Positions 1-64,000 of a stretch of 64,000 nt of DNA are shown one piece after another. A program made the translations under genes and the position numbers. Source of the stretch: a candidate division SR1 bacterium (GTDB lineage: Bacteria > Patescibacteriota > Gracilibacteria > Absconditabacterales > Absconditicoccaceae); assembly GCA_026397515.1 (NCBI GenBank), contig JAPLUU010000005.1, forward strand, positions 1-64,000, read 5' to 3'. The notes below the pieces were generated by a model, which saw only the letters and a list, made by a program, of their open reading frames with translations, was not told the origin of the DNA and searched no databases. Numbering within the stretch: the first letter of the stretch is position 1; each line of letters opens with the position of its first letter.

Positions 1-435
1 CTTTCAAATTATCTAACCTACATCGACGGTAATATCAAAAACATAGAAAATCCCGTACTTAAACAGCAAGGTGAAGCATATTATAGATTCCTTCAAAATA
101 TCGATATGCAACAATGATTAATCTTCAACAAAGAATTTTATATCATTGTTCCTTATTACGAAAGCGAACAAGACAAGGGACAAATCCAAAGGTCACGATG
201 GGGAAAATTACTCGATGTACTCAACGCCAAAGATAGTGTAGAAAAAGTTGTTACGAGATACAGACAGTTTCTCAAAGGAAGAAATTGATTAGATACAAGA
301 GTACATCTTATTATCGATGGCCTCAATGGTATGGGAATCGGTGCAGAAAAAATACCTACATCAGATATCATAAGTCTTATTTTTCGTTGTTATAATCCAT
401 TGCTTCATAGTTCTCAAGCACCACTTATTAAATAA
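1..435 (+). CDS. TraC-like conjugation protein, 3' end
   Basis: Open from the left edge to TAA at 433; the 5' end lies outside. The fragment (144 aa) has two in-frame UGA (Gly) codons. It contains FNKEFYIIVPYYE, a later VVTRYRQFLKG segment and the C-terminal pattern LNGMGIGAEKIPTSDIISL followed by FRCYNPL. This order resembles the small TraC-like proteins found beside VirB4 ATPases in CPR conjugation or type IV secretion clusters, where they are thought to be cytoplasmic or membrane-associated partners of the ATPase. The family is inferred from memory of these motifs, not from a search. It is followed at once by a strong hairpin terminator. Confidence 0.55.
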
Positions 436-456
436 ATAGAGAAAATATAATACAAT

Positions 457-484
457 AAAAATCCGCGATTAAGCGGATTTTTTT
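457..484. terminator. Bidirectional rho-independent terminator
   Basis: Stem AAATCCGC / GCGGATTT with a GATTAA loop, flanked by an A-run on the left and a T-run on the right. It can stop both the TraC-like gene (plus) and the DUF1846 gene (minus), which converge here. Confidence 0.85.
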
Positions 485-502
485 ATGTTTTTTGTTTGAT
501 TA

Positions 503-1612
503 TTATAGCTTCATATCTAAATCATATTTTTTATCTTCACAATATTTTTTAGCTTTTGCATACAACTCATCACATTTTGCTGTTCGTTCTTGTTTGCCTT
601 CTTTTCTATCAACCTGTTCCTGATACCATACTTTTCTTCTTTCGATTTCATGAAGTGAAGCAATACTAACTATCTCATCACTAGTGATAGCCATACCTGC
701 ACAGCTGATTCCCATGTCCGTAGGGGATTGATATTTGACCATGTAATTTTTGTGATTGACAATTTTTTTTGCAATATCCATAACGATTTCAAATGCTTCC
801 ATATCTCTATTATAATTTACAGAATCTTGTCCGTATGCCTTTTTATGATATGTATCCATCATATTATAATCACCGATATCTACCGTTGCAGCTTCGTATG
901 CTAAATTCACAGGATGTTCAAGTGCGATATTCCAGATAGGAAATGTTTCATATTTTGCATATCCGGATTTTACATCGATCTGATGATCGAGATAAATCTG
1001 TCCGAGACAGGTAGACATTTTTCCGCTACTGGAAGCGGCTCCGGTGACCAATATCAAATTCTTCGTCAATGGAATATGATCATCATTACCAAATCCATCA
1101 TCACTGAGAATAGTGTCCGTGTTGTGAGGATATCAGGTTATCTTGTATCTTTCCCGTACTCTGTATTGTTTTCTTTGAAAATCTTTTTCAAATTCAAGAA
1201 TTACATCAAACATATTCCCGACATCAATATTATTGATCACAATATGTGGTTTGATTCAAATATTTTTTTCTATATTTCTAATAAGCTGATAAACATACTC
1301 TTTATAATCGATATTCTGATTGCTCAATTGTCTGTTGGATAAGATGTCGTTTGCATTTACACAAAACAAAATTTCAGCCTGACCCTTCAATGATTCAAAT
1401 ATTTTTTTCTTTGATTCTGGATCAAATCCTGGCAAAACTCTTGCTGCATGGGTATCATTCATAAATTTTCCACCAATCTCCAAATATAATCTTCAACCAC
1501 CAAAATTAGCGATTCTATCGAGAATTTTTTCCTTTTGAAGTCTGATATACTTGTTACCATCAAATCCATGTTTTTTATAGTTGATGATATCAGTTGAATT
1601 GATCACGTTCAT
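503..1612 (-). CDS. DUF1846 (UPF0371) family protein, short form
   Basis: 369 aa with ATG at 1612 and TAA at 503. The N-terminal part has LYLEIGGKFMNDTHAARVLP, and the middle has the P-loop-like TKNLILVTGAASSSGKMSTC, then GYAKYETFPIWN, HPVNLAYEAATVDIGDYNMM and VNYNRD. These are hallmarks of the DUF1846/UPF0371 family, whose biochemical role I do not know. Family members are usually near 490-500 aa. This one ends soon after the SPTDMG motif with a Lys/Glu-rich tail and so lacks the usual C-terminal domain of about 130 aa. It is monocistronic, with a 256-base leader upstream and the shared terminator downstream. Confidence 0.85.
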
Positions 1613-1932
1613 GTGAAGATACGAGAAGCTAAATGAGACACAACTAAAACCTGATTTTTTATGAGGGTTTTATGATGTCGAATGTATACCTGAAGAATTG
1701 AAGGTATAAATATACCTAAGTATATTCGTATTTTCACCTTTTTGCAAATTTTAGCTATGAAAGTACTATATTCCCTTGCGTTTTGATGAATTTATTGTGA
1801 TAATTGTTTGTTTTTTAGATAAACGATTATAAAAATATTCTTTCATAGAGAGTTTTTTTTTGTTTGTTAAAAAAAGCTACATAGAGATTGTTTCCTATGT
1901 AGCCGTAGTATGAAATGTATTAATTATTTCTA
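1613..1932. other. Intergenic leader and terminator region
   Basis: No convincing gene. On the minus strand it holds the lemA terminator (1869-1903) and then a long A/T-rich leader of the DUF1846 gene. The leader has two weak hairpins (AGGTATA..TATACCT; AAAACC..GGTTTT). One 26-codon minus ORF (1766-1846) is too short to support. Confidence 0.5.
1869..1903 (-). terminator. Terminator of lemA
   Basis: On the minus strand, GCTACATAGG and CTATGTAGC pair around an AAACAATCT loop, followed by a T-run (1869-1875 as A on plus). Confidence 0.85.
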
Positions 1933-2487
1933 TTAAAATTGAACTTTTGGTGCTTGTTTTTCTGACTCAGTTATAGTAAAATATGATGTTTCATTTTTGT
2001 ATCCAAACACACCAGCAACAATATTATTAGGAAAGGTCATAACAGCATTATTATATTCTTTGATGGTTGCATTATAATATCTTCTAGAACCTGCAATTTG
2101 GTTTTCTATATCACTAAGTTCGGTTTGTAATTGAAGAAAATTAGTATTTGCTTTGAGCTCAGGATAGTTTTCAGAAGTAGCAAATAATGTTTTAAGCGCA
2201 CCTGTTAAACTAGCATCAGCCTTTGCTTTTTCATCTAGAGCTGTTGCACTCATCCATTGTGTTCTTGCTTTAGTAAGCTCTTCGAGTGTTGATTTTTCAT
2301 GACCCGTATATCACTTTACCGTGTTTACCAAATTATCAACGAGATCGACTCTCATTTTCATTTGTACATCCATATCTGAAAAAGCATTTGCGATAGCATT
2401 TTTCAATGAAATAATTTTGTTATACATTACTACAAAGATTGCGATGATTATAATAACAATAGCAATGATGATATAGGTTGTATTCAT
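1933..2487 (-). CDS. lemA: LemA family protein
   Basis: 184 aa. The start chosen is ATG at 2487; an in-frame TTG lies three codons upstream. Residues 1-22 form one hydrophobic helix (NTTYIIIAIVIIIIAIFVVM), followed by the classic LemA order: YNKIISLKNAIANAFSDMDV, then MRVDLVDNLVNTVKGY (the G is UGA), and a coiled helical body with the tyrosine pair in SRRYYNATIKEYN. It ends with the typical FGY....F tail. LemA proteins are N-terminally anchored helical bundles of unclear function. The neighbour upstream in the same direction is a DUF2207 protein, a pairing common in many bacteria, so the two probably act together at the membrane. Confidence 0.93.
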
Positions 2488-2560
2488 AGTTGTCAAAAGA
2501 AAAAAATAAAAGAATTATTATAGAGTAATATATGATTTTTTATGGTGCTTGCAATGGTAA

Positions 2561-4162
2561 TTATCGACTACCTCATCAACCTCAACCACCACCTCATCAT
2601 GATGAACCACCACCTCAGAATCCACTTCTTCAACTGCTAGGTGCTATACTATTTGTCTGGATTGCACTACTCATTACCATAAAAGATGCTACATTAATTC
2701 CTCTTCCATTTCCACTAACATATCGGTTTTTTGATGATGTTTGTAAGAGGTCTTCGATACGGGTCAATAATTTAGTTTCTAAGCCAAATACTACTGCCCA
2801 TGGTAACAATTTATTGATATATTCTGGATCATTTTTGAGTTCGCTTTCAATAACTGGTCTTTCTACTTTTTCTAGGAATTCTTTATATCCACGCATTTGG
2901 TCAAAAAGAATTTCTCATGCTGGAGTAAGCGTATTGCTCAGTCATAAAAATCAACCTGATTGTGTCAAATTGCTTTTGTTAAATTTATCTTGTATGGTTG
3001 TAAAAATTGTAGTAACCTTTTTATAAGTTGTAGAATCTATCTCTATCGTGTCCAAATTTTTGTCATAAACACCAAAGAAACTTTGAAATAAAACATCTTC
3101 AAATGCTGTTGTTCATATTGGTTTTGTTCCTGTTTCTATAAATTTATATTTGTTTGTTTTGATAAGTCCAAAGAGATATTTACCACTATAATTTTCTATC
3201 TTAATCCATCATCTAGTAGCTCGATAGTAGATCAAAGCAGAAAATATTTTTGGTTCTTCCGCCATATATCGAAACCAAAAAGCTTCTGGTACTTCAATAT
3301 TTTTTGGTGGAGTATAATAAATAGTTACCGCTTTTTTACTTGATCGATATCATTTTTTTTTGTTTGATGCAATTTTCAATATCTTTTTTATTATAGATAC
3401 AAAAACTACAAAAAATAATACGGGAAAAAGAAAAATTATTTTATCAAAAATTGGGCTACTATTTTGTTGGATTTGTTGATCTAATATTTCGTAGTTTGCA
3501 GGTAAAGTGAAATATTCCGATCAAAAATTTAGTCCTATAGTCAATCCTTCATTAGGATTCAGAATTATATTTTTGAGTGATCATGCAATGGTTGTATATG
3601 ATGTCTGTTTCATAGATAGACCGTCGGTATTCTTTGCTCAATTAGGTCCATAGAGTGCAAAGAGTTCTCCTGATAAAAATTTGTGAGCTTGGGGAAATGT
3701 GATAGAAAAAGTGATATTTTTAATGCTTGTATTTCGCTGATTCCCAATAATATTTCGATAGAGTTCTTGATGGCTTCATCAAGTTGTTTGAAAACTGGTA
3801 ATAGGATTTTGTACATCATATGAGATAATATACGTATGTTCACCGAATATTGTTTTGTCCGCAGATCCTAATTTGAGCGAATAATTACCATTTTCAATGG
3901 TGTTTGCTGCTATAGGATCATTACTAGCAGTCAAGTTTTCTATCAGAAAATTACGTTCATTAGCGTATATCGGTATCTCTCTATAGATTCCATGTCTCGC
4001 TTCAGAAAAATTTGCGGTAATATTTTCTACGACATGCATAGATCCATTGGTATTGAGATTTATATCAACAGCATATCTACTTATCGTATAGCCACCTTCG
4101 TCCGCTGAAGCAAATCATAGACCAATCATGAGTACTACTAAAAAAAGAAGTAACTTTTTCAT
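2561..4162 (-). CDS. DUF2207 membrane protein
   Basis: 533 aa, ATG at 4162, TAA at 2561. It begins with a signal peptide (KKLLLFLVVLMIGLGFASA). Next comes the extracellular beta domain typical of DUF2207 (SMHVVENITANF, GIYREIPIY, TYIISYDVQNPI), then a transmembrane helix near residue 240 (about 3400-3460). After a cytoplasmic part, a hydrophobic segment ends in a Gly/Ser-rich tail made mostly of UGA and GGT codons, as is usual for this family. The function is unknown. It lies between uvrA (92 bases upstream) and lemA (73 bases downstream), all on the minus strand. Confidence 0.9.
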
Positions 4163-4195
4163 CCTTATTTTTGAAAAATAAAACAATTACATATA

Positions 4196-4213
4196 TACTA
4201 TATCAGTATAGTA
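4196..4213. promoter_or_regulatory. Perfect inverted repeat upstream of DUF2207 gene
   Basis: TACTATA-TCAG-TATAGTA lies 34 bases before the DUF2207 start, in the short gap after uvrA. It overlaps TATACT/TATAGT hexamers, so it may be a promoter with an operator. No regulator is identified. Confidence 0.35.
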
Positions 4214-4253
4214 ACTATTTTTTTCATTTTATCAATAATGGTACGCACTTTCT

Positions 4254-7244
4254 TTATTTCACTAGTTTTCCATCTTCTAACCTGATTACATCATCAGCAA
4301 ACTTCAAAATATTTTTATCATGCTCAATCATCAGGATAGTATCTCATTTATTCAAAAATTCTTTGATTACTTTCAATAATTTTACGATATCTTCCGAATG
4401 AAGTCCAACCGTAGGTTCATCCAAGAAGTACATCGTATGTCCTTTATACGATTTCAACAAATGTTTTACTAATTTCAATCTCTGACTTTCTCCACCGGAA
4501 AGCATATGGGCTGGTTGTCCCATCCTCAAATATCCGAGTCATATATCCACCATCAGTTGTAAATCTTCACGGATATGATCGATTTCGGAAAAGAATTCTA
4601 AAGCATCGTCGATATACATTCCTAATACCTCGGAGATAGTCTTTCCTCTTCGTTTGATTGCCAAGATTTCTGTCTTATATCTTTTCCCCTGACAGAGTTC
4701 ACATGGTATGTACGTATCAGGAAGAAATTGTAATTCCACTTTTTTATATCCATAGCCATCACAGGCAGGACACGCTCATTTATTGGAATTAAAACTGAAA
4801 TAGCTGGCATTGAAACCGAGATATTTACTATCAGTTGTTCCTGCATACAACTGTCTGATATGGTCAAACGTACCGATAAATGTAGAAGGACATGATCTTG
4901 GAGTTTTTCCGATACTTGTCTGATCTACATAAATAGTATTTTTGATTTCTTCGTGGCCGATGATAGTTTCTACAGCCAAGTCCTTATGAAATTCTTGGAG
5001 TGCTAAACTTTCATAGTGTTCATATTTTTCTTTGTTCATCACCGGAGCAGCAAGGATATCTTGTCGATTCCATCATTGTTTCAAAAGTTCCAATCTTATA
5101 AAACTTTGGATAAATTTTTGTTTTTCATTCAAAAATTTAAATAGCGTGGTATACATGAGCGTCGTTTTTCCAGCACCAGAAGGTCAAGTTATGATAGTAA
5201 ATGTTCCGAGTCTGATATTCACATCAACATCCTTAAGATTATGTTTCGATGCTTTTTTTATCTTCACCACATTGTTGCTTGGTTTATGTTCAAAATCAAT
5301 AGATACTTTTTTCTTGCCGAGAATATACTGCGCAGTCAAGGTATCAGATTTTAAAAAGTCATCATAGGTACCGTTAAACATCAGGTTACCACCAAAGTCT
5401 CCAGCACCTGGTCAAATCTCAACCACCCAATCAGATTCCTTGATAAATTCTTCGTTATGTTCCACAACGATAATAGTATTTCCCATTTCTCTCAATTTTT
5501 TAATCGCCACAATCGCTCTTTTTATCTCTCTATCATCGAGTCCAATCGTCGGTTCATCGAGTACATAGATGATTCCTGTCAATTTATTTCCCAACTGTTT
5601 AGCGAGTCTTAGTCTCTGAATTTCTCATCATGATAGGGTATCTATTCCTCTATGAAGACTCAGATATCCAAGTCATAATTCCTGAATAGTTTTTGCTCTA
5701 TCATTGAGTGGATTGATAATTCTTTGTATCAATGTCTGATCTTTACTCGCATGATCTTTATACAAATCTACGAAGCTAATCATATCATTGAGCGGCATTC
5801 TTTGGAGGTCGGCTATATTATATTTACCTGATTGAATTTTTTCTTTTGCTTTACTTGTGAACGTCAAAAACACATTCAGACTTTCTTTCTTAAGTTTTGT
5901 TCCTCCACATTCATTACAATCTTTCATATCGAGCATCGCTTGAAAATCTACGGTCAAAAGACCCTTTGCATATTGGTCTTTGATAATTTCTTCGATACCT
6001 TTATAGGTCATACTGATAAATTTACCACCATAATTTACTCTCAATAATTCCTCATCACCAAAGAGTACGACATGTTGAAATCGTTCGGGTAAATCTTTCC
6101 AAAGTTTGTCAGGATCGATGCTATATTTTTGTGCTAACTTCAAAAGCAATGACTGTCCAAGATTAGAATCTCTTCGTGGTAAAATAGCTTTCATATACGG
6201 ACTGATAGGATCCAACATTTTATCGAAATCTATCTGCAAGATTTCACCGATACCATGACACGTTGAACATGCTCATTCCTGTCTGTTTGGTGAAAAATGC
6301 TGAGGGGTAAATTCAGGATAGGTAATATTACAATCCGGACAATACATCTTATCCGTGAACCATTGGATTTCATTTTTCGCTTTAGCTTTTTTACTTCAGG
6401 TTTCGGTGATATAGATTCCAAACTTTTTAAACTCTGCTAATATTTTGATAATATCTTCTTTCAATCTTCATAATTTTTCTGCTTCTACCGTGACACGATC
6501 ATAAATCCCGTAGGTAGTGATAGGAAAATATTCAGCAGGTACATTCGGCGTCTCGAGGTAGAAATATTCAATAGGTTCCAGAGTATCTTTTTTCTTTATC
6601 TTCGCTCAGTTTTCATCTTTTACTGTCGTATCAGCGACGAGCAAATAACGGGTAAATCCTTTTCATTTTTCTACTTTATTCCTATTTTTTTTGACAAAAT
6701 CTGTGAGGTCTTCTTTCTTTTCAAAGCGACCAGATTCTTGCAAAAGATATATTTTCTGACCCATGTAACTGGTTTGAATCTCAGTCATTACCTGCTCGAT
6801 GGTCTGTGGTTTGATCTCCTTTCCACAACTATAACAATAACTATCACCGAGTTTTGCATACAACAATCTCAAGTAATCATCAATCTCTGTAAGCGTTCCT
6901 ACCGAGCTTCTTGAGTTACCCGCTTTCTTATTCTGTTCAATCGCAATCGCAGGGGAGAGTCCGCTACAATGATCGATTTCTGGTCTTTCTCATAAATTGA
7001 AAAATTGTCTCAAATAACTCGAAAGTGATTCGATATATCTATATTGTCCTTCTTTATAAATAGTGTCGAAGGCGAGAGAAGACTTACCAGAACCAGAAAC
7101 TCAGGTGATCGTAATCAGCTTATTTTTAGGAATTTCGATATCGATATTTCTGAGATTGTGAGTTTTAATTCACTGGAAAGTAATCTTGTTCTCCAGACTT
7201 CCAAGATTTGCAATCATATGTTTTTCTACAGATTTTTTTGCCAT
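4254..7244 (-). CDS. uvrA: UvrABC system protein A
   Basis: 996 aa, slightly longer than the usual 940. UvrA is the damage-recognition ABC ATPase of nucleotide excision repair. Features in order: Walker [12 protein letters not shown] near residue 48; [16 protein letters not shown]; zinc-finger cysteines ([16 protein letters not shown]); first ABC signature and Walker B with [14 protein letters not shown] near residue 550; second Walker region; CPAC/CELC zinc finger; second signature [11 protein letters not shown] near 915; and [11 protein letters not shown]. Many UGA codons fall on glycines of these motifs. The start at 7244 lies 4 bases after the upstream gene, so translation is probably coupled. 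No uvrB or uvrC is in the window. Confidence 0.97.
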
Positions 7245-7248
7245 ACTA

Positions 7249-8733
7249 CTAATTATTTAATCAAGGTAAAGTAGTTCATGTTTCTCAAATTATAATATTT
7301 TGAACAGGTTTTTGCTGTAACGCAGTATCTATTTTTTCTAATAAGGACTTTCTAAGTTGTTCTAATATATCTTGTCTTGCTTTTAAACCGTTTAGGATAT
7401 TCATACGAGGAACGAACTCGTCTACAAGTTTCAATCCCAAAGGATTTTTTATTCCTGTGATATCTAGATAAGGATAGACGAATGTTTTATATAAGTTGGA
7501 GAGATAGCTATCAGATGGCTGATTTTCATATATATATGGAGTATTTTCTATGAGATGATATATATAATCATCGAATAGTTTTTTAGTCTCACCCTTATTC
7601 ATAAAGAAAGATGCCGGTGATTCTTGTAAGGTATTAATCTCTAATATGTGTTCATATAGCATACTGTTTTTAAATATATCTTGGCCATCGACAGGTTCCT
7701 GTAAAAGCTGTTTGAAATCGAGGAGATTCTGTTGTGGTATATCGTATTTTTCAAGTATCAATCAAAGCGTTTCCATATAATCAGTGAGGTAGGCATATCA
7801 TAAAAGTGTATTAATCAATCCTCATCATCCTTTATATAAAGCACTTCCAAATGAATATTGTAAAATAATATATTGAGAACATCTATCATAGTCTTGTTTG
7901 TGACAATAATAAAGTCCCCAAATACCAATTATATTTCTTTCGTAATTATTAATCAATATATCGTCTATTCAAGATAAGATAGCGTTTTTTGGATATTGAA
8001 ATTGATGTGTATAAAGTATTCATGATAACCCATCTATAAAGGTATCTACCTTCTCCTGCCCAATCGCTTGTATGCTATGATCTACAGCATTAACGAAAGA
8101 ATCTATTTTGTCCTGATATGCTTGTCATGTAATATATGAAGTGAGAACTCCGCTTGTATTATGAACTCATAAATCTTGTATACTCATAAATTGATTGCCT
8201 GAAATATTTTGGAAAAATCCAGAGATCGTAGAATCTTTTTCGATGAAATTTTTTGTCAGAAGAAATCAATTGTCCTGTGGTGTTAAGATTGTATCATATC
8301 ATGAAAGTTCGAAATAGCCTTCCGGTATATCTTTGAGTATATTACTTTGATTATATATGATAAAATAGTAAAGAAACAATATACCTATGAATGACAAAAA
8401 CACTACAAAAAATAATCTTTTGATTGGTTTCCTTGAGATTATTTTTGGATTATTCTCTATCTGATCTGATTCTTTGATTTTTGTTTTCCTATGTATGATA
8501 AAGATAAAAATCAATGAGATAATAATACAAACCACAGTTACAAGAATAGCCATCTTTTGAAGATCAGGAAAATATGATCTATAATATCCTATGATATCAT
8601 TTCCAAGAGTGTGTGCATATTTTATGACAAACAGAAAGAACCATTGAAAGAATATTACCAATAAACTTCACAAAAAGCTTACAAAAGCTAATAATCGTAA
8701 TAATTTAGGAATTTTTTTGTATTTTTTTTCCAT
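7249..8733 (-). CDS. Hypothetical membrane protein upstream of uvrA
   Basis: 494 aa, ATG at 8733, TAG at 7249. I do not recognise the family. Three hydrophobic segments lie in the first 130 residues: about 12-35 (LLVIFFQWFFLFVI), 55-78 (AILVTVVCIIISLIFIFII) and 108-128 (LFFVVFLSFIGILFLYYFII). The rest (about 360 aa) is polar and helical, probably outside the membrane, with no motif I can name. The tail reads through three UGA codons (NIIIGETGTTLPGLNN). It ends 4 bases before uvrA, but that may only reflect operon packing. Confidence 0.75.
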
Positions 8734-8755
8734 TGTTGTAAACAAAATATTAAAA

Positions 8756-8812
8756 TTTTTGTAGGGGCGGATACTATCCGCCTAGGCGATTGATAATCGC
8801 CCTTACAAAAAA
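8756..8812. repeat. REP-like double-palindrome element
   Basis: Two hairpins side by side (GGCGGATA.TATCCGCC and GGCGATTGATAATCGCC). They are enclosed by outer arms TTTTTGTAGGGGC / GCCCTTACAAAAA. The element is much more GC-rich than its surroundings and lies directly after the MazG-like stop codon, so it may also act as terminator or mRNA stabiliser. Confidence 0.75.
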
Positions 8813-8814
8813 TA

Positions 8815-9147
8815 TTATCTGACATCTGATCTTTGTTTGATTTTTTCCATCTTGTTTTTAAGTGCTGATTCAATGTCTACATTCATAAGTTTAGCCAAAC
8901 GAATGGTTACAAGAATCACATCAGCAAATTCGTCTGTAAGTGATTCAGGGGAATATCTAGCTAACTTTTCTTGTCTCACAAATCCCGTATGTCATAGAAT
9001 CTCAGAACTTAGTTCTCATACTTCTTCACTAAGTTTCATTGCTTGTGCAAAAATTCTTTTAGTGATATCTTCGTCACGATGAAATGTTCATTTGCCTAGA
9101 TCAGTCAATGTCCAATCAGCAAATTCCAATAGTTCTTTCATTTCCAT
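8815..9147 (-). CDS. MazG-like nucleotide pyrophosphohydrolase
   Basis: 110 aa, the length of a single MazG/RS21-C6-type domain. The metal-binding signature is complete: KLSEEVGELSSE (EExxE) in helix 2 and LTDEFADVILVTIRLA (ExxD) in helix 3. The N-terminus has FADWTLTDLGKGTFHRDED and the tail is a short basic helix. Such enzymes hydrolyse non-canonical or damaged NTPs to NMP and PPi in the cytoplasm. Of the five glycines I counted in the core, three are UGA. It lies 23 bases downstream of the DUF1653 gene in the same direction, probably one transcript. Confidence 0.88.
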
Positions 9148-9170
9148 GGAGTGAAATTAATAATGTAAAA

Positions 9171-9413
9171 TTATTCTCCTATATACATAAATCTTTCGAC
9201 TTCTTTTCCACCTGTCCCGTCTTTAGCGGGATCTACGATAACTTTTTCTTCAAATACTGTTTTAGGTCTCACTCGAAGTGTCATTTCTCATTGTCATTTT
9301 ACTGCATCATAGTGTTTGTAGACAATTGTATCTTCAAGTGTTTCGCTATGTTTTGCTATTCCGATGACTTCACAGATTGATCATTTATAATGTTTATATA
9401 TTCCGAGTTTCAT
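9171..9413 (-). CDS. DUF1653 family protein
   Basis: 80 aa. MKLGIYKHYKGSICEVIG, then AKHSETLEDTIVYKHYDAV, an LRVRPKTVFEEKV segment and a final RFMYIGE. This matches the small beta-rich DUF1653 family, which starts with a G.Y.HYKG..YEVIG motif and ends in RF.Y. The function is unknown. The two UGA codons in KGQGEM and one in KGS all fit glycine. It forms a likely two-gene unit with the MazG-like gene. Confidence 0.85.
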
Positions 9414-9446
9414 GGTTTAAAATTTCAATATGTAAATGTTTTTTTA

Positions 9447-9565
9447 TTTGTCTCCCTTTTTAAAAGGGAGAGGTATTCGCATTTCGCGGATGAGGGATTT
9501 CGTGTCACACGACTTAAATCCTCCTGTGCTTCCGCACCACCCCTCCTTTAGAAAAGGAGGACAAA
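9447..9565. repeat. MITE/REP-like element with terminal inverted repeats
   Basis: Ends TTTGTCTCCCTTTTTAAAAG and, on the opposite strand, TTTGTCCTCCTTTTCTAAAG form imperfect terminal inverted repeats of about 25 bases, each itself a hairpin. Between them lie small palindromes (TCGTGTCACACGA; GTGCTTCCGCAC). No coding potential. It separates the hydrolase gene from the DUF1653 gene. Confidence 0.7.
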
Positions 9566-9573
9566 AAAATTGT

Positions 9574-10410
9574 TTAATAGGTATTCTTGAGTTCCCAGTC
9601 TAACACTTTCAAAAATTTAGGTACCAATCAATATCTCAATGCTCCCGTAAAGTCAGGTCCATACCCATCAAATACATAATGTGGATTATTTGGTGTAGCA
9701 ACATATCAGCTTGCATCAGTTCCGGTAATCGTTCCGCCATTATATAATGCTGCATGGTTTACAAGTCATGTCCATGTAAATCAGGTGTACGTCAATTTGA
9801 TTCAGAGTTTGGTTTTATATTGTGTGTGTTTTGCTTTTGAAAAGTCGATGAAGTCTTGGATGGCTTTCAAAAAGGTAGCTTCCGTAATCTGTCCGGTTCC
9901 ATAATCTTTACTGATGATTTGGAAAGGACCATCACCATTGACTGGCATATAATAGCCACAATTTACCTCTCTATATCGCGTCGCAATCGTTAACGCTGTA
10001 GGGAAATTATTTGCAAAACTGATAGTATCCATCGTGTTATACCAACCGGTGCAGGTATCAGTTGTTGTGATATTTTGGCTGAAACCACTGATATATTGAT
10101 CGACAAAATCTTGTTTAGTTGTTTTGGAAAGTATCTTCACTTTCGCTTTTTCCGTATTCATCTCTGTGATTAGATAGAGTCATAATTCGTTCATATAATA
10201 ATTCACCTGTTCGTGGTTAGCAAACTGTTCTTGGAGTGTTTTCATCTGTGCGTAAAAATCTCGTTTACCTTTCATATCACCCGTAGTAATGGTATCGAGC
10301 TGCGTTTTTAAAAGTCTGACCTGAACAAGATCTTGGCTTGTTGGTGTATACGCAAAAACGCTTCATAACAAAAGCGTACCTAGTATAAGGGTAAAAATTT
10401 TTTTCATCAT
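9574..10410 (-). CDS. Secreted lysozyme/lytic transglycosylase-like protein
   Basis: 278 aa. A signal peptide (KKIFTLILGTLLLGSVFAYT) is followed by a helical region with NHEQVNYYMNELG. The lysozyme-like core then has PTALTIATRYREVNCGYYMP and NGDGPFQI, which resembles the transglycosylase pattern in which a helix carries the catalytic Glu and a G.fQI strand follows. The Glu of RYREVNC is the likely acid. The C-terminal part has ALYNGGTITG and YVFDGYGPDF. I infer peptidoglycan cleavage in the envelope. It is the third gene after two VirB6/TrbL-like genes, as expected for a hydrolase that helps a secretion channel cross the wall. A specific family is not assigned. Confidence 0.7.
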
Positions 10411-10528
10411 AATGTGTACATGTAAAAAAGACAGATGTCCGTCAAAGCGGAAGTCCATTTTTCAATATAACATTCTCTAAAAGTGTTGCAAGGAGAAAAA
10501 TAGTATTTATGTATAATAGAGTGGTGAT

Positions 10529-12607
10529 TTATTTCTGTGTGCTAGGATAGAAGGTCATAGCTGCAAGTTCAGCATAGTTGGTAGGTAGTGTTTTCTTTTT
10601 TGTAGATGTTGATCAGTTCATAGCATTGTAGAATGCCCTAATGTTACCAGTTTCTTTAAAATATACTTTCCATTCATCTTCTGTAGGAGTGGTTCCTGCC
10701 ATATCCAGTTGTGTAAATCAATCTGGTGTCCTAGATTTTAATACGTATGCGAGTGCTTTACTTCGTCTAGCATCATTCAGTGATACTCATCCACTTCTTT
10801 CTTTTGCCAACTTGTTCGATTCGGCAAAGAAAGACGCACCTTTATCATTCGTGGTAGCTAATTTTTCCAATCATATATAATCATCATCACCCCAACTTTC
10901 CTGTTCTCAGAAAAAATTAGTACCTATATAATTATCAATTGCTTCTTGATTAGTTTTAAATCCTCATGTTTTGGCATTATATTTACCAAATTCACCCCCT
11001 GCATTCACACCAAATCAACCATATACTTTAGCTTTATTTTTTGTCATCAGTGATTTAGCCCCTGTATATCATATTCCTCACGGGAAGACAGGCATAGTTT
11101 TAGCAGCATCTTCTGCGGTTTTGATGAGTTTTTCCATAGTTTCTCCAATCGTTCATCCTCCCAGAGTGAGAGAAAGTTTGATAAATTGTCGCATAAGGAA
11201 GAGACACAATAACATCATAATAAGATTGCTGAAGAAGTTCTGTACTTCTCCTTTAGCATTTGTTCCAATCACGTCGGCACCCAAGATATCTTTTTGACTG
11301 ACGGACATACTAGTTATTCATGCGACATCGAGTACAGACGTATCAGCTCAACTTTTGGTCAATGAGACTCCATTGAGATTATTTTCTCGGGTAGCTCACG
11401 ATCATGTGATACTCGTCTGTATACTTACGATAACTATCAGCATCAATGACATACCAGCTACAAAGATAACCGGTTTAAAAACTGCACTGATGAGATTGGT
11501 GGTACTAAATATTTTTGCAAGTCATCACGATCATTCTCCCATTTTTTTGTTGAATACTTTTATCAAAATCAGAAATGGTGATCAGATGATAAAGATTCGG
11601 AGAAGTCCTACTCTCATGATATTAGCTATCAGCATCAAGAGCAATCCGACCGTAAACAATAGTAAGAAAAATAATCTCAGAGCAAAAGCTAAAGTAAGGG
11701 GAACAACCTCTTTTGATGTGTCTCATAGCGTCAGATAATTTTGGAAACCAAATACTGCCATACCAAGATAAATAAACGGTCAACTGACAGAGCTTTGGTT
11801 GGGTAAAATATTTTCTAGGGTAGGAGAGAGTAATGGGCTAGTTTCAGGTATTGTCTTAAACATATTTTCAAATCCAGTTCCTTGATAATTGAGATCCATA
11901 ATACCTCTATTCTTTTTTATATTGATCAGACTATTATCAATATTGGTTTTTAGTGTGGCATTATTGCTGAGAAAAGACATAGGAAAAGCACCAATACCAG
12001 CTGTCGCGATAGTAGATATATCTATGACCGCTCACATGAGAAACCGACTTGCTTGGATAAGTATTCCTGCTACCAAGGTATTGGTAATCACTTTTTTTAC
12101 ATCCAAAGCTTCTTTGCCGACAAGTCACTTAATGATAGAAACCAGCACAAGTCCTGCCAACGCAAAGTTAGCAAAATTTTTCATAATATTTCGGATTTTC
12201 CAGAGATAGATATCCATATGGATAAATGCACCGTAGACAAAATCATTTGTCATAAGTTTTCCCGCGAGGATAGAAAGGATAATCCATCATCGTGAACAGA
12301 GAGCAAGAAGTGTTTGTAAAAATTCTTTGGTATTTTTAAGTGTTACATCTTCTGCTGCGCTTTGTGCATAGGTAGGAAGGATAAAGAAAAATCAAATAAT
12401 ACAAATCAGACCAACGATTTTGATCGTAGTCCCCCGATCTGCTTTAGAAAATTTAAACTTCTTCCCCCGAGAAGTCGTTGTTGAAGTTCAAGTATCTAAA
12501 GTCGTCGGCATAAGTTCGACATCATGAAAACCCTCAGAAGGATTCGCCTTTTCCTTGTGTCTCTCTATAGGACTGTGTAAGATATTGAAGATTTTCTTTA
12601 TACTCAT
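10529..12607 (-). CDS. VirB6/TrbL-like polytopic membrane protein
   Basis: 692 aa, ATG at 12607, TAA at 10529. A polar N-terminus is followed by a hydrophobic segment ending in FFFILPTYAQSA. Later helices include WIILSILAGKLM, FANFALAGLVLVSIIKGL and LVAGILIQASRFLMGAVIDI. A long soluble segment then precedes further membrane helices and a polar tail. It shares two motifs with the next gene upstream: LW..RN.MKNFANF and LIQASRFLM.A.IDISTIAT. Large proteins of this kind in CPR genomes accompany VirB4/TraC-like genes and are taken as inner-membrane channel parts of a type IV secretion-like machine. The plus-strand ORFs here are shadows without UGA-aware support. Confidence 0.7.
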
Positions 12608-12628
12608 AGAATGTAGATAGGGTAAAAG

Positions 12629-15112
12629 TTATTTAATAGTTGTTGCTGGAGTTGTTGCTGCTACTGGATCTGTAGATGTATAAACACCACTATTATTAGT
12701 TATGGTAATTTGTTTTCATACTCATACAGGAACTACACATGTCTTTTGTGTAGGGTTTAGTTTGAAGTAAGAATTCAAGAGCTCTTTGTTGGCAGCAGTA
12801 TCTAATACTACTTGTACCTGTGCTGCTGTTGTCATATCATCAGTTATGCCTTTTTTGAGCGCAGCATCTAAAGCTGTCTTAGCGGCTGTTGCAGCAATTT
12901 TTGCCGTAGCTGTTGTATACCATGCTGTTCCTAATTTATTTCATGATGCATCATCTACTGCTATTGCAAGCGCTTTAGTTTTTTCGTCATCAAGTTTTAA
13001 TCCAGCTATTGTAGCTGCGATGTTGTCTGTACTACCACTAATTACTGTACCGACATCGTCTGCTTTTACTCATGCATTGGTCAATCACGCGATTATGCTA
13101 GCTTTATTTGAGTCAGCTGTAATAAGTGTTCATGCTAAGGTTGAATCTATCGTTGTAGGTGGAGTCTTTTCTTCTCCAAATCACATATAATCACTTACTA
13201 TCTTATTTTGTTCAGTATCTTGATTGTTTTTCCATTTATCTGGAATATTACCAATACCTTTTTGTAGATTACTGATACCAACCCCTCATCATCATCATGG
13301 TAACTGTATGATAGGCATAGTTTTGAAAACATTTTCTCCAAAATCTTGTACTTTTTTACCAACTCATTCTCGGAGTGCATTAGCTTTGAGTGCGGCGAAA
13401 AAAATCATTCGCATAAGTCCTATGGCAAAGAAGTTTATCATAAGCCAAGAAAATCGATCCATAGCTCATCACCAAGAAAGTTTAGAAAACTCTAAAGAAG
13501 CAATGGAGTCGAAAACGATACCATCGTTTCAAGGAGTAACTTCATTAGCAGGGAGTTTCTGTACGCCCAGTGTTTGGTGGATAGCCGCAGTACTATCACT
13601 CGAAGTAAATCCATTGACTAGCGCTGTCATAAAAATTAGTGAAATACTGAGGGCTGCTACGGTCACTACGGGAGCGAAGATAATTCATATAACACCGGGT
13701 ACACTCAGATACTCATCTAATCATTTTATTTTTACAAAGTCTTTGAAGCTTGCTTTGAGGATGATAAATGGCGAAGCAACGATATACAGCCGAAGGACTC
13801 ATACCCTTGCAATAAGTACCAAAGCCAATGCTATAAGTGGGAAAAATAGCGCTATGGCGACCAGTGATTTGATGATAAAGACACCGGAAGTTCCTGCAGC
13901 TGATGTAATATTAGTATCTGTAAGTTGTGCAAAATTAAGTAATGAAGAATAGATGGTAACTAGTGGTCAGACAAATCATTTAGATTTTTGGATAACGGTA
14001 GCTATACTCAAAGTTTCCGATCCACCAAAGATAGCATTACCTGTACTGAAGCCAGCACTTCATGATTCAAGATAGACAAGTTTCCCCGTCACACAACCCA
14101 AATTTTGCCGTCATGTTACATTCGTCAAAGCATTCATAGCTTTTTTATATTCTGCAGGAGAACTGGTAGTATATCATGTTGATCAAGCAGGTTCATGTAA
14201 ACAACTACTCAAGTTGGTAATAAAATCTTCTTCTGGCCATGTCACCAACTGATTTCCATAGAGTGTACAGACTTCCAAGCCAGCGTATGCACCACTAATC
14301 GCTGCAAGCTTTGCTGAATTTTTATAGTCTGTATCACCATATTCCCTTCAGATGATGTATGAGCGAGCTACCTTACAAGGTGATATTTTTAATATTTGAT
14401 CTTTGTTTTTTAAGGTATTCCATATTTGGAACTCTTGTCCTCCTGCATTAGTAATATCAAATTTGTTGAGATCCAATTTACTATTTACGGGGAGAATTTT
14501 TTGATCACCGATGGTGGTATTTTTTAAAACACTGAGCGGAAGTCATCCAACAGCATAGGTTGCTATAGTAGAGATATCGATCGTCGCAGCCATAAGAAAC
14601 CGACTCGCTTGGATAAGTACTCCAGCGATCAATGTCGTCTTTATAATACCGAGAGGTGATTTTTCATCTTTTGCTGATCATGCTCAACTATTGGAAAATA
14701 TACTTTTTATAATGGCAAAAAGCACCATAAATCACAGCGTGAAGTTGGCAAAGTTTTTCATCATATTTCGAAACTGCCAGAGCGGTGCATCGAGATGAAA
14801 GACCGAAGCGTAGACGAGGGTATTGTCCAACGCAAGTCCTGCAATGACCAAGAGCGGCCAGAGGAGGAGATATATTAATTTAAGGACCATATTGAGCGTC
14901 TGCCATATACTTGTGGTACTCGTAGTTCAAGCAATTCAAGAATCTGTACCATTTCCTGTAACAGTTGGATCAGCAGCATGAACTTGTGTACCTACACTTA
15001 CGGTAATAGCTCAGTCTGTCCCAACATATCCATTCAAAAAAACTCATGATAATAACATAACAAGAACGAATCAAAGTATTTTTTTGATAAGACTGGATTT
15101 CAATAATCTCAT
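12629..15112 (-). CDS. VirB6/TrbL-like polytopic membrane protein, paralogue
   Basis: 827 aa, ATG at 15112, TAA at 12629, 21 bases before the paralogue. N-terminal signal/TM segment (KKILGFVLVMLLSGVFLNGY), then IWQTLNMVLKLIYLLLWPLL, the shared motif PLWQFRNMMKNFANFTLGF, and LIAGVLIQASRFLMAATID. A large loop with scattered cysteines follows, then more helices and an Ala/Thr-rich C-terminal region ending in ATTIK. It is the first gene of the minus-strand run, so the promoter should lie in the 300-base gap up to 15412. The tandem arrangement suggests gene duplication. The role in secretion is inferred from topology and family resemblance only. Confidence 0.7.
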
Positions 15113-15412
15113 AGTGTATACTTTCAAAGTATAAATGGTAAATTTCAAACGGGTACTATATATGTCTTACAGTAAAGTATATCCCCAAATACCTCAAAGA
15201 CCAAATAAACGGACACTTTACCCATTAGTTACCTTGCAAAAACCTGAAAATTATATATAACATGTCATCAGCTCGCGTAGCGAGCGTAATAAACTAATTT
15301 CATTAGCGTAATGAGCCTACGGCGTAATCTATTTTAATTATAATTCATTACGAACGAAGTTCATATTACGTGCAAAGCACAAATTACCATTTATTCCGTT
15401 TATGTTATTTTT
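15113..15412. other. Divergent promoter region with chained palindromes
   Basis: Gap between the divergently transcribed VirB6-like gene and tsaB. The part near 15112 is A/T-rich and should hold the leftward promoter. 15270-15390 contains a chain of short palindromes (GCTCGCGTAGCGAGC, CATTAGCGTAATG, GCCTACGGC, GAACGAAGTTC, GTGCAAAGCAC) separated by ATTA/TAAT spacers. No ORF of note. Confidence 0.6.
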
Positions 15413-16015
15413 ATGTTATTTCTTAATATCTCTAGTGATTACGTTCATCTCCTTGATGATCAAGATGAACATTTTCTTCCGCGTAATGGTATAGAAGATA
15501 CGTTTGGACCGATGCTTTTGGAATATACCAAAACACATCCGGTAGAGACTATTTTTCTGCTCAACGGACCAGGCGGTTTCACCAATCTAAGAGTGGGGAC
15601 ATTGACACTCAATACCTTAAATACCTTACTCGAACACGATACCGGAACATTCATTCCTATCGCATCTATCACCAAAATGGATCTGTATTCCTACGCACAT
15701 CACCAAGGTCGGCTACCAAGATATGGAATTATCTATATCGGACAAAAACATAATGTCTGGCTCTGTGATTTTCAAGAACATACCCACAAACAAATATCCT
15801 TGGACGAAGTGAATTATTCTGATGACCTATTCACCGATAGTGTTCACGATCCGTATTGGCCCAACAATGAACATATGATCTCTTTTTCTATGAACAACAA
15901 TACCTTATATCTCCACTATCAATGAAACTCCCATGAACTCCCTATAAAAAATCTTCATCTTCCTTTGCTCATGACCGTTCAGCCAGAATATATGATCCAA
16001 CCCACTTTAAACTAA
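15413..16015 (+). CDS. tsaB: TsaB-like tRNA t6A biosynthesis protein
   Basis: 200 aa, ATG at 15413. The diagnostic motif is FLLNGPGGFTNLRVGTLTLN (family GPGSFTGLRVG), preceded by a short N-terminal strand pattern (LFLNISSDYVHLL) in place of the ASKHA ATP-binding loop. TsaB is the non-catalytic partner of TsaD in threonylcarbamoyl transfer to A37 of tRNAs. The C-terminal part (HKQISLDEVNYSDDL) is divergent. One UGA codon (15923-15925) continues the frame for another 29 residues to TAA at 16015. No tsaD or tsaE is in the window. ruvX follows in the same direction. Confidence 0.8.
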
Positions 16016-16112
16016 AAATGCTAAGTGCTAAATGTTAAGTGTTAAATAAAAAAATCCTTCACTTAGAACTCAAAACTTAACACTTAAAATTAAAATTTTA
16101 ATTATTTAAAAT
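16016..16112. repeat. Short A/T-rich inverted repeat between tsaB and ruvX
   Basis: Tandem TGCTAAGTGCTAAATGTTAAG followed after about 30 bases by its imperfect complement (AACTTAACACTTAAA). It then runs into TTAAAATTTTAATTATTTAA. It can fold into a stem and may act as a weak terminator or be a degenerate MITE. Confidence 0.5.
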
Positions 16113-16118
16113 TTAATA

Positions 16119-16595
16119 ATGCAGACAAATTATCGCAAGCAAAAAAGTATCCTTGGTATCGATCGAGGGACAAAATACATCTGATTAGCATACGCACTTC
16201 AGTGAAGTAGTGTTGTTTTTCCGATTGGATATATTCTCAATGATAAAATGATGTATTTCAATATCGCAGGTATTATAGAAAAACACAATGTCGGCAAAAT
16301 CATGCTCGGGCGACCAGATAAACAAAAAGACATCCAAGCAAAAATTCAAGCATTTATGAAAAGTCTCGGATATATTATCGAAAACAGAGAGATAGAAATC
16401 CAGCTTGTTAACGAGGATTATACCAGTGTACAATCAGGAGATATTATATCAACTACTGCCAACGATATGTGACTCAAAGCAGATTTCAAAAAAAATGCCG
16501 CTGAAGATACCATAAGTGCAATGGTTATTCTCGAGAGAGGATTGAAAGATGAACCAGAAAATAAAGAAGAAAAAGTAGAAGTTACAACAGAATAA
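16119..16595 (+). CDS. ruvX: RuvX/YqgF Holliday junction resolvase-like RNase
   Basis: 158 aa. N-terminal RNase H-fold motif SILGIDRGTKYIGLAYA (catalytic Asp in GIDRG; the later G is UGA), then IAGIIEKHNVGKIMLGRPD, the conserved NEDYTS strand, and KNAAEDTISAMVILERGL with the C-terminal catalytic Asp. YqgF proteins process 16S rRNA ends or resolve Holliday junctions. A Lys/Glu-rich tail of about 20 residues extends past the fold. The start ATG at 16119 has no visible Shine-Dalgarno sequence, as for most genes here. Confidence 0.9.
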
Positions 16596-16608
16596 ATTTA
16601 GATTATTT

Positions 16609-17229
16609 ATGTGAAATATGAATAAATCATGTATCTTTGATCGGTCATGAACGCTAAATGATAATTTTCATCGTTTTTGTCAAACCTGTGATTTGATTTT
16701 TAAAGAGTTTAATAAAGAACCGATTTCTCAGGAAGAAATTAGGATGACTTTTACTCTGCCATATATGAAATTTTGGAATACCCATTTGCCAGATTTGTCC
16801 AAGGAAAAACAAGATGAATTATATAAAAAATTTATTCATCAGGTCGGTGAAGCAGAGGTATATAAAGGTGTTTTTGATATGATGATATGGTTGTATGAGA
16901 GAGAGCGAAAATTGTTTGTAGTAAGCTCTGATAATTTTTCTACATTACTCCCCGAGATAGAAAAAGCATGATTATCTTCAATATTTACCAAGATTATTTG
17001 AGAGGTTCATGAAAAAAAAGACAGTATTATCTCTTTGATCAAAGAATTTAATCTAGATGTAAAAAACACATTTTATGTCGGAGATACTTCCGGAGATATA
17101 GAAGCTTGAAAATCTGCCTGAGTCAAAACTATATGAATATGACGGTGATATCAGCATAAAGATATATTATCTACCTCATCACCTGATTTTCTAATAGACG
17201 ATATCGTAGAAATAAAAAATATAATCTAA
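16609..17229 (+). CDS. HAD-superfamily hydrolase
   Basis: 206 aa from ATG 16609 (MGNMNK); the ATG at 16618 is an alternative start. Motif I is CIFDRSGTLND: the nucleophile Asp is present, but the second Asp of the usual DxDGT is Ser. Motif II is FVVSSDN, the motif III lysine lies in VHEKKDS, and motif IV is FYVGDTSGDIEAGKSAGV. The cap is a small helical domain, as in phosphoglycolate phosphatase-like enzymes. Many glycines are UGA, so the gene is native. The substrate is unknown, and loss of the acid/base Asp may reduce or alter phosphatase activity. Confidence 0.85.
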
Positions 17230-17281
17230 TCCACTTGTAATAATTCAATCTCATAATTTGTATGGAGTAATTTTTTTCAAT

Positions 17282-17308
17282 AAAAAAAGAGCATAGAATA
17301 CTATGCTC
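17282..17308 (-). terminator. Terminator of the 17328 gene
   Basis: On the minus strand, GAGCATAG-TATT-CTATGCTC followed by TTTTTTT. It lies 20 bases after the 17328-17720 stop codon. Confidence 0.85.
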
Positions 17309-17327
17309 ACGTATATTTTTTATTCTT

Positions 17328-17720
17328 TTAAAGTGATACTAATACTTCCAAAAAGATTTCAAAATTGATTTCAAACCATCTTGTGGTATTTTCTCCCTTG
17401 TTGAACTTATTAGTAGTGAACTTAATCCCGGCTTTTTGTTTGATAAGTTCCACAAGCTTTTTTTTGTGTCTTATACAGAGCCTAAATCCACCCTTAAAAG
17501 TTTCTGGGTTATAAAATTTATATCTTATATCAAGAATATCATTGAACTTTTTGTAGTTGTCTGCTGATTGAAAATCAACTTCAAAAACATAATCTGTTCT
17601 GTCATTTTTAAATATTTGTGAGCAAGGAGCGCAGTAATGTCCACCTCTTCCTCCTGGTTGTATTTCCAGTTCTATTTTTATTTTTACGTTACCCATATGT
17701 TTGATATTTGTTTTTCTCAT
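17328..17720 (-). CDS. Hypothetical protein without UGA codons
   Basis: 130 aa (or 122 aa from the ATG at 17696). I do not recognise it. It has a Gly-rich loop with a cysteine pair (QPGGRGGHYCAPCSQIF), a FEVDFQSADNYKKF strand-helix and a basic region (RLCIRHKKKLVELIKQKAGI). None of its nine glycines is UGA, unlike most neighbours. It has its own terminator and a TTGAC box about 60 bases upstream. This suits a separately transcribed, recently acquired gene. The CxxC pair could bind a metal, but that is speculative. Confidence 0.65.
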   Translation of the reverse strand: MRKTNIKHMGNVKIKIELEIQPGGRGGHYCAPCSQIFKNDRTDYVFEVDFQSADNYKKFNDILDIRYKFYNPETFKGGFRLCIRHKKKLVELIKQKAGIKFTTNKFNKGENTTRWFEINFEIFLEVLVSL

Positions 17721-17774
17721 AATAGTGTGATTAGTTCTTTATATATTTTTATTGAAAAAAGTCAATGATTAATT

Positions 17775-18497
17775 TTAATCTATTTGTAATAATTCAATTT
17801 CATCGCCTCCATTTTTAATGGAAATATTTTTTTGTAAGAAAAATGTATTATAGTTTTGTCACTGATCAAGATTGATAGGAAGCTGAAACAAGAAGAGGAT
17901 ATGGTGAGTTCTCAGGTAGTGAAGCAACTTTGTAGTTTCTTCATCCATAGCGAGAAAGTCCGAAAAGATTACTATTGCTCTTCTTTGTTTTGTTTCTATT
18001 GTGGTGTTCAAAAATGTATTCAATAATGATGTATACAATTTTTTCGTTGTTTTTACTTTTACTAAAATGTCGTGTAAAATAGTTCTTATTTCATCCGTGT
18101 TTTTCTTCATTACTTTTTCGACTAATTTTGTAGCTCAAAAAAGTCTCGATTCGGGAGAAAAAAAGGTGATATGTATTTGTTGTTTCTGACAATAGGAAAT
18201 AATATCTTCTGCATACGCGAGAACTTGCTCTTCATTTGGTATATTACCACCTCTTCGGTTGTAATTGATATCCAAAAACATATCCAAACTGAGTGATTTT
18301 TCTTGCTGGAAAATATTCGTATACAGTTCCTGATATTTTGCTGATAATTTTCGATTGATTTGTGATGCACTATCGCCGGCAGAATATTTTCTCATATCAA
18401 CTTTTTCACTTCACGATCATTTCATGATATGTTGAAAAACACCAAATCGTTTGCCGACAATCGGTTTTGTGAGTTTGATGCTAAACTTTTTTTTCAT
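17775..18497 (-). CDS. DUF58 (vWA-like) protein
   Basis: 240 aa. MRKYSAGDSASQINRKLSAK, then YTNIFQQEKSLSLDMFLDIN and YNRRGGNIPN match the DUF58 core (GD..R.I.W..SA....L..K.F..E....V...LD.S.SM). Here the metal-site motif reads DINYNRRGG. The C-terminal half (IVIFSDFLAMDEETTKLLHYL) is the vWA-like Rossmann strand-helix. DUF58 proteins usually sit near MoxR ATPases and transglutaminase-like proteins; here the upstream neighbour is murE, 9 bases away, so the two are probably cotranscribed. No membrane segment is visible, so this is a short soluble form. Confidence 0.8.
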
Positions 18498-18506
18498 GAA
18501 CAGTAT

Positions 18507-19760
18507 TTAGATTCCTAAATTTTTTTTAATTTCTTCTTTGTCGCTCCATTTTCTTTTTCCGAAATTCGTCAATTGTACGGTCTCATGACCTTTACCCGCA
18601 AACATAACTACGTCACCTTCTCTCGCTATTTCACAAGCAAATTTGATCGCTAATGTTCTTTCTGGTATAGTGAAAAGATTTTTTCCTTGAGTTTTATTTT
18701 TTATATTCATGGTGAGTTGTTCGATAATCTCGAGTCTATTTTCGATATCGGGATCATCGTCGGTTGCAATCAAAATATCACTGTATTGGTCTGCTATTTC
18801 TCCCATAATTGGTCTCTTCGCTTTGTCTCTATTTCCTGTAGCTCAGAAGACGGTGATTAGTCTACCATTTCATTTTATTTTGTTGAGATAATCCAAAGTT
18901 TTTTCTAGTGCATCCGGTGTATGAGCAAAATCTACAAAGTAACGTATTCAGTTTTTTTCTATCTGTTCCATGCGTCCCGTGACAGTTTCAAACTGTGCTA
19001 TCGTTGCTAGTACTTGTTCTATATTCACACCGATTTGTAATACCACACTGAGTGCAGCTAAGATATTATAGACATTAAATTCACCGACCAATTTAGTTTT
19101 TACATCATATGACTTTCCTAGATAGGTGAATGAAAAGGTAGTTCCTGAAGGTGATATTTGGACATTATCTGCTTTCAAACTTGATGATGCGATGATACTA
19201 TAACTGAGTTTTTTATCAAACGGCATATCTTCAAATCGTTGTCTTCCTATCTTATCGTCAGCAGGAAATGCTGCATATTTATTCTGCTTTTTATTGGTCA
19301 GTACATATTTAAAGAGCTTTTCTTTTGCTTTGGCATAACGTTCAAACGTTCCATGAAAATCCAAGTGATCATGGGTGATATTCGTCAGTACGGCAAAATC
19401 AAATTCTACGCCTTCGAATCTATATTGATTCAATCCATGTGATGATGCTTCGAGTACAGCGATTTTACATCCAGAATCTTTCGCAGTTGCAAGGATGGAT
19501 TGGAGATCAAAGACATCGAGTGATGTCATTTTTTTATTATTTTCCAGATCTTGATCACCGATTTTGATATTAGCGGTGCTGACCATAACGGTCTTTGCGA
19601 TATGTTCATTCAATATTTTATGGATCAAATTTGCTGTCGTAGTTTTTCCATTTGTTCCTGTTATTCCGATGACAAAAAATGTTTTTGACGGATAGCCATA
19701 CATCGTATTCAAATAGAGTTTATCGTAGAAAGTTATTTTTTTAATGAGTGATTTGATCAT
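18507..19760 (-). CDS. murE: UDP-N-acetylmuramyl-tripeptide synthetase (MurE-like)
   Basis: 417 aa from ATG 19760. Mur ligases add an amino acid to UDP-MurNAc peptides in peptidoglycan precursor synthesis. The ATP loop FFVIGITGTNGKTTTANLIH lies near residue 25. It is followed by the SLDVFDLQ and EASSHGLNQYRFEGV motifs typical of MurE, NITHDHLDFHGTFERYAKAK, the C-terminal YFVDFAHTPDALEKTL, FGATGNRD and DVVMFAGKGHETVQ. The N-terminal UDP-binding domain is nearly absent: the ATP loop comes about 75 residues earlier than in typical 490-aa enzymes, a shortening seen in CPR relatives. The amino-acid substrate cannot be read with confidence. Confidence 0.93.
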
Positions 19761-19824
19761 GACATATATAAAAACCGTAAAATATGAAAATGAGTATACT
19801 GATATATTGTTCAAAAAAAAGTTT

Positions 19825-21795
19825 TTATGTGGTTTGAAATGTTTCTTTATTTACTTTTTTAGTTTCGGCTATGTATTCTCATCAGAGAAAAGTTTCTGCA
19901 TCAGAGTAATTTAGTTCATTTACTATTTTATCAGCTTCATATACTGCTTCACCATATGTATTACCTTCTTGTAATCCTTTCAATAGTGTTATAGAATAAA
20001 TAGTCGTTCATCGTGATGGTGTATTTGGTAGATAATTCTTGGTTTGTGTAAAGATATAGAGATTTTTGAGATCTTTTGATTCCTTGGTAAGATCTATTAA
20101 TCATCAGCCGTAACATCAGATGGTAGATATATAGAATTTACAGTCCGGATATTCCTTACTCAATTGTATGATAATATCAGCGGTCAGCGGTTTTTCAAAT
20201 GCCAAATGTGTTGGCGTACCATGGGAATAGAGGTCAAAAAAGAAATTTTTTTGTGCAGGATAGTTGTTTTTTATAGTAGATCTCATGACAGTTTCTGGAT
20301 CTCCTGTTATTTCAGGATTTGAGGTTTTTATCTTGGGATAGTTTTTTTCTAATTCCTGTGCAATCGCTTCAGAAAATCCCAAAATTCATCATACTAATCA
20401 CATTCCATCATTATTTTGAAATATTCTCGTATATTGTATGGGTTCATCTTTGGGTAAATCAAAATTTTTGAGTATATTATTTTTTTCTTTAGTAGTATTT
20501 TTTTCTTTTTGTTCTATCTCTTCGACTATACTCTGGATATCTTCATGTTCTATTTTTTCTATAAGAAAATGTGGTTCTAAAAGTATGCTTCATGTTCAAT
20601 AAGTTACTTTCACTCGATATTCAGCTGTTTTTTCTAAAATTAGTTTCGTTTTATATTTATTATCCTTGAAGGTAAGATCGATAGAATATTTATTTTTTTT
20701 GAATTGATATGATTTATTTAGTTCAAGTGCTTGTGCTGTAGAATTGTACTCGGAACAGACTTTATCAATCTGTTTATAGAACTCATCATTTTCTAAGGAA
20801 TTTTTCGTATTGATGTCTTTCTCACTTAGATTTCATTGAATTTCTTTTTTTATATCATTTAGTGTAATGGGGGTATCTATTATTTTTCAAATATCATGCA
20901 ATAACGGCATGTATTTTTCATTCTCTCATAAATTTTGAGATAGTTCAATAATATAGAACACATATTGTGATAGAATATCCCTGTCTTTATAATCTGTCTT
21001 TATATCTTTTTTTTTGCTTTCTAAGAGTTTTTGTACTATAGCTATAGTATCCTCTGTATTTTTTTTACATACATCGCTTATTTTTCAGTCATTGATGAAT
21101 TTTTGTGTTTCGAGACATTGTTTAATGTAATATATGTAGTCCCCACTCACACCGAATGATATTCCATATTTATCGATTTCTTTTTGTATGTGCTGATTGG
21201 TAGTACTGATATAGTTTGCCAGCACGGTATTACATGAAATTTTATCTTCAACCGATATATTCTGCATTATGGTGAGCAATTTTCCGAATATCTCTGCATT
21301 GCTGATATCTGATCAGCTCAAATCGAATCCATCCTTATTATATTTTGAATTATCCTTTGAAAAATAATCTAATCGTAATACGAGATTTTTGTTGATTATT
21401 TCTCCATATTTATTTGTATCTATTTGGATATTATCTACACCGTTTCCTTGCTCATATTTTTGTGTATTGAGCAGAATATAAAAAATATTTATAAAATCTA
21501 CTTGCTCTTTTGTATTGTTCAATTCATTTTGTATGGTAGATAGTTTGTTTACCAAAAAATCCTTCCGTTTCTGCAATCATTCACGCACTTTAGTTTGATC
21601 TTCTATTCATAAGTCTTTGTATAATAGTCTATTGCTTTGGATAATTATAGAAAAATTTGATATATTTTCCCCAGGAGTTTCTAAAACTTTTATATTTGCA
21701 GTGGTTTCTTTATCTTTGAAATCTTCACTTAATGGTATTGGTTCTTTTTTTATGATAGGCGTATCATTATTTTCTTTTTCGAAAACATCAACCAT
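19825..21795 (-). CDS. Hypothetical protein with a clan CD (caspase-like) C-terminal domain
   Basis: 656 aa read through many UGA codons, ATG at 21795. Residues 1-450 are polar and helical, with repeated Lys/Asn/Ile-rich stretches and no recognised family. The C-terminal 200 residues carry FFFDLYSHGTPTHLAF (His525) and KFYISTIGCYGGGLIDL (Cys561). A strand then SHG, and a later strand then C-[YF]-GGG, are the layout of caspase/gingipain-like cysteine peptidases. The region before it has NNDGMGLVGGILGFSEAIA. No signal peptide is visible. It lies 22 bases downstream of rsmE in the same direction. The peptidase assignment is inference from the two motifs. Confidence 0.65.
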
Positions 21796-21817
21796 AGGTG
21801 AATAAAAAAAGTAAAGT

Positions 21818-22522
21818 TTAAAACATGTGATTGTTTTTCAAAATCCATCCTCCGATAATTGCTGCAGTTTCAGTTCTCAATATGGTATCACCGAGTCCAT
21901 AAATATCATATTTTTTTCATTCGAAGGTCTGGTAGTCTCTAGGAGTCAGTCCACCTTCCGGTCAAACTAATCCGTAGATCTGATCAGATTTTTGTATGGT
22001 TCATTCACCTGTTTTTTTATCAAATATCACTAAGGGAGTATCGCCTATCAATGTTTTGGGACTTGTCGTAAAGATCAATTTCGGCACGGCCCGTCCTCGT
22101 GATTGTTCGACAGCTTCTTTGATTATTTTCTGTAATCTTTCTTCTTTTTTGGGATTCCATTCTTTGAGAACTGATCTTTCTGAGGGCCAAAATATAATCT
22201 GATCTAGACCACATTCGGTCAGTTTTTGGACAATCAATTCTATTTTATCTCGTTTGTTTGGCATCGCGATAATCATACTTTTTTTCTCATTCGTTCATGT
22301 TTGGGTCTGCTCAGAAACTATCGTTCATTCAACCTGTTTGTTATCCCAACGATCTACACGGACTTCATATCTTATTTTTATGCTTTCATTTTCGGGACTT
22401 TGGATCCAGATACTATCTCCTATGCTTGTTCTGAGGACTTTTCTGAGTTGCGACAAAAGCTCGATATCAGCGATAACAATATTTTTATCTTTTTTTGTAT
22501 ATTCCGTGACAAAAAGTTGCAT
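21818..22522 (-). CDS. rsmE: 16S rRNA (uracil-1498-N3)-methyltransferase
   Basis: 234 aa. The start chosen is ATG 22522 (MQLFVTEYTKKDKN), since RsmE begins with a short strand leading into the PUA-like domain; codons before it are unconserved. Conserved parts are LRKVLRTSIGDSIWI, AMPNKRDKIELIVQKLTECG, WPSERSV, EAVEQSRGRAVPKL, then IYGLVGPEGGLTPRDY and LGDTILRTETAAI. The last two form the SPOUT-knot SAM site. It is the first gene of a two-gene minus-strand unit, divergent from the DUF212 gene. Confidence 0.95.
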
Positions 22523-22787
22523 AGACGAGTATATATAAAGAAACATATATCATTTTTTTAAGATTTTGGTATGCTAATGCAAGAAAATATATGCGTCATT
22601 TTTCGTTTTTTGCATTTGAATTTTAGTAGATTTTCAATACATATAAAATATACTGCCTGTTTTCGAAAACTGTAATCGCTTCATTCACATTCGTGCTTAC
22701 GGATTCTCAAATCGTCAGTATTGTTCTCACATCCAATCCATTACAGGATTGGTGGTCGAATAACTTTAGTTCAAGCCAATATTTTTC

Positions 22788-23279
22788 ATGATACAATACG
22801 CAATCGACGCTTTCAGAGATTATTTTGCTCAAGGATTCCAGATGTCTCCGATTTTTATCGTTATCACCGTCTGATGTATTATCCAAATAGTGAAAGTAAT
22901 TATAGATTTGATCAGATATAAACGTTTTTATATAGGACATATTTTCGCTTCTGGTGGATTTCCATCATTTCATAGCGGATTAGCAAGTAGTGTGACGATG
23001 TTGGTCCGATTAGAATATGGATTTGGAAGTGTATTATTTGCCGTAGCATTTGCATTCAGCGTATTATTTGCTTACGACGCGATGAATCTTAGATATGAAA
23101 CCTGACAACATGCACATTATATCAATGATTTGAGATTAGAACTTCAAGCTATTCTACAGAAAAAAGAGAAAGGAATACTTAAAGAAAGAATCTGACATAC
23201 ACCACTTGAAGTTGCATGAGGAATATTGTTTGGTTCCATTTTAACGTATGTGTTTTACTATATCTATTTTATAGGATAA
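22788..23279 (+). CDS. Divergent PAP2 (DUF212) membrane protein
   Basis: 163 aa from ATG 22788, which follows an in-frame TAG at 22767. The N-terminal helix SPIFIVITVGCIIQIVKVI leads into GHIFASGGFPSFHSGLASSV, the PAP2-like GG.PS.HS motif. Next come YGFGSVLFAVAFAFSVLFAYD, the AMNLRYETGQHAHYIN helix and GHTPLEVAGGILFG. These match DUF212 proteins, thought to be acid phosphatase-like lipid phosphatases, though direct evidence is thin. About 265 bases upstream to rsmE hold no convincing gene and should contain the divergent promoters. Confidence 0.88.
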
Positions 23280-23363
23280 TAACCAAATACGTCTCTTGTC
23301 CACGACAGTGGAGAAATAAAAAATTATCATTTCTTTAGGTAGATTCATTGTTTCATTATAAAT

Positions 23364-24206
23364 ATGATAAAATTTGTTGTCCCTAAACCAGTCAAAAAAA
23401 TACAAAGACATTATAGCCCTATACATTCAGACAAAAAAAAACTCAAAGTCTGATTCCATTTTTTTTCTATAAAAATAATCCGAATAATATTTATTATATT
23501 TGCACTTATCTACGGATGATTTCTCTTGCTTAAAAATTCACTTTTCAATCATCAATATACCATAAAAAGAGTAGTCTATAGTTCTGGAGATATTTCTTGG
23601 TATGATGATCCATATCTCTATAAGCGCATAAATACATGGATAAAAGGAGAAAACTATTATGTAGTAAATCTAGAAAAATCTAAAGTACTCAAAGATATTC
23701 AGTCTATCTATCCTATGATATCAGCGCTTGATCTGACCTATCTCTCATCAAATACCGTTGCAGTAAAATTAACATTCATTCCCGTCGATATGATAATAAG
23801 AAATCAAAACGTGGGATTTGCTCTTATCGGTAGTACAGTACTCCGTATTTATTCATGAAACCAAATTGCAAAATGAATACATGTACTCAATCTGCCACCA
23901 TATCTTAGTGGTATGAATTCACTTTCTGGAATTTTTTATAGACAACCAGCCACGGGATTGGTTCAACAGATACATCTTATGTATCAGTGATTCCCTGGGC
24001 TTGATCATATAGAATATTTACCATGATGAGAGAGATCAATCGTATTTTTGGATGGAAAAAAATTCTATATCAATAATTTGGGAGATATTCCCAATCAGAT
24101 TAGAAATTATCAGTTACTCAAAAAATATTATAAGGAATATAAATCACTACAAAATATAGATCTTGGAAGTTTGGAAAAAGACAAAATTATCGTAAGTAAA
24201 TTTTAA
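23364..24206 (+). CDS. ftsQ: FtsQ/DivIB-like cell division protein
   Basis: 280 aa. A basic cytoplasmic N-terminus of about 45 residues is followed by one membrane helix (SIKIIRIIFIIFALIYGGFL). A POTRA-like stretch follows: YTIKRVVYSSGDISWYD, then WIKGENYYVVNLEKSKVLK and VAVKLTFIPVDMIIRN. The second half has GIFYRQPATGLVQQI and VFLDGKKFYINNLGD. This single-pass layout with an external POTRA then a beta domain is that of FtsQ, which links early and late divisome parts. Sequence identity to FtsQ is low by eye, so the call rests on topology and pattern. It sits 16 bases before the deaminase gene. Confidence 0.6.
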
Positions 24207-24222
24207 TTTTTTTCTCCAAAAG

Positions 24223-24729
24223 ATGAACGAAGAATTTATGAGAGAAGCAATCAAATTGTCGTTAGAAAATATGCAAAAAAATGCATGATGACCATTTGGT
24301 GCAGTTATCGTCAAAGATGGTAAAATCGTATGAAGAGGACGAAATCAAGTGACCTCAAGTAATGATCCGACAGCACATGGAGAAGTAGTTGCTATCCGCG
24401 ATGCATGCAAAAATTTGTGAACATTTGATTTAACTGGCTGTGAAATGTATACATCATGCGAACCTTGTCCGATGTGTTATGGGGCAATGTCGCGAGCAAG
24501 AATAGGTAAGATGTATTATGGAAATACACAACATGATGCAGCAGATATAGGATTCGATGATAGCGCATTTCGAGAAGATATAAAAAAAGAATCCACTCAG
24601 AGAAATATTCCCGTCCAGCAAATACTCCATGATGAAGCATTAGCCGTATCAAAGTGTGGACAGAAAAACAAGATAAGATTGAATATTAATTTTCTTTCCT
24701 CACCCCCTTACCCCCTCTCCACTTCGTAG
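24223..24729 (+). CDS. Guanine/cytidine-type nucleoside deaminase (GuaD/TadA-like)
   Basis: 168 aa. The zinc-dependent deaminase motifs are TAHGEVVAIRDAC (HxE) and MYTSCEPCPMCYGAMSRA (PCxxC). GPFGAVIVKDGKIVG starts the core, and DIGFDDSAFREDI near the C-terminus favours guanine deaminase over tRNA adenosine deaminase. HGE replaces the usual HAE; the G is a regular GGA codon. The last 13 residues (FLSSPPYPLSTS) and the TAG stop are encoded by a GC-rich palindromic repeat, so the native 3' end was probably displaced. A cysteine desulfurase gene follows in the same direction. Confidence 0.85.
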
Positions 24730-24780
24730 AGAGGGTGTTGCTCCCTCTCCATGAAATGGGGAGGGTTGGGGTGGGGTAAG
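24698..24780. repeat. GC-rich palindromic element overlapping a gene end
   Basis: CCTCACCCCCTTACCCCCTC at the left end is mirrored by GGGTTGGGGTGGGGTAAG at the right end. Internal hairpins are CCCTCTCCACTTCGTAGAGAGGG and CTCCATGAAATGGGGAG. Base composition is very unlike the A/T-rich surroundings. The left arm codes the last residues of the deaminase. Confidence 0.75.
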
Positions 24781-24821
24781 TTACAATAAAATAAAGAAAA
24801 TTTATTACTTATGTATTGCTC

Positions 24822-26015
24822 ATGAAAAAAGACTTTCCGATATTCAAAAATAATCCATGATTAGTTTTTTTAGACAACGCTGCATCATCACAAAAACCGC
24901 AATACGTGATTGATGGAGTTTCTGAATTCGTCAGCCATGATTACGCAAATATTCATAGATGATTATATTCATTATCTGAAAAATCTGAAACAGCATACCA
25001 TCATTCCAAAGAGCTCGTAGGTGAATTACTCAACTGCAAAGCGAGCGAAATTATTTACAGTTATAATTCTACATATGCGATAAATCTTATTGCACAATCA
25101 CTCGTAATTTCAGATATTTTAAAGACTTGAGATACGGTTCTTCTGTGAATTCGGGAGCATCATTCTAATATCCTTCCTTGGCAAATTTTAGCAGAGAAAA
25201 AATGATTCAATATAGAGTTTTTCAACATAAACGACGAATATGAAATCGATCGAAATGATTTTGATCAGAAATATAGTGATAACGTAAAAGTAGTTTCTGT
25301 CGCACATGTCTCCAATGTCACCGGAAAAATTTATGATGTGAAAAAAATAAAATCCAAACTTCGCGACGACACATTTTTCCTCGTAGACGGTTCACAATCA
25401 GTACCGAATTTCCCTGTTGATGTGCAAGATATTTGATGTGATTGCTTAGTGTTCACCGGACACAAAATGATGGCCTATACAGGAATTTGAGTTATCTTTT
25501 TAAAAAAAGAATGGATCAGAAAACTTGTTCCTGCTTTCCGTGGGGGAGGAACTGTTGAGGATGTAGATATTCAGTGACATACTTTGGCAAACAATTCCGA
25601 TAAATTCGAAGCCGGAACACCAAATATTATCTGAGCTGTCTCACTATTGAAAGCACTCGAATATATAAAATCTATCTGATGAATGAAAAAAATCCGAGAA
25701 CATGAACAAAAATTAGTAAAATTATGTTTAGCAGGATTTGCAAAATACCAAGACAAGATAGAGATTCTCTGACCCATAAATACTGATAGGGTAGCGGTAT
25801 TCTCTTTCCTCCTTGCCAACAACACCAATTTCAACAATATCGGCGAAACATTTTCTGATGCAAATATTGCGATTCGCTGTGGTGGTCACTGTGCATATCC
25901 ACTTCATAAACATTTCAAAAAACCATGAACCTGTAGAATGAGTGCATATCTCTATAATGACGAAAGCGATATAGCAAAATTCTTTGATGTTCTAGACTGA
26001 TTAATTGCCTCATAA
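24822..26015 (+). CDS. sufS: Cysteine desulfurase, SufS-like
   Basis: 397 aa, PLP-dependent aminotransferase class V. VFLDNAASSQKPQYVIDGV opens the fold; then HRGLYSLSEKSETAYHHSK, GIREHHSNILPWQ (PLP-contact His), VAHVSNVTGKIYDVKKI, LVDGSQSVPN and VFTGHKMMAYTGIG with the Schiff-base Lys. The active-site loop with the sulfur-carrying Cys is IAIRCGGHCAYPLH, matching the group II (SufS) pattern R.GHHCA apart from a C-G-G-H variation. It supplies sulfur for Fe-S clusters or tRNA thiolation. No SufU, SufBCD or other partner is in the window. A strong terminator follows. Confidence 0.93.
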
Positions 26016-26035
26016 TAAAATAATTACTATTCAAT

Positions 26036-26066
26036 AAAAAAATCTGTACCATTACAGATTTTTTTG
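26036..26066. terminator. Terminator after cysteine desulfurase
   Basis: AATCTGTA-CCAT-TACAGATT with A-run before and T-run after; it could work in both directions. Confidence 0.88.
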
Positions 26067-26161
26067 TAATAGTACTATATATATCAAATAGAGAATATTT
26101 GACAAAAAAAATATTCTGAATATACTTAGTATATGGTATTTTATTCATTTTGTAAAATAAT

Positions 26162-26902
26162 ATGGTTGATATGGAAATAGTAAAAAATATAGCCAAAGAT
26201 GAAGCTATGAATTATGGTAAACAGAAAAGTAATGAAGTACTTTCTGATCCAGAAAAATTTAAAGATATCCTTGATAAAATCAGTAAAAATAATGCTTTTA
26301 AAAAAGTAAAAAAAATCTGGGATGATTGTGAAGAAAGCGATAAAGAAAAAGTATATACAGCTGGCCAACAGAAATGAAAGGGTGTTGTAGAAAAAATTAT
26401 CGATCCATTATGATTGGGTATTATACAGACAACTAAACAAGTTGATCCTACACTTGCTACCATACAAATGTTGCGTTACAAAAACAATAATCTTAAGTGA
26501 TTGAAAACAGTGTGTCCACCACAGACATTTGAAACGACCATGAGATTGCTTGTGCATTTATGATTATTGGATTCACCCAAAAAAATAACTCCAGAAATTA
26601 TGCTTGAAGATCTCAAAAGCGATACCAAATCGGTAAATATAAAATTAACGGCATTTGAAGCGATTGCAACGGTAGTCCCTTATCTAAGACCACTATTGCT
26701 ACTGATCCAAACTTTAAAACAATATGCGAAAAAATTATGAGAAACATCTGTACAACATATGATTATTGAAAATAATATGAACATACAATCACCTAAAAAT
26801 CAAGAAGGAAAAAACACAGAAACAAGTGAAGCATTATTAGCAAGCAAAATAAAAGAAAATATAACGCTCAAAGAGGTTCTTGATAATAAAAATAATTCAT
26901 AG
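26162..26902 (+). CDS. Hypothetical protein, first gene of the 26-36 kb cluster
   Basis: 246 aa, ATG at 26162, TAG at 26900. Not recognised. The N-terminal 75 residues are a charged helical region (EIVKNIAKDEAMNYGKQKSN, KVKKIWDDCEESDKEKVYTA). The middle has PPQTFETTMRLLVHLGLLDS, and a hydrophobic helix follows (FEAIATVVPYLRPLLLLIQT). The tail is polar. It has no signal peptide. It precedes two larger proteins with related composition and is separated from the next by 135 bases, so it may have its own transcript. It may be a cytosolic partner of the cluster; that is inference from position only. Confidence 0.7.
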
Positions 26903-27037
26903 ATCCTCCATAAAAAACAAGAAAGATATTACTTCTTAATAGGTACAAAAAGTGAATAATTAAAATAAATGAAACATAAGAACAGGCAATCTGATATAGA
27001 AGTTTCCAAAAATTAGTTTTTATTTTTGTATAAGATA

Positions 27038-28702
27038 ATGAGTACTACTACGGGTATAGATGAGTTACAAACACAAGTAGATCAGGTTAGTACTGATCTT
27101 GCTTCTCTTAAAACAGAAACAAATGAAACTATCAAGAAAACAAAAATTGAAGAAGCTGCAGTAAAGGTAAAAACTACGAAAGAATTAATTACAAAAGAAA
27201 TTGATGCACTTAAGTGACTTACCGACACTATCTCAATAGAAAATAAAGCTAAACTTGAAAAAATGTTTACGACTTTAGAAACATTGGAAACTTCAAATAC
27301 AGATCTTGCAACACTCAAAGCAGATGTAAATAAAAATTGGATTACAAAACAGCGAGATGGGGTGATAAGTAAAGAAGAATGGAAAACAAATACATGAGCA
27401 AATATTTTACGTGTAGCATGATGAATATGAGCCGTTGCTTTGGCATGGAAGTGAGTTAAATGGCTCTTTGGTATAGGAAAAGATAAGGAAAAGAAAAAGG
27501 AAGATGAATCAGATAAAGATGATAAAGAAGAAAGCAAAGAAAAATCATGATCATCTTGGCGAAAATGGCTTCTCGGTTGAGCAGCTTTGACAGCAGGAGG
27601 ATATGGTTTATATCATCTATTGAAATGAGGTAGTCTGAGTTTTGAGGATTCTCTTATTGAGGCGGAAGCAGATCTCTGAACTATCTCTGAGTCTGATGAG
27701 ATAAATATCGATAGATGAAGGATTACATATGAAAAATCCGTTAAACAGATAAAGTCATATGAGTTATGAACAAAAATAGATAAATGAGAATGATGGTTCG
27801 GTTCTAAAAAAATAGAATGATTAGATATAAAGTTTTCTGATTATAAACAGTTGATACATGCGGCAAACCTAGTTAATTACATTAAACATAAATTTACATG
27901 AAGATGTAAAACTGACACTCCTTTTCATGCAGGTGATTGGACATGAGATTATTATATTGATGTTAAAAGTTGAGATGGTGATATTGAAGAAGAGGAAATA
28001 ATCAGCTGATGAATATTTTCTACTCTATCTAAAATTTGTCCTGATTTGCTTAATGGGATTTTTACTGATACCATAAATAAAGATAAATTTCTAGCATATC
28101 TCAATAAACAGTGAATTTGGAAGGAATGAAATGTTACAGCTCCTGATGCAAAATGAGATAAAATACAAAAGACAATGAATAAAATATTTCAGGAAATAAT
28201 TGATACACCAAGTGAATTCGATCCTTTATGAAAAGAAAGATGACAAATTATCACAACACCAGGAAATACAGATAAGACAGAATATACAATAAAGAGTCGA
28301 TGAACTCCTGCACAAGAAACAAAAGTGGATATGGTGGCAGATGCTGATGGCACGATTATTTCATGAAAAATTGATTGATTAGAAATAAAGTTTGCTACGG
28401 TTAAGGAATTGTTAAAGACAGCAAATCTGGTAAACAAAATAAAATATCAATATCATGTTGTAACGCCATTATTACTTGGTCCAACGGACAAAGCCTTTTA
28501 TCGAACGAGTTCATTTTGAGTAGTAGGATGACATCCATGAATATATGTGGATAATTCAACGGCTTGGACATTGGATGATAGAGTTATAAAAAAAGATACA
28601 TTAGAAAGCTCATTTCCTACAGTATTAATAAGCAAAGATGTATTTATTGCATATTTAAATTGATTGAAAGACGAAAATGATAAATGATTATGGGAAAAAT
28701 AA
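27038..28702 (+). CDS. Coiled-coil membrane-hairpin protein with duplicated C-terminal domain
   Basis: 554 aa from ATG 27038. Residues 1-110 are coiled coil, including ETNETIKKTKIEEAAVKVKT and TTLETLETSNTDLATLKADV. Two hydrophobic segments (LRVAGGIGAVALAWKGVKWL; KWLLGGAALTAGGYGLYHLL) flank a loop of alternating Lys/Glu/Asp, suggesting a membrane hairpin. The remainder holds two copies of a domain of about 150 aa: each has G.(D/E)IKF....(Q/E)L(I/L)..ANLVN.IK and ends in (D/V)F.AYLN. No known family is recognised. The N-terminal module recurs in the next gene, so the two proteins probably share a partner or location. Confidence 0.75.
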
Positions 28703-28961
28703 TATTTTTATATATCTTAATTTTTCTTTAAAAATATGAGAAAAGAGTAATAAAAAAAACAATAATATATATGAGAAAGAAAACAGAGAAATCCATAAAA
28801 AATAGAGTAAAAATAGTTCAAAATGGTAATTAGATATAAACACAATAATATGTCAAGAAATATTCGTCATCAAACGGGTATTTTTTTGTTTTAAAGGGTG
28901 TTTTCGGATATAATTGATATAGAATATACGATAGGTAAATTTTTAGATCAAAAGGTAGAGT

Positions 28962-31900
28962 ATGACTAATGTGGAAACATTAAAAATACAAGAACAAATA
29001 GATAAGGTAAAAACAGCACTTGATAAACTCAAAGCAGAGACTTCTGTAGATCAAAAAAAAATCCAGGCAAAAGAGATAGCGACAGATGTTACCACTGTCA
29101 AGGAAGCAATCAATAAAGAGCTAGAAACGCTAAAATGAAAGGCAGATAAAGAATCGTTAGAAACCAAAACCAAGCTTGAAGAAATGCTTGAAACACTGGA
29201 AACAATGGAAAGTTCAAGTACTGATCTTACAGCACTCAAGGCGGAAGTAATAGCTCCCAAAATAGATATTCCCGTAACAGGTGCAGAGACTATGGACAAT
29301 AGTGTAGATCTTGCTACCATCACAACTAATATTACTACAATAACAACATTAGCTACGACATTGCAATCAGAAATTGATGCATATACATTAGCGAAAGCAA
29401 AAATGACAGCACCAGAGATTACTATCAAAGAAAAAGATATCGTAGCCAAAAAATTGGTCATTGAAACCAAAAGAAAAGAGACGCAAGCACTGATAGATAA
29501 AATCAGAGCAGCACGAAAAGCACTCAAGATTAAAGATATGGCAGAATGACTACCTAAAACAGCATTAGAAAAACTTCAAACTGCTGATGAAACAGTACTT
29601 ACAGCAGATCAAACTGCACTTGATAAGATAGAGACCCCAGGAAGAACATTTTTTGAAAAAGTAGGTGATGTAACAAAAAAGGGATGGAGGAAAGTAGGGG
29701 AATGAGCTGAAAAGACTTGGGAATGGGCAAGCAAAAATCCAGGACGAGCTATTGCAGGTACTTTAGGTATCGTATGAGTAGTTCGATGAATTTCTAGATT
29801 GTTCAAAAAAAAGAAAACAAGCGAAACATCAGATAAAGATAAAACAGAAAAAAAATGATTTCGAGATAGGTGGTATGGAAAAGCATTGAAATGGTGAGCA
29901 ATAGGTACAGGAGTATGGTTTTTGGGAAAACGATTGTTGACAGGTAAATTGCCACGATCCAAGAAAGATTGAACAGGTGCTGATGCAGATGATGCCATGA
30001 GATCAGAATCCAATGCAAGTGAAAATTTTACTCAATTAAAAAAAGATAATCCTGAAAAAGCAAAAGAATTCACTACGATGGGAGATAATATAAATACATT
30101 TTATGACGGCATTCAGAAGTTCGATGATGGGACTATGCCGACATGACTAGCAGAAGAAAAATTATGATGATCAAAAGATACATATTCTTGAGCCATACCT
30201 AGTGTATTAGACAATACATTTACAGATATTAAAACATTACAATCACAGAAAGCAACATTTCTTCTTTGTATGTATGGAACAAAAGAAACAATTATAAAGT
30301 CATTGGGTGATACGTTAAGTACCTATTGAGCCAAATTTGTAAATAGTATTTTAGGTATGACATCATTTACAGCAGGTATCGTAGATAAAGATAATCTCAA
30401 AGATAAAATGAATACTTTCCTTGCGGGAGAAAATAGTTTACAAGAATTACAGTTGGTATTCCGTAAAATGTTTAAAGTGATATCCTATATCAATTATGCA
30501 GAAAATGCGATTATCGGGAAGGAGATAGAAAAGACGTATAAAGCAGGAGAAAAAGTATATAAAAAATGAACAGATGATAAGCGAGAAGATGTTTCTACGT
30601 GAGCAGATGATAAAGAAGATTTGAAATGATTGATAGATGAAATACAAGAAGATCCTGAAAATTATAAAATAGGGACGCAAGTCGCATCAATATATTTATC
30701 CACTATAAATAGTGGAAAACTTAATACTCTATCTACTTATACTATTACCAGTACAGAGTTGTTTGAATATAATCCTACCATAAAAACAACAGTGGATACC
30801 TATAATAAAAAAAGAGATGTAACGTTGTCACTTCTCAAGACCAACCAAACAAAGGCATTAGAATGATTAGTAACATCTTGTGGAGATGAAATAGCCGATA
30901 GTGCTCGAGAATCTTGGACTAATTATTTACCGCTTTTACATTGAGCTGAAGTCTTTGGTGCATGAAATAAAAATAAAGCGAAAAAAATGCTTGAAGACGA
31001 TGCAGGATACAAAGCAAAAGTAAAAAAATATCAGGATAAGTTTGAATTATTAAAGACAGAAAAAGATATTAATGTGGTAAAAAAAGCAATAGATGATTAT
31101 TATGCTACGCTCAAAGAATTAGCGACAACAGAAAATGCTATTGCGGAAGTCACTGAAGAAAATGGAAATACCACGATCAATATCGTGACTGGTGCATGGA
31201 ATGTTGCCAAAGGATGACCAGAGTCTATGTTTATGGGAATAAAAATGATTAATAAAGGGTGAGTATGGAATATAGTGAAATGAAGTGTAATGCTTTATGA
31301 GGGAGTCGCTACAACTACTGTGGTGGCATGAATACTACTAAGAAGTCCAAAACTTTTCATATTTTGAGGAAAAATGGCTGTTGCTCCCATACGATATACA
31401 GGTAAATTATTATATAAATGATGAAGCCTTATAATAAACTGATGAACTGCATGAGTCCAATGAACTGTACTAACTGCAAGTGTAGAATCTGAAGCTGCAT
31501 TAGCTAAGATAGCAACCATTGCCAAGTCCACAGAAAATCTTGGAGATATCACCACGCTTGCAGGTAAATATACAAGTTTGTTGACTAAAGCAGATGATGT
31601 GAATAGTTTGACGTATAAAATATTACAGCAGTGGTGAACAGCTGAGGGTGATGCTACTAAATATTTAACAGACGCTACACAGATAGCTAAAGCCAAAACA
31701 TATGCAGAAAAAGTTATCGAATTAAATAAATGAGTTGAATGAACAGTAGAGACTACGAAGATATGAGAGGCATGGAAGTGAGCCAAGACAATGTTCAAGG
31801 AATGAATGGAAAAAGTAAAAAGCCTCTTCACCAAAAACACTACCTTATCTGCTACACAGAAAGCAGGTCTAGAAGATTGAATTACAAAAGCCACAAATAA

Positions 31901-34691
31901 AACGGATGCAATTACCTGAAAAACCATTGAAGCAGCTACAAAAAATCCGACAGGCGAAGAATCAAAAGCAGTAGGTGCGGTGTTAAAAGAACAACTAGGT
32001 ATGCGAGCAAGAGTGTTGAAATGGTGCCCATTATTGATTGATGGAGTGATTACCATATTCCAAGGGGTGGGCATGGGAAACGAAGCAGAAGAGATCAGTA
32101 AAATAAATACGGAAAGAGGATCTGTGAGAGACGAAAAAGCTAGCTTTACGGTTCTTCTAGGTACCGCGGAGATAGCATTATTTGCTGTAGGAGTTGCTAT
32201 GGCATGGAATCCAGCATGATGGGTGATACTTGCTATCACTGCAGGAATAGAAACAGTCAAATATGCAGCGAATAAATATTATGAAGTTGTAGAGACCTAT
32301 TATAGAAATTTCGAAGATTTCAAAAGGATGTATATGTCACATATCAAACAGGAGATAATTTCCAAGGAAGCTTGGGGTGATGGTATAGATATCTCGCTTC
32401 AGGAAAATTTCCAAGAAGCAGTATCTGCAGTTTTTGGATCGCGATGTCATGGTGAAGGCAAGAAAACACTTTCATTGAAAACGAGAGAAGATGCAATCAG
32501 AGCACTTATCTGGATGGAAGAATGTGAAAATTATCCATATTCGACATTAAATAGTGATGATTTCGTCTGAGATGATCTTATGCGCAAAGAGATCTCTACA
32601 GAAAAATTAGCAATGAAGGCTGATAGTGTGGTAAGATTCGATTATCTCAAGAAAAAATATGGAGACACGTTCATCTCGGCAGAAAAGATAAAAGCTACAG
32701 CGGGAAAAGAAGCATTAGATAAAGCGCTTCTAGAATCTAGAAAGTATCTCAAGATGACAAAAGATACTACAACCAAATCTACTGATATCGATAGCTATCA
32801 AAAAGAGACCTTGGCGACATTAGAAAAGAATGCTGGATTTGCAAAACTAGATGCATTGTATATTTCCAACCCACTGCAATTCCATAAAATCATGAAATCA
32901 TTGCCATATTATAGCTATATGTTTCAGCAATTTGATAAGGATACCTATGTAAATTATGATACTATAAAAGCGAATATGGACTACGTAGTCCAATATTACA
33001 ATTACAAAACGTTCGGACTGCTTCCTTCTGATATTCCTACCATAACGGTAGAAGCCGATAAGGTAGATTATGCCATGATGGAAGAATTCTTTTTCGAATT
33101 TAAAATAAAACCTACCGGATTTACAAAAGAAGATCTAGAGAATGGATTTACCAACGGACAGATAGATATAATGACTCCGGATATGGTAGAATCAGCAGAA
33201 AGTGTCTCTGAATCTCTAGGACAGAATATCTTATATAGGGTAGCCAGAGAAGTCCTTGGATGATACACATGAGGAAATACGTTAGAAGAACTCAAAAGTT
33301 TTTATATTCCATCAGAAAAAGAACATAACGGTATTTATTATGAAGATGGTAAATGGAAACTTAATCAGACATCAAATCGATATACTGTGAATACAGGAAT
33401 GATATATGATCCTGTTATGTTATGAATAATAAACATGAATATTATGTGATTAGGACAAGCAGATCGAGACAAATCGTTCGCTACAGATGAAGGACTAAAT
33501 GATCTTAAAAATATTACTATCCTTTCTATTTTCGTACATAAATTTACTCAAGATAATTATACAGATGGAAATCTAATAAATACTGATACCGGAACTGCAG
33601 AAGGAAAAATAAATAAAGAATATGGTAAACTGATAAACAAAATAGTCGCTGAAGAATTAGCATATAGAAAGCCGGAAACCGTAGAAAAGTATAAGACAGA
33701 AGCATTGGCTTATATCAAAGAAAACAGTGATGGTAAATACATTCCTTTGAGTGTAGACTTGATAACTAAATTGACAAAAGCAGGAGTATATAATACCGGA
33801 TATTATTATTACAAGCGAGATGGAACCAAATTGACTGCTTTGGAAGCTGTAGTAGCAACAATTCCTAGCTTCTTCAAAGTAAAATGTTGATTGACTACCA
33901 ATATAGAAACATATCAAGTGAAAGAAGTAGCATCTTCTACCGAGATCAAAGAAAAAATGAGTACTATAGATGGATTGATTTCTAGATTATCTACAACTAT
34001 AGCTTTAGATGATGAAGATCTAGATGTCCAAGCAGATATCAAAAAAATGATAGCAGCTAAAGGATTAAAATGGGCAGAATTAAAAATTCAATTAAATCAT
34101 ATGGAACAGACTAAAGCAAAAGAAATTTTAGATGTACAATATGAAACATTCAAGACATTCTTTGATAATGTATATCTGATGATACTTCATTGTGGTTCAA
34201 CGGGTTCTAGTAATGATGTCGATAGCTACGATGATTATCTTTCAATCAGTAGTTATAGTACATCATCATTATTGACCTTCCAAACAAGCACAGGGACAAC
34301 AAAAGTTGAAGTAGCCATTCCTGATTTTGGATATACTAATGAATTCAATACAACGGTCTTGAAGTATATAACACCATATAAAAATAAGACAGTCTCAGAC
34401 TTATTATGTTCCAAAGAGGCTAGTGATATCATATTGGGTAAAAAGTATGCACAGGAAATATTAAAATCTATATTAGAATCTGCTATGATAAAATATGATG
34501 ATACAGGTACGATCCAGCAATGAATATGTAATGCTGGAGCTCAAAGCGTAGACGAAGCTTTGCTTGTTAAAAGATTAGCAATTAATGTAAAAACCGTAAA
34601 GGAAGATGTATTGGTCGCAAAAGACGACACAAAAGATGCTACAAAAGACGACACAAAAGATGCTACAAAAGATGCTACAATTACTAAATAA
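28962..34691 (+). CDS. Giant (1909 aa) coiled-coil and membrane protein
   Basis: Start ATG 28962 follows AGGTAGAG, a plausible ribosome-binding sequence; stop TAA at 34689. The first 220 residues are coiled coil, with the module KTKLEEMLETLETMESSSTD and LTALKAEV shared with the preceding gene. Then come a hydrophobic segment (GRAIAGTLGIVGVVRGISRL), a Lys/Asp-rich loop and a second hydrophobic segment. A long helical region follows, then a strong hydrophobic pair near residue 1065 (LLGTAEIALFAVGVAMAWNP; WVILAITAGIETV). The last 800 residues are soluble, mixed alpha/beta, and end in a KDDTKDATKD repeat. No enzyme motif is seen. UGA is used for glycine throughout, so the gene is native. It may be a scaffold or an envelope-spanning toxin or adhesin. 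Confidence 0.8.
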
Positions 34692-34714
34692 ATTTTATCT
34701 TTAAAATTTATTGC

Positions 34715-35797
34715 ATGACTGATGAAGAAGTAAAAGACATACCACAAACCTGAGATGATACTACATTAGAATCATGAGCAGATACCATAGAAGATACCAA
34801 ACAGCAATTAGCTGAAGCATATCTTTTGTTTCTCGACCAACAAAAATGATGAGCATTTGCTACGGGGGCATGATTATGAGTCAACCTTAATCCTCTCCAA
34901 AAAGATGCGATAGAATATTTGACGACGGAAACTGCCGTGACAAAAAAGACAGATATATTTTCTACTATCGGAAAAAATATCGAAAAAAATATCAAAAAGA
35001 AATTTATAGAAACATTTACCTGATGAACTCTTATAGAATACGATAAAGCAAAATTAAATAAGATGAAAGCGTTGATAGTAGCAAACAAAGATAATCAAAC
35101 TAAGCTTCAGGAACTTATTACTCAAATACAAGCAGGTACAGATCCTACCATAGACACCTTGGCTGATGATAAGACAAAAACACCTGTGGTTGTTCCCGTA
35201 GTTACTCCGGAAAGCAAGGTCGAATATACGGACAAAACAAATAGAGATAAAGTTATTACTGCCTTAGACGCTATCTTGGCAAAAGACGCGAAGACTGCTA
35301 TACCATATGTTTGGTGAGGTAAAGATATAGAAACTCAGTGAGGAGTCGATTGTTCTTGATTATTATATGATACTATAAAAGATGCATGACTTAATGAAAA
35401 ATTATTCAGTTCGAGATCAGCATTTCTAGATTTGGAAACCAAACTCGTAGAATTAGATGCTGATAAGAAAATCAAGAAGGATGGTCTTGAAAATATTCAG
35501 AAATGAGATTTTATATTTTGGAATAGTACAAATCCTAAGTATTCACGATCAGCTGGAGAAATACCAACGATTACAAAAGATAATAAAGACTACCGTATTC
35601 ATCATATCGCATTTATAGATAAGATTAATTATGATGACGGTACTATCGATGTCGTAGAGTCAAATGGTTCTGAAGGAGTAACAAAAAGCACAGTAGATGT
35701 TAACTACTGGCTTACAACAACGGATAAACATGTTTCAGAATTATATGTAGCGCATGTAAATTATGATACTTTCGCACCCGTAACTGCAGCACTATAG
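34715..35797 (+). CDS. NlpC/P60-type peptidoglycan hydrolase
   Basis: 360 aa, 23 bases after the giant gene. The N-terminal 190 residues are acidic and helical, with FATGAGLGVNLNPLQKDAIE and a Pro/Val linker. The C-terminal domain has the NlpC/P60 signature AIPYVWGGKDIETQGGVDCS with catalytic Cys213, then KGDFIFWNST, and RIHHIAFIDK with the catalytic His (296 or 297) followed by VVESNGSEG. These enzymes cut D-Glu-diamino acid bonds in peptidoglycan stems. No signal peptide is evident, so export would need a dedicated route. Its position as last gene of the 26-36 kb run suggests it works with the giant protein. Confidence 0.85.
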
Positions 35798-35801
35798 TAT
35801 T

Positions 35802-36419
35802 CTAGATATCTTTGATGATTTTTTTAACCACTCAGATAACTTTCGTTTCATCATATTTGCTGATTTCTATATTATCAAAAAACCTATTCACTGATTCCAA
35901 AAACAATTTTCCGTCTTGTTTGACTATTTTTTTCAATTTTGGAAGATCGTTATGTACTACGAATACGTAATCATTGATATCATAACTTGGTTGTTGCTTA
36001 ATCAAAACTAAGTCACCGTCCTGTATCTTTGGTTCCATGCTATTCCCTTTGGCTCTGACAAAAAAACATTTGCTGACATCTTTGACACCAAGCATCGCTA
36101 TCGTTGCAGGTATTTTTTCTTGGGAATATTCATCGACAACTTTTTTTCCTTTATTTCCACATTGAGCGAATCCATAGATGGGAAGCTGAACAATATCGTT
36201 CAAGTTATCCGTGATGCTCTCCCTGATCAATCTATATCCTTGATCATCTTTTACAAAATATCATTTCAAAACGAGTTGATTTAATTTATTCAACACCGTC
36301 TGTGGATGACCCGCTCAGATATTGTGGGCTATTTCTCTCAGGGTGATTCATTCTTGATTGGTATTTTTTTTAAAGAAAGCAATGAGCGATCTTTGAATAG
36401 TATCTAATTCTTTTTGCAT
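35802..36419 (-). CDS. lexA: LexA-type SOS repressor
   Basis: 205 aa, ATG at 36419. The N-terminal winged helix has TIQRSLIAFFKKNTNQEGIT, REIAHNIGAGHPQTVLNKLN and QLVLKGYFVKDDQGYRLI. The C-terminal peptidase domain has cleavage site QCGNKG (Cys-Gly, as in UmuD, rather than the usual Ala-Gly), Ser in GNSMEPKIQDGDLVLI, and Lys in DLPKLKKIVKQDG. It should repress SOS genes and be cut when RecA filaments form. It ends 4 bases from the converging NlpC/P60 gene and is divergent from recA across a 312-base region with repeated boxes, so it probably controls both itself and recA. Confidence 0.92.
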
Positions 36420-36731
36420 CTATATATAGTCAAAAAATAAATAGAATTTGTCCTGTATTTTTGTCAGTATAAGAATCTCTTTGACAGTGTCAAGTAAATT
36501 TTGACAAAATCAAGTATATTTTTGACAGATATTAGAAAAGCGCTTTAGCATACGAAAAAAATCTCTTGATTTTCTGAAAAAATTCTGTAATATTGATTTC
36601 GTTGATGAAAATATGTTCGAAAAAAATAATATATCTGAGTTGTGCGATATCTATCGTAAACCAAATAATTATTGCTCGATATTTCCATCATAGGTATATT
36701 CATTCGTTTTATAATCTTATCGCAGTATAGT
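36420..36731. promoter_or_regulatory. lexA-recA divergent regulatory region
   Basis: No gene. It contains a cluster of TTGACA boxes close to lexA (36481-36535) and a TGAAAATATGTTCG site (36606-36619) that is 12/14 identical to the Gram-positive LexA box. A/T-rich promoter-like stretches face both ways. Confidence 0.7.
36481..36535. promoter_or_regulatory. Phased operator-like array
   Basis: TTGACAGTGTCAAGTA, TTGACAAAATCAAGTA and TTGACAGATATTAG start at 36481, 36501 and 36522, i.e. 20-21 bases or two helical turns apart. The first is a perfect palindrome (TTGACA-G-TGTCAA). A related TTGTCAGTATAAG lies at 36460. Probable binding sites of LexA; not proven. Confidence 0.55.
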
Positions 36732-37811
36732 ATGACAACAAAAAAACAAGAATTGCAGGAAGCTTTCAAAAGTATTGAAAAGCAATTTGGAAAAGGTGCC
36801 ATTATGAGAATGGGGGATAATGCAAATGTAGGTCTTGTAAGTACATTTCACAGTGGATCGTATGTACTTGATTTAATTCTTGGATGAGGATATCCAGAAG
36901 GAAGAGTCGTAGAAATCTACGGACCTGAATCATCTGGTAAAACTACTATTGCGCTTCACGCGATAGCAGAGATTCAAAAGAGAGGAGAGACCTGTGCATT
37001 CATCGATGCAGAGCATGCACTTGATCCTCAATACGCAAGAAAACTTTGAGTAGATGTCGATAACCTTTTGCTTTCACAACCAGATTTTGGAGAACAAGCA
37101 TTACAGATTGCTGAAGAATTAGCAAAATCATGAGCTATCAAATTGATTGTCATAGATTCTGTAGCAGCTTTGGTTCCTAGAGCTGAAGTAGAAGGAGATA
37201 TGGGAGATTCATATATGGGTCTTCAAGCAAGGATGATGTCTCAAGGATTGAGAAAATTGTCAGGAGTTCTCGCAAAAAGTGGAACAACATGTATATTCAT
37301 CAACCAAATTCGTATGAAAATAGGCGTAATGTTTGGTAATCCAGAAACTACTCCAGGAGGTAATGCACTCAAATTCTTTGCATCTCAAAGAGTAGAAATT
37401 CGTAGAGGAGATAAATTACTTCTCGATAAAGAACAGATTGGGTATTTAGCAAAAATCAAGATATCAAAAAACAAAATCTCTGCACCGTTCAAAACAGCAG
37501 AATTACCAGTTAAACGAGGTGTTGGATATGATAAGACCGCAGATATCGTAGAAGCAGCTACTGCACTCAAATTAGTAGATAGAGCAGGAGCATTCTATAC
37601 CTTTGGTAAACAAAAATTCCAAGGTAAAGAAAAATTTATAGCAGCGTTAGATAGTGATCCAAAGACAAGAGCGAGCATAGAAAAAGATATCCAAAATAAA
37701 GTCAAAGAGATGAGAATGGGAAAAAAAGTTCTTGATGATGAAGCACTCGTAGCTGTAGAAGCTGAAGTGGAGGAAGAAGCAGCTGAAGCATTAGCTGAAA
37801 TAGGAGAATAG
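36732..37811 (+). CDS. recA: Recombinase RecA
   Basis: 359 aa. [20 protein letters not shown] begins the protein. Walker A is [10 protein letters not shown] near residue 64, followed by [32 protein letters not shown], Walker [17 protein letters not shown], the loop 1 region [20 protein letters not shown], loop 2 [20 protein letters not shown] and [14 protein letters not shown]. The acidic tail is [12 protein letters not shown]. At least three glycines in invariant positions are UGA, which gives the clearest proof of code 25 here. It drives homologous recombination and triggers LexA self-cleavage. The upstream region carries operator-like repeats. Confidence 0.98.
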
Positions 37812-37846
37812 TAGGGTTTGTTTAGCAACTGTCCTTATTATATTGT

Positions 37847-37899
37847 TATACCGATGATTTTAGCCTACCTTAACGGGTAGGTTAAAAACAATCGGTATA
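37847..37899. repeat. Long imperfect inverted repeat after recA
   Basis: TATACCGATGATTTTAGCCTACC pairs with GGTAGGTTAAAAACAATCGGTATA around TTAACG. The stem of about 23 pairs is not followed by a T-run, so it is not a simple terminator. It may be an mRNA-stabilising stem, a small structured RNA or a MITE relic. Confidence 0.6.
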
Positions 37900-37928
37900 G
37901 CAAGCTACCAAACATATAATATACCAAA

Positions 37929-37962
37929 TAAAAAAATCTCTGCAGCAACCAGAGATTTTTTT
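37929..37962 (+). terminator. recA terminator
   Basis: AATCTCT / AGAGATT stem with loop GCAGCAACC, A-run before and T-run after. Confidence 0.8.
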
Positions 37963-37966
37963 AAAT

Positions 37967-37997
37967 AAAAAAAGTGAACCTCCCAAAAAGGAGGTTC
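37967..37997 (-). terminator. Terminator of the 38018 gene
   Basis: On the minus strand, GAACCTCC-TTTTTG-GGAGGTTC followed by a T-rich run. Confidence 0.85.
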
Positions 37998-38017
37998 GTT
38001 ATACGTAATCTTATTCT

Positions 38018-38767
38018 TTACTTCTGAGATGGGATAGAAACGATAGTGCCACCGCTTATTCCATAGATAATGTATTCAGGTATGATTTCATTTCCCTGAG
38101 GAAGATAAGGTGCCCACTCTAATTTAGAAGATTTGTTTATAAATATTGCAGGAGCTTTTAGATTCCTTTTTGGTTTTTTGTACTTGATCATAAACCAATT
38201 TCCAGTAGTTCTGTAATATTCTTCCTCGGCTTTTTGGTACTGTGCTTCAGATACTTTACATTGCATCTTAGCAGAAAATAATATACGCATTACCGAGGGG
38301 CTATCCTTTATCTTGGTGATAAGACTATCTACATCATATAACACTTGTTTGTTTTCTGTGTGACAAGTGATAAGATGTAAATCTGAATGATACTTTTTGC
38401 CACCTATCATAACGAATGTTAGGCGTAAGGAAAATATTGTATCGTCACTGAAAAAAGAATAATGTGAAATAGAATAAGATGCAGCATTCCCGGGAATAGA
38501 ATCTTTTGTTTCATTGATTTCTATAACCGTATAAAGTAAAGAATCAACGAAATAATCATCTGTGTACAAAAACCAATGGGTATAATCCCAGGAAATATCT
38601 ATAATTCCTTGGTAAGGGGAAACCCACATGAATGGTCCTGAACCCATATCACCATGTTTTATAATACTATCTTTGGTGACACTGGTTATTGTCTCTATTC
38701 CAGTAATCTGTGCATTGGCAATTCTTATAAAAGCCATAAGTGCAAACATAAAAACTAATTTTTTCAT
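38018..38767 (-). CDS. Secreted hypothetical protein, probable Bacteroidota origin
   Basis: 249 aa. The signal peptide KKLVFMFALMAFIRIANAQ ends in the AQ junction common in Bacteroidota exported proteins. The mature part is beta-rich and unrecognised (GPFMWVSPYQGIIDISWDYT; PYLPQGNEIIPEYIIYGISG). All 13 glycines use GGN codons, whereas most neighbours use UGA for a sizeable share. The upstream region has TTGACA about 75 bases before the start with TATATTTA about 22 bases further on, and a private terminator follows. It therefore looks like a single-gene insertion from a standard-code donor. The function is unknown. Confidence 0.75.
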   Translation of the reverse strand: MKKLVFMFALMAFIRIANAQITGIETITSVTKDSIIKHGDMGSGPFMWVSPYQGIIDISWDYTHWFLYTDDYFVDSLLYTVIEINETKDSIPGNAASYSISHYSFFSDDTIFSLRLTFVMIGGKKYHSDLHLITCHTENKQVLYDVDSLITKIKDSPSVMRILFSAKMQCKVSEAQYQKAEEEYYRTTGNWFMIKYKKPKRNLKAPAIFINKSSKLEWAPYLPQGNEIIPEYIIYGISGGTIVSIPSQK

Positions 38768-38862
38768 AGTCGTTTTTTTATATGTATTATTTTTGTTTGT
38801 TTATATATTTATAAATATACTATATTTATTCTAATATAAATGTCAAGTATAAAGATTAAAAG

Positions 38863-38883
38863 AAAAAACTCCATTATTTGGAG
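38863..38883 (-). terminator. Weak terminator of CHAP gene
   Basis: CTCCA-AATAA-TGGAG on the minus strand followed by TTTTT. Confidence 0.55.
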
Positions 38884-38911
38884 CGTTTCTATGGAAAAAA
38901 GTATACTAGAA

Positions 38912-40246
38912 CTATTTAACTTCTAGATTAAATTCACCAATTTTAGTATCGTCTATAGAGATGACGATAGTAGCTATTCAGATTTTTTGACCAAGGATAG
39001 AAATATCTACAGATCAATTATTTATCATCTGAATGTTTGATATATCTGTTTGAAGTGAATCGTTCGTGGAAAGTATAGTAAATGAGAACGGCAATAAACC
39101 AGAATATGGATTTCCGTCCTTATCTTTTATTTCAAGGGTAAGTGTTGCTACTTCACCAAGTTTAAGTGGTGATTTTGAAACAAGCGTCGCTACAAGATCG
39201 TTTTGCGTCATAAAGTGTGTGGCGATATCACTCAAGTTTTCGAAAGTGAGTACCAATTTTTTATAGAGTGAATTTTGTGAAATAGCAGTAGGGATGTTTG
39301 GTATAACTACTTCTGGAATAGTTGGTGTGGTTGGAATTACTACTGGTGTAGTAGGAACTATAGGAGTCGTTGGTTGTGTAGGTACTATGATTGTTGGTAT
39401 AACTACTTCTGGAATAGTTGGTGTGTTGATGATTGGTACATTTACCACGGGTTTAGGAGAAATCACGGGTGGCAATATCTGTGGAATAATACTATTGGTT
39501 CCTGTATGTATTATCGGTAGCGTTGAATCGCCTGAGGTTACCATCTGATCTGTAGGAATAGTTGTTCTACTGTTGTAAATATAACATTCTACATTGGCAG
39601 TAGTAAGATCTTCTCGACGATCAGACATTTGTCCTCTTCCTACTCGTGCCATATCTCTTACAATTATTTTTTTCAATGTTCTATCATAATGAAGTACTTT
39701 ACCTACATGACCATAGGATCAAAATTTTCCACCTGCATTGTATACTACCAATGCTCACTGACTAGGAGCCATTCAAATTTTATATCAGGTATCATACGCA
39801 TTTTTACATCGATCGACTGCGTTTCCTCACCATGTTCTTTGTTGTGTTTGTTCATCGATAAAGGGAAAAAATTCTGGAGAAATCCTTGCTGCTCCATAGG
39901 TACAGTATCATTTTGCAAATGAATTTTCTACATCCAAATCCATATTCCAGATAGAAATAATATTTCATAGTTTAAGTGATGCTGTAGGATTTTGTATTGC
40001 ACTAAGTAAATGCTGTGCAGTTTCACTAGCATTATTTCTGTATAAGTCTTGATTGAGTCCTGTGAGATTAGTAAATCAAAATCATGTAAGCGTTATAAAA
40101 CAAACCACCACAAGTTCAAGAGTATGAAAAAGATGGTGATGTAAAATATTTGTTATATGAAAAATTTTATGCACATGTCTATCAAAGTGCTTTTTTAAAT
40201 GATGATGAATTTTTTGATGAAGTGTTAACTTCTTTTTTCTTCTCAT
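38912..40246 (-). CDS. CHAP-domain peptidoglycan hydrolase with Pro/Thr linker
   Basis: 444 aa. The basic, His-rich N-terminus (KIHHHLKKHFDRHVHKIFHI) is followed by one membrane helix near residues 43-60 (LELVVVCFITLTGFGF). The CHAP domain has the nucleophile in AKGYCTYGAARISPEF (Cys115), then TWGGNAVDRCKNAYDTGYKI, APSQGALVVYNAGG and the His in SYGHVGKVLHYD. The linker of about 80 residues repeats TPTIPEVVIP. The C-terminus is an Ig-like beta domain (LTLEIKDKDGNPYSGLLPF). CHAP enzymes act as amidases or endopeptidases on peptidoglycan. This one would sit on the outer face of the membrane. UGA glycines show it is native. Confidence 0.88.
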
Positions 40247-40432
40247 CAAACTTTCGTGAATAAAAGTTTACATCTAATTATACTCGGAAATACGATTTTT
40301 GTCAAATATTGAGTGACTTTTTTTACTTAGGAAAATTTGACAAATAAAATTTTGAGAATTATTTTTTGATTGCATTACATCGCTAAAAAAGTACATTTTA
40401 TTTATCTCTATTTGATCTTGATTATTTGATTG

Positions 40433-41560
40433 ATGAACAAACATATCTTATTTGTCCTAGATTATTATCTTCCTCATAAAGGCTGATCGGAAACGGTATT
40501 TGAAGCCATTATTTCTCGTTTATTGACAAAGTGATACACGGTTTCTGTCCTGACAAGTCATCATGATCCCAAACTTCCTGCCGAAGAACATAAGGAATTG
40601 TTTCATATCTATAGAATCGGAAAAAGTAGAATCAGTTTTATGTTTTGTGCCTTATCCAAAGGAATTGCTATTTTCAAAAAAAATAAAGATATTTCACTTA
40701 TTCATACAACTACCTATTGATGAGCTATCCCTGCATCATTGCTGGGGAAAATATTTCACAAAAGAGTAATCCTTACCGTCCATGAAATATTTTGAAAATT
40801 ACGAATGTCATACAAGTGATTATGGAGAGGCCGATTATACAAACTTTTTGAAAAGATAATTTTCTGGTTTCCCTATGATCTCTATCACTGCGTATCCTAT
40901 TATACGATGAATTCTCTACGTCTGACCTATAGGATTACGGATAAAAAAATCACGATGATCCATAATGGTGTAGATACCAATTTTCGAAATCCTGACGAAG
41001 TTTCTGCATTCGATATCAAAACATGGAAAAATAATTATGGACGAAATAATAAATTCGTCATTACCTATTATGGTCATGCAGGTAAATCCAAGTGATTAGA
41101 TTACCTAGTTCGTGCCTTACCTGAGCTCGTTACTGTAGATCCACAATTACTGTTTGTATTCAACCTCATTGATTCCAAAAGGACGGAATATATCAAAGAA
41201 ACAATCAGAAAATATCATCTCTGATCATCCGTTCAAATATTCGATGGCTTCGAAAAAGATGAACTTCGTACCTTGATTGCAAGCTCCGATATGATAGTTG
41301 CTCCGTCATTGTCTGAGTGATTTGGTTCTGTACACACCGAAAGCGTAGCAATGAATAAACCACTTCTCACGACCTATATTGCATCTCTTCCAGAAGTCGT
41401 TCGAGGTAATGTAAAATTTATTCCACCTACATCAAAGAGAGAAATTATTCAAGCGATTCTTGAACGTGATACACGAATAGGAAATTCTGATTTCATAATT
41501 CCATACAAAGAGTTTTCTCGAAATACGACTGTCAAAGAGCTGATAAAACACTATCACTAA
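40433..41560 (+). CDS. Glycosyltransferase family 4 protein
   Basis: 375 aa, GT-B fold. The N-terminal HILFVLDYYLPHKGGSETVF is the usual acceptor-domain start with the GG loop (GGC plus UGA). Next come HTTTYGGAIPASLLGK and VILTVHEIFGKL. The linker motif is KITMIHNGVDTNFRN; the donor domain has FVITYYGHAGKSKGLDYLVR, VQIFDGFEKDELRTLIASSD and APSLSEGFGSVHTESVAMNK, containing the EGFG.v..E nucleotide-sugar site. It probably adds a sugar to a lipid-linked or surface glycan. It is divergent from the CHAP gene, and a bidirectional terminator separates it from the giant surface gene. Confidence 0.93.
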
Positions 41561-41565
41561 TAAAA

Positions 41566-41600
41566 AATTCCCCTGTCAAAAAAGTCAGAGGAATTTTTTT
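41566..41600. terminator. Bidirectional terminator
   Basis: AATTCCCCTG / CAGAGGAATT imperfect stem with flanking A- and T-runs, between the converging glycosyltransferase and giant surface genes. Confidence 0.75.
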
Positions 41601-41617
41601 TAAAATATATTTTTTAT

Positions 41618-43513
41618 TTATTTAAGATTTGCATTGTGGATAAATTCTTTTGTAGCGTCTAAGCTATCAAAATATCTTTCTGTTGTAAAAGTATATGAAG
41701 ATATTTGTCCTTCGGTATTTTTGAAGAAGTAGAATACCTTGTGATTTGGTGCGGTGTATGGAGAAGTTTGTCGTGTTCCATCGATTGAGACACGTCACCA
41801 TCGAGCTTTAATTGACTTTGCATCTGCATATTGTGATCATAGTCGATTATTTCTATCAATATCATATTTCAAGACATCAAGTGTAGGATAATATTTTGGT
41901 GTGATAAAATTTGTCGAAGTAAATTGTTTTTTCCCAGAATCGTACGTGATTCTGTATTTCTTACCATTTGGTGCAGTATAAATTCCATTTATTATTCGTG
42001 AAGTACCAGCGATATCAGTAGTGTTTGTTTCTCCTCAGTTACCATCATATTGATCAGCGAGATCATAGAGGTATTGTAAGGCATCACGTTTACTATTGTC
42101 GGAAGCACTTGTTCCTAGATCATCTATTTTACTTTGAAGCATAACCATAAATGAACTGAAGAATTCATCTTGTTTTACACCATTATACACATCTCTAAGT
42201 GCTTCAAATATTGCTATGATTTGAAGTCTTTCTGTAGTAGAGAGATCAGTAGAAATATCTGTATAGTCATTGTTATTATTAGCATCTTCTTCAGTTTCTG
42301 TGGTGACACGGAATAGAGCAGTTATTCATCCTATATTCAAGGTACTAGTCACTAACGTATCATAATCAATACTAGAATTCATTTCAATTTTTACTGTCCA
42401 TCCATTTTGGATATATCAAGTTGTTCCCACCATAACTCCACTAATGTATAATACTCATCTTGTGATACTTGCAAGTACTGGAGCATTTATTCACGTGATA
42501 GTAACAGTATTAGATCCATAGATATGGTTGACGGTTGCGTTAGTTACCGTATTGAAACTAAATTGATCTGGGGTAGTATCAGAAACTGTACCACTATAAT
42601 AGAATGGCTGAGCTACAGATTCTCATATGTTTCATAATCTATCTATAAATAGAACCTTTCGATATAAAGTACCACTCATGCCAATCGTTAAGTTTGGTAT
42701 AGTTACGGAAGGTGTAGTAGTAAATCCAGAAGCGAGAAGCGTTCCAAAAGATGAAGTAGGAGAGATAAGATATTGATATCAAGAAAGACCTGCTGCATCA
42801 GCTCATGCTGACCAGTTGAGCGTAAATGCTCATACAAGCGAAGCACCACTTATAGGAGTAGTAAGCGTAGGTATTGGTGCAACAGTATCTAACGTTACTA
42901 AGAATGTTTTCGGAAGTATTGTTCCACTACCATCTACCATACTAATAAAGATATCTTTTGGTCCATCTCATCAGGTAAGGAGAGGTGAAACAGTCATTAA
43001 TGATGAAAGTGTTCATGTAATACTACTAGGATCAATAGATCATGTGATGGTATACAAGACTGGTTCATTCGCCCAAAGGAGAATATTGGCATTACTTTTA
43101 GTAAATCGTTGCGTTCATATATACATAGTATTAGGTCCGGTTAGGGTTGCAGTTCCAGAATAGGGAACATGAATAGTAAATGGTATCATTTGCGTGATAC
43201 CCGTATTACCTGCACGATCACTAGCGATAACATATCGGATATACGAACCATTAAGTAGAGTAAGTGTTCTACTTAGTGAAGTAGTATTTCCTGTATTTTG
43301 TTGTGTTCATGTGAGTGAGAAATAATATCCAGACATATTAGTATCTAATCCTGTTCGTGTGAAGACTACTGTATTACTTCCAGTAATAAGTTGACCGCTT
43401 GCAGGGAGTGTTCATGTGACAGAAGGATTGATTTTATCTATGGTAAAAATAATACCAGTAGAATTTCCAATAGTATCTGATACAATGAATATGTGTGTTC
43501 ATGTAGTAGTCAT
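41618..43513 (-). CDS. Giant surface protein, C-terminal part (after frameshift)
   Basis: 631 aa from the first in-frame ATG (43513), but coding similarity continues up to about 43600. It holds Ig-like/bacterial surface repeats (FTIDKINPSVTGTLPASG), an FN3-like domain (AFTLNWSAGADAAGLSGY) and a helical block. The terminal part has two copies of a YTAPNGKKY-type motif, each followed by LD..K, as in NGIYTAPNGKKYRIT and QTSPYTAPNHKVFYFF. There is no signal peptide, so this part is functional only if joined to the 43434-46376 frame. I read it as the C-terminal portion of a single protein of about 1586 codons split by an indel. Confidence 0.7.
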
Positions 43514-46376
43514 GATGAGAGTTGAATCTGTATATAAGATTCCATCGATTGTCGCTCCAGAGATATTTATATCTGTAAATTCAAACTCATATCAGAGCTG
43601 TTTTATCTATAGTAAAGGTGATGCCAGTTGAAAAATTTCCAGCTTTATCATATCACGTCACTACTCGTACACCTTCTCCTGTGATTATCAAAGAAGTTCC
43701 TGTATACCATGTTCCACTGAGTTGAAATCCAGAGAAATTAGTATCAATTCAAGTGATTGTTATATTATGATTGTAGTATGCACCAGAAACGACACCCGCG
43801 AGTGTAGGAGCTATAGTATCTATAGTAAATTTCATACCCGTAGTAGTTCATCGAATATTAGATAATAAAAAGGTGTATGTACCATTTCCAGTTATCAATG
43901 TTCATCATGTATATATGATACCATTGATTGTATGGTTAGAAATACTATCTCCAGTAAATATTATACTTACTCATGTATTGTAGTATCATCCACTAATTAC
44001 CGTACTTAATGATTGGGTTGTTCCTGTAAAAAATAATCCTGGTACTCAGAAAGCAAAGAGCTTGATATCTCAGTTAGTATCAAAATAACAAGTTTTGAAT
44101 GCATCAAGAATACATCAGCTCTGTAATGTATTTCGTGACCAATTATTTCCATCTACTGATTGGAGAATGCTGAGGTATTGACCATTAAATCATGATAATA
44201 TATGATAGGTGATAGTTCCTGTTCATGAATTCATATGAAGATTTGTTGATCAAGATATTACTTCCACAGTTTCAACGAAACTTAGCATCAATGATGCTAC
44301 ACCAGAATCTCAAATAGCTCAGAGTTTAGTTCCTGTAGTTATTGTAGTAGGAGTATAGAGAATACCATCTCGGTTAGCTCCAGAAACAGTTAATGATGTT
44401 ACTCAAGAAAGTGATAAGAAATCATATCATATTCAGTTAATTCATAATGTCTTAAAGTATACGGGGAAAGATGATCCTACTGAGAGTGTATTTCATGTTA
44501 CAATAGCAAAATCATAAGAGTTTAATCGTATATTATTGTATGTTTGGGTAAAAACATCATAAGTAGTAGTGTAAAAATATCCTCCACTTGAATAGTATTC
44601 GTCGATATTGCTTCAAGAATATAGATAGAATTTATTCCCTGTAGAATTAAATATCGTCGTTCATGCTCAGATATAGGAGACCAAATTTACAGTATTAGTA
44701 ATAATATTATCGTTTGAATTTTGTAAGAAATATAATCATCCATTATTTCATGATAAGAAACTTCAAGTTATACTATTTGTACTCGAATTCGTAAAAACTA
44801 TTCCTTGGTCTTGATTATTATTTATTACTGAATTTATAATTTGAGTATTAGTCGAAGAATCTAACGATATTCAGTGATCTTGATTGGTTGATAAATCTCA
44901 CGAATTAATAATGGTTCAAGAACAGAAAGAAAGCAAAATACCATTTCCATCAAAACCAATAAGTCCATTATTATTGAAGGTTGAATAGAGAATAGAGTTG
45001 CTCGTTCAAGTTTCTATAACCATTCAAACTTTATAATTATATTTAATAGTAGAGGCATATATGGTATTGTTATTACTATTCGCCATATATATTCCATGTC
45101 ACATATTACCTGAAGAGATTAATCAGCTTAAGATATTATTGTTGGATTGAAATAAGGCTACTCCATTGTCTGGAGAATTAATAGTAGTGATATTAGCAAA
45201 ATTATTGTAAGATGAATTGTTAAGGTAAAGACATCCACTGCTACTATTTGAAGTGATATTATTTCCTGTAGTATAATTAGTATTATAAAAATCTATTCCT
45301 CAATAATAATTACCATAAACAGATACTCCGCTTAATATGTTTCATGTAGAGTTTGAAATACTTATTCAATTTTCATTGTGTATAGAAACGATGTTTTGCA
45401 ATGTGTTTTGATCGGATGAATTGAGAAAAATACCTCTTCTACCATTATCATATACATTAATAGTATGTAATGTGTTACCTGAAGAATTTAAGACCATCAG
45501 TCCATGATATACATTATTGTTTCATGTAAGATTATTTATAGTAATTAATGTAGAATTGCGTAAGAAAATTCCAATATTATTATTGTCATATGATGTGATA
45601 CCACTTAATATTATGGATTTTCAATAGAGTACTTGTATTCACATTCATTGATTATTTCGTGTTTGAATGTTTTGTCAAAAAATATTGGTACTATTGTATG
45701 TATAGATTCCGTTAGCATTATTATAAAACTGAGCATTAATAATAGTAATATATGAAGCTCAAGATATTAAGAGACCAGCATTTGTAGTTCAAATATTATT
45801 ATATGCTTGAGTATCTCTAATCGTTAGATTATTTCATCATTGTATCATCAATCCGTTGTTTCAATTATTTGCTTGATTAATTCTAATTTTTTCAATAATA
45901 ATATTATTTTTGTTGGTTGCGGTAATTGTCCCACTACCTCCAACATTTCCTGATAAGGTCACGATTCCGCTACTAATCAATGCACTACAATTATTCATGG
46001 TGATTCATGTAGTTATATTGTATGTTCATGAATCTATTACGTAAATCGTATTGCTAGCAAGTGTTGTTGGCAAAATTCATGTAGCTATCACATTCATTCC
46101 TCATGACAAACATGAACCGGAAGTATATCCGCTCCAATTTTGCGTATATGCAGTTTGTCCACCTCCACTTCCATAGAGTGCTTTTATGATATCGCCAGAC
46201 GTAGGATTATTATCCCAAAAAGCTCCCGAGAGAAAATTAGCATTATTTCGGGTAATGGTTCCAACAATCCATGAGTCTGCTTTGACGACAAAATTTGTCA
46301 TCCAGAATCCTAGTCAGAGAACGAGGAAAGCTCAGACAAGAAGTCTAGCTAAAAAATGTTTGTGTTCGTTTTTCAT
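43434..46376 (-). CDS. Giant surface protein, N-terminal part with parallel beta-helix
   Basis: 980 aa. The N-terminal anchor HFLARLLVGAFLVLGLGF is followed by VKADSWIVG. Residues 60-700 are a NosD/pectate-lyase-like right-handed beta helix, with dozens of rungs such as NNTIYASTIKYNYKVGMVIE and GILLSFCSGT, rich in Asn/Ser/Ile and with UGA glycines at the turns. Later come Ig-like repeats each with FTID.TAP and D.AGN motifs. After FTIDKTAL near 43597 this frame runs into unrelated sequence to TAA at 43434, while the Ig pattern goes on in another frame. Probably a long adhesin or polysaccharide-binding stalk. It may now be truncated, or the assembly may have an error. Confidence 0.8.
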
Positions 46377-46625
46377 GGTGTATAATAATATAATAAATAG
46401 GCAAGCTAAAAAGTTTTATTACAATAAGTATACTCCCGAATCAAAAAAATGCAAATATTACTATATATATACTACATTAAACTTGCCATTTTATAAAAAT
46501 GTGATAAAATATAGAGTGAATCAAAAGCATTGAAACTCAAAGAGAAAAGTGTATTTATTACATAGTAACAATTTATTGTTTACTCTATTTTTGAATATAA
46601 AATTTACTATTTAAGATATATACTC

Positions 46626-48974
46626 ATGGTCGATCAAATTCCGCAAACAAATATCCCAGCACCTCAGATGGGAAATCCGCCACCACCAGTACCACAACAA
46701 ATGCCACAAACTCCACTCCAAGCTACTCCTATGCAGCAAGCACCAGTTCGTAGTGCCAATGTCACCAAACCGACATCCAAAATTTCTATGAAATGAGTCT
46801 TGATAGGATGCTGAATTTTGTTTATGTTCGTAATCGGAGGATTGTCTCTCGTATTTTATAATCTGATGAATAATCCATCTCAGCTTTCTAGTGTTGGATT
46901 GGATCCAACGACGACAAAAATATTGTTGCAGACATTTTCTGTGATTTTCTTTGGACTCTTAACCTTCCTTGGTGTCTGACTTCTCATAGTAAATCTGTAC
47001 AGAATAATTACGGTAAAAAACAAATCAAAAGTAGGAAATATTTTCGGCGCGTTTTTGTGATTTATAGTATTTATTTTTGCTATCGTGTTGTGAGCGAAGG
47101 TGATTACTATGATCAATAATTTTTCTGTAGACAATATCCTCGATAGTGATAAATTGATCATGCCATATCTCCAAGTCAAAGATGGTACGAAATATACCCG
47201 TTGAGATGCGACAATGAAACTTATCGCTCCAGCGACAATATTTTATACACTCAATAATACATACTTCAATTCTCAAATAATTCCACAACTTGGACAAGTG
47301 AATTTTACCGAAGTATTTTTGGATTGTGGAAACGGACAAAAACTTAAATTAAATTTCACAACCTCTCAATTTGATGGGTCGTGTATCTATTTCAAAAAAT
47401 GAGAATATCTCCTCAACCTCGAAACAAGGTATATAAATATCCCGACATCTGAAAAAATTCAAAAAACATTTACGGGATGATCGATTATTTTCGATTCAGA
47501 AATCAGTGTGAGTCCTACCAAATCAGACCTGACATTCAACGACGCAAAGACAGAAATGATTTTGTGAAAAGCGCCAAGCAAAGTTATGTTTGATGCAAGT
47601 TCAGTATTCAAAGATCTTGGACTCAGTGACTACAAAATAATATGGGATTTTAATGGTGATGGAACACAAGACAAACAAAATATCGTAGCTACTACATTCG
47701 TGTATAATGAAGCAAAATTATATAATGTGTATATAAGATTTCCAGCACTCAATAATTATATCTATACATTCCCTGTAAGAGTAGAACAATCCGATGTTCC
47801 TGTCTGTGAAGTTATTGTTACAAAAGCTGATGGAAAAAATTATACAGTTACCACAAATTTCTTCGACAAAACTGTGAAGATTGTAAACTATCAATTTGAT
47901 GTCTTGAATAGAAATGATAAATCTATAGATACTATAAAAAATAATAACGGAACATTTAGTTACCAATTTCCCGGTGCCGGACTGTACGCTATCCAAAATA
48001 CTTTCATTACAGAAGATGATAAACAAGGACAATGTGAGAGTGATGATGTACAAGTATGAGTGACAGATTTTCAAGTAAATTACGATAGGTATTTCAAGTC
48101 ACCACAGTCACCTCAGTTTCAAAAAATAACTAATCAATGAATTGCATCATTAGTGTCAGGGGAAATAATTTTGACAGAAATTCCTACAGTAATAAAATTA
48201 CAAGTAAATCAAATTTCTCCAAATACACCTACAGCTACCAAAAGAGTTTTGGTGGATGGTAAACAAGTAATCTCCATAGATCAAAATAGTTTTGAATTCA
48301 CGATCGACAACAATGCAAGTCATGAAGTTACCCTTATCATAGAAGATGTACCAAGCGGAGCAAAGACAGAAATCATAATTCCTGTGAGAGTAAATAGAGC
48401 AGACGTGATAGGTAAACTTATTGTTACTCCTGACACCGTAGGGACTGATCCATTTACGGTAAAATTTGATGCATCGACAACTATACTCAATGATACGGGT
48501 GATGAAATCGTTTCATTTACCTGGGATTTTGGTGATGGAACATGATCGATAAAAAAAGATTTTTCTGAAGCATTTATCAGCCATACGTATAGATATGATA
48601 CAAAAAATAATAATGGAACATATCATCCTATAGTGCTTATCAAAACAAAAAAAGGTCGTGAAGTATCGGTCTCACCAGCCACAGATATTATCGTCAAAAG
48701 AGCAAACCAAACATTAAATATTAGTATTCCAGATTATCCGGCACAGCAAGCAAACGTGGGTGATAGAGTAGGATTTTCTATCGAATTCAATGGCTTGCCT
48801 ACACAGATTAGTCGAGATTTTGGAGACGGAAAAACATTGACATGCAACACAAGACAAGAATGCTGATCTACAACACATATCTATACTAACGCAGGTACAT
48901 ACCCAATTAGAGCAGCAATCTCCTATTCAGATCAACCGACAATAGATGGAACGATAACCCTCAAGATAAAATAA
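46626..48974 (+). CDS. PKD-domain membrane protein
   Basis: 782 aa. The Pro/Gln-rich N-terminus (PPPPVPQQMPQTPLQAT) is followed by three membrane helices: VLIGCGILFMFVIGGLSLVF, TFSVIFFGLLTFLGVGLLIV and FGAFLGFIVFIFAIVLGAKV. The rest is extracellular, with at least three PKD-like modules marked by IIWDFNGDGTQD, SFTWDFGDGTGSIKKDF and SRDFGDGKTL...IYTNAGTYPI. Small disulfide candidates (EVFLDCGNGQKL; DGSCIYF) lie before them. PKD modules serve as rigid spacers or binding units on the cell surface. It is divergent from the beta-helix gene. Confidence 0.88.
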
Positions 48975-49025
48975 TGTACAATAAAATAACCAACATAATA
49001 AGAACAATTACAAAAACACAAACAT

Positions 49026-49433
49026 ATGGAAAAGCGAAAAAAAATATTTGTTATTTGTCCTGTAGAGATAACAGATGATGTGACAAAAAAAAAGCTTGAA
49101 GATTACAAAAAAAAGCTTGAAGCACAAGGATATGAAGTATATTTACCACATTTTGATACCAATCAAGAAGCAAGTGAATATGAAATTTGTCTCCAAAAAA
49201 TGAAAGCTATTATGGAAGCAGATGAAGTACATATCTTTTTTGTTCCTCTTTCTTGTAGCAGCCATTTTGATCTCGGAATAACTTTCCTTGCCTGTTCATG
49301 TGATGAAAAAAAGATTATCAAAGTGATAGAAAATGGTGGACTTACCGATGAACATGGTCAAATAAAATTATCATTTGAAAAGTCTTTTGGTCAGATGATT
49401 CAAGAATGGGAAAAAAACATCTCGCACAACTAA
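49026..49433 (+). CDS. Hypothetical protein, nucleoside deoxyribosyltransferase-like fold
   Basis: 135 aa. The basic start MEKRKKIFVICPVEITDD is followed by a helix and the strand QGYEVYLPHFDTN. Then comes MEADEVHIFFVPLSCSSHFD and LGITFLA. A strand, acidic residue, strand, then S.HFDLG and a helix is the layout of nucleoside 2-deoxyribosyltransferases and related small Rossmann proteins. No further catalytic residue can be named. All six glycines are GGN, too few to judge origin. It sits 51 bases after the PKD gene in the same direction. Confidence 0.6.
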   Translation: MEKRKKIFVICPVEITDDVTKKKLEDYKKKLEAQGYEVYLPHFDTNQEASEYEICLQKMKAIMEADEVHIFFVPLSCSSHFDLGITFLACSCDEKKIIKVIENGGLTDEHGQIKLSFEKSFGQMIQEWEKNISHN

Positions 49434-49853
49434 CAAAAAATTGTTGTGTACAACTAAAATCTAATCTCAATTAATCTAGGTAAAATGGAGTATAATCCCA
49501 GGTATTTCTGGGATTTTTCTTATGATACTTTTTTTGTAAAATATTTTATTAAATATGTGATTATTGGAATATTTTATTTATATTTTTTTTATGCCTCTAA
49601 AATTTGTACATAATACTCCAAAAGTACGTTTCAGTAATTTTGGTTGAATTATGGATAAATTATGGATAAAATTAAAGTACGTTTCAGTAATTTTGGTTGA
49701 ATTATGGATAAATTATGGATAAAATTTCATAAATAAAAAAAAGTCCTCTAAAATTTGTACATAATACTCCAAAAGTACGTTTCAGTAATTTTGGTTGAAT
49801 TATGGATAAATTATGGATAAAATTTCATAAATAAAAAAAAGTCCTCTAAAATT
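49434..49853. other. Intergenic region with tandem repeat array
   Basis: No gene. An A/T-rich stretch is followed by the array described separately; the last partial unit leads into the promoter of the 2100-aa surface gene. Confidence 0.7.
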
Positions 49854-49855
49854 TG
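49594..49855. repeat. About 98-bp tandem repeat with TATGGATAA motifs
   Basis: A unit beginning CCTCTAAAATTTGTACATAA starts at 49594 and 49745. A shorter copy (about 71 bases, lacking the unit's start) lies at 49674-49744, and a 13-base remnant starts at 49843. Each copy holds TTATGGATAAATTATGGATA, so TATGGATAA occurs six times, one base from the DnaA box TGTGGATAA. Confidence 0.9.
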
Positions 49856-49882
49856 ACAAAAGACACCATTGCCAGTATACTT
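49854..49882 (+). promoter_or_regulatory. Sigma70-type promoter of the 2100-aa surface gene
   Basis: TTGACA (49854-49859), 17-base spacer, TATACT (49877-49882), 36 bases before the start codon. The -35 box is formed at the junction with the last repeat remnant. Confidence 0.7.
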
Positions 49883-49918
49883 ATGCTATATAATTTTTAT
49901 TCTATTCATGTCGTTATC

Positions 49919-52900
49919 ATGAAAACATCTATTAAAAACAAAAACTTTTTATATAAAAAATTGTACACGATGAAAAAAGCGCTCTACAAAAATTGTTGTC
50001 GTTTTGGTAATTTCTACAAAAAAAACTGGAAAGTTTTGGTAGGAGCAAAACTATTTCTCTTAGTTATCGCTATGACGATAGTATTTTCTTCCCGAAGAAA
50101 TATAGGTACCAATATAATGCATGGAGGACTTCCTGCTTATGCAGGATGATTGTGTGGAGATAATGTTTGTGCATCAAAAGATGCTTATTGTCAACTAAGT
50201 ACCTCTGACTGTACGAAAGTAGGTACCTGAAATTGTGCATCTATTACGTGATGTTCTATAAAAACCGCTGATGTACTTTCTTGTACGGGAACAACATTTA
50301 GTTGTAGTAACTTTTCTAAAGACACTTCTTGTAAGATTGCTTGATGTACTCGAAGTGGTGAAACTATAGGAGGAATATGTACCAATGATGATGGTAAAGG
50401 AGGACAGATAAATGAGACGTGTTCTTCTCTCTGATCATCTGCATGTAAAGAAATTGGTGCAAACAGCGCTGGTGATTGTTCTCGATCTGTAACTAGCTCT
50501 ACTGAGATATGTGGTGGAAATATTACTACTCCGAAAAATGAAAATGAATGTACTACATTAAAAAATACATTTCTAATGTATACTATAGATATAGGAACTA
50601 CTCGATATCCAGCATATATAGAAGATGAAACTTCTTGTCCAGCTGATTGTAGTGTACAGACCTGTGGTAATGGACAAATAGAATGAACTGAAATTTGTGA
50701 TGATGGAAACACCATGGATGGTGATGGTTGTAATAGTACGTGTACAGAAAAGACAACTCCTGCATGTACATGAATGGAAACTAAAAGTTCTTGTTCTACA
50801 TTATTAATATCAGCACAATGTGCTGCCTCCTATAGCTCATTAGATAAAAATCAGTGTAAATGGGATGCAACAAAAAATAATTGTGGAATATCAGCTCCTT
50901 GTACTCCACCATCCACTCAGAGCTGTGGAAACTGAATAAAAGAATTAAGTGAGCAATGTGATGATGGTAATACAACCGGTGGAGATGGTTGTAGTAGTTC
51001 TTGTAAATATGAATGGACTGCAGGTACTGCCGTCTCGACAGCTACCGAACAACATATCAAAACTATAATTAATAATTCTAAATGATGAGCTCAGTTAAAA
51101 GCAGAATTTTGTCTAGCAAATCTTTTGAGGATGGAGGGAAATATATGAGGTTCTTTGCAAGAACTACAAAATATTATGATGAATAATTCTTACAATGCAA
51201 ATAGTTTCCCTTATGCTCTTTATTTAGCAACTTTAGATAATATAGACTACAATAATTCAGCAAATGCACTCAATTATTTTAATGTCCTATTAAATATGTG
51301 GGGATTGCCACTAGCTACTGACCAAGCAATGCTGCGCAATCAAGCGCAAGCGTATTATAATATGTTTTTTTGGTGACCTATTAGTGTTGAGTGATGGGCA
51401 ATGACTCCGTTGGATGATGGAACCACCTATGATCATGGTATCGTAGCTATGTGTATTCCGTATTATGCATTTTGCGGGAATGGCGTCCTAGATATAGGGG
51501 AACAATGTGATGATGGTAATATCACTAATGGTGATGGTTGTAGTTCTTCATGTGTACTAGAAAACCAAGCACCTGTAGCTACCATATCATTTCCTGTAGA
51601 AGGTAAAACATATGACCCAACCGAGAGTTTCTATAGTTATTGAAATGGATTTGATTCTGACGGAACAATAGTGAAATACGAATGGCAAATAAATAATCGA
51701 GGACGAAATGAGAACTATACCACAGGATATTATATTCCAATGAATATGTCATGAAAATTTACTGTATATCTAAGGGTAACCGATGATAAAGGTGCTACTG
51801 GCACTACAAGCGTAAACTTTAACATTACAGATATACCCTCAACAGTCTGTGGTAACGGATCTGTAGAATGAAATGAAGAATGTGATGATGGAAATACTAG
51901 TGATGGTGACTGATGTAGTTCACAATGTTATACTGAACCGTATTGTGATATCTCTATGACAGGTGCGACAGATGAATCTCCGTTCACTGCATATTTTACC
52001 TATAAGATTGGTGGTAATACAACAGCAAAATTTATGCAATTTGATACAGATACAACAGGAGATATTAATGATCCTGATAATCTCTGAACATTTCAACATA
52101 TATATCCCGTAGCTGATACTACGCAAGATCCTACACTGTATGTCTCTAGTAAAACTCATCCTGAACTTCAAGCTAGCTGTTCTACAGCTACACCGATATG
52201 TAGTATATTTACTCCAGAAATGTGTAGTTCTGATGCTTTGGGTGACCGATGATTCAAATGTGCAGATATCCCACAATCAGAGTGTTTATTTTTGATTGAA
52301 CTGTATAAAGCAACTGATTGACCAAACTGGACAAATAGTGGTTGATGGTTAGATAATCCTAATGCATGTGAGCGATATGGTATTACCTGTACAAATAATT
52401 CTGTAAACACAAAATCATCAGCCATAGTAAAAAGTTCAAAGTATCTTGCATCCATTGATCTTTCTAACAATAATTTAGGAGGAAAACTTCCATCAACCAT
52501 TGATGTACTACTACCATATGTATATGGAATTTTCGGTATAACTACATCATCGGATATGACTAGAAAAGTAAGTATAAAAGAAGTTATAAGTACTACGCCT
52601 GTAAAAGAAGTTATAAGTACTACGCCTGTAAAAGAAGTTATAAGTACTACGCCTGTAAAAGAAGTTATAAGTACTACGCCTGTAAAAGAAGTTATAAGTA
52701 CGCCTACAAAAGAAGCTAAAACAATCAGTGAAAATATTTTTAAGATATTTCAATCAAGCAAAGCAATTTCATCAGAAGCATCTCAAGATACATTACTAAA
52801 AAGAAGCTTAGGTGACATGGTAAAGTTTACACCTGTAGGTCAAAAGGCATCATCAAAAATAGATTTGGGTACATTAAAATACCAAGACATTGTACCTTTT

Positions 52901-55900
52901 CTACATCTTACCACTTTAAATCTTTCTCATAATCATATAGAAGGAGGTATACCACAATGATATTTTATGGCATTCTCATTTTTGGAAACATTAAATCTTT
53001 CATACAATAATTTATCTTCTTTATTTGGCACTGAAGAATTAGTATCATTTCCAGATATTCCATGATATGATTTTTTGGTTCAAATGATGGAAAAAAATGG
53101 TATGTGATCAATTACTACTACACTACAAAATATTTCATTTTCATTACCAGAAAATGTACGACCATCGCTTGCGTTAAATATTGCAACACAACGTTTTGCA
53201 CTTCTTCCTGCAGCAGTGTTCTGAATACAACAAAACACATGGGAAGCATTCGGTGTTATGGGAAAATTTATGTGAATAATATCTCAAAAAAACAAAGATA
53301 ATTTAAATATTTTACGTGAGTATTATAGTAAATATTTTATTCCAACACCAAAGTATTTGGGTAGTCTGCTTGATTTGTTTTTTGGTAAATCTGATGAAAT
53401 AAAAGATGGGTTTATAATAGATATTGTTGAAGCAATAAATAAACAAACAAAAATTGATATTAATACAATAGGGGAAGTACTGACAGACAATAAGGATTTT
53501 ATGGATAACGTAACTCCGCTTACTACAAGTATAGTACAGCGATTTACTAATGTGTTTACTCACTTGCGTGTTGTTGATCTATCACACAATGATATTAGTA
53601 GTATTCCTACAAGTCTACCAATCAATCCATGTATAGAATCGTTTGATATGTCATACAATCAACTCACAAAGTCATTACCTTTTGTACAGTATTTTGGATA
53701 TGGTATATGACCTAAGATAGAAATAGTAGATTATTTGAAATCTGATACGAAAGTGATAAATGCTTCATCAAACATATTTGATCAAATAGCAAAGTGAGGT
53801 CTTCAAATTCTTGTAGCATATGCTACAAAAACAGGAGAAGTAATGACAGGTATACAGACAGGAATTATTAATAAGGGAGATGAAGTAGTTATGACATTTA
53901 CTGATTATGGATCTTTTGAATCACAAATTACCGTGCCAGTTGTACAACAAGATCCTATTGATACTATATTTGGTACCAATTGTACACAGGAATCTAACGG
54001 ACTGATCACCTGTCCAGGCAAACAATGCACTCCTGACGATCCAAAATGTATTGAACAACCAAGTACACAAGGTCAATATATCTGAATATTCACTATGGGA
54101 GAAGATAAATCTAGTCATGGATCGCTCTGTGCATATGATTCAACAGCAGCCAAACCGACACGAACATACGATCCAACAACAATGACATTTGATGCACAGA
54201 ACATATGTAAATCTCTAAAGATGAAACCTATATATGATATCAATACATCACGAGAAGTGGTAGGAGAACCAATCTGTGAGCGTAAGACAAATACGCTATC
54301 TCTAAATTTTTCCAACAATAAATTCACTGGATTGCTTCCAAATATTGTTACGACAAATTCGACAACATGGCAGGAATTAAATAATATGAATGTAGAGACA
54401 TGACCATTATGGACATTTATGCAATCAGGTACTCCTATTCATGTGTCAGTTGATGTAAGTAATAATAATCTTACTAATGATTTACAAATTCCATATATAA
54501 CACCGACACAGAGTATCTCTCAGATAGATAATAATTGTCTGACATTTGATAATCCTACAGATGATTCACAAACCAAATATATGAATAATTTTCTCCCAGG
54601 ATGGAATAAACAAAATGTATGTGATTTTCCAAAGATTAGTTATTCACCTACAGAAAAAGAATGAGCTACAAATGGTAAGGTGACAGCAAGTGTATATCTC
54701 CCAAAGGGATGTGAAGTAACAAACAACGCGGGTAATAATACCTATGCTTTTGATAATAATGGAGCATTTGCATTTATTGTAAATTGTAGAAACTTTAAAA
54801 ATCCATTATTCATGATAGCAAAAGTAACCTGGGTTGATTCAAAAACTACAACATTTCTTAATACCAAAGATGCTATATCCAATCTAGATGTATATAATGA
54901 AAATACCAAAAATGAAAATTTGACGGTAAATTTACCGAAAGATATAAATGGAACAAAGAAAACAATTGCACAGGAATCTATAAGCAAAATCAAGTGAATA
55001 GAAAGTTCTACTAATATAGTTAAAACTACAAAAAATATCAACTTTGTAAATGATAATAAGGCATATGAAAAGATACAGATATCTACTCCAGAAGATTTAT
55101 CATCGAAGTATAAAATCAGTGTTGAAATTCCATCAGATGTATTATTATATTGAGTAAAGAATAATAAAGAAATAGCATATAATAAAATATTTTACGCACC
55201 AGTAGATAAGACTGATGATTCACTCCTTGTAAATAAATTTACTTCTGAAACAAAACTCATCAAACCAATTTTGTTTCATATGGGAAGTGATGAGACAACT
55301 ACTACCGTAATTGCAGAGAATGAAAACAATGAAATAAACGATTTTACTATAACTATAGCTACTGATAAATCAGTATGAACTAAGGTAGATATATTTTCTT
55401 CACAAGATGCTAATACGTGGATATATTTCGGTACATCAACGGTCGTTACTGGTGGCGTAGTTACCTTTACAACGCCTCATCTTACCTACTTCTGAATCGG
55501 TGAAATAAGTGGTGTAACTCCATGAACAGGTACGAATACAGGAAATATAGTTACTCCAGGTGGTATTATCGTGGGTGGAGGTAGATCAAGATTATCGATG
55601 GATTATTGTCCTAATGGAGATGCTTCACCAAGTTATTATGATAATACCTGTATAGGAAGCACACACACTATTGCACCAGTAGCTGATGCTACAACTACGA
55701 GCCAGCTTCTTGATGCATATAAATATGCACGCGAACATGAGCTTATTACAGCAGCATCATCAGATGCAAAATTATATGCAAAGATAACAAGAAAAGAGTT
55801 AGCCAAATTGATAAGTATATATGTAAAAAATGTTGTAGGTTTGGTAGCTGATCCAACGAGAAATTGTACATTTAGTGATATCTCCAAAGAATCTACTGCT

Positions 55901-56221
55901 ACCAGAGCATATATCAAAGATGTATGTAAACTAGGTATCATGGGAGTTCATCAAGATGGTAAAACACCGTTATCATTATTTAAGCCAGATACCTTTGTGA
56001 CGAGAGCAGAAGTTGCAACAGTATTGTCTAGAGTGCTATTTGCTGGTACGTATAATACACCATTAGATTCTCCATACAAACGATATACGCTTCATTTAGC
56101 TATATTCAAAAATAGAAAACTTATCCAAAATATTTCTCAACCAGACGCAATAGACACCAAATGATTTGTTCTTATACTGCTCCAAAAAATTGATAAATTA
56201 GTTATCAAAGTAGTGCAATAA
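49919..56221 (+). CDS. Giant (2100 aa) Cys-rich/PKD/LRR/SLH-like surface protein
   Basis: Start ATG 49919, stop TAA 56219, one uninterrupted code-25 frame. A basic N-terminus and TM/signal helix ([18 protein letters not shown]) are followed by a Cys-rich part. Four DUF4215-type repeats follow (CGNG....E.CDDGN...GDGCSS.C) near 50661, 50930, 51474 and 51850. Between the third and fourth lies a PKD-like module ([18 protein letters not shown]). Next is a plant-type LRR cap and LRRs ([37 protein letters not shown]) interrupted by a VKEVISTTP tandem repeat. More LRR-like strands and a beta-rich region follow. The C-terminus is SLH-like ([38 protein letters not shown]). Probably wall- or S-layer-bound and involved in contact with other cells. 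Confidence 0.9.
52574..52705 (+). repeat. 27-bp in-frame tandem repeat (VKEVISTTP)
   Basis: Unit GTAAAAGAAGTTATAAGTAC plus TACGCCT, present four times perfectly or nearly so (the first begins AT) and once shortened to 24 bases. It lies inside the LRR region of the surface protein. Being a multiple of three, copy changes keep the frame. Confidence 0.95.
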
Positions 56222-56232
56222 TTATAATTCAT

Positions 56233-56270
56233 AAAAAAATGAGTGACATCGTAGTGGTGTCACTTTTTTT
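56233..56270 (+). terminator. Terminator of the 2100-aa surface gene
   Basis: AGTGACA / TGTCACT stem followed by TTTTTT, 21 bases after the stop codon. Confidence 0.88.
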
Positions 56271-56343
56271 ATAGTCGTCTTATTTTATATTGAAAAGTTT
56301 AGCTGCTTTACTATACTCATAGTACTTTATATTGCTTCTTCCA

Positions 56344-56628
56344 ATGGCTGATTTTTCTCAAGAACTTAAACATCTCCAAAAACTTGCGTGTATATCACTT
56401 TCTCCCGAACAGGAAAAAAAATTCTGATCTCAACTTAGCGATATTATCGGATTTCTCTGACAACTTCCAGAAACCAAATGAGATGCTAATTCCAAGGCCA
56501 GAAAAGATATATTAACACTGAGAACTATATCTGGTACCAAAGAGTCTTCAGAGAACAAGAAAATCCTAAAAAATGTACAACATCCTATAGTAAACAATTC
56601 TATCGTGATAAAATCAGTATTATCATAG
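56344..56628 (+). CDS. gatC: Asp/Glu-tRNA amidotransferase subunit C-like protein
   Basis: 94 aa, the family's usual length. ELKHLQKLACISLSPEQEKK then FGSQLSDIIGFLGQLPETKG matches GatC (h..LArL.l...E...f..qL..Il....L). The tail carries the loosely conserved segment that wraps GatA, ending HPIVNNSIVIKSVLS. GatC stabilises the GatA-GatB complex that makes Gln-tRNA(Gln) or Asn-tRNA(Asn). gatA and gatB are not in the window. Three UGA codons fall on expected glycine or flexible positions. fusA follows 130 bases downstream. Confidence 0.8.
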
Positions 56629-56758
56629 TTCCTCTTGAAATAAAACGGCGATTTCCTATACATACTGCGAAAGACATTTTTTTTATACAAAAAAAAGTTT
56701 AATAAAACGTATATACATCGTTTTATCATTTCACATTTTATCGTTTAATCGTTTACTT

Positions 56759-58858
56759 ATGGCCGAGCAAAAACCCTTAGACAAGGTGAGAAACATTGGA
56801 ATCATGGCTCACATTGACGCAGGTAAAACTACTACCACTGAAAGAGTGTTGTTTTATACCGGAAAAAAACACAAAATCTGAGAAGTACATGATGGTGCTG
56901 CAGAGATGGACTGGATGGAACAAGAAAAAGAAAGAGGAATCACTATTACCTCAGCTGCTACTACTTGTTTTTGGAAGGAGTATCATATCAATATTATCGA
57001 CACCCCTTGACACGTGGATTTTACGGTTGAAGTAGAAAGATCATTGAGAGTTCTTGATGGTGCAGTAGCATTGCTTGATAGTTCTCAAGGAGTTGAACCG
57101 CAAACGGAAACAGTTTGGAGACAAGCTGACAAATATGGTGTGCCAAGAATTATCTTTGCAAACAAGATGGATAAACTTGGAGCTGATTTTTATATGTCAG
57201 TAGAATCTATCAAATCTAGAATTACTGACAAAGGAGTTGTTCTTCAACTTCCTGTAGGACAAGCTGATGAATTTAAAGCAATCATCGATTTGCTTACTAT
57301 GAAAATGTATACATTCTCAGGAGACAAAGGTATCGAAGTTCATGAAGAAGAAATACCAGCTGATATGCTAGAAAAATCAAAGAAATATAGAGAAGAAATG
57401 ATAGATAAGGTATCTATGTTTGATGATGAATTAGCAGAAAAATTTCTCGCAGGAGAAGAACCATCTATTGATCTTATCAAAAAAGCAATCAGAAAAGGTA
57501 CTATCACAAGTAATTTGTATCCTATACTTTGTGGTTCAGCACTTGGAAATAAGTGAGTACAACTTGTACTCGATGCAGTACTTGATTTCTTACCATGTCC
57601 TCTTGATAGAGGATCTATGAAAGGACTTGATCCAGATGATGAAACTAAAATACTTGAAAGACAACCAAACGATACTGATCCTGTTTCAGCTATTGCATTC
57701 AAAATCGCTACAGATCCATTCGTAGGTACACTTACATTCGTAAGAGTATATTCAGGGATTATTAGGACAGGAGATACATTACTCAATCCTCTTACAAGAC
57801 AGAAAGAAAGAGTAGGAAGGTTATTACTTATGCACGCAAACAAGAGAGAAGAGATTTCAGAAATACATGCTGGTCATATCTGTGCGTTCCTTGGACTCAA
57901 AGATACGAGAACAGGACACACATTATGTGATATAAAAAACCCTATCATTCTAGAAAAGATGACATTCCCAATACCAGTTATCGATATCGCTATCGAACCA
58001 AAAACTAAATCTGATCAAGAAAGGATGGGTATCGCACTTTCCAAACTTGCATACGAAGATCCTTCATTCAAATATTTTTCTGATCCAGAAAGCAATCAAA
58101 CAATCATTGCAGGAATGGGAGAATTGCATCTAGAAATTATTGTAGATAGATTGAGAAGAGAACATAAAGTAGAAGTAAATACAGGTAAACCACAAGTTGC
58201 CTATAGAGAAACGATTACGCAAGATGCTAAAGGAGAAGGAATATTCAAGAGACAAACAGGAGGTAGAGGACAATTTGGACACGTATTATTGAGACTTGAA
58301 AAAAATATGGAAAAAGAGTACGAATTCAAAGATGAAGTATCTGGAGGAACAATTCCAAAAGAGTTTATCCCAGCAATTGATAAAGGAGCAAAAGAAACAG
58401 TTGCTCAAGGAATATTAGCAGGGTATCCTATCATCAATGTAAGAGTAGTTCCTTACGATGGATCATATCATGATGTGGATTCATCAGAAATTGCCTTCAA
58501 AATAGCAACGTATAGAGCATTCAAAGATGCATTTGCGAAAGCAGGTCCATGTATTTTGGAACCTATCATGGATGTAGAAGTAGTAACTCCAGAAGATTAT
58601 GTTGGAGATGTAATGGGAGATCTTTCTTCTAGAAGAGGAATGATCCAAGGACAAGACAAGAGAGGAAACGCAGCTGTTATCAAAGCTAAGGTTCCATTGT
58701 CAGAAATGTTTGGATATACAACTGATCTCAGATCAAATACACAAGGAAGAGCACAATCATCTATGGAATTCGCATCATACGAAAAAGTGCCAGATAATGT
58801 GGCTAAGAAAATCATCGAAGAAAGATCAGGAAAAATGAAAGCTATGGACGCTGAATAA
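56759..58858 (+). CDS. fusA: Elongation factor G
   Basis: 699 aa, normal length. G1 [20 protein letters not shown]; switch region [18 protein letters not shown]3 [20 protein letters not shown] with the Gly as UGA at 57008-57010; G4 [13 protein letters not shown]. Domain II follows, then domain IV with [14 protein letters not shown] and [14 protein letters not shown], and domain V with [21 protein letters not shown] translocates the ribosome. It uses UGA only three or so times among many glycines, so highly expressed genes seem to avoid UGA. A strong bidirectional hairpin terminator follows. fusA stands alone here, away from rpsL/rpsG/tuf. Confidence 0.98.
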
Positions 58859-58889
58859 TTTTATTCCTGCACTATACATATTACATACG

Positions 58890-58922
58890 AAAAAGCTCTC
58901 CGCCACGGCAGAGGGCTTTTTT
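58890..58922. terminator. fusA terminator
   Basis: AAAAGCTCTCCGCC-ACG-GCAGAGGGCTTTT: GC-rich stem with A-run and T-run, usable in both directions. Confidence 0.9.
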
Positions 58923-58958
58923 GCTTGTAAATTTTTTTATAAGCAGTATATTTCAATT

Positions 58959-59462
58959 ATGAAAAAGAAAATCGTCATCAATGACAAGATGCAGAAAAAC
59001 TATACCTATTATCTGACCCAGCCGATGGGCAAGAAATTTTCTCCGATGTTTCATCCCGAATTGACACCGCAAGAAATGCTCGAGATGGGCGTATTCTGAG
59101 GAAAATACATGACAGATTGTCAGAAAGAATTTCCTTCATCGCGATACAAGAAAGCGAAATTATGCTCGACGAAACATGATCCGAAACTAAATTTCTTCGG
59201 AGTGAATGCATCGCAGTCGTTGAAAGTCCGACAAGAAAAATGATGGATATATCCAGAAGATCCGCGTGGTCGATTTCAACGATATTGCAGATATTATATG
59301 GGCAGAAGGGGACCTGATGATGAACGTCAGATTAAACGCCGAAGAGCTATGACTAGACATGTAAAAGCAATCAAAAATAATTGTTATCCATTGGATCGGG
59401 AATGTAGAAAAAGACAGAGACAAGCAGTTCTTCATTGGGCATATGATGCAAGGAAAATATAA
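58959..59462 (+). CDS. Conserved hypothetical protein (LHWAYD family)
   Basis: 167 aa. I recall this as a widespread conserved protein with no assigned function. It has QKNYTYYLTQPMGKKFSPMF, PELTPQEMLEMGVFGGKYMT and DCQKEFPSSRYKKAKL, then DPKLNFFGVNASQSLKV, the Trp-rich EKGWIYPEDPRGRFQRYCRY, YMGRRGPDDERQIKRRRAMT and a final RQAVLHWAYDARKI. It is basic and has aromatic and Arg clusters that might suit nucleic-acid binding, but nothing is proven. It uses UGA in VFGGKY and EKGWIY. Base composition is higher in GC than most neighbours. Confidence 0.8.
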
Positions 59463-59500
59463 TGATTTTCTCTTACGGATTCAGTAGTATGTCAAAAATA

Positions 59501-59531
59501 AAAAAAATCCAGAAGTAAAAAACAACTGGAT
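59501..59531 (-). terminator. Terminator of the 59558 gene
   Basis: ATCCAG / CTGGAT stem with a 13-base loop; on the minus strand a T-run follows (A-run 59501-59507 on plus). Confidence 0.7.
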
Positions 59532-59557
59532 GTGGTGATAGAAAATCTTCGATGTAC

Positions 59558-59863
59558 TTATTTTGTAGGCTGTTCGAAGGTAATATTCCTTTCCTTGGAA
59601 AACTTTTCCAAAAATTCATAAAACCTCTGTTCGTCGTAATCCATAATTTTTATACGGAAGTAATTCCATACTGTTCTATCCAGCATATTGTCAGGAAAAA
59701 ATGCTGGTGTAGAAATATTCGCTTCATTACTATCGATATAGATATTTTTAAACCCTTCTTTATCAAAGGCTTCTTTAAGTGCTGTAAATATTTCAATGAA
59801 TCCTATTCCACTGGATATTTGGAGCATGATACTTATTTCTTTCCCAAAAATTTTTATTTTCAT
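59558..59863 (-). CDS. Hypothetical protein in the transferred-gene island
   Basis: 101 aa, not recognised. Strand KIKIFGKEISIMLQISSGIG, helix FIEIFTALKEAFDKEGFKN, strand IYIDSNEANISTPAFFPDN and a C-terminal helix (YDEQRFYEFLEKFSKERNI) suggest a small alpha/beta fold. No UGA codon among its four glycines. Upstream is TTGAC, 15 bases, then TATATT. It has its own terminator. It neighbours two other genes without UGA codons. Confidence 0.7.
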   Translation of the reverse strand: MKIKIFGKEISIMLQISSGIGFIEIFTALKEAFDKEGFKNIYIDSNEANISTPAFFPDNMLDRTVWNYFRIKIMDYDEQRFYEFLEKFSKERNITFEQPTK

Positions 59864-59994
59864 TTTCTTAGAGTTTTTTTATTTTTACTTAGAATATATT
59901 TATAATTATAGAAGTCAAGTATTTTTTTGTTCTATTGTTTTTTTGTGGGAATTTAGTATATTTGCAAAAAATAAAAAAATAAAACCAACCATAT

Positions 59995-60810
59995 ATGAAA
60001 ATATTACAGATTGATCTCAAAAAAGTCATCCAAGAGAAAAGCAATCTCTTAGCCAAGATACCTTTCTTTGTTCCTTGGTTAAAAAAAACAATCCATGAAG
60101 ATGAAATTAACGTGTTTCTACGTGATAATAGTCATCTTTATAATCTTGATTTCGTGACTGCAGTACTAGAATTTTTCCAAGTACATGTGGAGACGATTGT
60201 ACTTCATCCGGAAGCAATAGATCCACAGGGACGCTACATTTTTGCAGCTAATCATCCTTTGGGTGGACTCGACGGCATGGCATTTATAAAGGCAGTCAGT
60301 AGTATGTTTACGGAAATAAAATTTCCCGTAAATGACATATTATTACACCTTGAAAATGTAAATTCGCTCTTTTTACCGATAGACAAACATGGAAAATTAC
60401 AATCCCGTGAAGCGGTACAAAAAATTAATGAGGCATATGCTTCAAAGACACAGCAAATGCTCATATTTCCTGCAGGATTAGTTTCTCGCAAGATACAGGG
60501 CGAGATCGTTGATTTACCATGGAAAGATCATTTCATAAAAAAGGCCATCGAAACTCAGCGGGATATTATCCCTGTGTATATCGAAGGAAGAAATTCAGAG
60601 CGTTTTTATCGCCTATCAAAATGGAGAAAACGCTTTGGTCTCCCAAACATTGAAATGTTGTATTTACCTGATGAAGTGTTTAGACAACGCAACAAAACTA
60701 TAAAAATTATTTTTGGCAAACCAATTTCATACAAAACTTTTACCAAAAAATCAGCGCAATCTGATGCTGATTATGTCAAAAATAAAGTATATGAACTTAA
60801 TAGTCATTAA
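59995..60810 (+). CDS. PlsC-like glycerol acyltransferase, probable Bacteroidota origin
   Basis: 271 aa. The 1-acylglycerol-3-phosphate acyltransferase core is visible: IFAANHPLGGLDGMAFIKAV (His and Asp of the catalytic pair), FLPIDKHGKLQSREAVQKIN (block II) and QMLIFPAGLVSRKIQGEIVD (block III), then DIIPVYIEGRNSERFYRLSK. The NHPLGG.DG form and length match acyltransferases I know from Bacteroidota. All ten glycines are GGN. The upstream region holds TATATTTG, matching the Bacteroidota -7 element TAnnTTTG. It may acylate lysophospholipid or an amino lipid. CPR genomes usually lack lipid synthesis, so an acquired acyltransferase would be notable. Confidence 0.88.
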   Translation: MKILQIDLKKVIQEKSNLLAKIPFFVPWLKKTIHEDEINVFLRDNSHLYNLDFVTAVLEFFQVHVETIVLHPEAIDPQGRYIFAANHPLGGLDGMAFIKAVSSMFTEIKFPVNDILLHLENVNSLFLPIDKHGKLQSREAVQKINEAYASKTQQMLIFPAGLVSRKIQGEIVDLPWKDHFIKKAIETQRDIIPVYIEGRNSERFYRLSKWRKRFGLPNIEMLYLPDEVFRQRNKTIKIIFGKPISYKTFTKKSAQSDADYVKNKVYELNSH

Positions 60811-60820
60811 TAGGATTACA

Positions 60821-60848
60821 CTGGATGGTTTCCCATCCAGTTTTTTTT
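60821..60848 (+). terminator. Terminator of acyltransferase gene
   Basis: CTGGATGG-TTTC-CCATCCAG followed by TTTTTTTT. Confidence 0.92.
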
Positions 60849-60854
60849 ATAAAT

Positions 60855-60882
60855 AAAAAAGGCTGGATTAAGACAATCCAGC
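60855..60882 (-). terminator. Terminator of lipoprotein gene
   Basis: On the minus strand GCTGGATT-GTCTT-AATCCAGC followed by TTTTTT. It is back to back with the acyltransferase terminator. Confidence 0.88.
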
Positions 60883-60907
60883 ATTGATGTTTTTTTTTGT
60901 ATTTCTT

Positions 60908-61432
60908 TTAACGTTTTTTTTCTATCAAAACATTTGATAATGTATGCTTAGGTTTTGGTAGATACTCCATAATATTGGAGACAACGGGTTTCTGACCAGT
61001 TTTTTCATCGGCCAGGTTTATCGGAACGGGCTGCCCCTTACTGTCTTTGACAATTATGGGACCCTTCATTCCAACAATTAATGCAATTAAACTATTAGCT
61101 GTACATTTTTGATTAAGTTCCTGATATACCTTTGTTTTAATTATGAAGGGCGTTTCCGGAATCGAGTCATAATCAGTATCAATGAGTACAATCGTCCATA
61201 CCTTATAATCCAAAGTTTCAGAACCAATGTTTACCGTTGTTTCCTGGGGGAAATAAAGCCCATAGAGTACATTAGTCGGAGCGGTTTTTTTTACGCTTGT
61301 CAAAGAATCTTTTCCTTTCAGAGAATCAATTTTATTTTTTGAATTCTGTTCTGTTTTGACATCGGTGTTGCCACAACTAGTGATAAGGAATACTAAAACA
61401 CTAACTAAAATTAAATTCAATAATTTTTTCAT
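60908..61432 (-). CDS. Lipoprotein, probable Bacteroidota origin
   Basis: 174 aa from ATG 61432. A longer upstream start (61480) would put 16 residues before the signal peptide and is less likely. The lipoprotein signal is KKLLNLILVSVLVFLITSCG, with Cys as the lipidation site. A Lys/Ser/Thr-rich linker follows, then a beta-rich domain (NVLYGLYFPQETTVNIGSET; VWTIVLIDTDYDSIPETPF). Function unknown. None of its eight glycines is UGA. TTGAC and TATATT boxes lie about 45 bases upstream, and it has its own terminator. It is the third gene of the island that starts at 59558. Confidence 0.8.
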   Translation of the reverse strand: MKKLLNLILVSVLVFLITSCGNTDVKTEQNSKNKIDSLKGKDSLTSVKKTAPTNVLYGLYFPQETTVNIGSETLDYKVWTIVLIDTDYDSIPETPFIIKTKVYQELNQKCTANSLIALIVGMKGPIIVKDSKGQPVPINLADEKTGQKPVVSNIMEYLPKPKHTLSNVLIEKKR

Positions 61433-61546
61433 ATTTTTTTCATTTTTTTGATATAATATATAAATATAGACAAAAGTCAATAGAATGTATCTATAATAAA
61501 TATTTTTAATATAATTTATCCTTCCATTGATTATATCGTTATCATA

Positions 61547-63145
61547 TTACAGACATGCCGTGATGAGTCAGACAAAGAGGGGATGTGGTTTATCCAATCT
61601 TGAATTAAATTCTGGATGTGATTGTGTTGCAGTATAATAAATATGATTTGGTATCTCTATATATTCAACCAATTTTCCATCTGGTGACATTCCACTGATC
61701 ATCATGCCATTTTTTTCCAAGATTTCGTGATACGCAGGATTGACTTCATATCTGTGACGATGTCTTTCCTGGATGGTATCTTGGCCATATAATGCATGCA
61801 CCTTACTTCCTGCCTTCAAAATCGCTTCGTATAATCAGAGACGCATAGTTCATCATTTATTTTCAATAGTTTTTTGGTCCTCCATAATAGCTACTACAGG
61901 ATCAACTGTTCCTTCATTAAACTCCGTAGAATTTGCCGTTTCCAGTCCACATACGTTTCTTGCAAAAGAGATAACAGCAATCTGTAATCCTAGACATAAT
62001 CAGAGATAAGGAACATTATTCACTCTGCAATAATTAGCTATATTAATTTTTCCTTCTATACCTCTTGATCAGAAACCACCAGGAACTACAAATCATTTGA
62101 TATCATTTTCTTTGATATAATTAGATAATTTTTCTTCTCGACTTGGACCTTCAAATGATTCCATATCCAAGAGATGAACTTTGATTTTAGTATCATGATT
62201 TGCTCATGCATGTTGTAATGCTTCGATGACACTCATATAACTATCAGTCAAATTGGTGTATTTCCCTGCCAATGCAATATGAATCGTTTTGAGTGGGTTC
62301 ATGATAGCATTTACGAGATATTTCCAGTGTTCCATATCAGGTTCTCTTTGTTCTCAAAAGAGTCTTTTCTGGATCAAAAGATGTAGATTCTGTTGTTGGA
62401 ATGCGAGGGGTACTTGATAAATGGATTTTTGATCAAGTGCTTCTATAATGTGGTCTGAATCTATATCCGTAAACATGGATAATTTATCTTTGAGATCTTG
62501 ATCTATGTGCTCACGTGTTCTGCATACGAGTATACTTGGGTGAATTCATAATTCTCTGAGTTTGATGACTGAGTGCTGGATAGCTTTGGATTTCATCTCT
62601 CCTGAAGTCGTGACGGTAATCATAGGTACGACATGGACGATCATACAATTTTCTCTTCCCAATTCTTGACGAAGCTGTCTTATAGATTCAATAAAATGTA
62701 ATCATTCTATATCTCATATGGTACCTCATATTTCCACTATAGTAACTTCACTGTCAGCTGCGAGCTTCTTTATTCTATCTTTTATCTCATTAGTGATATG
62801 TGGAATAACTTGGACAGTCTTTCCTAGATAATCACCTCTTCTTTCTTTTCTTATGACGGAGAGATATATCTGTCCCGAAGTGACGCTGCTTTTACTCGTC
62901 ATACTTTGGTCGATAAATCTTTCATAGTGTCACAAATCTAGATCAGTTTCGAATCCGTCAGTGGTCACAAACGTCTCACCATGTTCAAACGGTGACATAG
63001 TTCCCGCGTCTATTTGAAGATAAGGATCCATCTTCATAATATTTACGGTATATCCAGACGCTTTGAGTAATTTTCCTATCGATGCAGCAGTGATTCATTT
63101 TCCCAAACCAGAAATAACTCCTCCTGTGACAAAAATCAATTTCAT
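61547..63145 (-). CDS. pyrG: CTP synthase
   Basis: 532 aa, normal length. The N-terminal synthetase domain has [46 protein letters not shown] and [20 protein letters not shown]. The glutaminase domain has [36 protein letters not shown] with the nucleophile Cys near residue 384, and [11 protein letters not shown] with the His-Glu pair. It makes CTP from UTP and glutamine. UGA is read as glycine at several invariant positions (LGKGI, GSRG). The last codons, GLITACL, end at TAA 61547. Upstream, about 185 bases separate it from the peptidase gene. Confidence 0.98.
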
Positions 63146-63330
63146 GAGTATACTTTTCAAAAAAAATAAAAAAAAGACTAAATAAAACACGTGGTACTAC
63201 CTTTGTTTTTATGGTAGTGTCCAAAAAAAGTGGTTTTTTTTTAGTCTAAGATAGTACCTTGTATAGATATTACTTTTTTATTTGCAAATGATTTTTTAGA
63301 GATTTTTCTGTTCGCATATTTTTTTTACAT

Positions 63331-64000
63331 TTAGTATACAAATTGTTTCGCATAATATTTTGGCGTCAATTTTTCACCCGTAGCCGATTCAATCATCGTA
63401 TTCCAATGATATTTGCGTCCAGCATGAAATATTTTTTCTTTGAGATACGTTCCAACTTTAGGCATATTATAAAAACTTTGGAACTGATATTCGTTTGATT
63501 TCAATATGTGTTCGATGATATAATAATATATTTGTGAAGCAAGTAATTCGCCTAATTGATAATTATGATAATAACAAGGATAGCATGCTACATGAATTTT
63601 TGATGCTCGATCAGGCTCATTTCTCCCTTCAGGACATTTCATCATCTGATATTTTTCTACAAGATTCCACCATAAGGCATTCAAATCTTGATCAGGATCT
63701 GCGTACATATTTTTTTCAAAACGATACATGACTTGCATCCAGCGAGAGGAAACTAATTGCTCTAGACGAAGTGTACTGAAACATGCATCCGCGATTTTTT
63801 GTTTTTCATCGTCAGATATTCCTAGCATATCCTGTATCCATTGAGGGTTTGAAGCAAATCTGCCAAACATCATAGCTATCGCTTCCGTAGTGAATGTATG
63901 TGCAGGATCACGTAGGATATACGATGTTTTTTCATCCAGATATTTGTCATATACAGCGTGTCATAATTCATGAAGCTGTGTGTTCATCCATTTAGTGTTC
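63331..64000 (-). CDS. M2-like zinc metallopeptidase, C-terminal part
   Basis: Runs off the right edge; the visible part is 222 residues to the stop at 63331. The zinc motif HELGH lies at the edge (TQLHELGHAVYDKYL), followed by ILRDPAHTFTTEAIAMMFGR with the third zinc ligand Glu. WMQVMYRFEKNMYADPDQDL, ACYPCYYHNYQLGELLASQI and GRKYHWNTMIESATGEKLTP follow. This order fits bacterial M2 (angiotensin-converting enzyme-like) peptidases, which trim peptides. An M3/M32 relative cannot be fully excluded without the N-terminus. UGA encodes the glycine of HELGH. Confidence 0.85.

What the first reader, a model, noticed from the sequence alone, without database searches (positions are those of the whole stretch)
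9574..15112. Tandem VirB6/TrbL-like paralogues coupled to a secreted lysozyme-like protein
Two large polytopic proteins share LW..RN.MKNFANF and LIQASRFLM motifs and precede a signal-peptide-bearing protein with a transglycosylase-like Glu motif. A TraC-like fragment lies at the left edge. Together they suggest a minimal type IV secretion or DNA-uptake machine, split in the genome.
Basis: partly seen in the sequence, partly recalled or inferred. Interest (0 to 1): 0.6.

Follow-up and report, generated by a model that had tools for sequence, protein, structure and literature searches.

The report
Divergent VirB6 pair in Absconditabacteria
Two neighbouring membrane-protein genes in an Absconditabacteria (SR1) genome are very divergent, duplicated copies of VirB6, a core part of the type IV secretion machine, followed by a probable cell-wall-cutting enzyme; they look like the VirB6 that a 2025 survey could not find in these bacteria.

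Summary
Read with code 25 (TGA=Gly), the minus strand carries A (12629-15112), B (10529-12607) and a small secreted protein, LYS (9574-10410). A and B are paralogues (48-50% identity over 110 aa). Curated TrbL/VirB6 models miss them. Profile-profile alignment links B, A and their class-wide homologues to Patescibacteria proteins that do carry the TrbL/VirB6 domain (probability 98.6, 97.1, 99.8%), above polytopic, reversed and block-shuffled controls. A medium-confidence model of B matches R388 TrwI/VirB6 best (Z 9.6, 257 of 272 residues). A VirB4 ATPase lies 12 kb right of the window. So the genome has a monoderm-type T4SS in scattered loci. VirB6 homologues were reported absent from class Gracilibacteria (PMC12102498); these fit that gap. 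One duplication at the base of the family made A and B; other families mostly have one copy. LYS resembles lytic transglycosylases (Glu169, GDGPFQI, LYNG), on weaker evidence. The substrate is unknown; delivery into, or pilus contact with, a prey bacterium is most likely; DNA uptake has no support here.

The parts
12629..15112 (-). Gene A: extended VirB6-like polytopic membrane protein, 827 aa from the ATG at 15112 (839 aa from an upstream TTG); about 7 hydrophobic segments, variable hydrophilic C-terminal part
10529..12607 (-). Gene B: VirB6-like paralogue of A, 692 aa, about 8 hydrophobic segments; starts 21 bases after the stop codon of A
9574..10410 (-). LYS: signal-peptide-bearing protein with SLT-like motifs (E169, NGDGPFQI, ALYNGG; residue numbers from the ATG at 10473), candidate VirB1-role peptidoglycan-cutting enzyme
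1..435 (+). C-terminal 144 aa of a TrsD-like protein (relative of the N-terminal part of VirB4), cut by the contig end; a full-length copy lies at G000:C16:70-774 beside two pilin genes, and the two contig ends match over 504 bp at 95.4%

Best explanation
A and B are two highly diverged, paralogous VirB6 subunits of a monoderm-type (MPF_FATA-like) type IV secretion system in an Absconditabacteria (SR1) cell. Most likely both sit in the cytoplasmic membrane and form, together or in alternation, the VirB6 base from which a VirB2-type pilus or channel is built, driven by the VirB4 ATPase encoded 12 kb right of the window and its separately encoded TrsD-like N-terminal partner. LYS is exported and most likely opens peptidoglycan locally (the VirB1 role). 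The genes are scattered over at least two regions. Shown here: homology to VirB6/TrbL proteins, paralogy, gene order, and presence of VirB4, TrsD and pilins in the same genome. Inferred: that they work as one machine, the oligomer, the enzyme activity of LYS, and the purpose (contact with or delivery into prey or host bacteria).
For: Profile-profile: B family against 22 Patescibacteria proteins found with PF04610 gives probability 98.6, score 138 over 319 columns; A 97.1/102/134 columns; 18 class homologues 99.8/261/339 columns. Controls: 17 polytopic sets at most 8.2/31; reversed alignments at most score 38; 20 block-shuffles each at most 47 (B), 61 (A), 58 (class). Fold: R388 TrwI/VirB6 entries take ranks 1, 2 and 4 of 382 aligned chains, Z 9.6, 9.4, 7.9, and Foldseek ranks 3, 9, 10 and 25. 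Context: VirB4 over the NF045971 cut-off (367.6 against 325 bits); T4SS_pilin genes; TrsD relative; in 4 of 35 f1 loci TrsD-pilin-pilin stands divergently beside CL17-A-B-LYS; in 4 f10 loci the homologue lies next to a VirD4/TrwB-like ATPase. Distribution: A profile in 168 of 192 class genomes. Tree: A and B each one clade.
Against: No curated model (PF04610 or any Pfam or NCBIfam family) reaches A or B directly. The model of B is of medium confidence (pLDDT 59.7, pTM 0.41), Foldseek E-values are 1 to 5, and Z under about 13 can be a common arrangement for helical proteins. A alone is weaker: one sequence gives 62%, and one block-shuffle of the A family reached 86.8% (best shuffled score 61 against 102). 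VirB4 and A/B are about 61 kb apart. G033 (one contig, 97% complete) has VirB4, pilins and TrsD but no A, B or LYS; a UvrA-like gene found beside the set in a congener was also not found there, so a missing stretch may explain it. G001, G009, G010 and G045, all incomplete, have VirB4 but no A match.
Confidence: 0.82

Rival explanations
1. A and B are VirB6-derived proteins taken over for a job apart from the VirB4 machine, for example a stand-alone channel or envelope-anchored complex working with LYS in envelope remodelling.
For: VirB4 lies in another region, about 61 kb away on the contig; no VirB4 match lies in any of the 35 f1 stretches or the 20 class stretches around A/B homologues; G033 has VirB4 without A/B/LYS.
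Against: In 4 of 35 f1 loci the TrsD-pilin-pilin set stands beside the A/B genes, and in the window's genome TrsD and pilins sit on a contig whose end matches the window's left end; in four f10 loci the homologue lies by a VirD4-like ATPase.
Confidence: 0.1
2. A DNA-import machine that brings prey DNA into the cell.
For: The own genome has VirD4/HerA-like ATPases, with weak matches to CedD among others; PMC8080830 (passages read) proposes DNA uptake in the relative Vampirococcus through ComEC and type IV pili.
Against: That proposal needs ComEC and type IV pili, not a T4SS. A VirB2/VirB4/VirB6 set is the usual export and contact layout (general knowledge). No DNA-uptake gene was recognised next to A/B among the neighbours scanned. 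PMC12857230 (passages) reports that T4SS essentiality in a Saccharibacterium is not due to ComEC.
Confidence: 0.05
3. Unrelated polytopic membrane proteins that only resemble VirB6 through hydrophobic make-up.
For: No curated family match; the structural match alone would be compatible with a generic helical arrangement (note).
Against: Best scores are about 1.7 to 4.5 times the best block-shuffled score of the same family, and further above reversed alignments and 17 polytopic controls; three VirB6 entries lead an independent structural ranking.
Confidence: 0.03

Closest known systems
VirB6 / TrbL superfamily (R388 TrwI; PF04610 proteins of other Patescibacteria)
   Same: Polytopic membrane protein with a homologous core of about 320-340 columns for B and the class homologues, best structural match, same genome as VirB4, pilins and TrsD
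   Different: Not recognised by PF04610; 690-840 aa with long variable C-terminal parts ('extended' size); present as an ancient tandem pair
Patescibacteria T4SS (PMC12102498; PMC10633639)
   Same: VirB4 of the CD1110 type, TrsD relative, VirB2-like pilins
   Different: That survey found VirB6 absent in class Gracilibacteria and TrsD there away from virB4; here divergent VirB6-like genes are proposed, at a second locus with TrsD and pilins. The paper cites Absconditicoccus and Vampirococcus under Gracilibacteria in one sentence and places Vampirococcus in class JAEDAM01 in the next, so the class boundary is unclear
Rickettsiales VirB6 paralogues (four virB6 paralogues in Anaplasma; PMC3556328, passages read)
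   Same: Clustered, size-diverse, extended VirB6 paralogues in one system
   Different: Gram-negative system with outer-membrane parts; four paralogues against two; virB6 genes clustered with virB3 and virB4
GH23 lytic transglycosylases / VirB1 (PF01464)
   Same: Conserved Glu in a protein with a signal-peptide-like start, GxxQI-like and YNG motifs; alignment register puts E169 on the SLT glutamate
   Different: No SLT match in Pfam among the families shown for 29 homologues; profile-profile probability only 17%; helical N-terminal half and two invariant cysteines

Membership tests
VirB6/TrbL superfamily | Homologous core with VirB6/TrbL proteins (profile-profile, with controls) | tested here: met
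VirB6/TrbL superfamily | Direct match to the curated TrbL model PF04610 | tested here: not met
   no match in the own genome; so not filed as a PF04610 member but as a divergent branch of the superfamily
VirB6/TrbL superfamily | Polytopic membrane protein with five or more hydrophobic segments | tested here: met
   7 (A) and 8 (B) by a simple hydropathy count
VirB6/TrbL superfamily | VirB6 fold | tested here: inconclusive
   best rows are VirB6, Z 9.6, from a pLDDT 59.7 model; below the tool's own caution level for helical proteins
VirB6/TrbL superfamily | Pentameric base in contact with VirB4 and pilin | not testable with these tools
   no multimer prediction or biochemistry available
Type IV secretion system | VirB4 ATPase in the genome | tested here: met
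   367 bits, cut-off 325
Type IV secretion system | VirB4 within about 20 genes of the other parts | tested here: not met
   about 61 kb from A/B on the same contig; PMC12102498 notes dispersed systems as exceptions
Type IV secretion system | VirB2-like pilins | tested here: met
   own-genome L232 1345-1848, 37.5 bits against 26.6; the second pilin is below cut-off (21.0)
Type IV secretion system | Coupling protein (VirD4) | tested here: inconclusive
   two VirD4-like ATPases on C19, both below every cut-off
Conjugation system | Relaxase | not tested
   no genome search left
TrsD (NF041427) | Curated model over cut-off | tested here: not met
   29-35 bits against 200; but 47-53 bits to residues 91-240 of the VirB4 model NF045975
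SLT lytic transglycosylase (PF01464, VirB1) | Pfam SLT match | tested here: not met
   none for the window protein, and SLT not among the 25 of 38 families shown for the 29 members
SLT lytic transglycosylase (PF01464, VirB1) | Catalytic Glu followed by GLMQ-like and AYN-like motifs (motif definition recalled) | tested here: inconclusive
   E169, GDGPFQI and LYNG conserved; profile alignment 17% against at most 2.2% in 40 controls

The most novel reading that the evidence does not exclude
The Absconditabacteria T4SS uses an obligate mixed VirB6 base made of two paralogues fixed since the origin of the lineage, with VirB4 run as two polypeptides (a TrsD-like N-terminal part plus the ATPase), pilins supplied both singly and as a multi-pilin fusion protein, and a dedicated secreted lysin: a reworked secretion pilus of predatory epibionts that opens the prey envelope.
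Probability: 0.22. Interest if true: 0.8.

Novelty: new variant of a known kind. Interest (0 to 1): 0.6.

Why it matters
The known cultured Absconditabacteria kill the bacteria they live on (PMC11452946, passages), but a survey of Patescibacteria T4SS found no VirB6 in class Gracilibacteria and guessed extreme divergence (PMC12102498). A class-wide VirB6-like family (168 of 192 genomes) would fill that gap, supply a search profile for it, and name the gene pair to test in Absconditicoccus or Vampirococcus co-cultures. It also gives a case outside Rickettsiales of clustered VirB6 paralogues kept over deep time.

Tried and rejected
Direct family scans of A and B (Pfam, NCBIfam) gave nothing, and a PDB sequence search with the B profile gave only chance-level matches. 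A PDB search with the LYS profile caught only coiled-coil-like chains through its N-terminal half. LYS against Phage_lysozyme2 gave nothing. A single-sequence structure of LYS was too poor to use (pLDDT 41); I had meant to give it an alignment and spent the job by mistake. TrsD against my own VirB4 alignment by hhalign failed (0.3%); the VirB4/TrsD link therefore rests on NCBIfam and on PMC12102498. No relative of A or LYS was found in viral contigs (81 pattern stretches; 44; none confirmed), so a phage origin was dropped; those scans back-translate peptides, and I do not know that TGA glycines are covered. DNA uptake was considered and left as a rival. The G033 exception was followed up and is unresolved.

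Rows dropped before counts: 2 of the 24 PF04610 loci (L181, L192), because my density test called them table 25 although their PF04610 frames had no stops inside; L142 and L147 were left out of the class alignment (18 of 20 loci used), and L136, L141 and L146 also out of the tree (15 used). Of the 17 control sets 13 were single sequences, and two of those give the same result as another (S5 and S3, S6 and S2), so they are probably the same proteins. The SLT alignment used 18 of 20 fetched loci. Synteny was read in 35 loci out of the 44 f1 genomes with an A match.

Full report
What is there. The window is the first 64,000 bases of contig C11 (85,956 bp) of a 1.21-Mb, 23-contig genome. Named relatives of gene A come from Candidatus Absconditabacteria / SR1, plus records titled only 'uncultured bacterium' or Patescibacteria and one titled Peribacteria. 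Reading frames are broken under table 11 and long under table 25, TGA=Gly. On the minus strand lie A (839 aa from a TTG, 827 from the ATG at 15112), B (692 aa) and LYS (299 aa listed; the aligned homologues begin near the ATG at 10410). A and B are 21 bases apart, and B and the listed LYS start are 55 bases apart.

A and B are paralogues. BLASTP gives 48-50% identity over 110 aa (E about 1e-24); the family profiles align over 601 columns. In 35 loci of family f1 that I read (of 44 f1 genomes with an A match among 49 searched), A is directly followed by B in 34; the exception is a 4.5-kb contig of G031 that holds only B and LYS. LYS is directly downstream in 17, 2 kb away in 1, and not in the stretch in 17. 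LYS itself matches in 42 of 49 f1 genomes and 44 of 118 overall.

They are VirB6-like. No curated family hits them. PF04610 (TrbL/VirB6) matches 55 of 239 genomes of the phylum, and every one of the 55 listed is 'same phylum', none same class; this agrees with PMC12102498, whose section on gene repertoire (read in full) says VirB6 homologues are absent in class Gracilibacteria, 'suggesting extreme sequence divergence'. I took 22 of the 24 best PF04610 proteins and compared alignments by hhalign: B family 98.6% (score 138, 319 columns), A family 97.1% (102, 134 columns), 18 single-copy class homologues 99.8% (261, 339 columns); 17 polytopic control sets gave at most 8.2% and score 31. Reversed alignments gave at most 14.5% and score 38; 20 block-shuffles of each gave at most score 47, 61 and 58, with probabilities up to 51, 87 and 82%. 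So the B and class results stand clear by score; A stands less clear alone but is a paralogue of B. The B window sequence alone gives 96%, A alone 62%.

Structure. AlphaFold2 on 14 B homologues gave a medium-confidence model (pLDDT 59.7, pTM 0.41). Foldseek has no significant hit, but VirB6 chains of the R388 system come at ranks 3, 9, 10 and 25 with E 1 to 5. VIA-align of 382 of those chains puts R388 TrwI/VirB6 at ranks 1 (Z 9.6, rmsd 5.4, 257 of 272 residues), 2 (9.4) and 4 (7.9); rank 3 is a designed helical repeat at 8.5. Since Z under about 13 can be common for helical proteins, I treat this as support, not proof.

The rest of the machine. One VirB4-type ATPase lies at C11:75,652-77,703 (L085 11652-13703), with PF19044 at 100 bits and NF045971 at 367.6 bits against a cut-off of 325. 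Next to it are a polytopic protein of unknown family (CL15) and a pilin-repeat protein: its G013 orthologue has three T4SS_pilin stretches, and the own copy matches the Mbov_0395 pilin model just over cut-off (40.8 against 40, two stretches). The left-edge ORF is the C-terminal 144 aa of a 233-aa protein whose full-length relatives match the TrsD model (29-35 bits, below its cut-off of 200) and residues 91-240 of an 894-residue VirB4 model (47-53 bits), while the genome's own VirB4 covers residues 261-893 of the same model: together they look like a VirB4 in two pieces. A full TrsD copy with two pilin genes and CL17 sits at the end of contig C16, and that end matches the first 504 bases of the window at 95.4%, most simply an assembly break. 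Two VirD4/HerA-like ATPases on C19 are below all cut-offs. Relaxase and PrgI were not tested.

Gene order elsewhere. In G022, G037, G039 and G028 (4 of 35) a run TrsD-pilin-pilin faces CL17-A-B-LYS. In four f10 genomes (L134, L135, L144, L145) the single-copy homologue lies next to a VirD4/TrwB-like ATPase. Of the neighbours that I scanned in other families, only one in L141 was T4SS-like (a pilin, just under both cut-offs); most neighbours were not scanned.

History. With the A profile, 168 of 192 class genomes match. In a 56-protein tree, A (with G013's third copy) and B form two supported groups (100/99 and 99/96) within one f1 group; the 15 single-copy proteins lie outside, and G101 has its own separate pair. 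The root is by midpoint and long branches are many, so details inside the groups are unsure.

LYS. 29 homologues keep E169, two cysteines (C141, C172), G182-F184-Q185-I186 and L243-Y244-N245. Against an alignment of Patescibacteria SLT domains the C-terminal half aligns in a register that puts E169 on the SLT glutamate and GDGPFQI on GLMQI, with probability 17% and score 27.5; 40 control proteins reach at most 2.2% and 21. Pfam gives no SLT among the families shown for the 29 members. The own genome also has two ordinary SLT matches over cut-off. A transglycosylase-like VirB1 role is my inference, about 60% likely.

How it most likely works. In R388 VirB6 makes a pentameric base on which the pilus is built, and larger 'extended' VirB6 proteins are known (PMC12857230, passages read). 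In a Saccharibacterium the T4SS is essential for life on its host, with pilins and no recognised coupling protein or relaxase (PMC10633639, passages). Cultured Absconditabacteria kill their hosts (PMC11452946, passages). I therefore propose a contact or delivery pilus towards prey cells, with A and B as its base and LYS clearing peptidoglycan. The substrate is unknown, and DNA uptake is not supported by anything I found.

Against. G033, a one-contig genome, has VirB4, TrsD, pilins and CL17 but no A, B or LYS; a UvrA-like gene that neighbours the set in congener G026 was not found either (a search without a positive control), so a lost or missing stretch is possible. Four incomplete genomes have VirB4 without A.

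Novelty. Searches of the held papers for Absconditabacteria or SR1 bacteria with type IV secretion, Gracilibacteria with VirB6, Absconditicoccus and Vampirococcus with secretion, and candidate phyla radiation with VirB6 and tandem listed no report, among the listings and passages I read, of VirB6 in these bacteria; the text search of the Vampirococcus genome paper found no 'VirB'. VirB6 paralogue clusters are known in Rickettsiales. Hence: a new variant of a known kind.

Noticed in passing
window 19825-21954 (-): 709-aa protein with no Pfam match at E 0.01; by eye its C-terminal part has an HG...C(Y)GGG pattern that recalls caspase-like (clan CD) peptidases (recalled, not tested).
   Followed up: no
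window 1-504 and G000:C16:1-504: Two contig ends of the same MAG match at 95.4% over 504 bp, so the assembly seems to break inside the TrsD gene, probably from strain variation.
   Followed up: partly
L085 7895-10590; L234 5974-8058; L070 5654-6586: A pilin-repeat protein next to VirB4, in some genomes with a long cysteine-rich N-terminal part; the G013 copy has three T4SS_pilin stretches.
   Followed up: partly
L232 2032-3159; L073 7166-8242: CL17, a membrane protein of unknown family that stands between the pilin set and gene A in several genomes.
   Followed up: partly
L154 1173-4190: VirD4-like ATPase whose C-terminal end matches ribosomal protein S1 / PNPase RNA-binding models.
   Followed up: no
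L137 7270-17987; L138 4298-13221: In standard-code families the A/B homologue sits in an operon-like run with a small one-helix protein and very large soluble proteins; those that were scanned had no convincing Pfam match.
   Followed up: no
window 4254-7244 (-): UvrA-like ATPase (named by recall; no family scan) with strong matches in six of the other fetched f1 stretches; half of the G026 copy was not found in G033.
   Followed up: partly

Follow-up and report, generated by a model that had tools for sequence, protein, structure and literature searches.

A UGA-free glsA gene, encoding a predicted glycine-lipid acyltransferase, at the fusA-pyrG site of a code-25 member of the Absconditabacterales

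How do three consecutive genes come to lack a codon that specifies about one-third of the glycines in the genome around them? This question is raised by the fusA-pyrG region of a candidate division SR1 bacterium (order Absconditabacterales), found in the 64,000-nucleotide stretch of DNA that was analyzed here (hereafter, the window). In this organism, UGA encodes glycine: it occurs within the frames of fusA, a conserved 167-aa gene, and pyrG, which otherwise hold full-length proteins. The three open reading frames (ORFs) of the island at positions 59558 to 61432 contain 22 glycines (4, 10, and 8) and no in-frame UGA, as the initial annotation had observed. With UGA making up 0.32 to 0.33 of the Gly codons in the sampled genes of the window genome (G000), the chance of 22 glycines without a UGA is about 2e-4; the background counts come from mechanical ORFs in sampled stretches of the genomes. 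The private terminator that had been assigned to each gene is also seen: a strong hairpin with a T-run follows glsA, another follows the lipoprotein gene, and a weaker hairpin is located below the 101-aa gene. The layout of the region is as follows.

56759 to 58858, plus strand: left flank, fusA, code-25, 3 UGA
58959 to 59462, plus strand: left flank, conserved 167-aa gene of the genus, 2 UGA
59500 to 59530, minus strand: weak terminator-like hairpin of the 101-aa ORF (TCCAG...CTGGA and a T-run), read from the sequence; its loop exceeds the limit of the hairpin scan, and it is absent from the scan listing
59558 to 59863, minus strand: 101-aa orphan ORF, 4 Gly, 0 UGA
59891 to 59918, minus strand: sigma70-like site of the 101-aa ORF (TTGACT, 16 nt, TATTCT)
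59935 to 59964, plus strand: possible glsA promoter (TTGTTTT...TATATT), including TATATTTG
59995 to 60810, plus strand: glsA, predicted lyso-glycine-lipid O-acyltransferase, 271 aa, 10 Gly, 0 UGA
60820 to 60841, plus strand: glsA terminator, hairpin ACTGGATGG...CCATCCAGT followed by T8 (hairpin scan)
60862 to 60882, minus strand: terminator of the lipoprotein gene, strong hairpin with a T-run (hairpin scan)
60908 to 61432, minus strand: orphan predicted lipoprotein, signal with lipobox ITSC, 174 aa, 8 Gly, 0 UGA
61453 to 61480, minus strand: promoter-like site of the lipoprotein gene (TTGACT, 16 nt, TATTAT)
61547 to 63145, minus strand: right flank, pyrG, code-25, 15 UGA

Judging by its sequence, the middle gene of the island is glsA. 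Its 271-aa product matches the entire length of the NF053697 model (positions 1 to 267 of 267; 318.5 bits, 2.9e-95, against a curated equivalog cutoff of 260), as well as PF19576 (210 bits) and, weakly, the PlsC-type domain PF01553. The residues N86-H87...D93 (the NHPLGG-x-DG block) and the FPAG block are invariant between this protein and the GlsA of Bacteroidota. Of the earlier description of this protein as a PlsC-like acyltransferase, the second word stands, whereas a generic PlsC identity was rejected because the GlsA equivalog cutoff is passed; the lipid or envelope trait that had been suggested fits the predicted role of GlsA. The ornithine-lipid synthases OlsF and OlsB-OlsA share a superfamily with the window GlsA, and the OlsF model matches it at 188 bits, but this is far under the OlsF cutoff (620), with the N-terminal half alone matched.

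The window genome also encodes GlsB (NF053696, 340 bits, with a cutoff of 300). The glsB gene (G000:C12:34662-35582; 18 glycines, 0 UGA) is located on a separate contig from glsA, between rpsA and rluD; within the order, the two genes are adjacent in G046 only. Among the 49 genomes compared, which make up the family of the window organism and equal the whole order as sampled, GlsA above the cutoff is found in G000, G004, G006, and G046, and all four also encode GlsB above its cutoff. An even sample of 379 other Patescibacteria from across the phylum yielded no GlsB; the compared genomes are draft assemblies, so that absences may be gaps. The Bacteroidota pathway has two steps (PMC10191378): GlsB attaches a 3-hydroxy (beta-hydroxy) fatty acid to the nitrogen of glycine, and GlsA forms an ester at the hydroxyl group. 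As both proteins are encoded in G000, no gene of the known two-enzyme pathway for glycine lipids is missing there. The G000 enzymes resemble those of the Bacteroides pathway (NF053697, NF053696) in being full length, scoring above the curated cutoffs, and keeping the active-site block, and the same chemistry, with GlsB acting before GlsA, would be expected by analogy. In contrast to Bacteroides, the organism is a code-25 patescibacterium without an AMP-binding ligase, and its gls genes are unlinked, have their own terminators, and never use UGA. A host-dependent lineage that is thought to have no lipid synthesis has a complete gene pair for a Bacteroidota-type aminolipid, and the pair suggests that Bacteroidota are, or once were, its partners. 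The literature searched contains no paper that ties glycine lipids to Patescibacteria or Gracilibacteria.

Fatty-acid-activating AMP-binding ligases were considered as a route of acyl supply and rejected, as none was found in the 9 genomes of the genus. Acyl carrier protein is present in G000, G003, G005, and G009 and was not found in G004 or G006. Its gene in G000 (G000:C7:28851-29051; L117, L123) is itself a UGA-free frame in this lineage without AMP-binding ligases.

The two genes that flank glsA encode orphans. The 101-aa protein has no match in Pfam, NCBIfam, or PDB, no recognizable features, and no relative among viral contigs or sampled related loci, and no relative of the 174-aa lipoprotein was found in protein families, PDB, viral contigs, or sampled related loci. 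Because detectable relatives are lacking, the source of these two genes cannot be told, and their sequences give no evidence on the donor. A viral origin of the three island proteins was rejected, as none has relatives among viral contigs, and plasmid matches are distant (46% at best).

For glsA, an ultimate origin in Bacteroidota is likely. GlsA above the cutoff is encoded by 71 of the 198 sampled Bacteroidia, and GlsB by none of the 379 other Patescibacteria, a distribution that favors Bacteroidota as the donor and the code-25 lineage as the recipient. In a GlsA tree rooted on OlsF, the three copies from the genus of the window organism form a single clade (support 100/99) inside a set that includes G046 and the Bacteroidales families Paludibacteraceae and Prevotellaceae (100/95). 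A placement of the order's GlsA outside all sampled Bacteroidota is not rejected by the AU test (p = 0.143); thus, the Bacteroidota source proposed in the initial annotation holds for glsA as a likely one, not in the strict sense. In the GlsB tree, all copies from the order that score over or near the cutoff form one clade (100/99), and a single genus clade of GlsB is not rejected (p-AU = 0.164). In mats, Absconditabacteria are found together with Bacteroidetes (PMC8406219), and 126 horizontally acquired genes have been reported in the absconditabacterium Vampirococcus lugosii (PMC8080830), likewise a case of foreign genes offsetting reductive evolution in a code-25 lineage.

The family affiliation of GlsA and the lack of UGA would agree with a recent transfer from Bacteroidota together with a Bacteroidota promoter, a reading built on the initial annotation, which had likened TATATTTG (59957 to 59964) to the Bacteroidota -7 element. 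However, the best database relatives of GlsA are only 47 to 48% identical, with none above 48% in a scan of 84,980 genomes/species, and the genus-wide copies form one clade; for these reasons, a recent transfer of glsA is not supported, as far as the sampling shows. The promoter argument fares no better: the window contains 119 occurrences of TANNTTTG, the -33/-7 arrangement TTG-N19-TANNTTTG is found there once versus 1.8 times expected by chance, and the Bacteroidota-type pattern precedes only 5 of 46 Bacteroidota glsA genes. We consider such a recent transfer very improbable. Absence of UGA is not supported as a mark of recency either, as the Gly codons of these genes have turned over many times without producing it. 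Codon likelihood was discarded as a test of foreignness: the gls genes fall mostly 1 to 2 SD below the native mean, a shift that is not decisive.

Comparison of the locus among sister species clarifies its nature. In G006, glsA has the site and orientation that it has in G000, with pyrG on one side and the 167-aa gene on the other, and in G004 it follows fusA. As would be expected for an acquired gene, the site is empty in G009 and G010, where ~98 and 197 bp, respectively, separate the 167-aa gene from pyrG, and other UGA-free ORFs occupy the fusA-pyrG site in G007, G005, and G003. Given these varied contents, the stretch is an insertion hotspot. The glsA terminators are alike in G000, G004, and G006 (stems ACTGGATGG, ACTGGATAG, and CTGGAGAG). 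G046 has the two gls genes side by side near rluD, arranged as in Bacteroidota loci, where such adjacency is usual without being a requirement of the enzyme. The same comparison bears on a chimeric contig or contamination of the bin, for which the contamination estimate is 4%: the junction order recurs in the independently assembled G006 and glsA lies beside fusA in G004, which speaks for glsA, and UGA-using genes are found on both sides of the island. Such an artifact is hardly credible. For glsA, both a chimeric join and a set of closest relatives confined to code-25 lineages, which the initial annotation had named as the cases that would contradict it, are excluded.

Several other loci have related contents. 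The hotspot of G007 (L046:6987-9197) carries three UGA-free orphan genes, two of which look alike. A slot next to rluD (trpS in g19; L077, L078, L082, and L083 to L086) holds GlsB-like N-acyltransferases that differ by species and are nearly all UGA-free; the exception is a GlsB-like gene in G008, with 18 UGA among 30 Gly codons. What may be an aminolipid cluster is found in G023 (L041:7739-10961), where a FabF-like ketosynthase gene (29 UGA) is followed by distant GlsA-like (0 UGA) and GlsB-like (1 UGA) genes, and G025 contains a broken glsA-like remnant (L040:9333-10034), in which the match spans two TAA stops.

The exclusion of UGA is a property of the gls genes throughout the genus. Of 33 orthologous groups sampled there, GlsA is the sole one with no UGA (0/40, compared with a mean of 27%), and GlsB has 0/144 if the G008 copy (18 UGA) is left out. 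In G046, rluD has UGA at 16 of its 17 glycines and the nearby glsA and glsB at none of 37. The Gly codons that species share in glsA and in glsB show synonymous changes in most species pairs, never to UGA, whereas rluD, pyrG, and trpS swap UGA and GGN between species at similar or lower divergence. Avoidance of UGA as a slow codon in highly expressed genes might seem to account for this, as the UGA share falls with rising codon adaptation (rho = -0.20), being 5.8% in fusA and 0/37 in the EF-Tu gene of G042. However, the CAI values of glsA (0.48) and glsB (0.51) are below those of native genes (0.58 to 0.60) and of fusA and rpsA (0.73 to 0.75), and synonymous codon difference is 0.61 to 0.82 in most gls pairs versus 0.27 to 0.38 in most fusA and rpsA pairs. 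Because the codon adaptation of the gls genes is lower than that of native genes, high expression is quite unlikely to be the reason for their lack of UGA. These genes separate two properties that are usually merged, having no recoded codon and being a recent import: they look old, yet they exclude UGA. We found no description of such exclusion in long-resident genes in the literature searched. Two readings remain, an unfamiliar selection against UGA or divergence outside code-25 genomes combined with repeated import; the genes thus indicate either continual gene flow from standard-code cells or some constraint on the use of UGA.

The island is probably accessory cargo with a glsA core in the fusA-pyrG hotspot, derived from a glsA-glsB pair that entered the order once, long ago, most likely from a Bacteroidota-type donor, and from which UGA was kept out. 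G046 would retain the donor gene order near rluD, and in the genus of the window organism glsA would have moved to the fusA-pyrG site; elsewhere, glsA would have been lost. The UGA-free state may have been kept by selection in self-contained units, each with its own promoter, A-rich leader, and terminator, or by passage through standard-code carriers. Several observations sit poorly with this scheme. The codon adaptation of the gls genes is below that of native genes, as if they had not been ameliorated, and the G000 glsB is only 44 to 45% identical to the copies of sister species whose rluD is 77 to 83% identical, which suits separate imports, although a single genus clade of GlsB is not rejected. 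The AU result for GlsA and the lack of an AMP-binding ligase, and in G004 and G006 of an acyl carrier protein, also count against it. The unadapted codons and the divergent G000 glsB favor a history of repeated, independent imports, with a separate, unsampled Bacteroidota host clade as the source of glsA and glsB for each species; the copies would then have diverged in standard-code genomes, leaving no time for UGA to appear. Zero UGA despite saturated Gly codons, near-equal identities (61 to 62%) among the three genus glsA genes irrespective of species kinship, a hotspot that accepts varied UGA-free cargo, and the co-occurrence in mats mentioned above would fit as well. On the other hand, the site and orientation of glsA are the same in G000 and G006, its terminators are similar in three species, the copies form one clade with no Bacteroidota inside, and the scan revealed nothing closer than 48%. 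In addition, a TTGACWTTT-N-TATA promoter precedes glsA in G004, G046, and, with one mismatch, G006, and just 1 of 46 Bacteroidota glsA genes. The shared site, terminators, and promoters favor selection, and we view the repeated imports as possible but doubtful.

We tentatively suggest, without giving it much credence, that the order keeps accessory genes (glsA, glsB, lipoproteins, and others) as self-contained units in which UGA has long been selected against. Each unit would consist of a TTGACWTTT-N-TATA promoter, an A-rich leader, a UGA-free gene, and its own terminator, and the selection could stem from translation in a state where UGA is poorly decoded or from a function needed in standard-code carriers. 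In the window, TATATTTG of glsA occupies the TATA position of the G004, G006, and G046 promoters (register +22); with its degenerate -35 half, the window site does not by itself match this promoter significantly. In the loci sampled first, which were chosen around gls genes, TTGACWTTT with TATA at the fixed +22 register was found at 26 of 44 UGA-free genes versus 11 of 296 UGA-rich ones, A-rich leaders were frequent in UGA-free genes, and a terminator was nearby in 64% versus 11%. In a further 400 kb, taken elsewhere in six genomes, the terminator link was repeated (7/14, or 50%, versus 26/259, or 10%), and the promoter link was weak (3/14 versus 12/263, p = 0.03; for the strict form, 1/14 versus 5/263, not significant). 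Some UGA-free genes in this set are just highly expressed, such as EF-Tu (0/37).

Several additional UGA-free genes were noted. Those in the window encode a 249-aa predicted secreted orphan (38018 to 38767, minus strand; 13 Gly, 0 UGA) with a TTGACAT/TATA promoter, a terminator, and no family match; a 130-aa orphan (17328 to 17720, minus strand; 9 Gly) with a TTGACAT/TATA-type promoter; and a 135-aa, weakly DUF4406-like protein (49026 to 49433, plus strand), a 43% identical relative of which, also UGA-free, is encoded in G009 (L044). A phosphodiesterase-like protein (PF00233, below the cutoff) is encoded by UGA-free genes with TTGACTT promoters in two species (L072:10996-11805 and L075:10324-11127).
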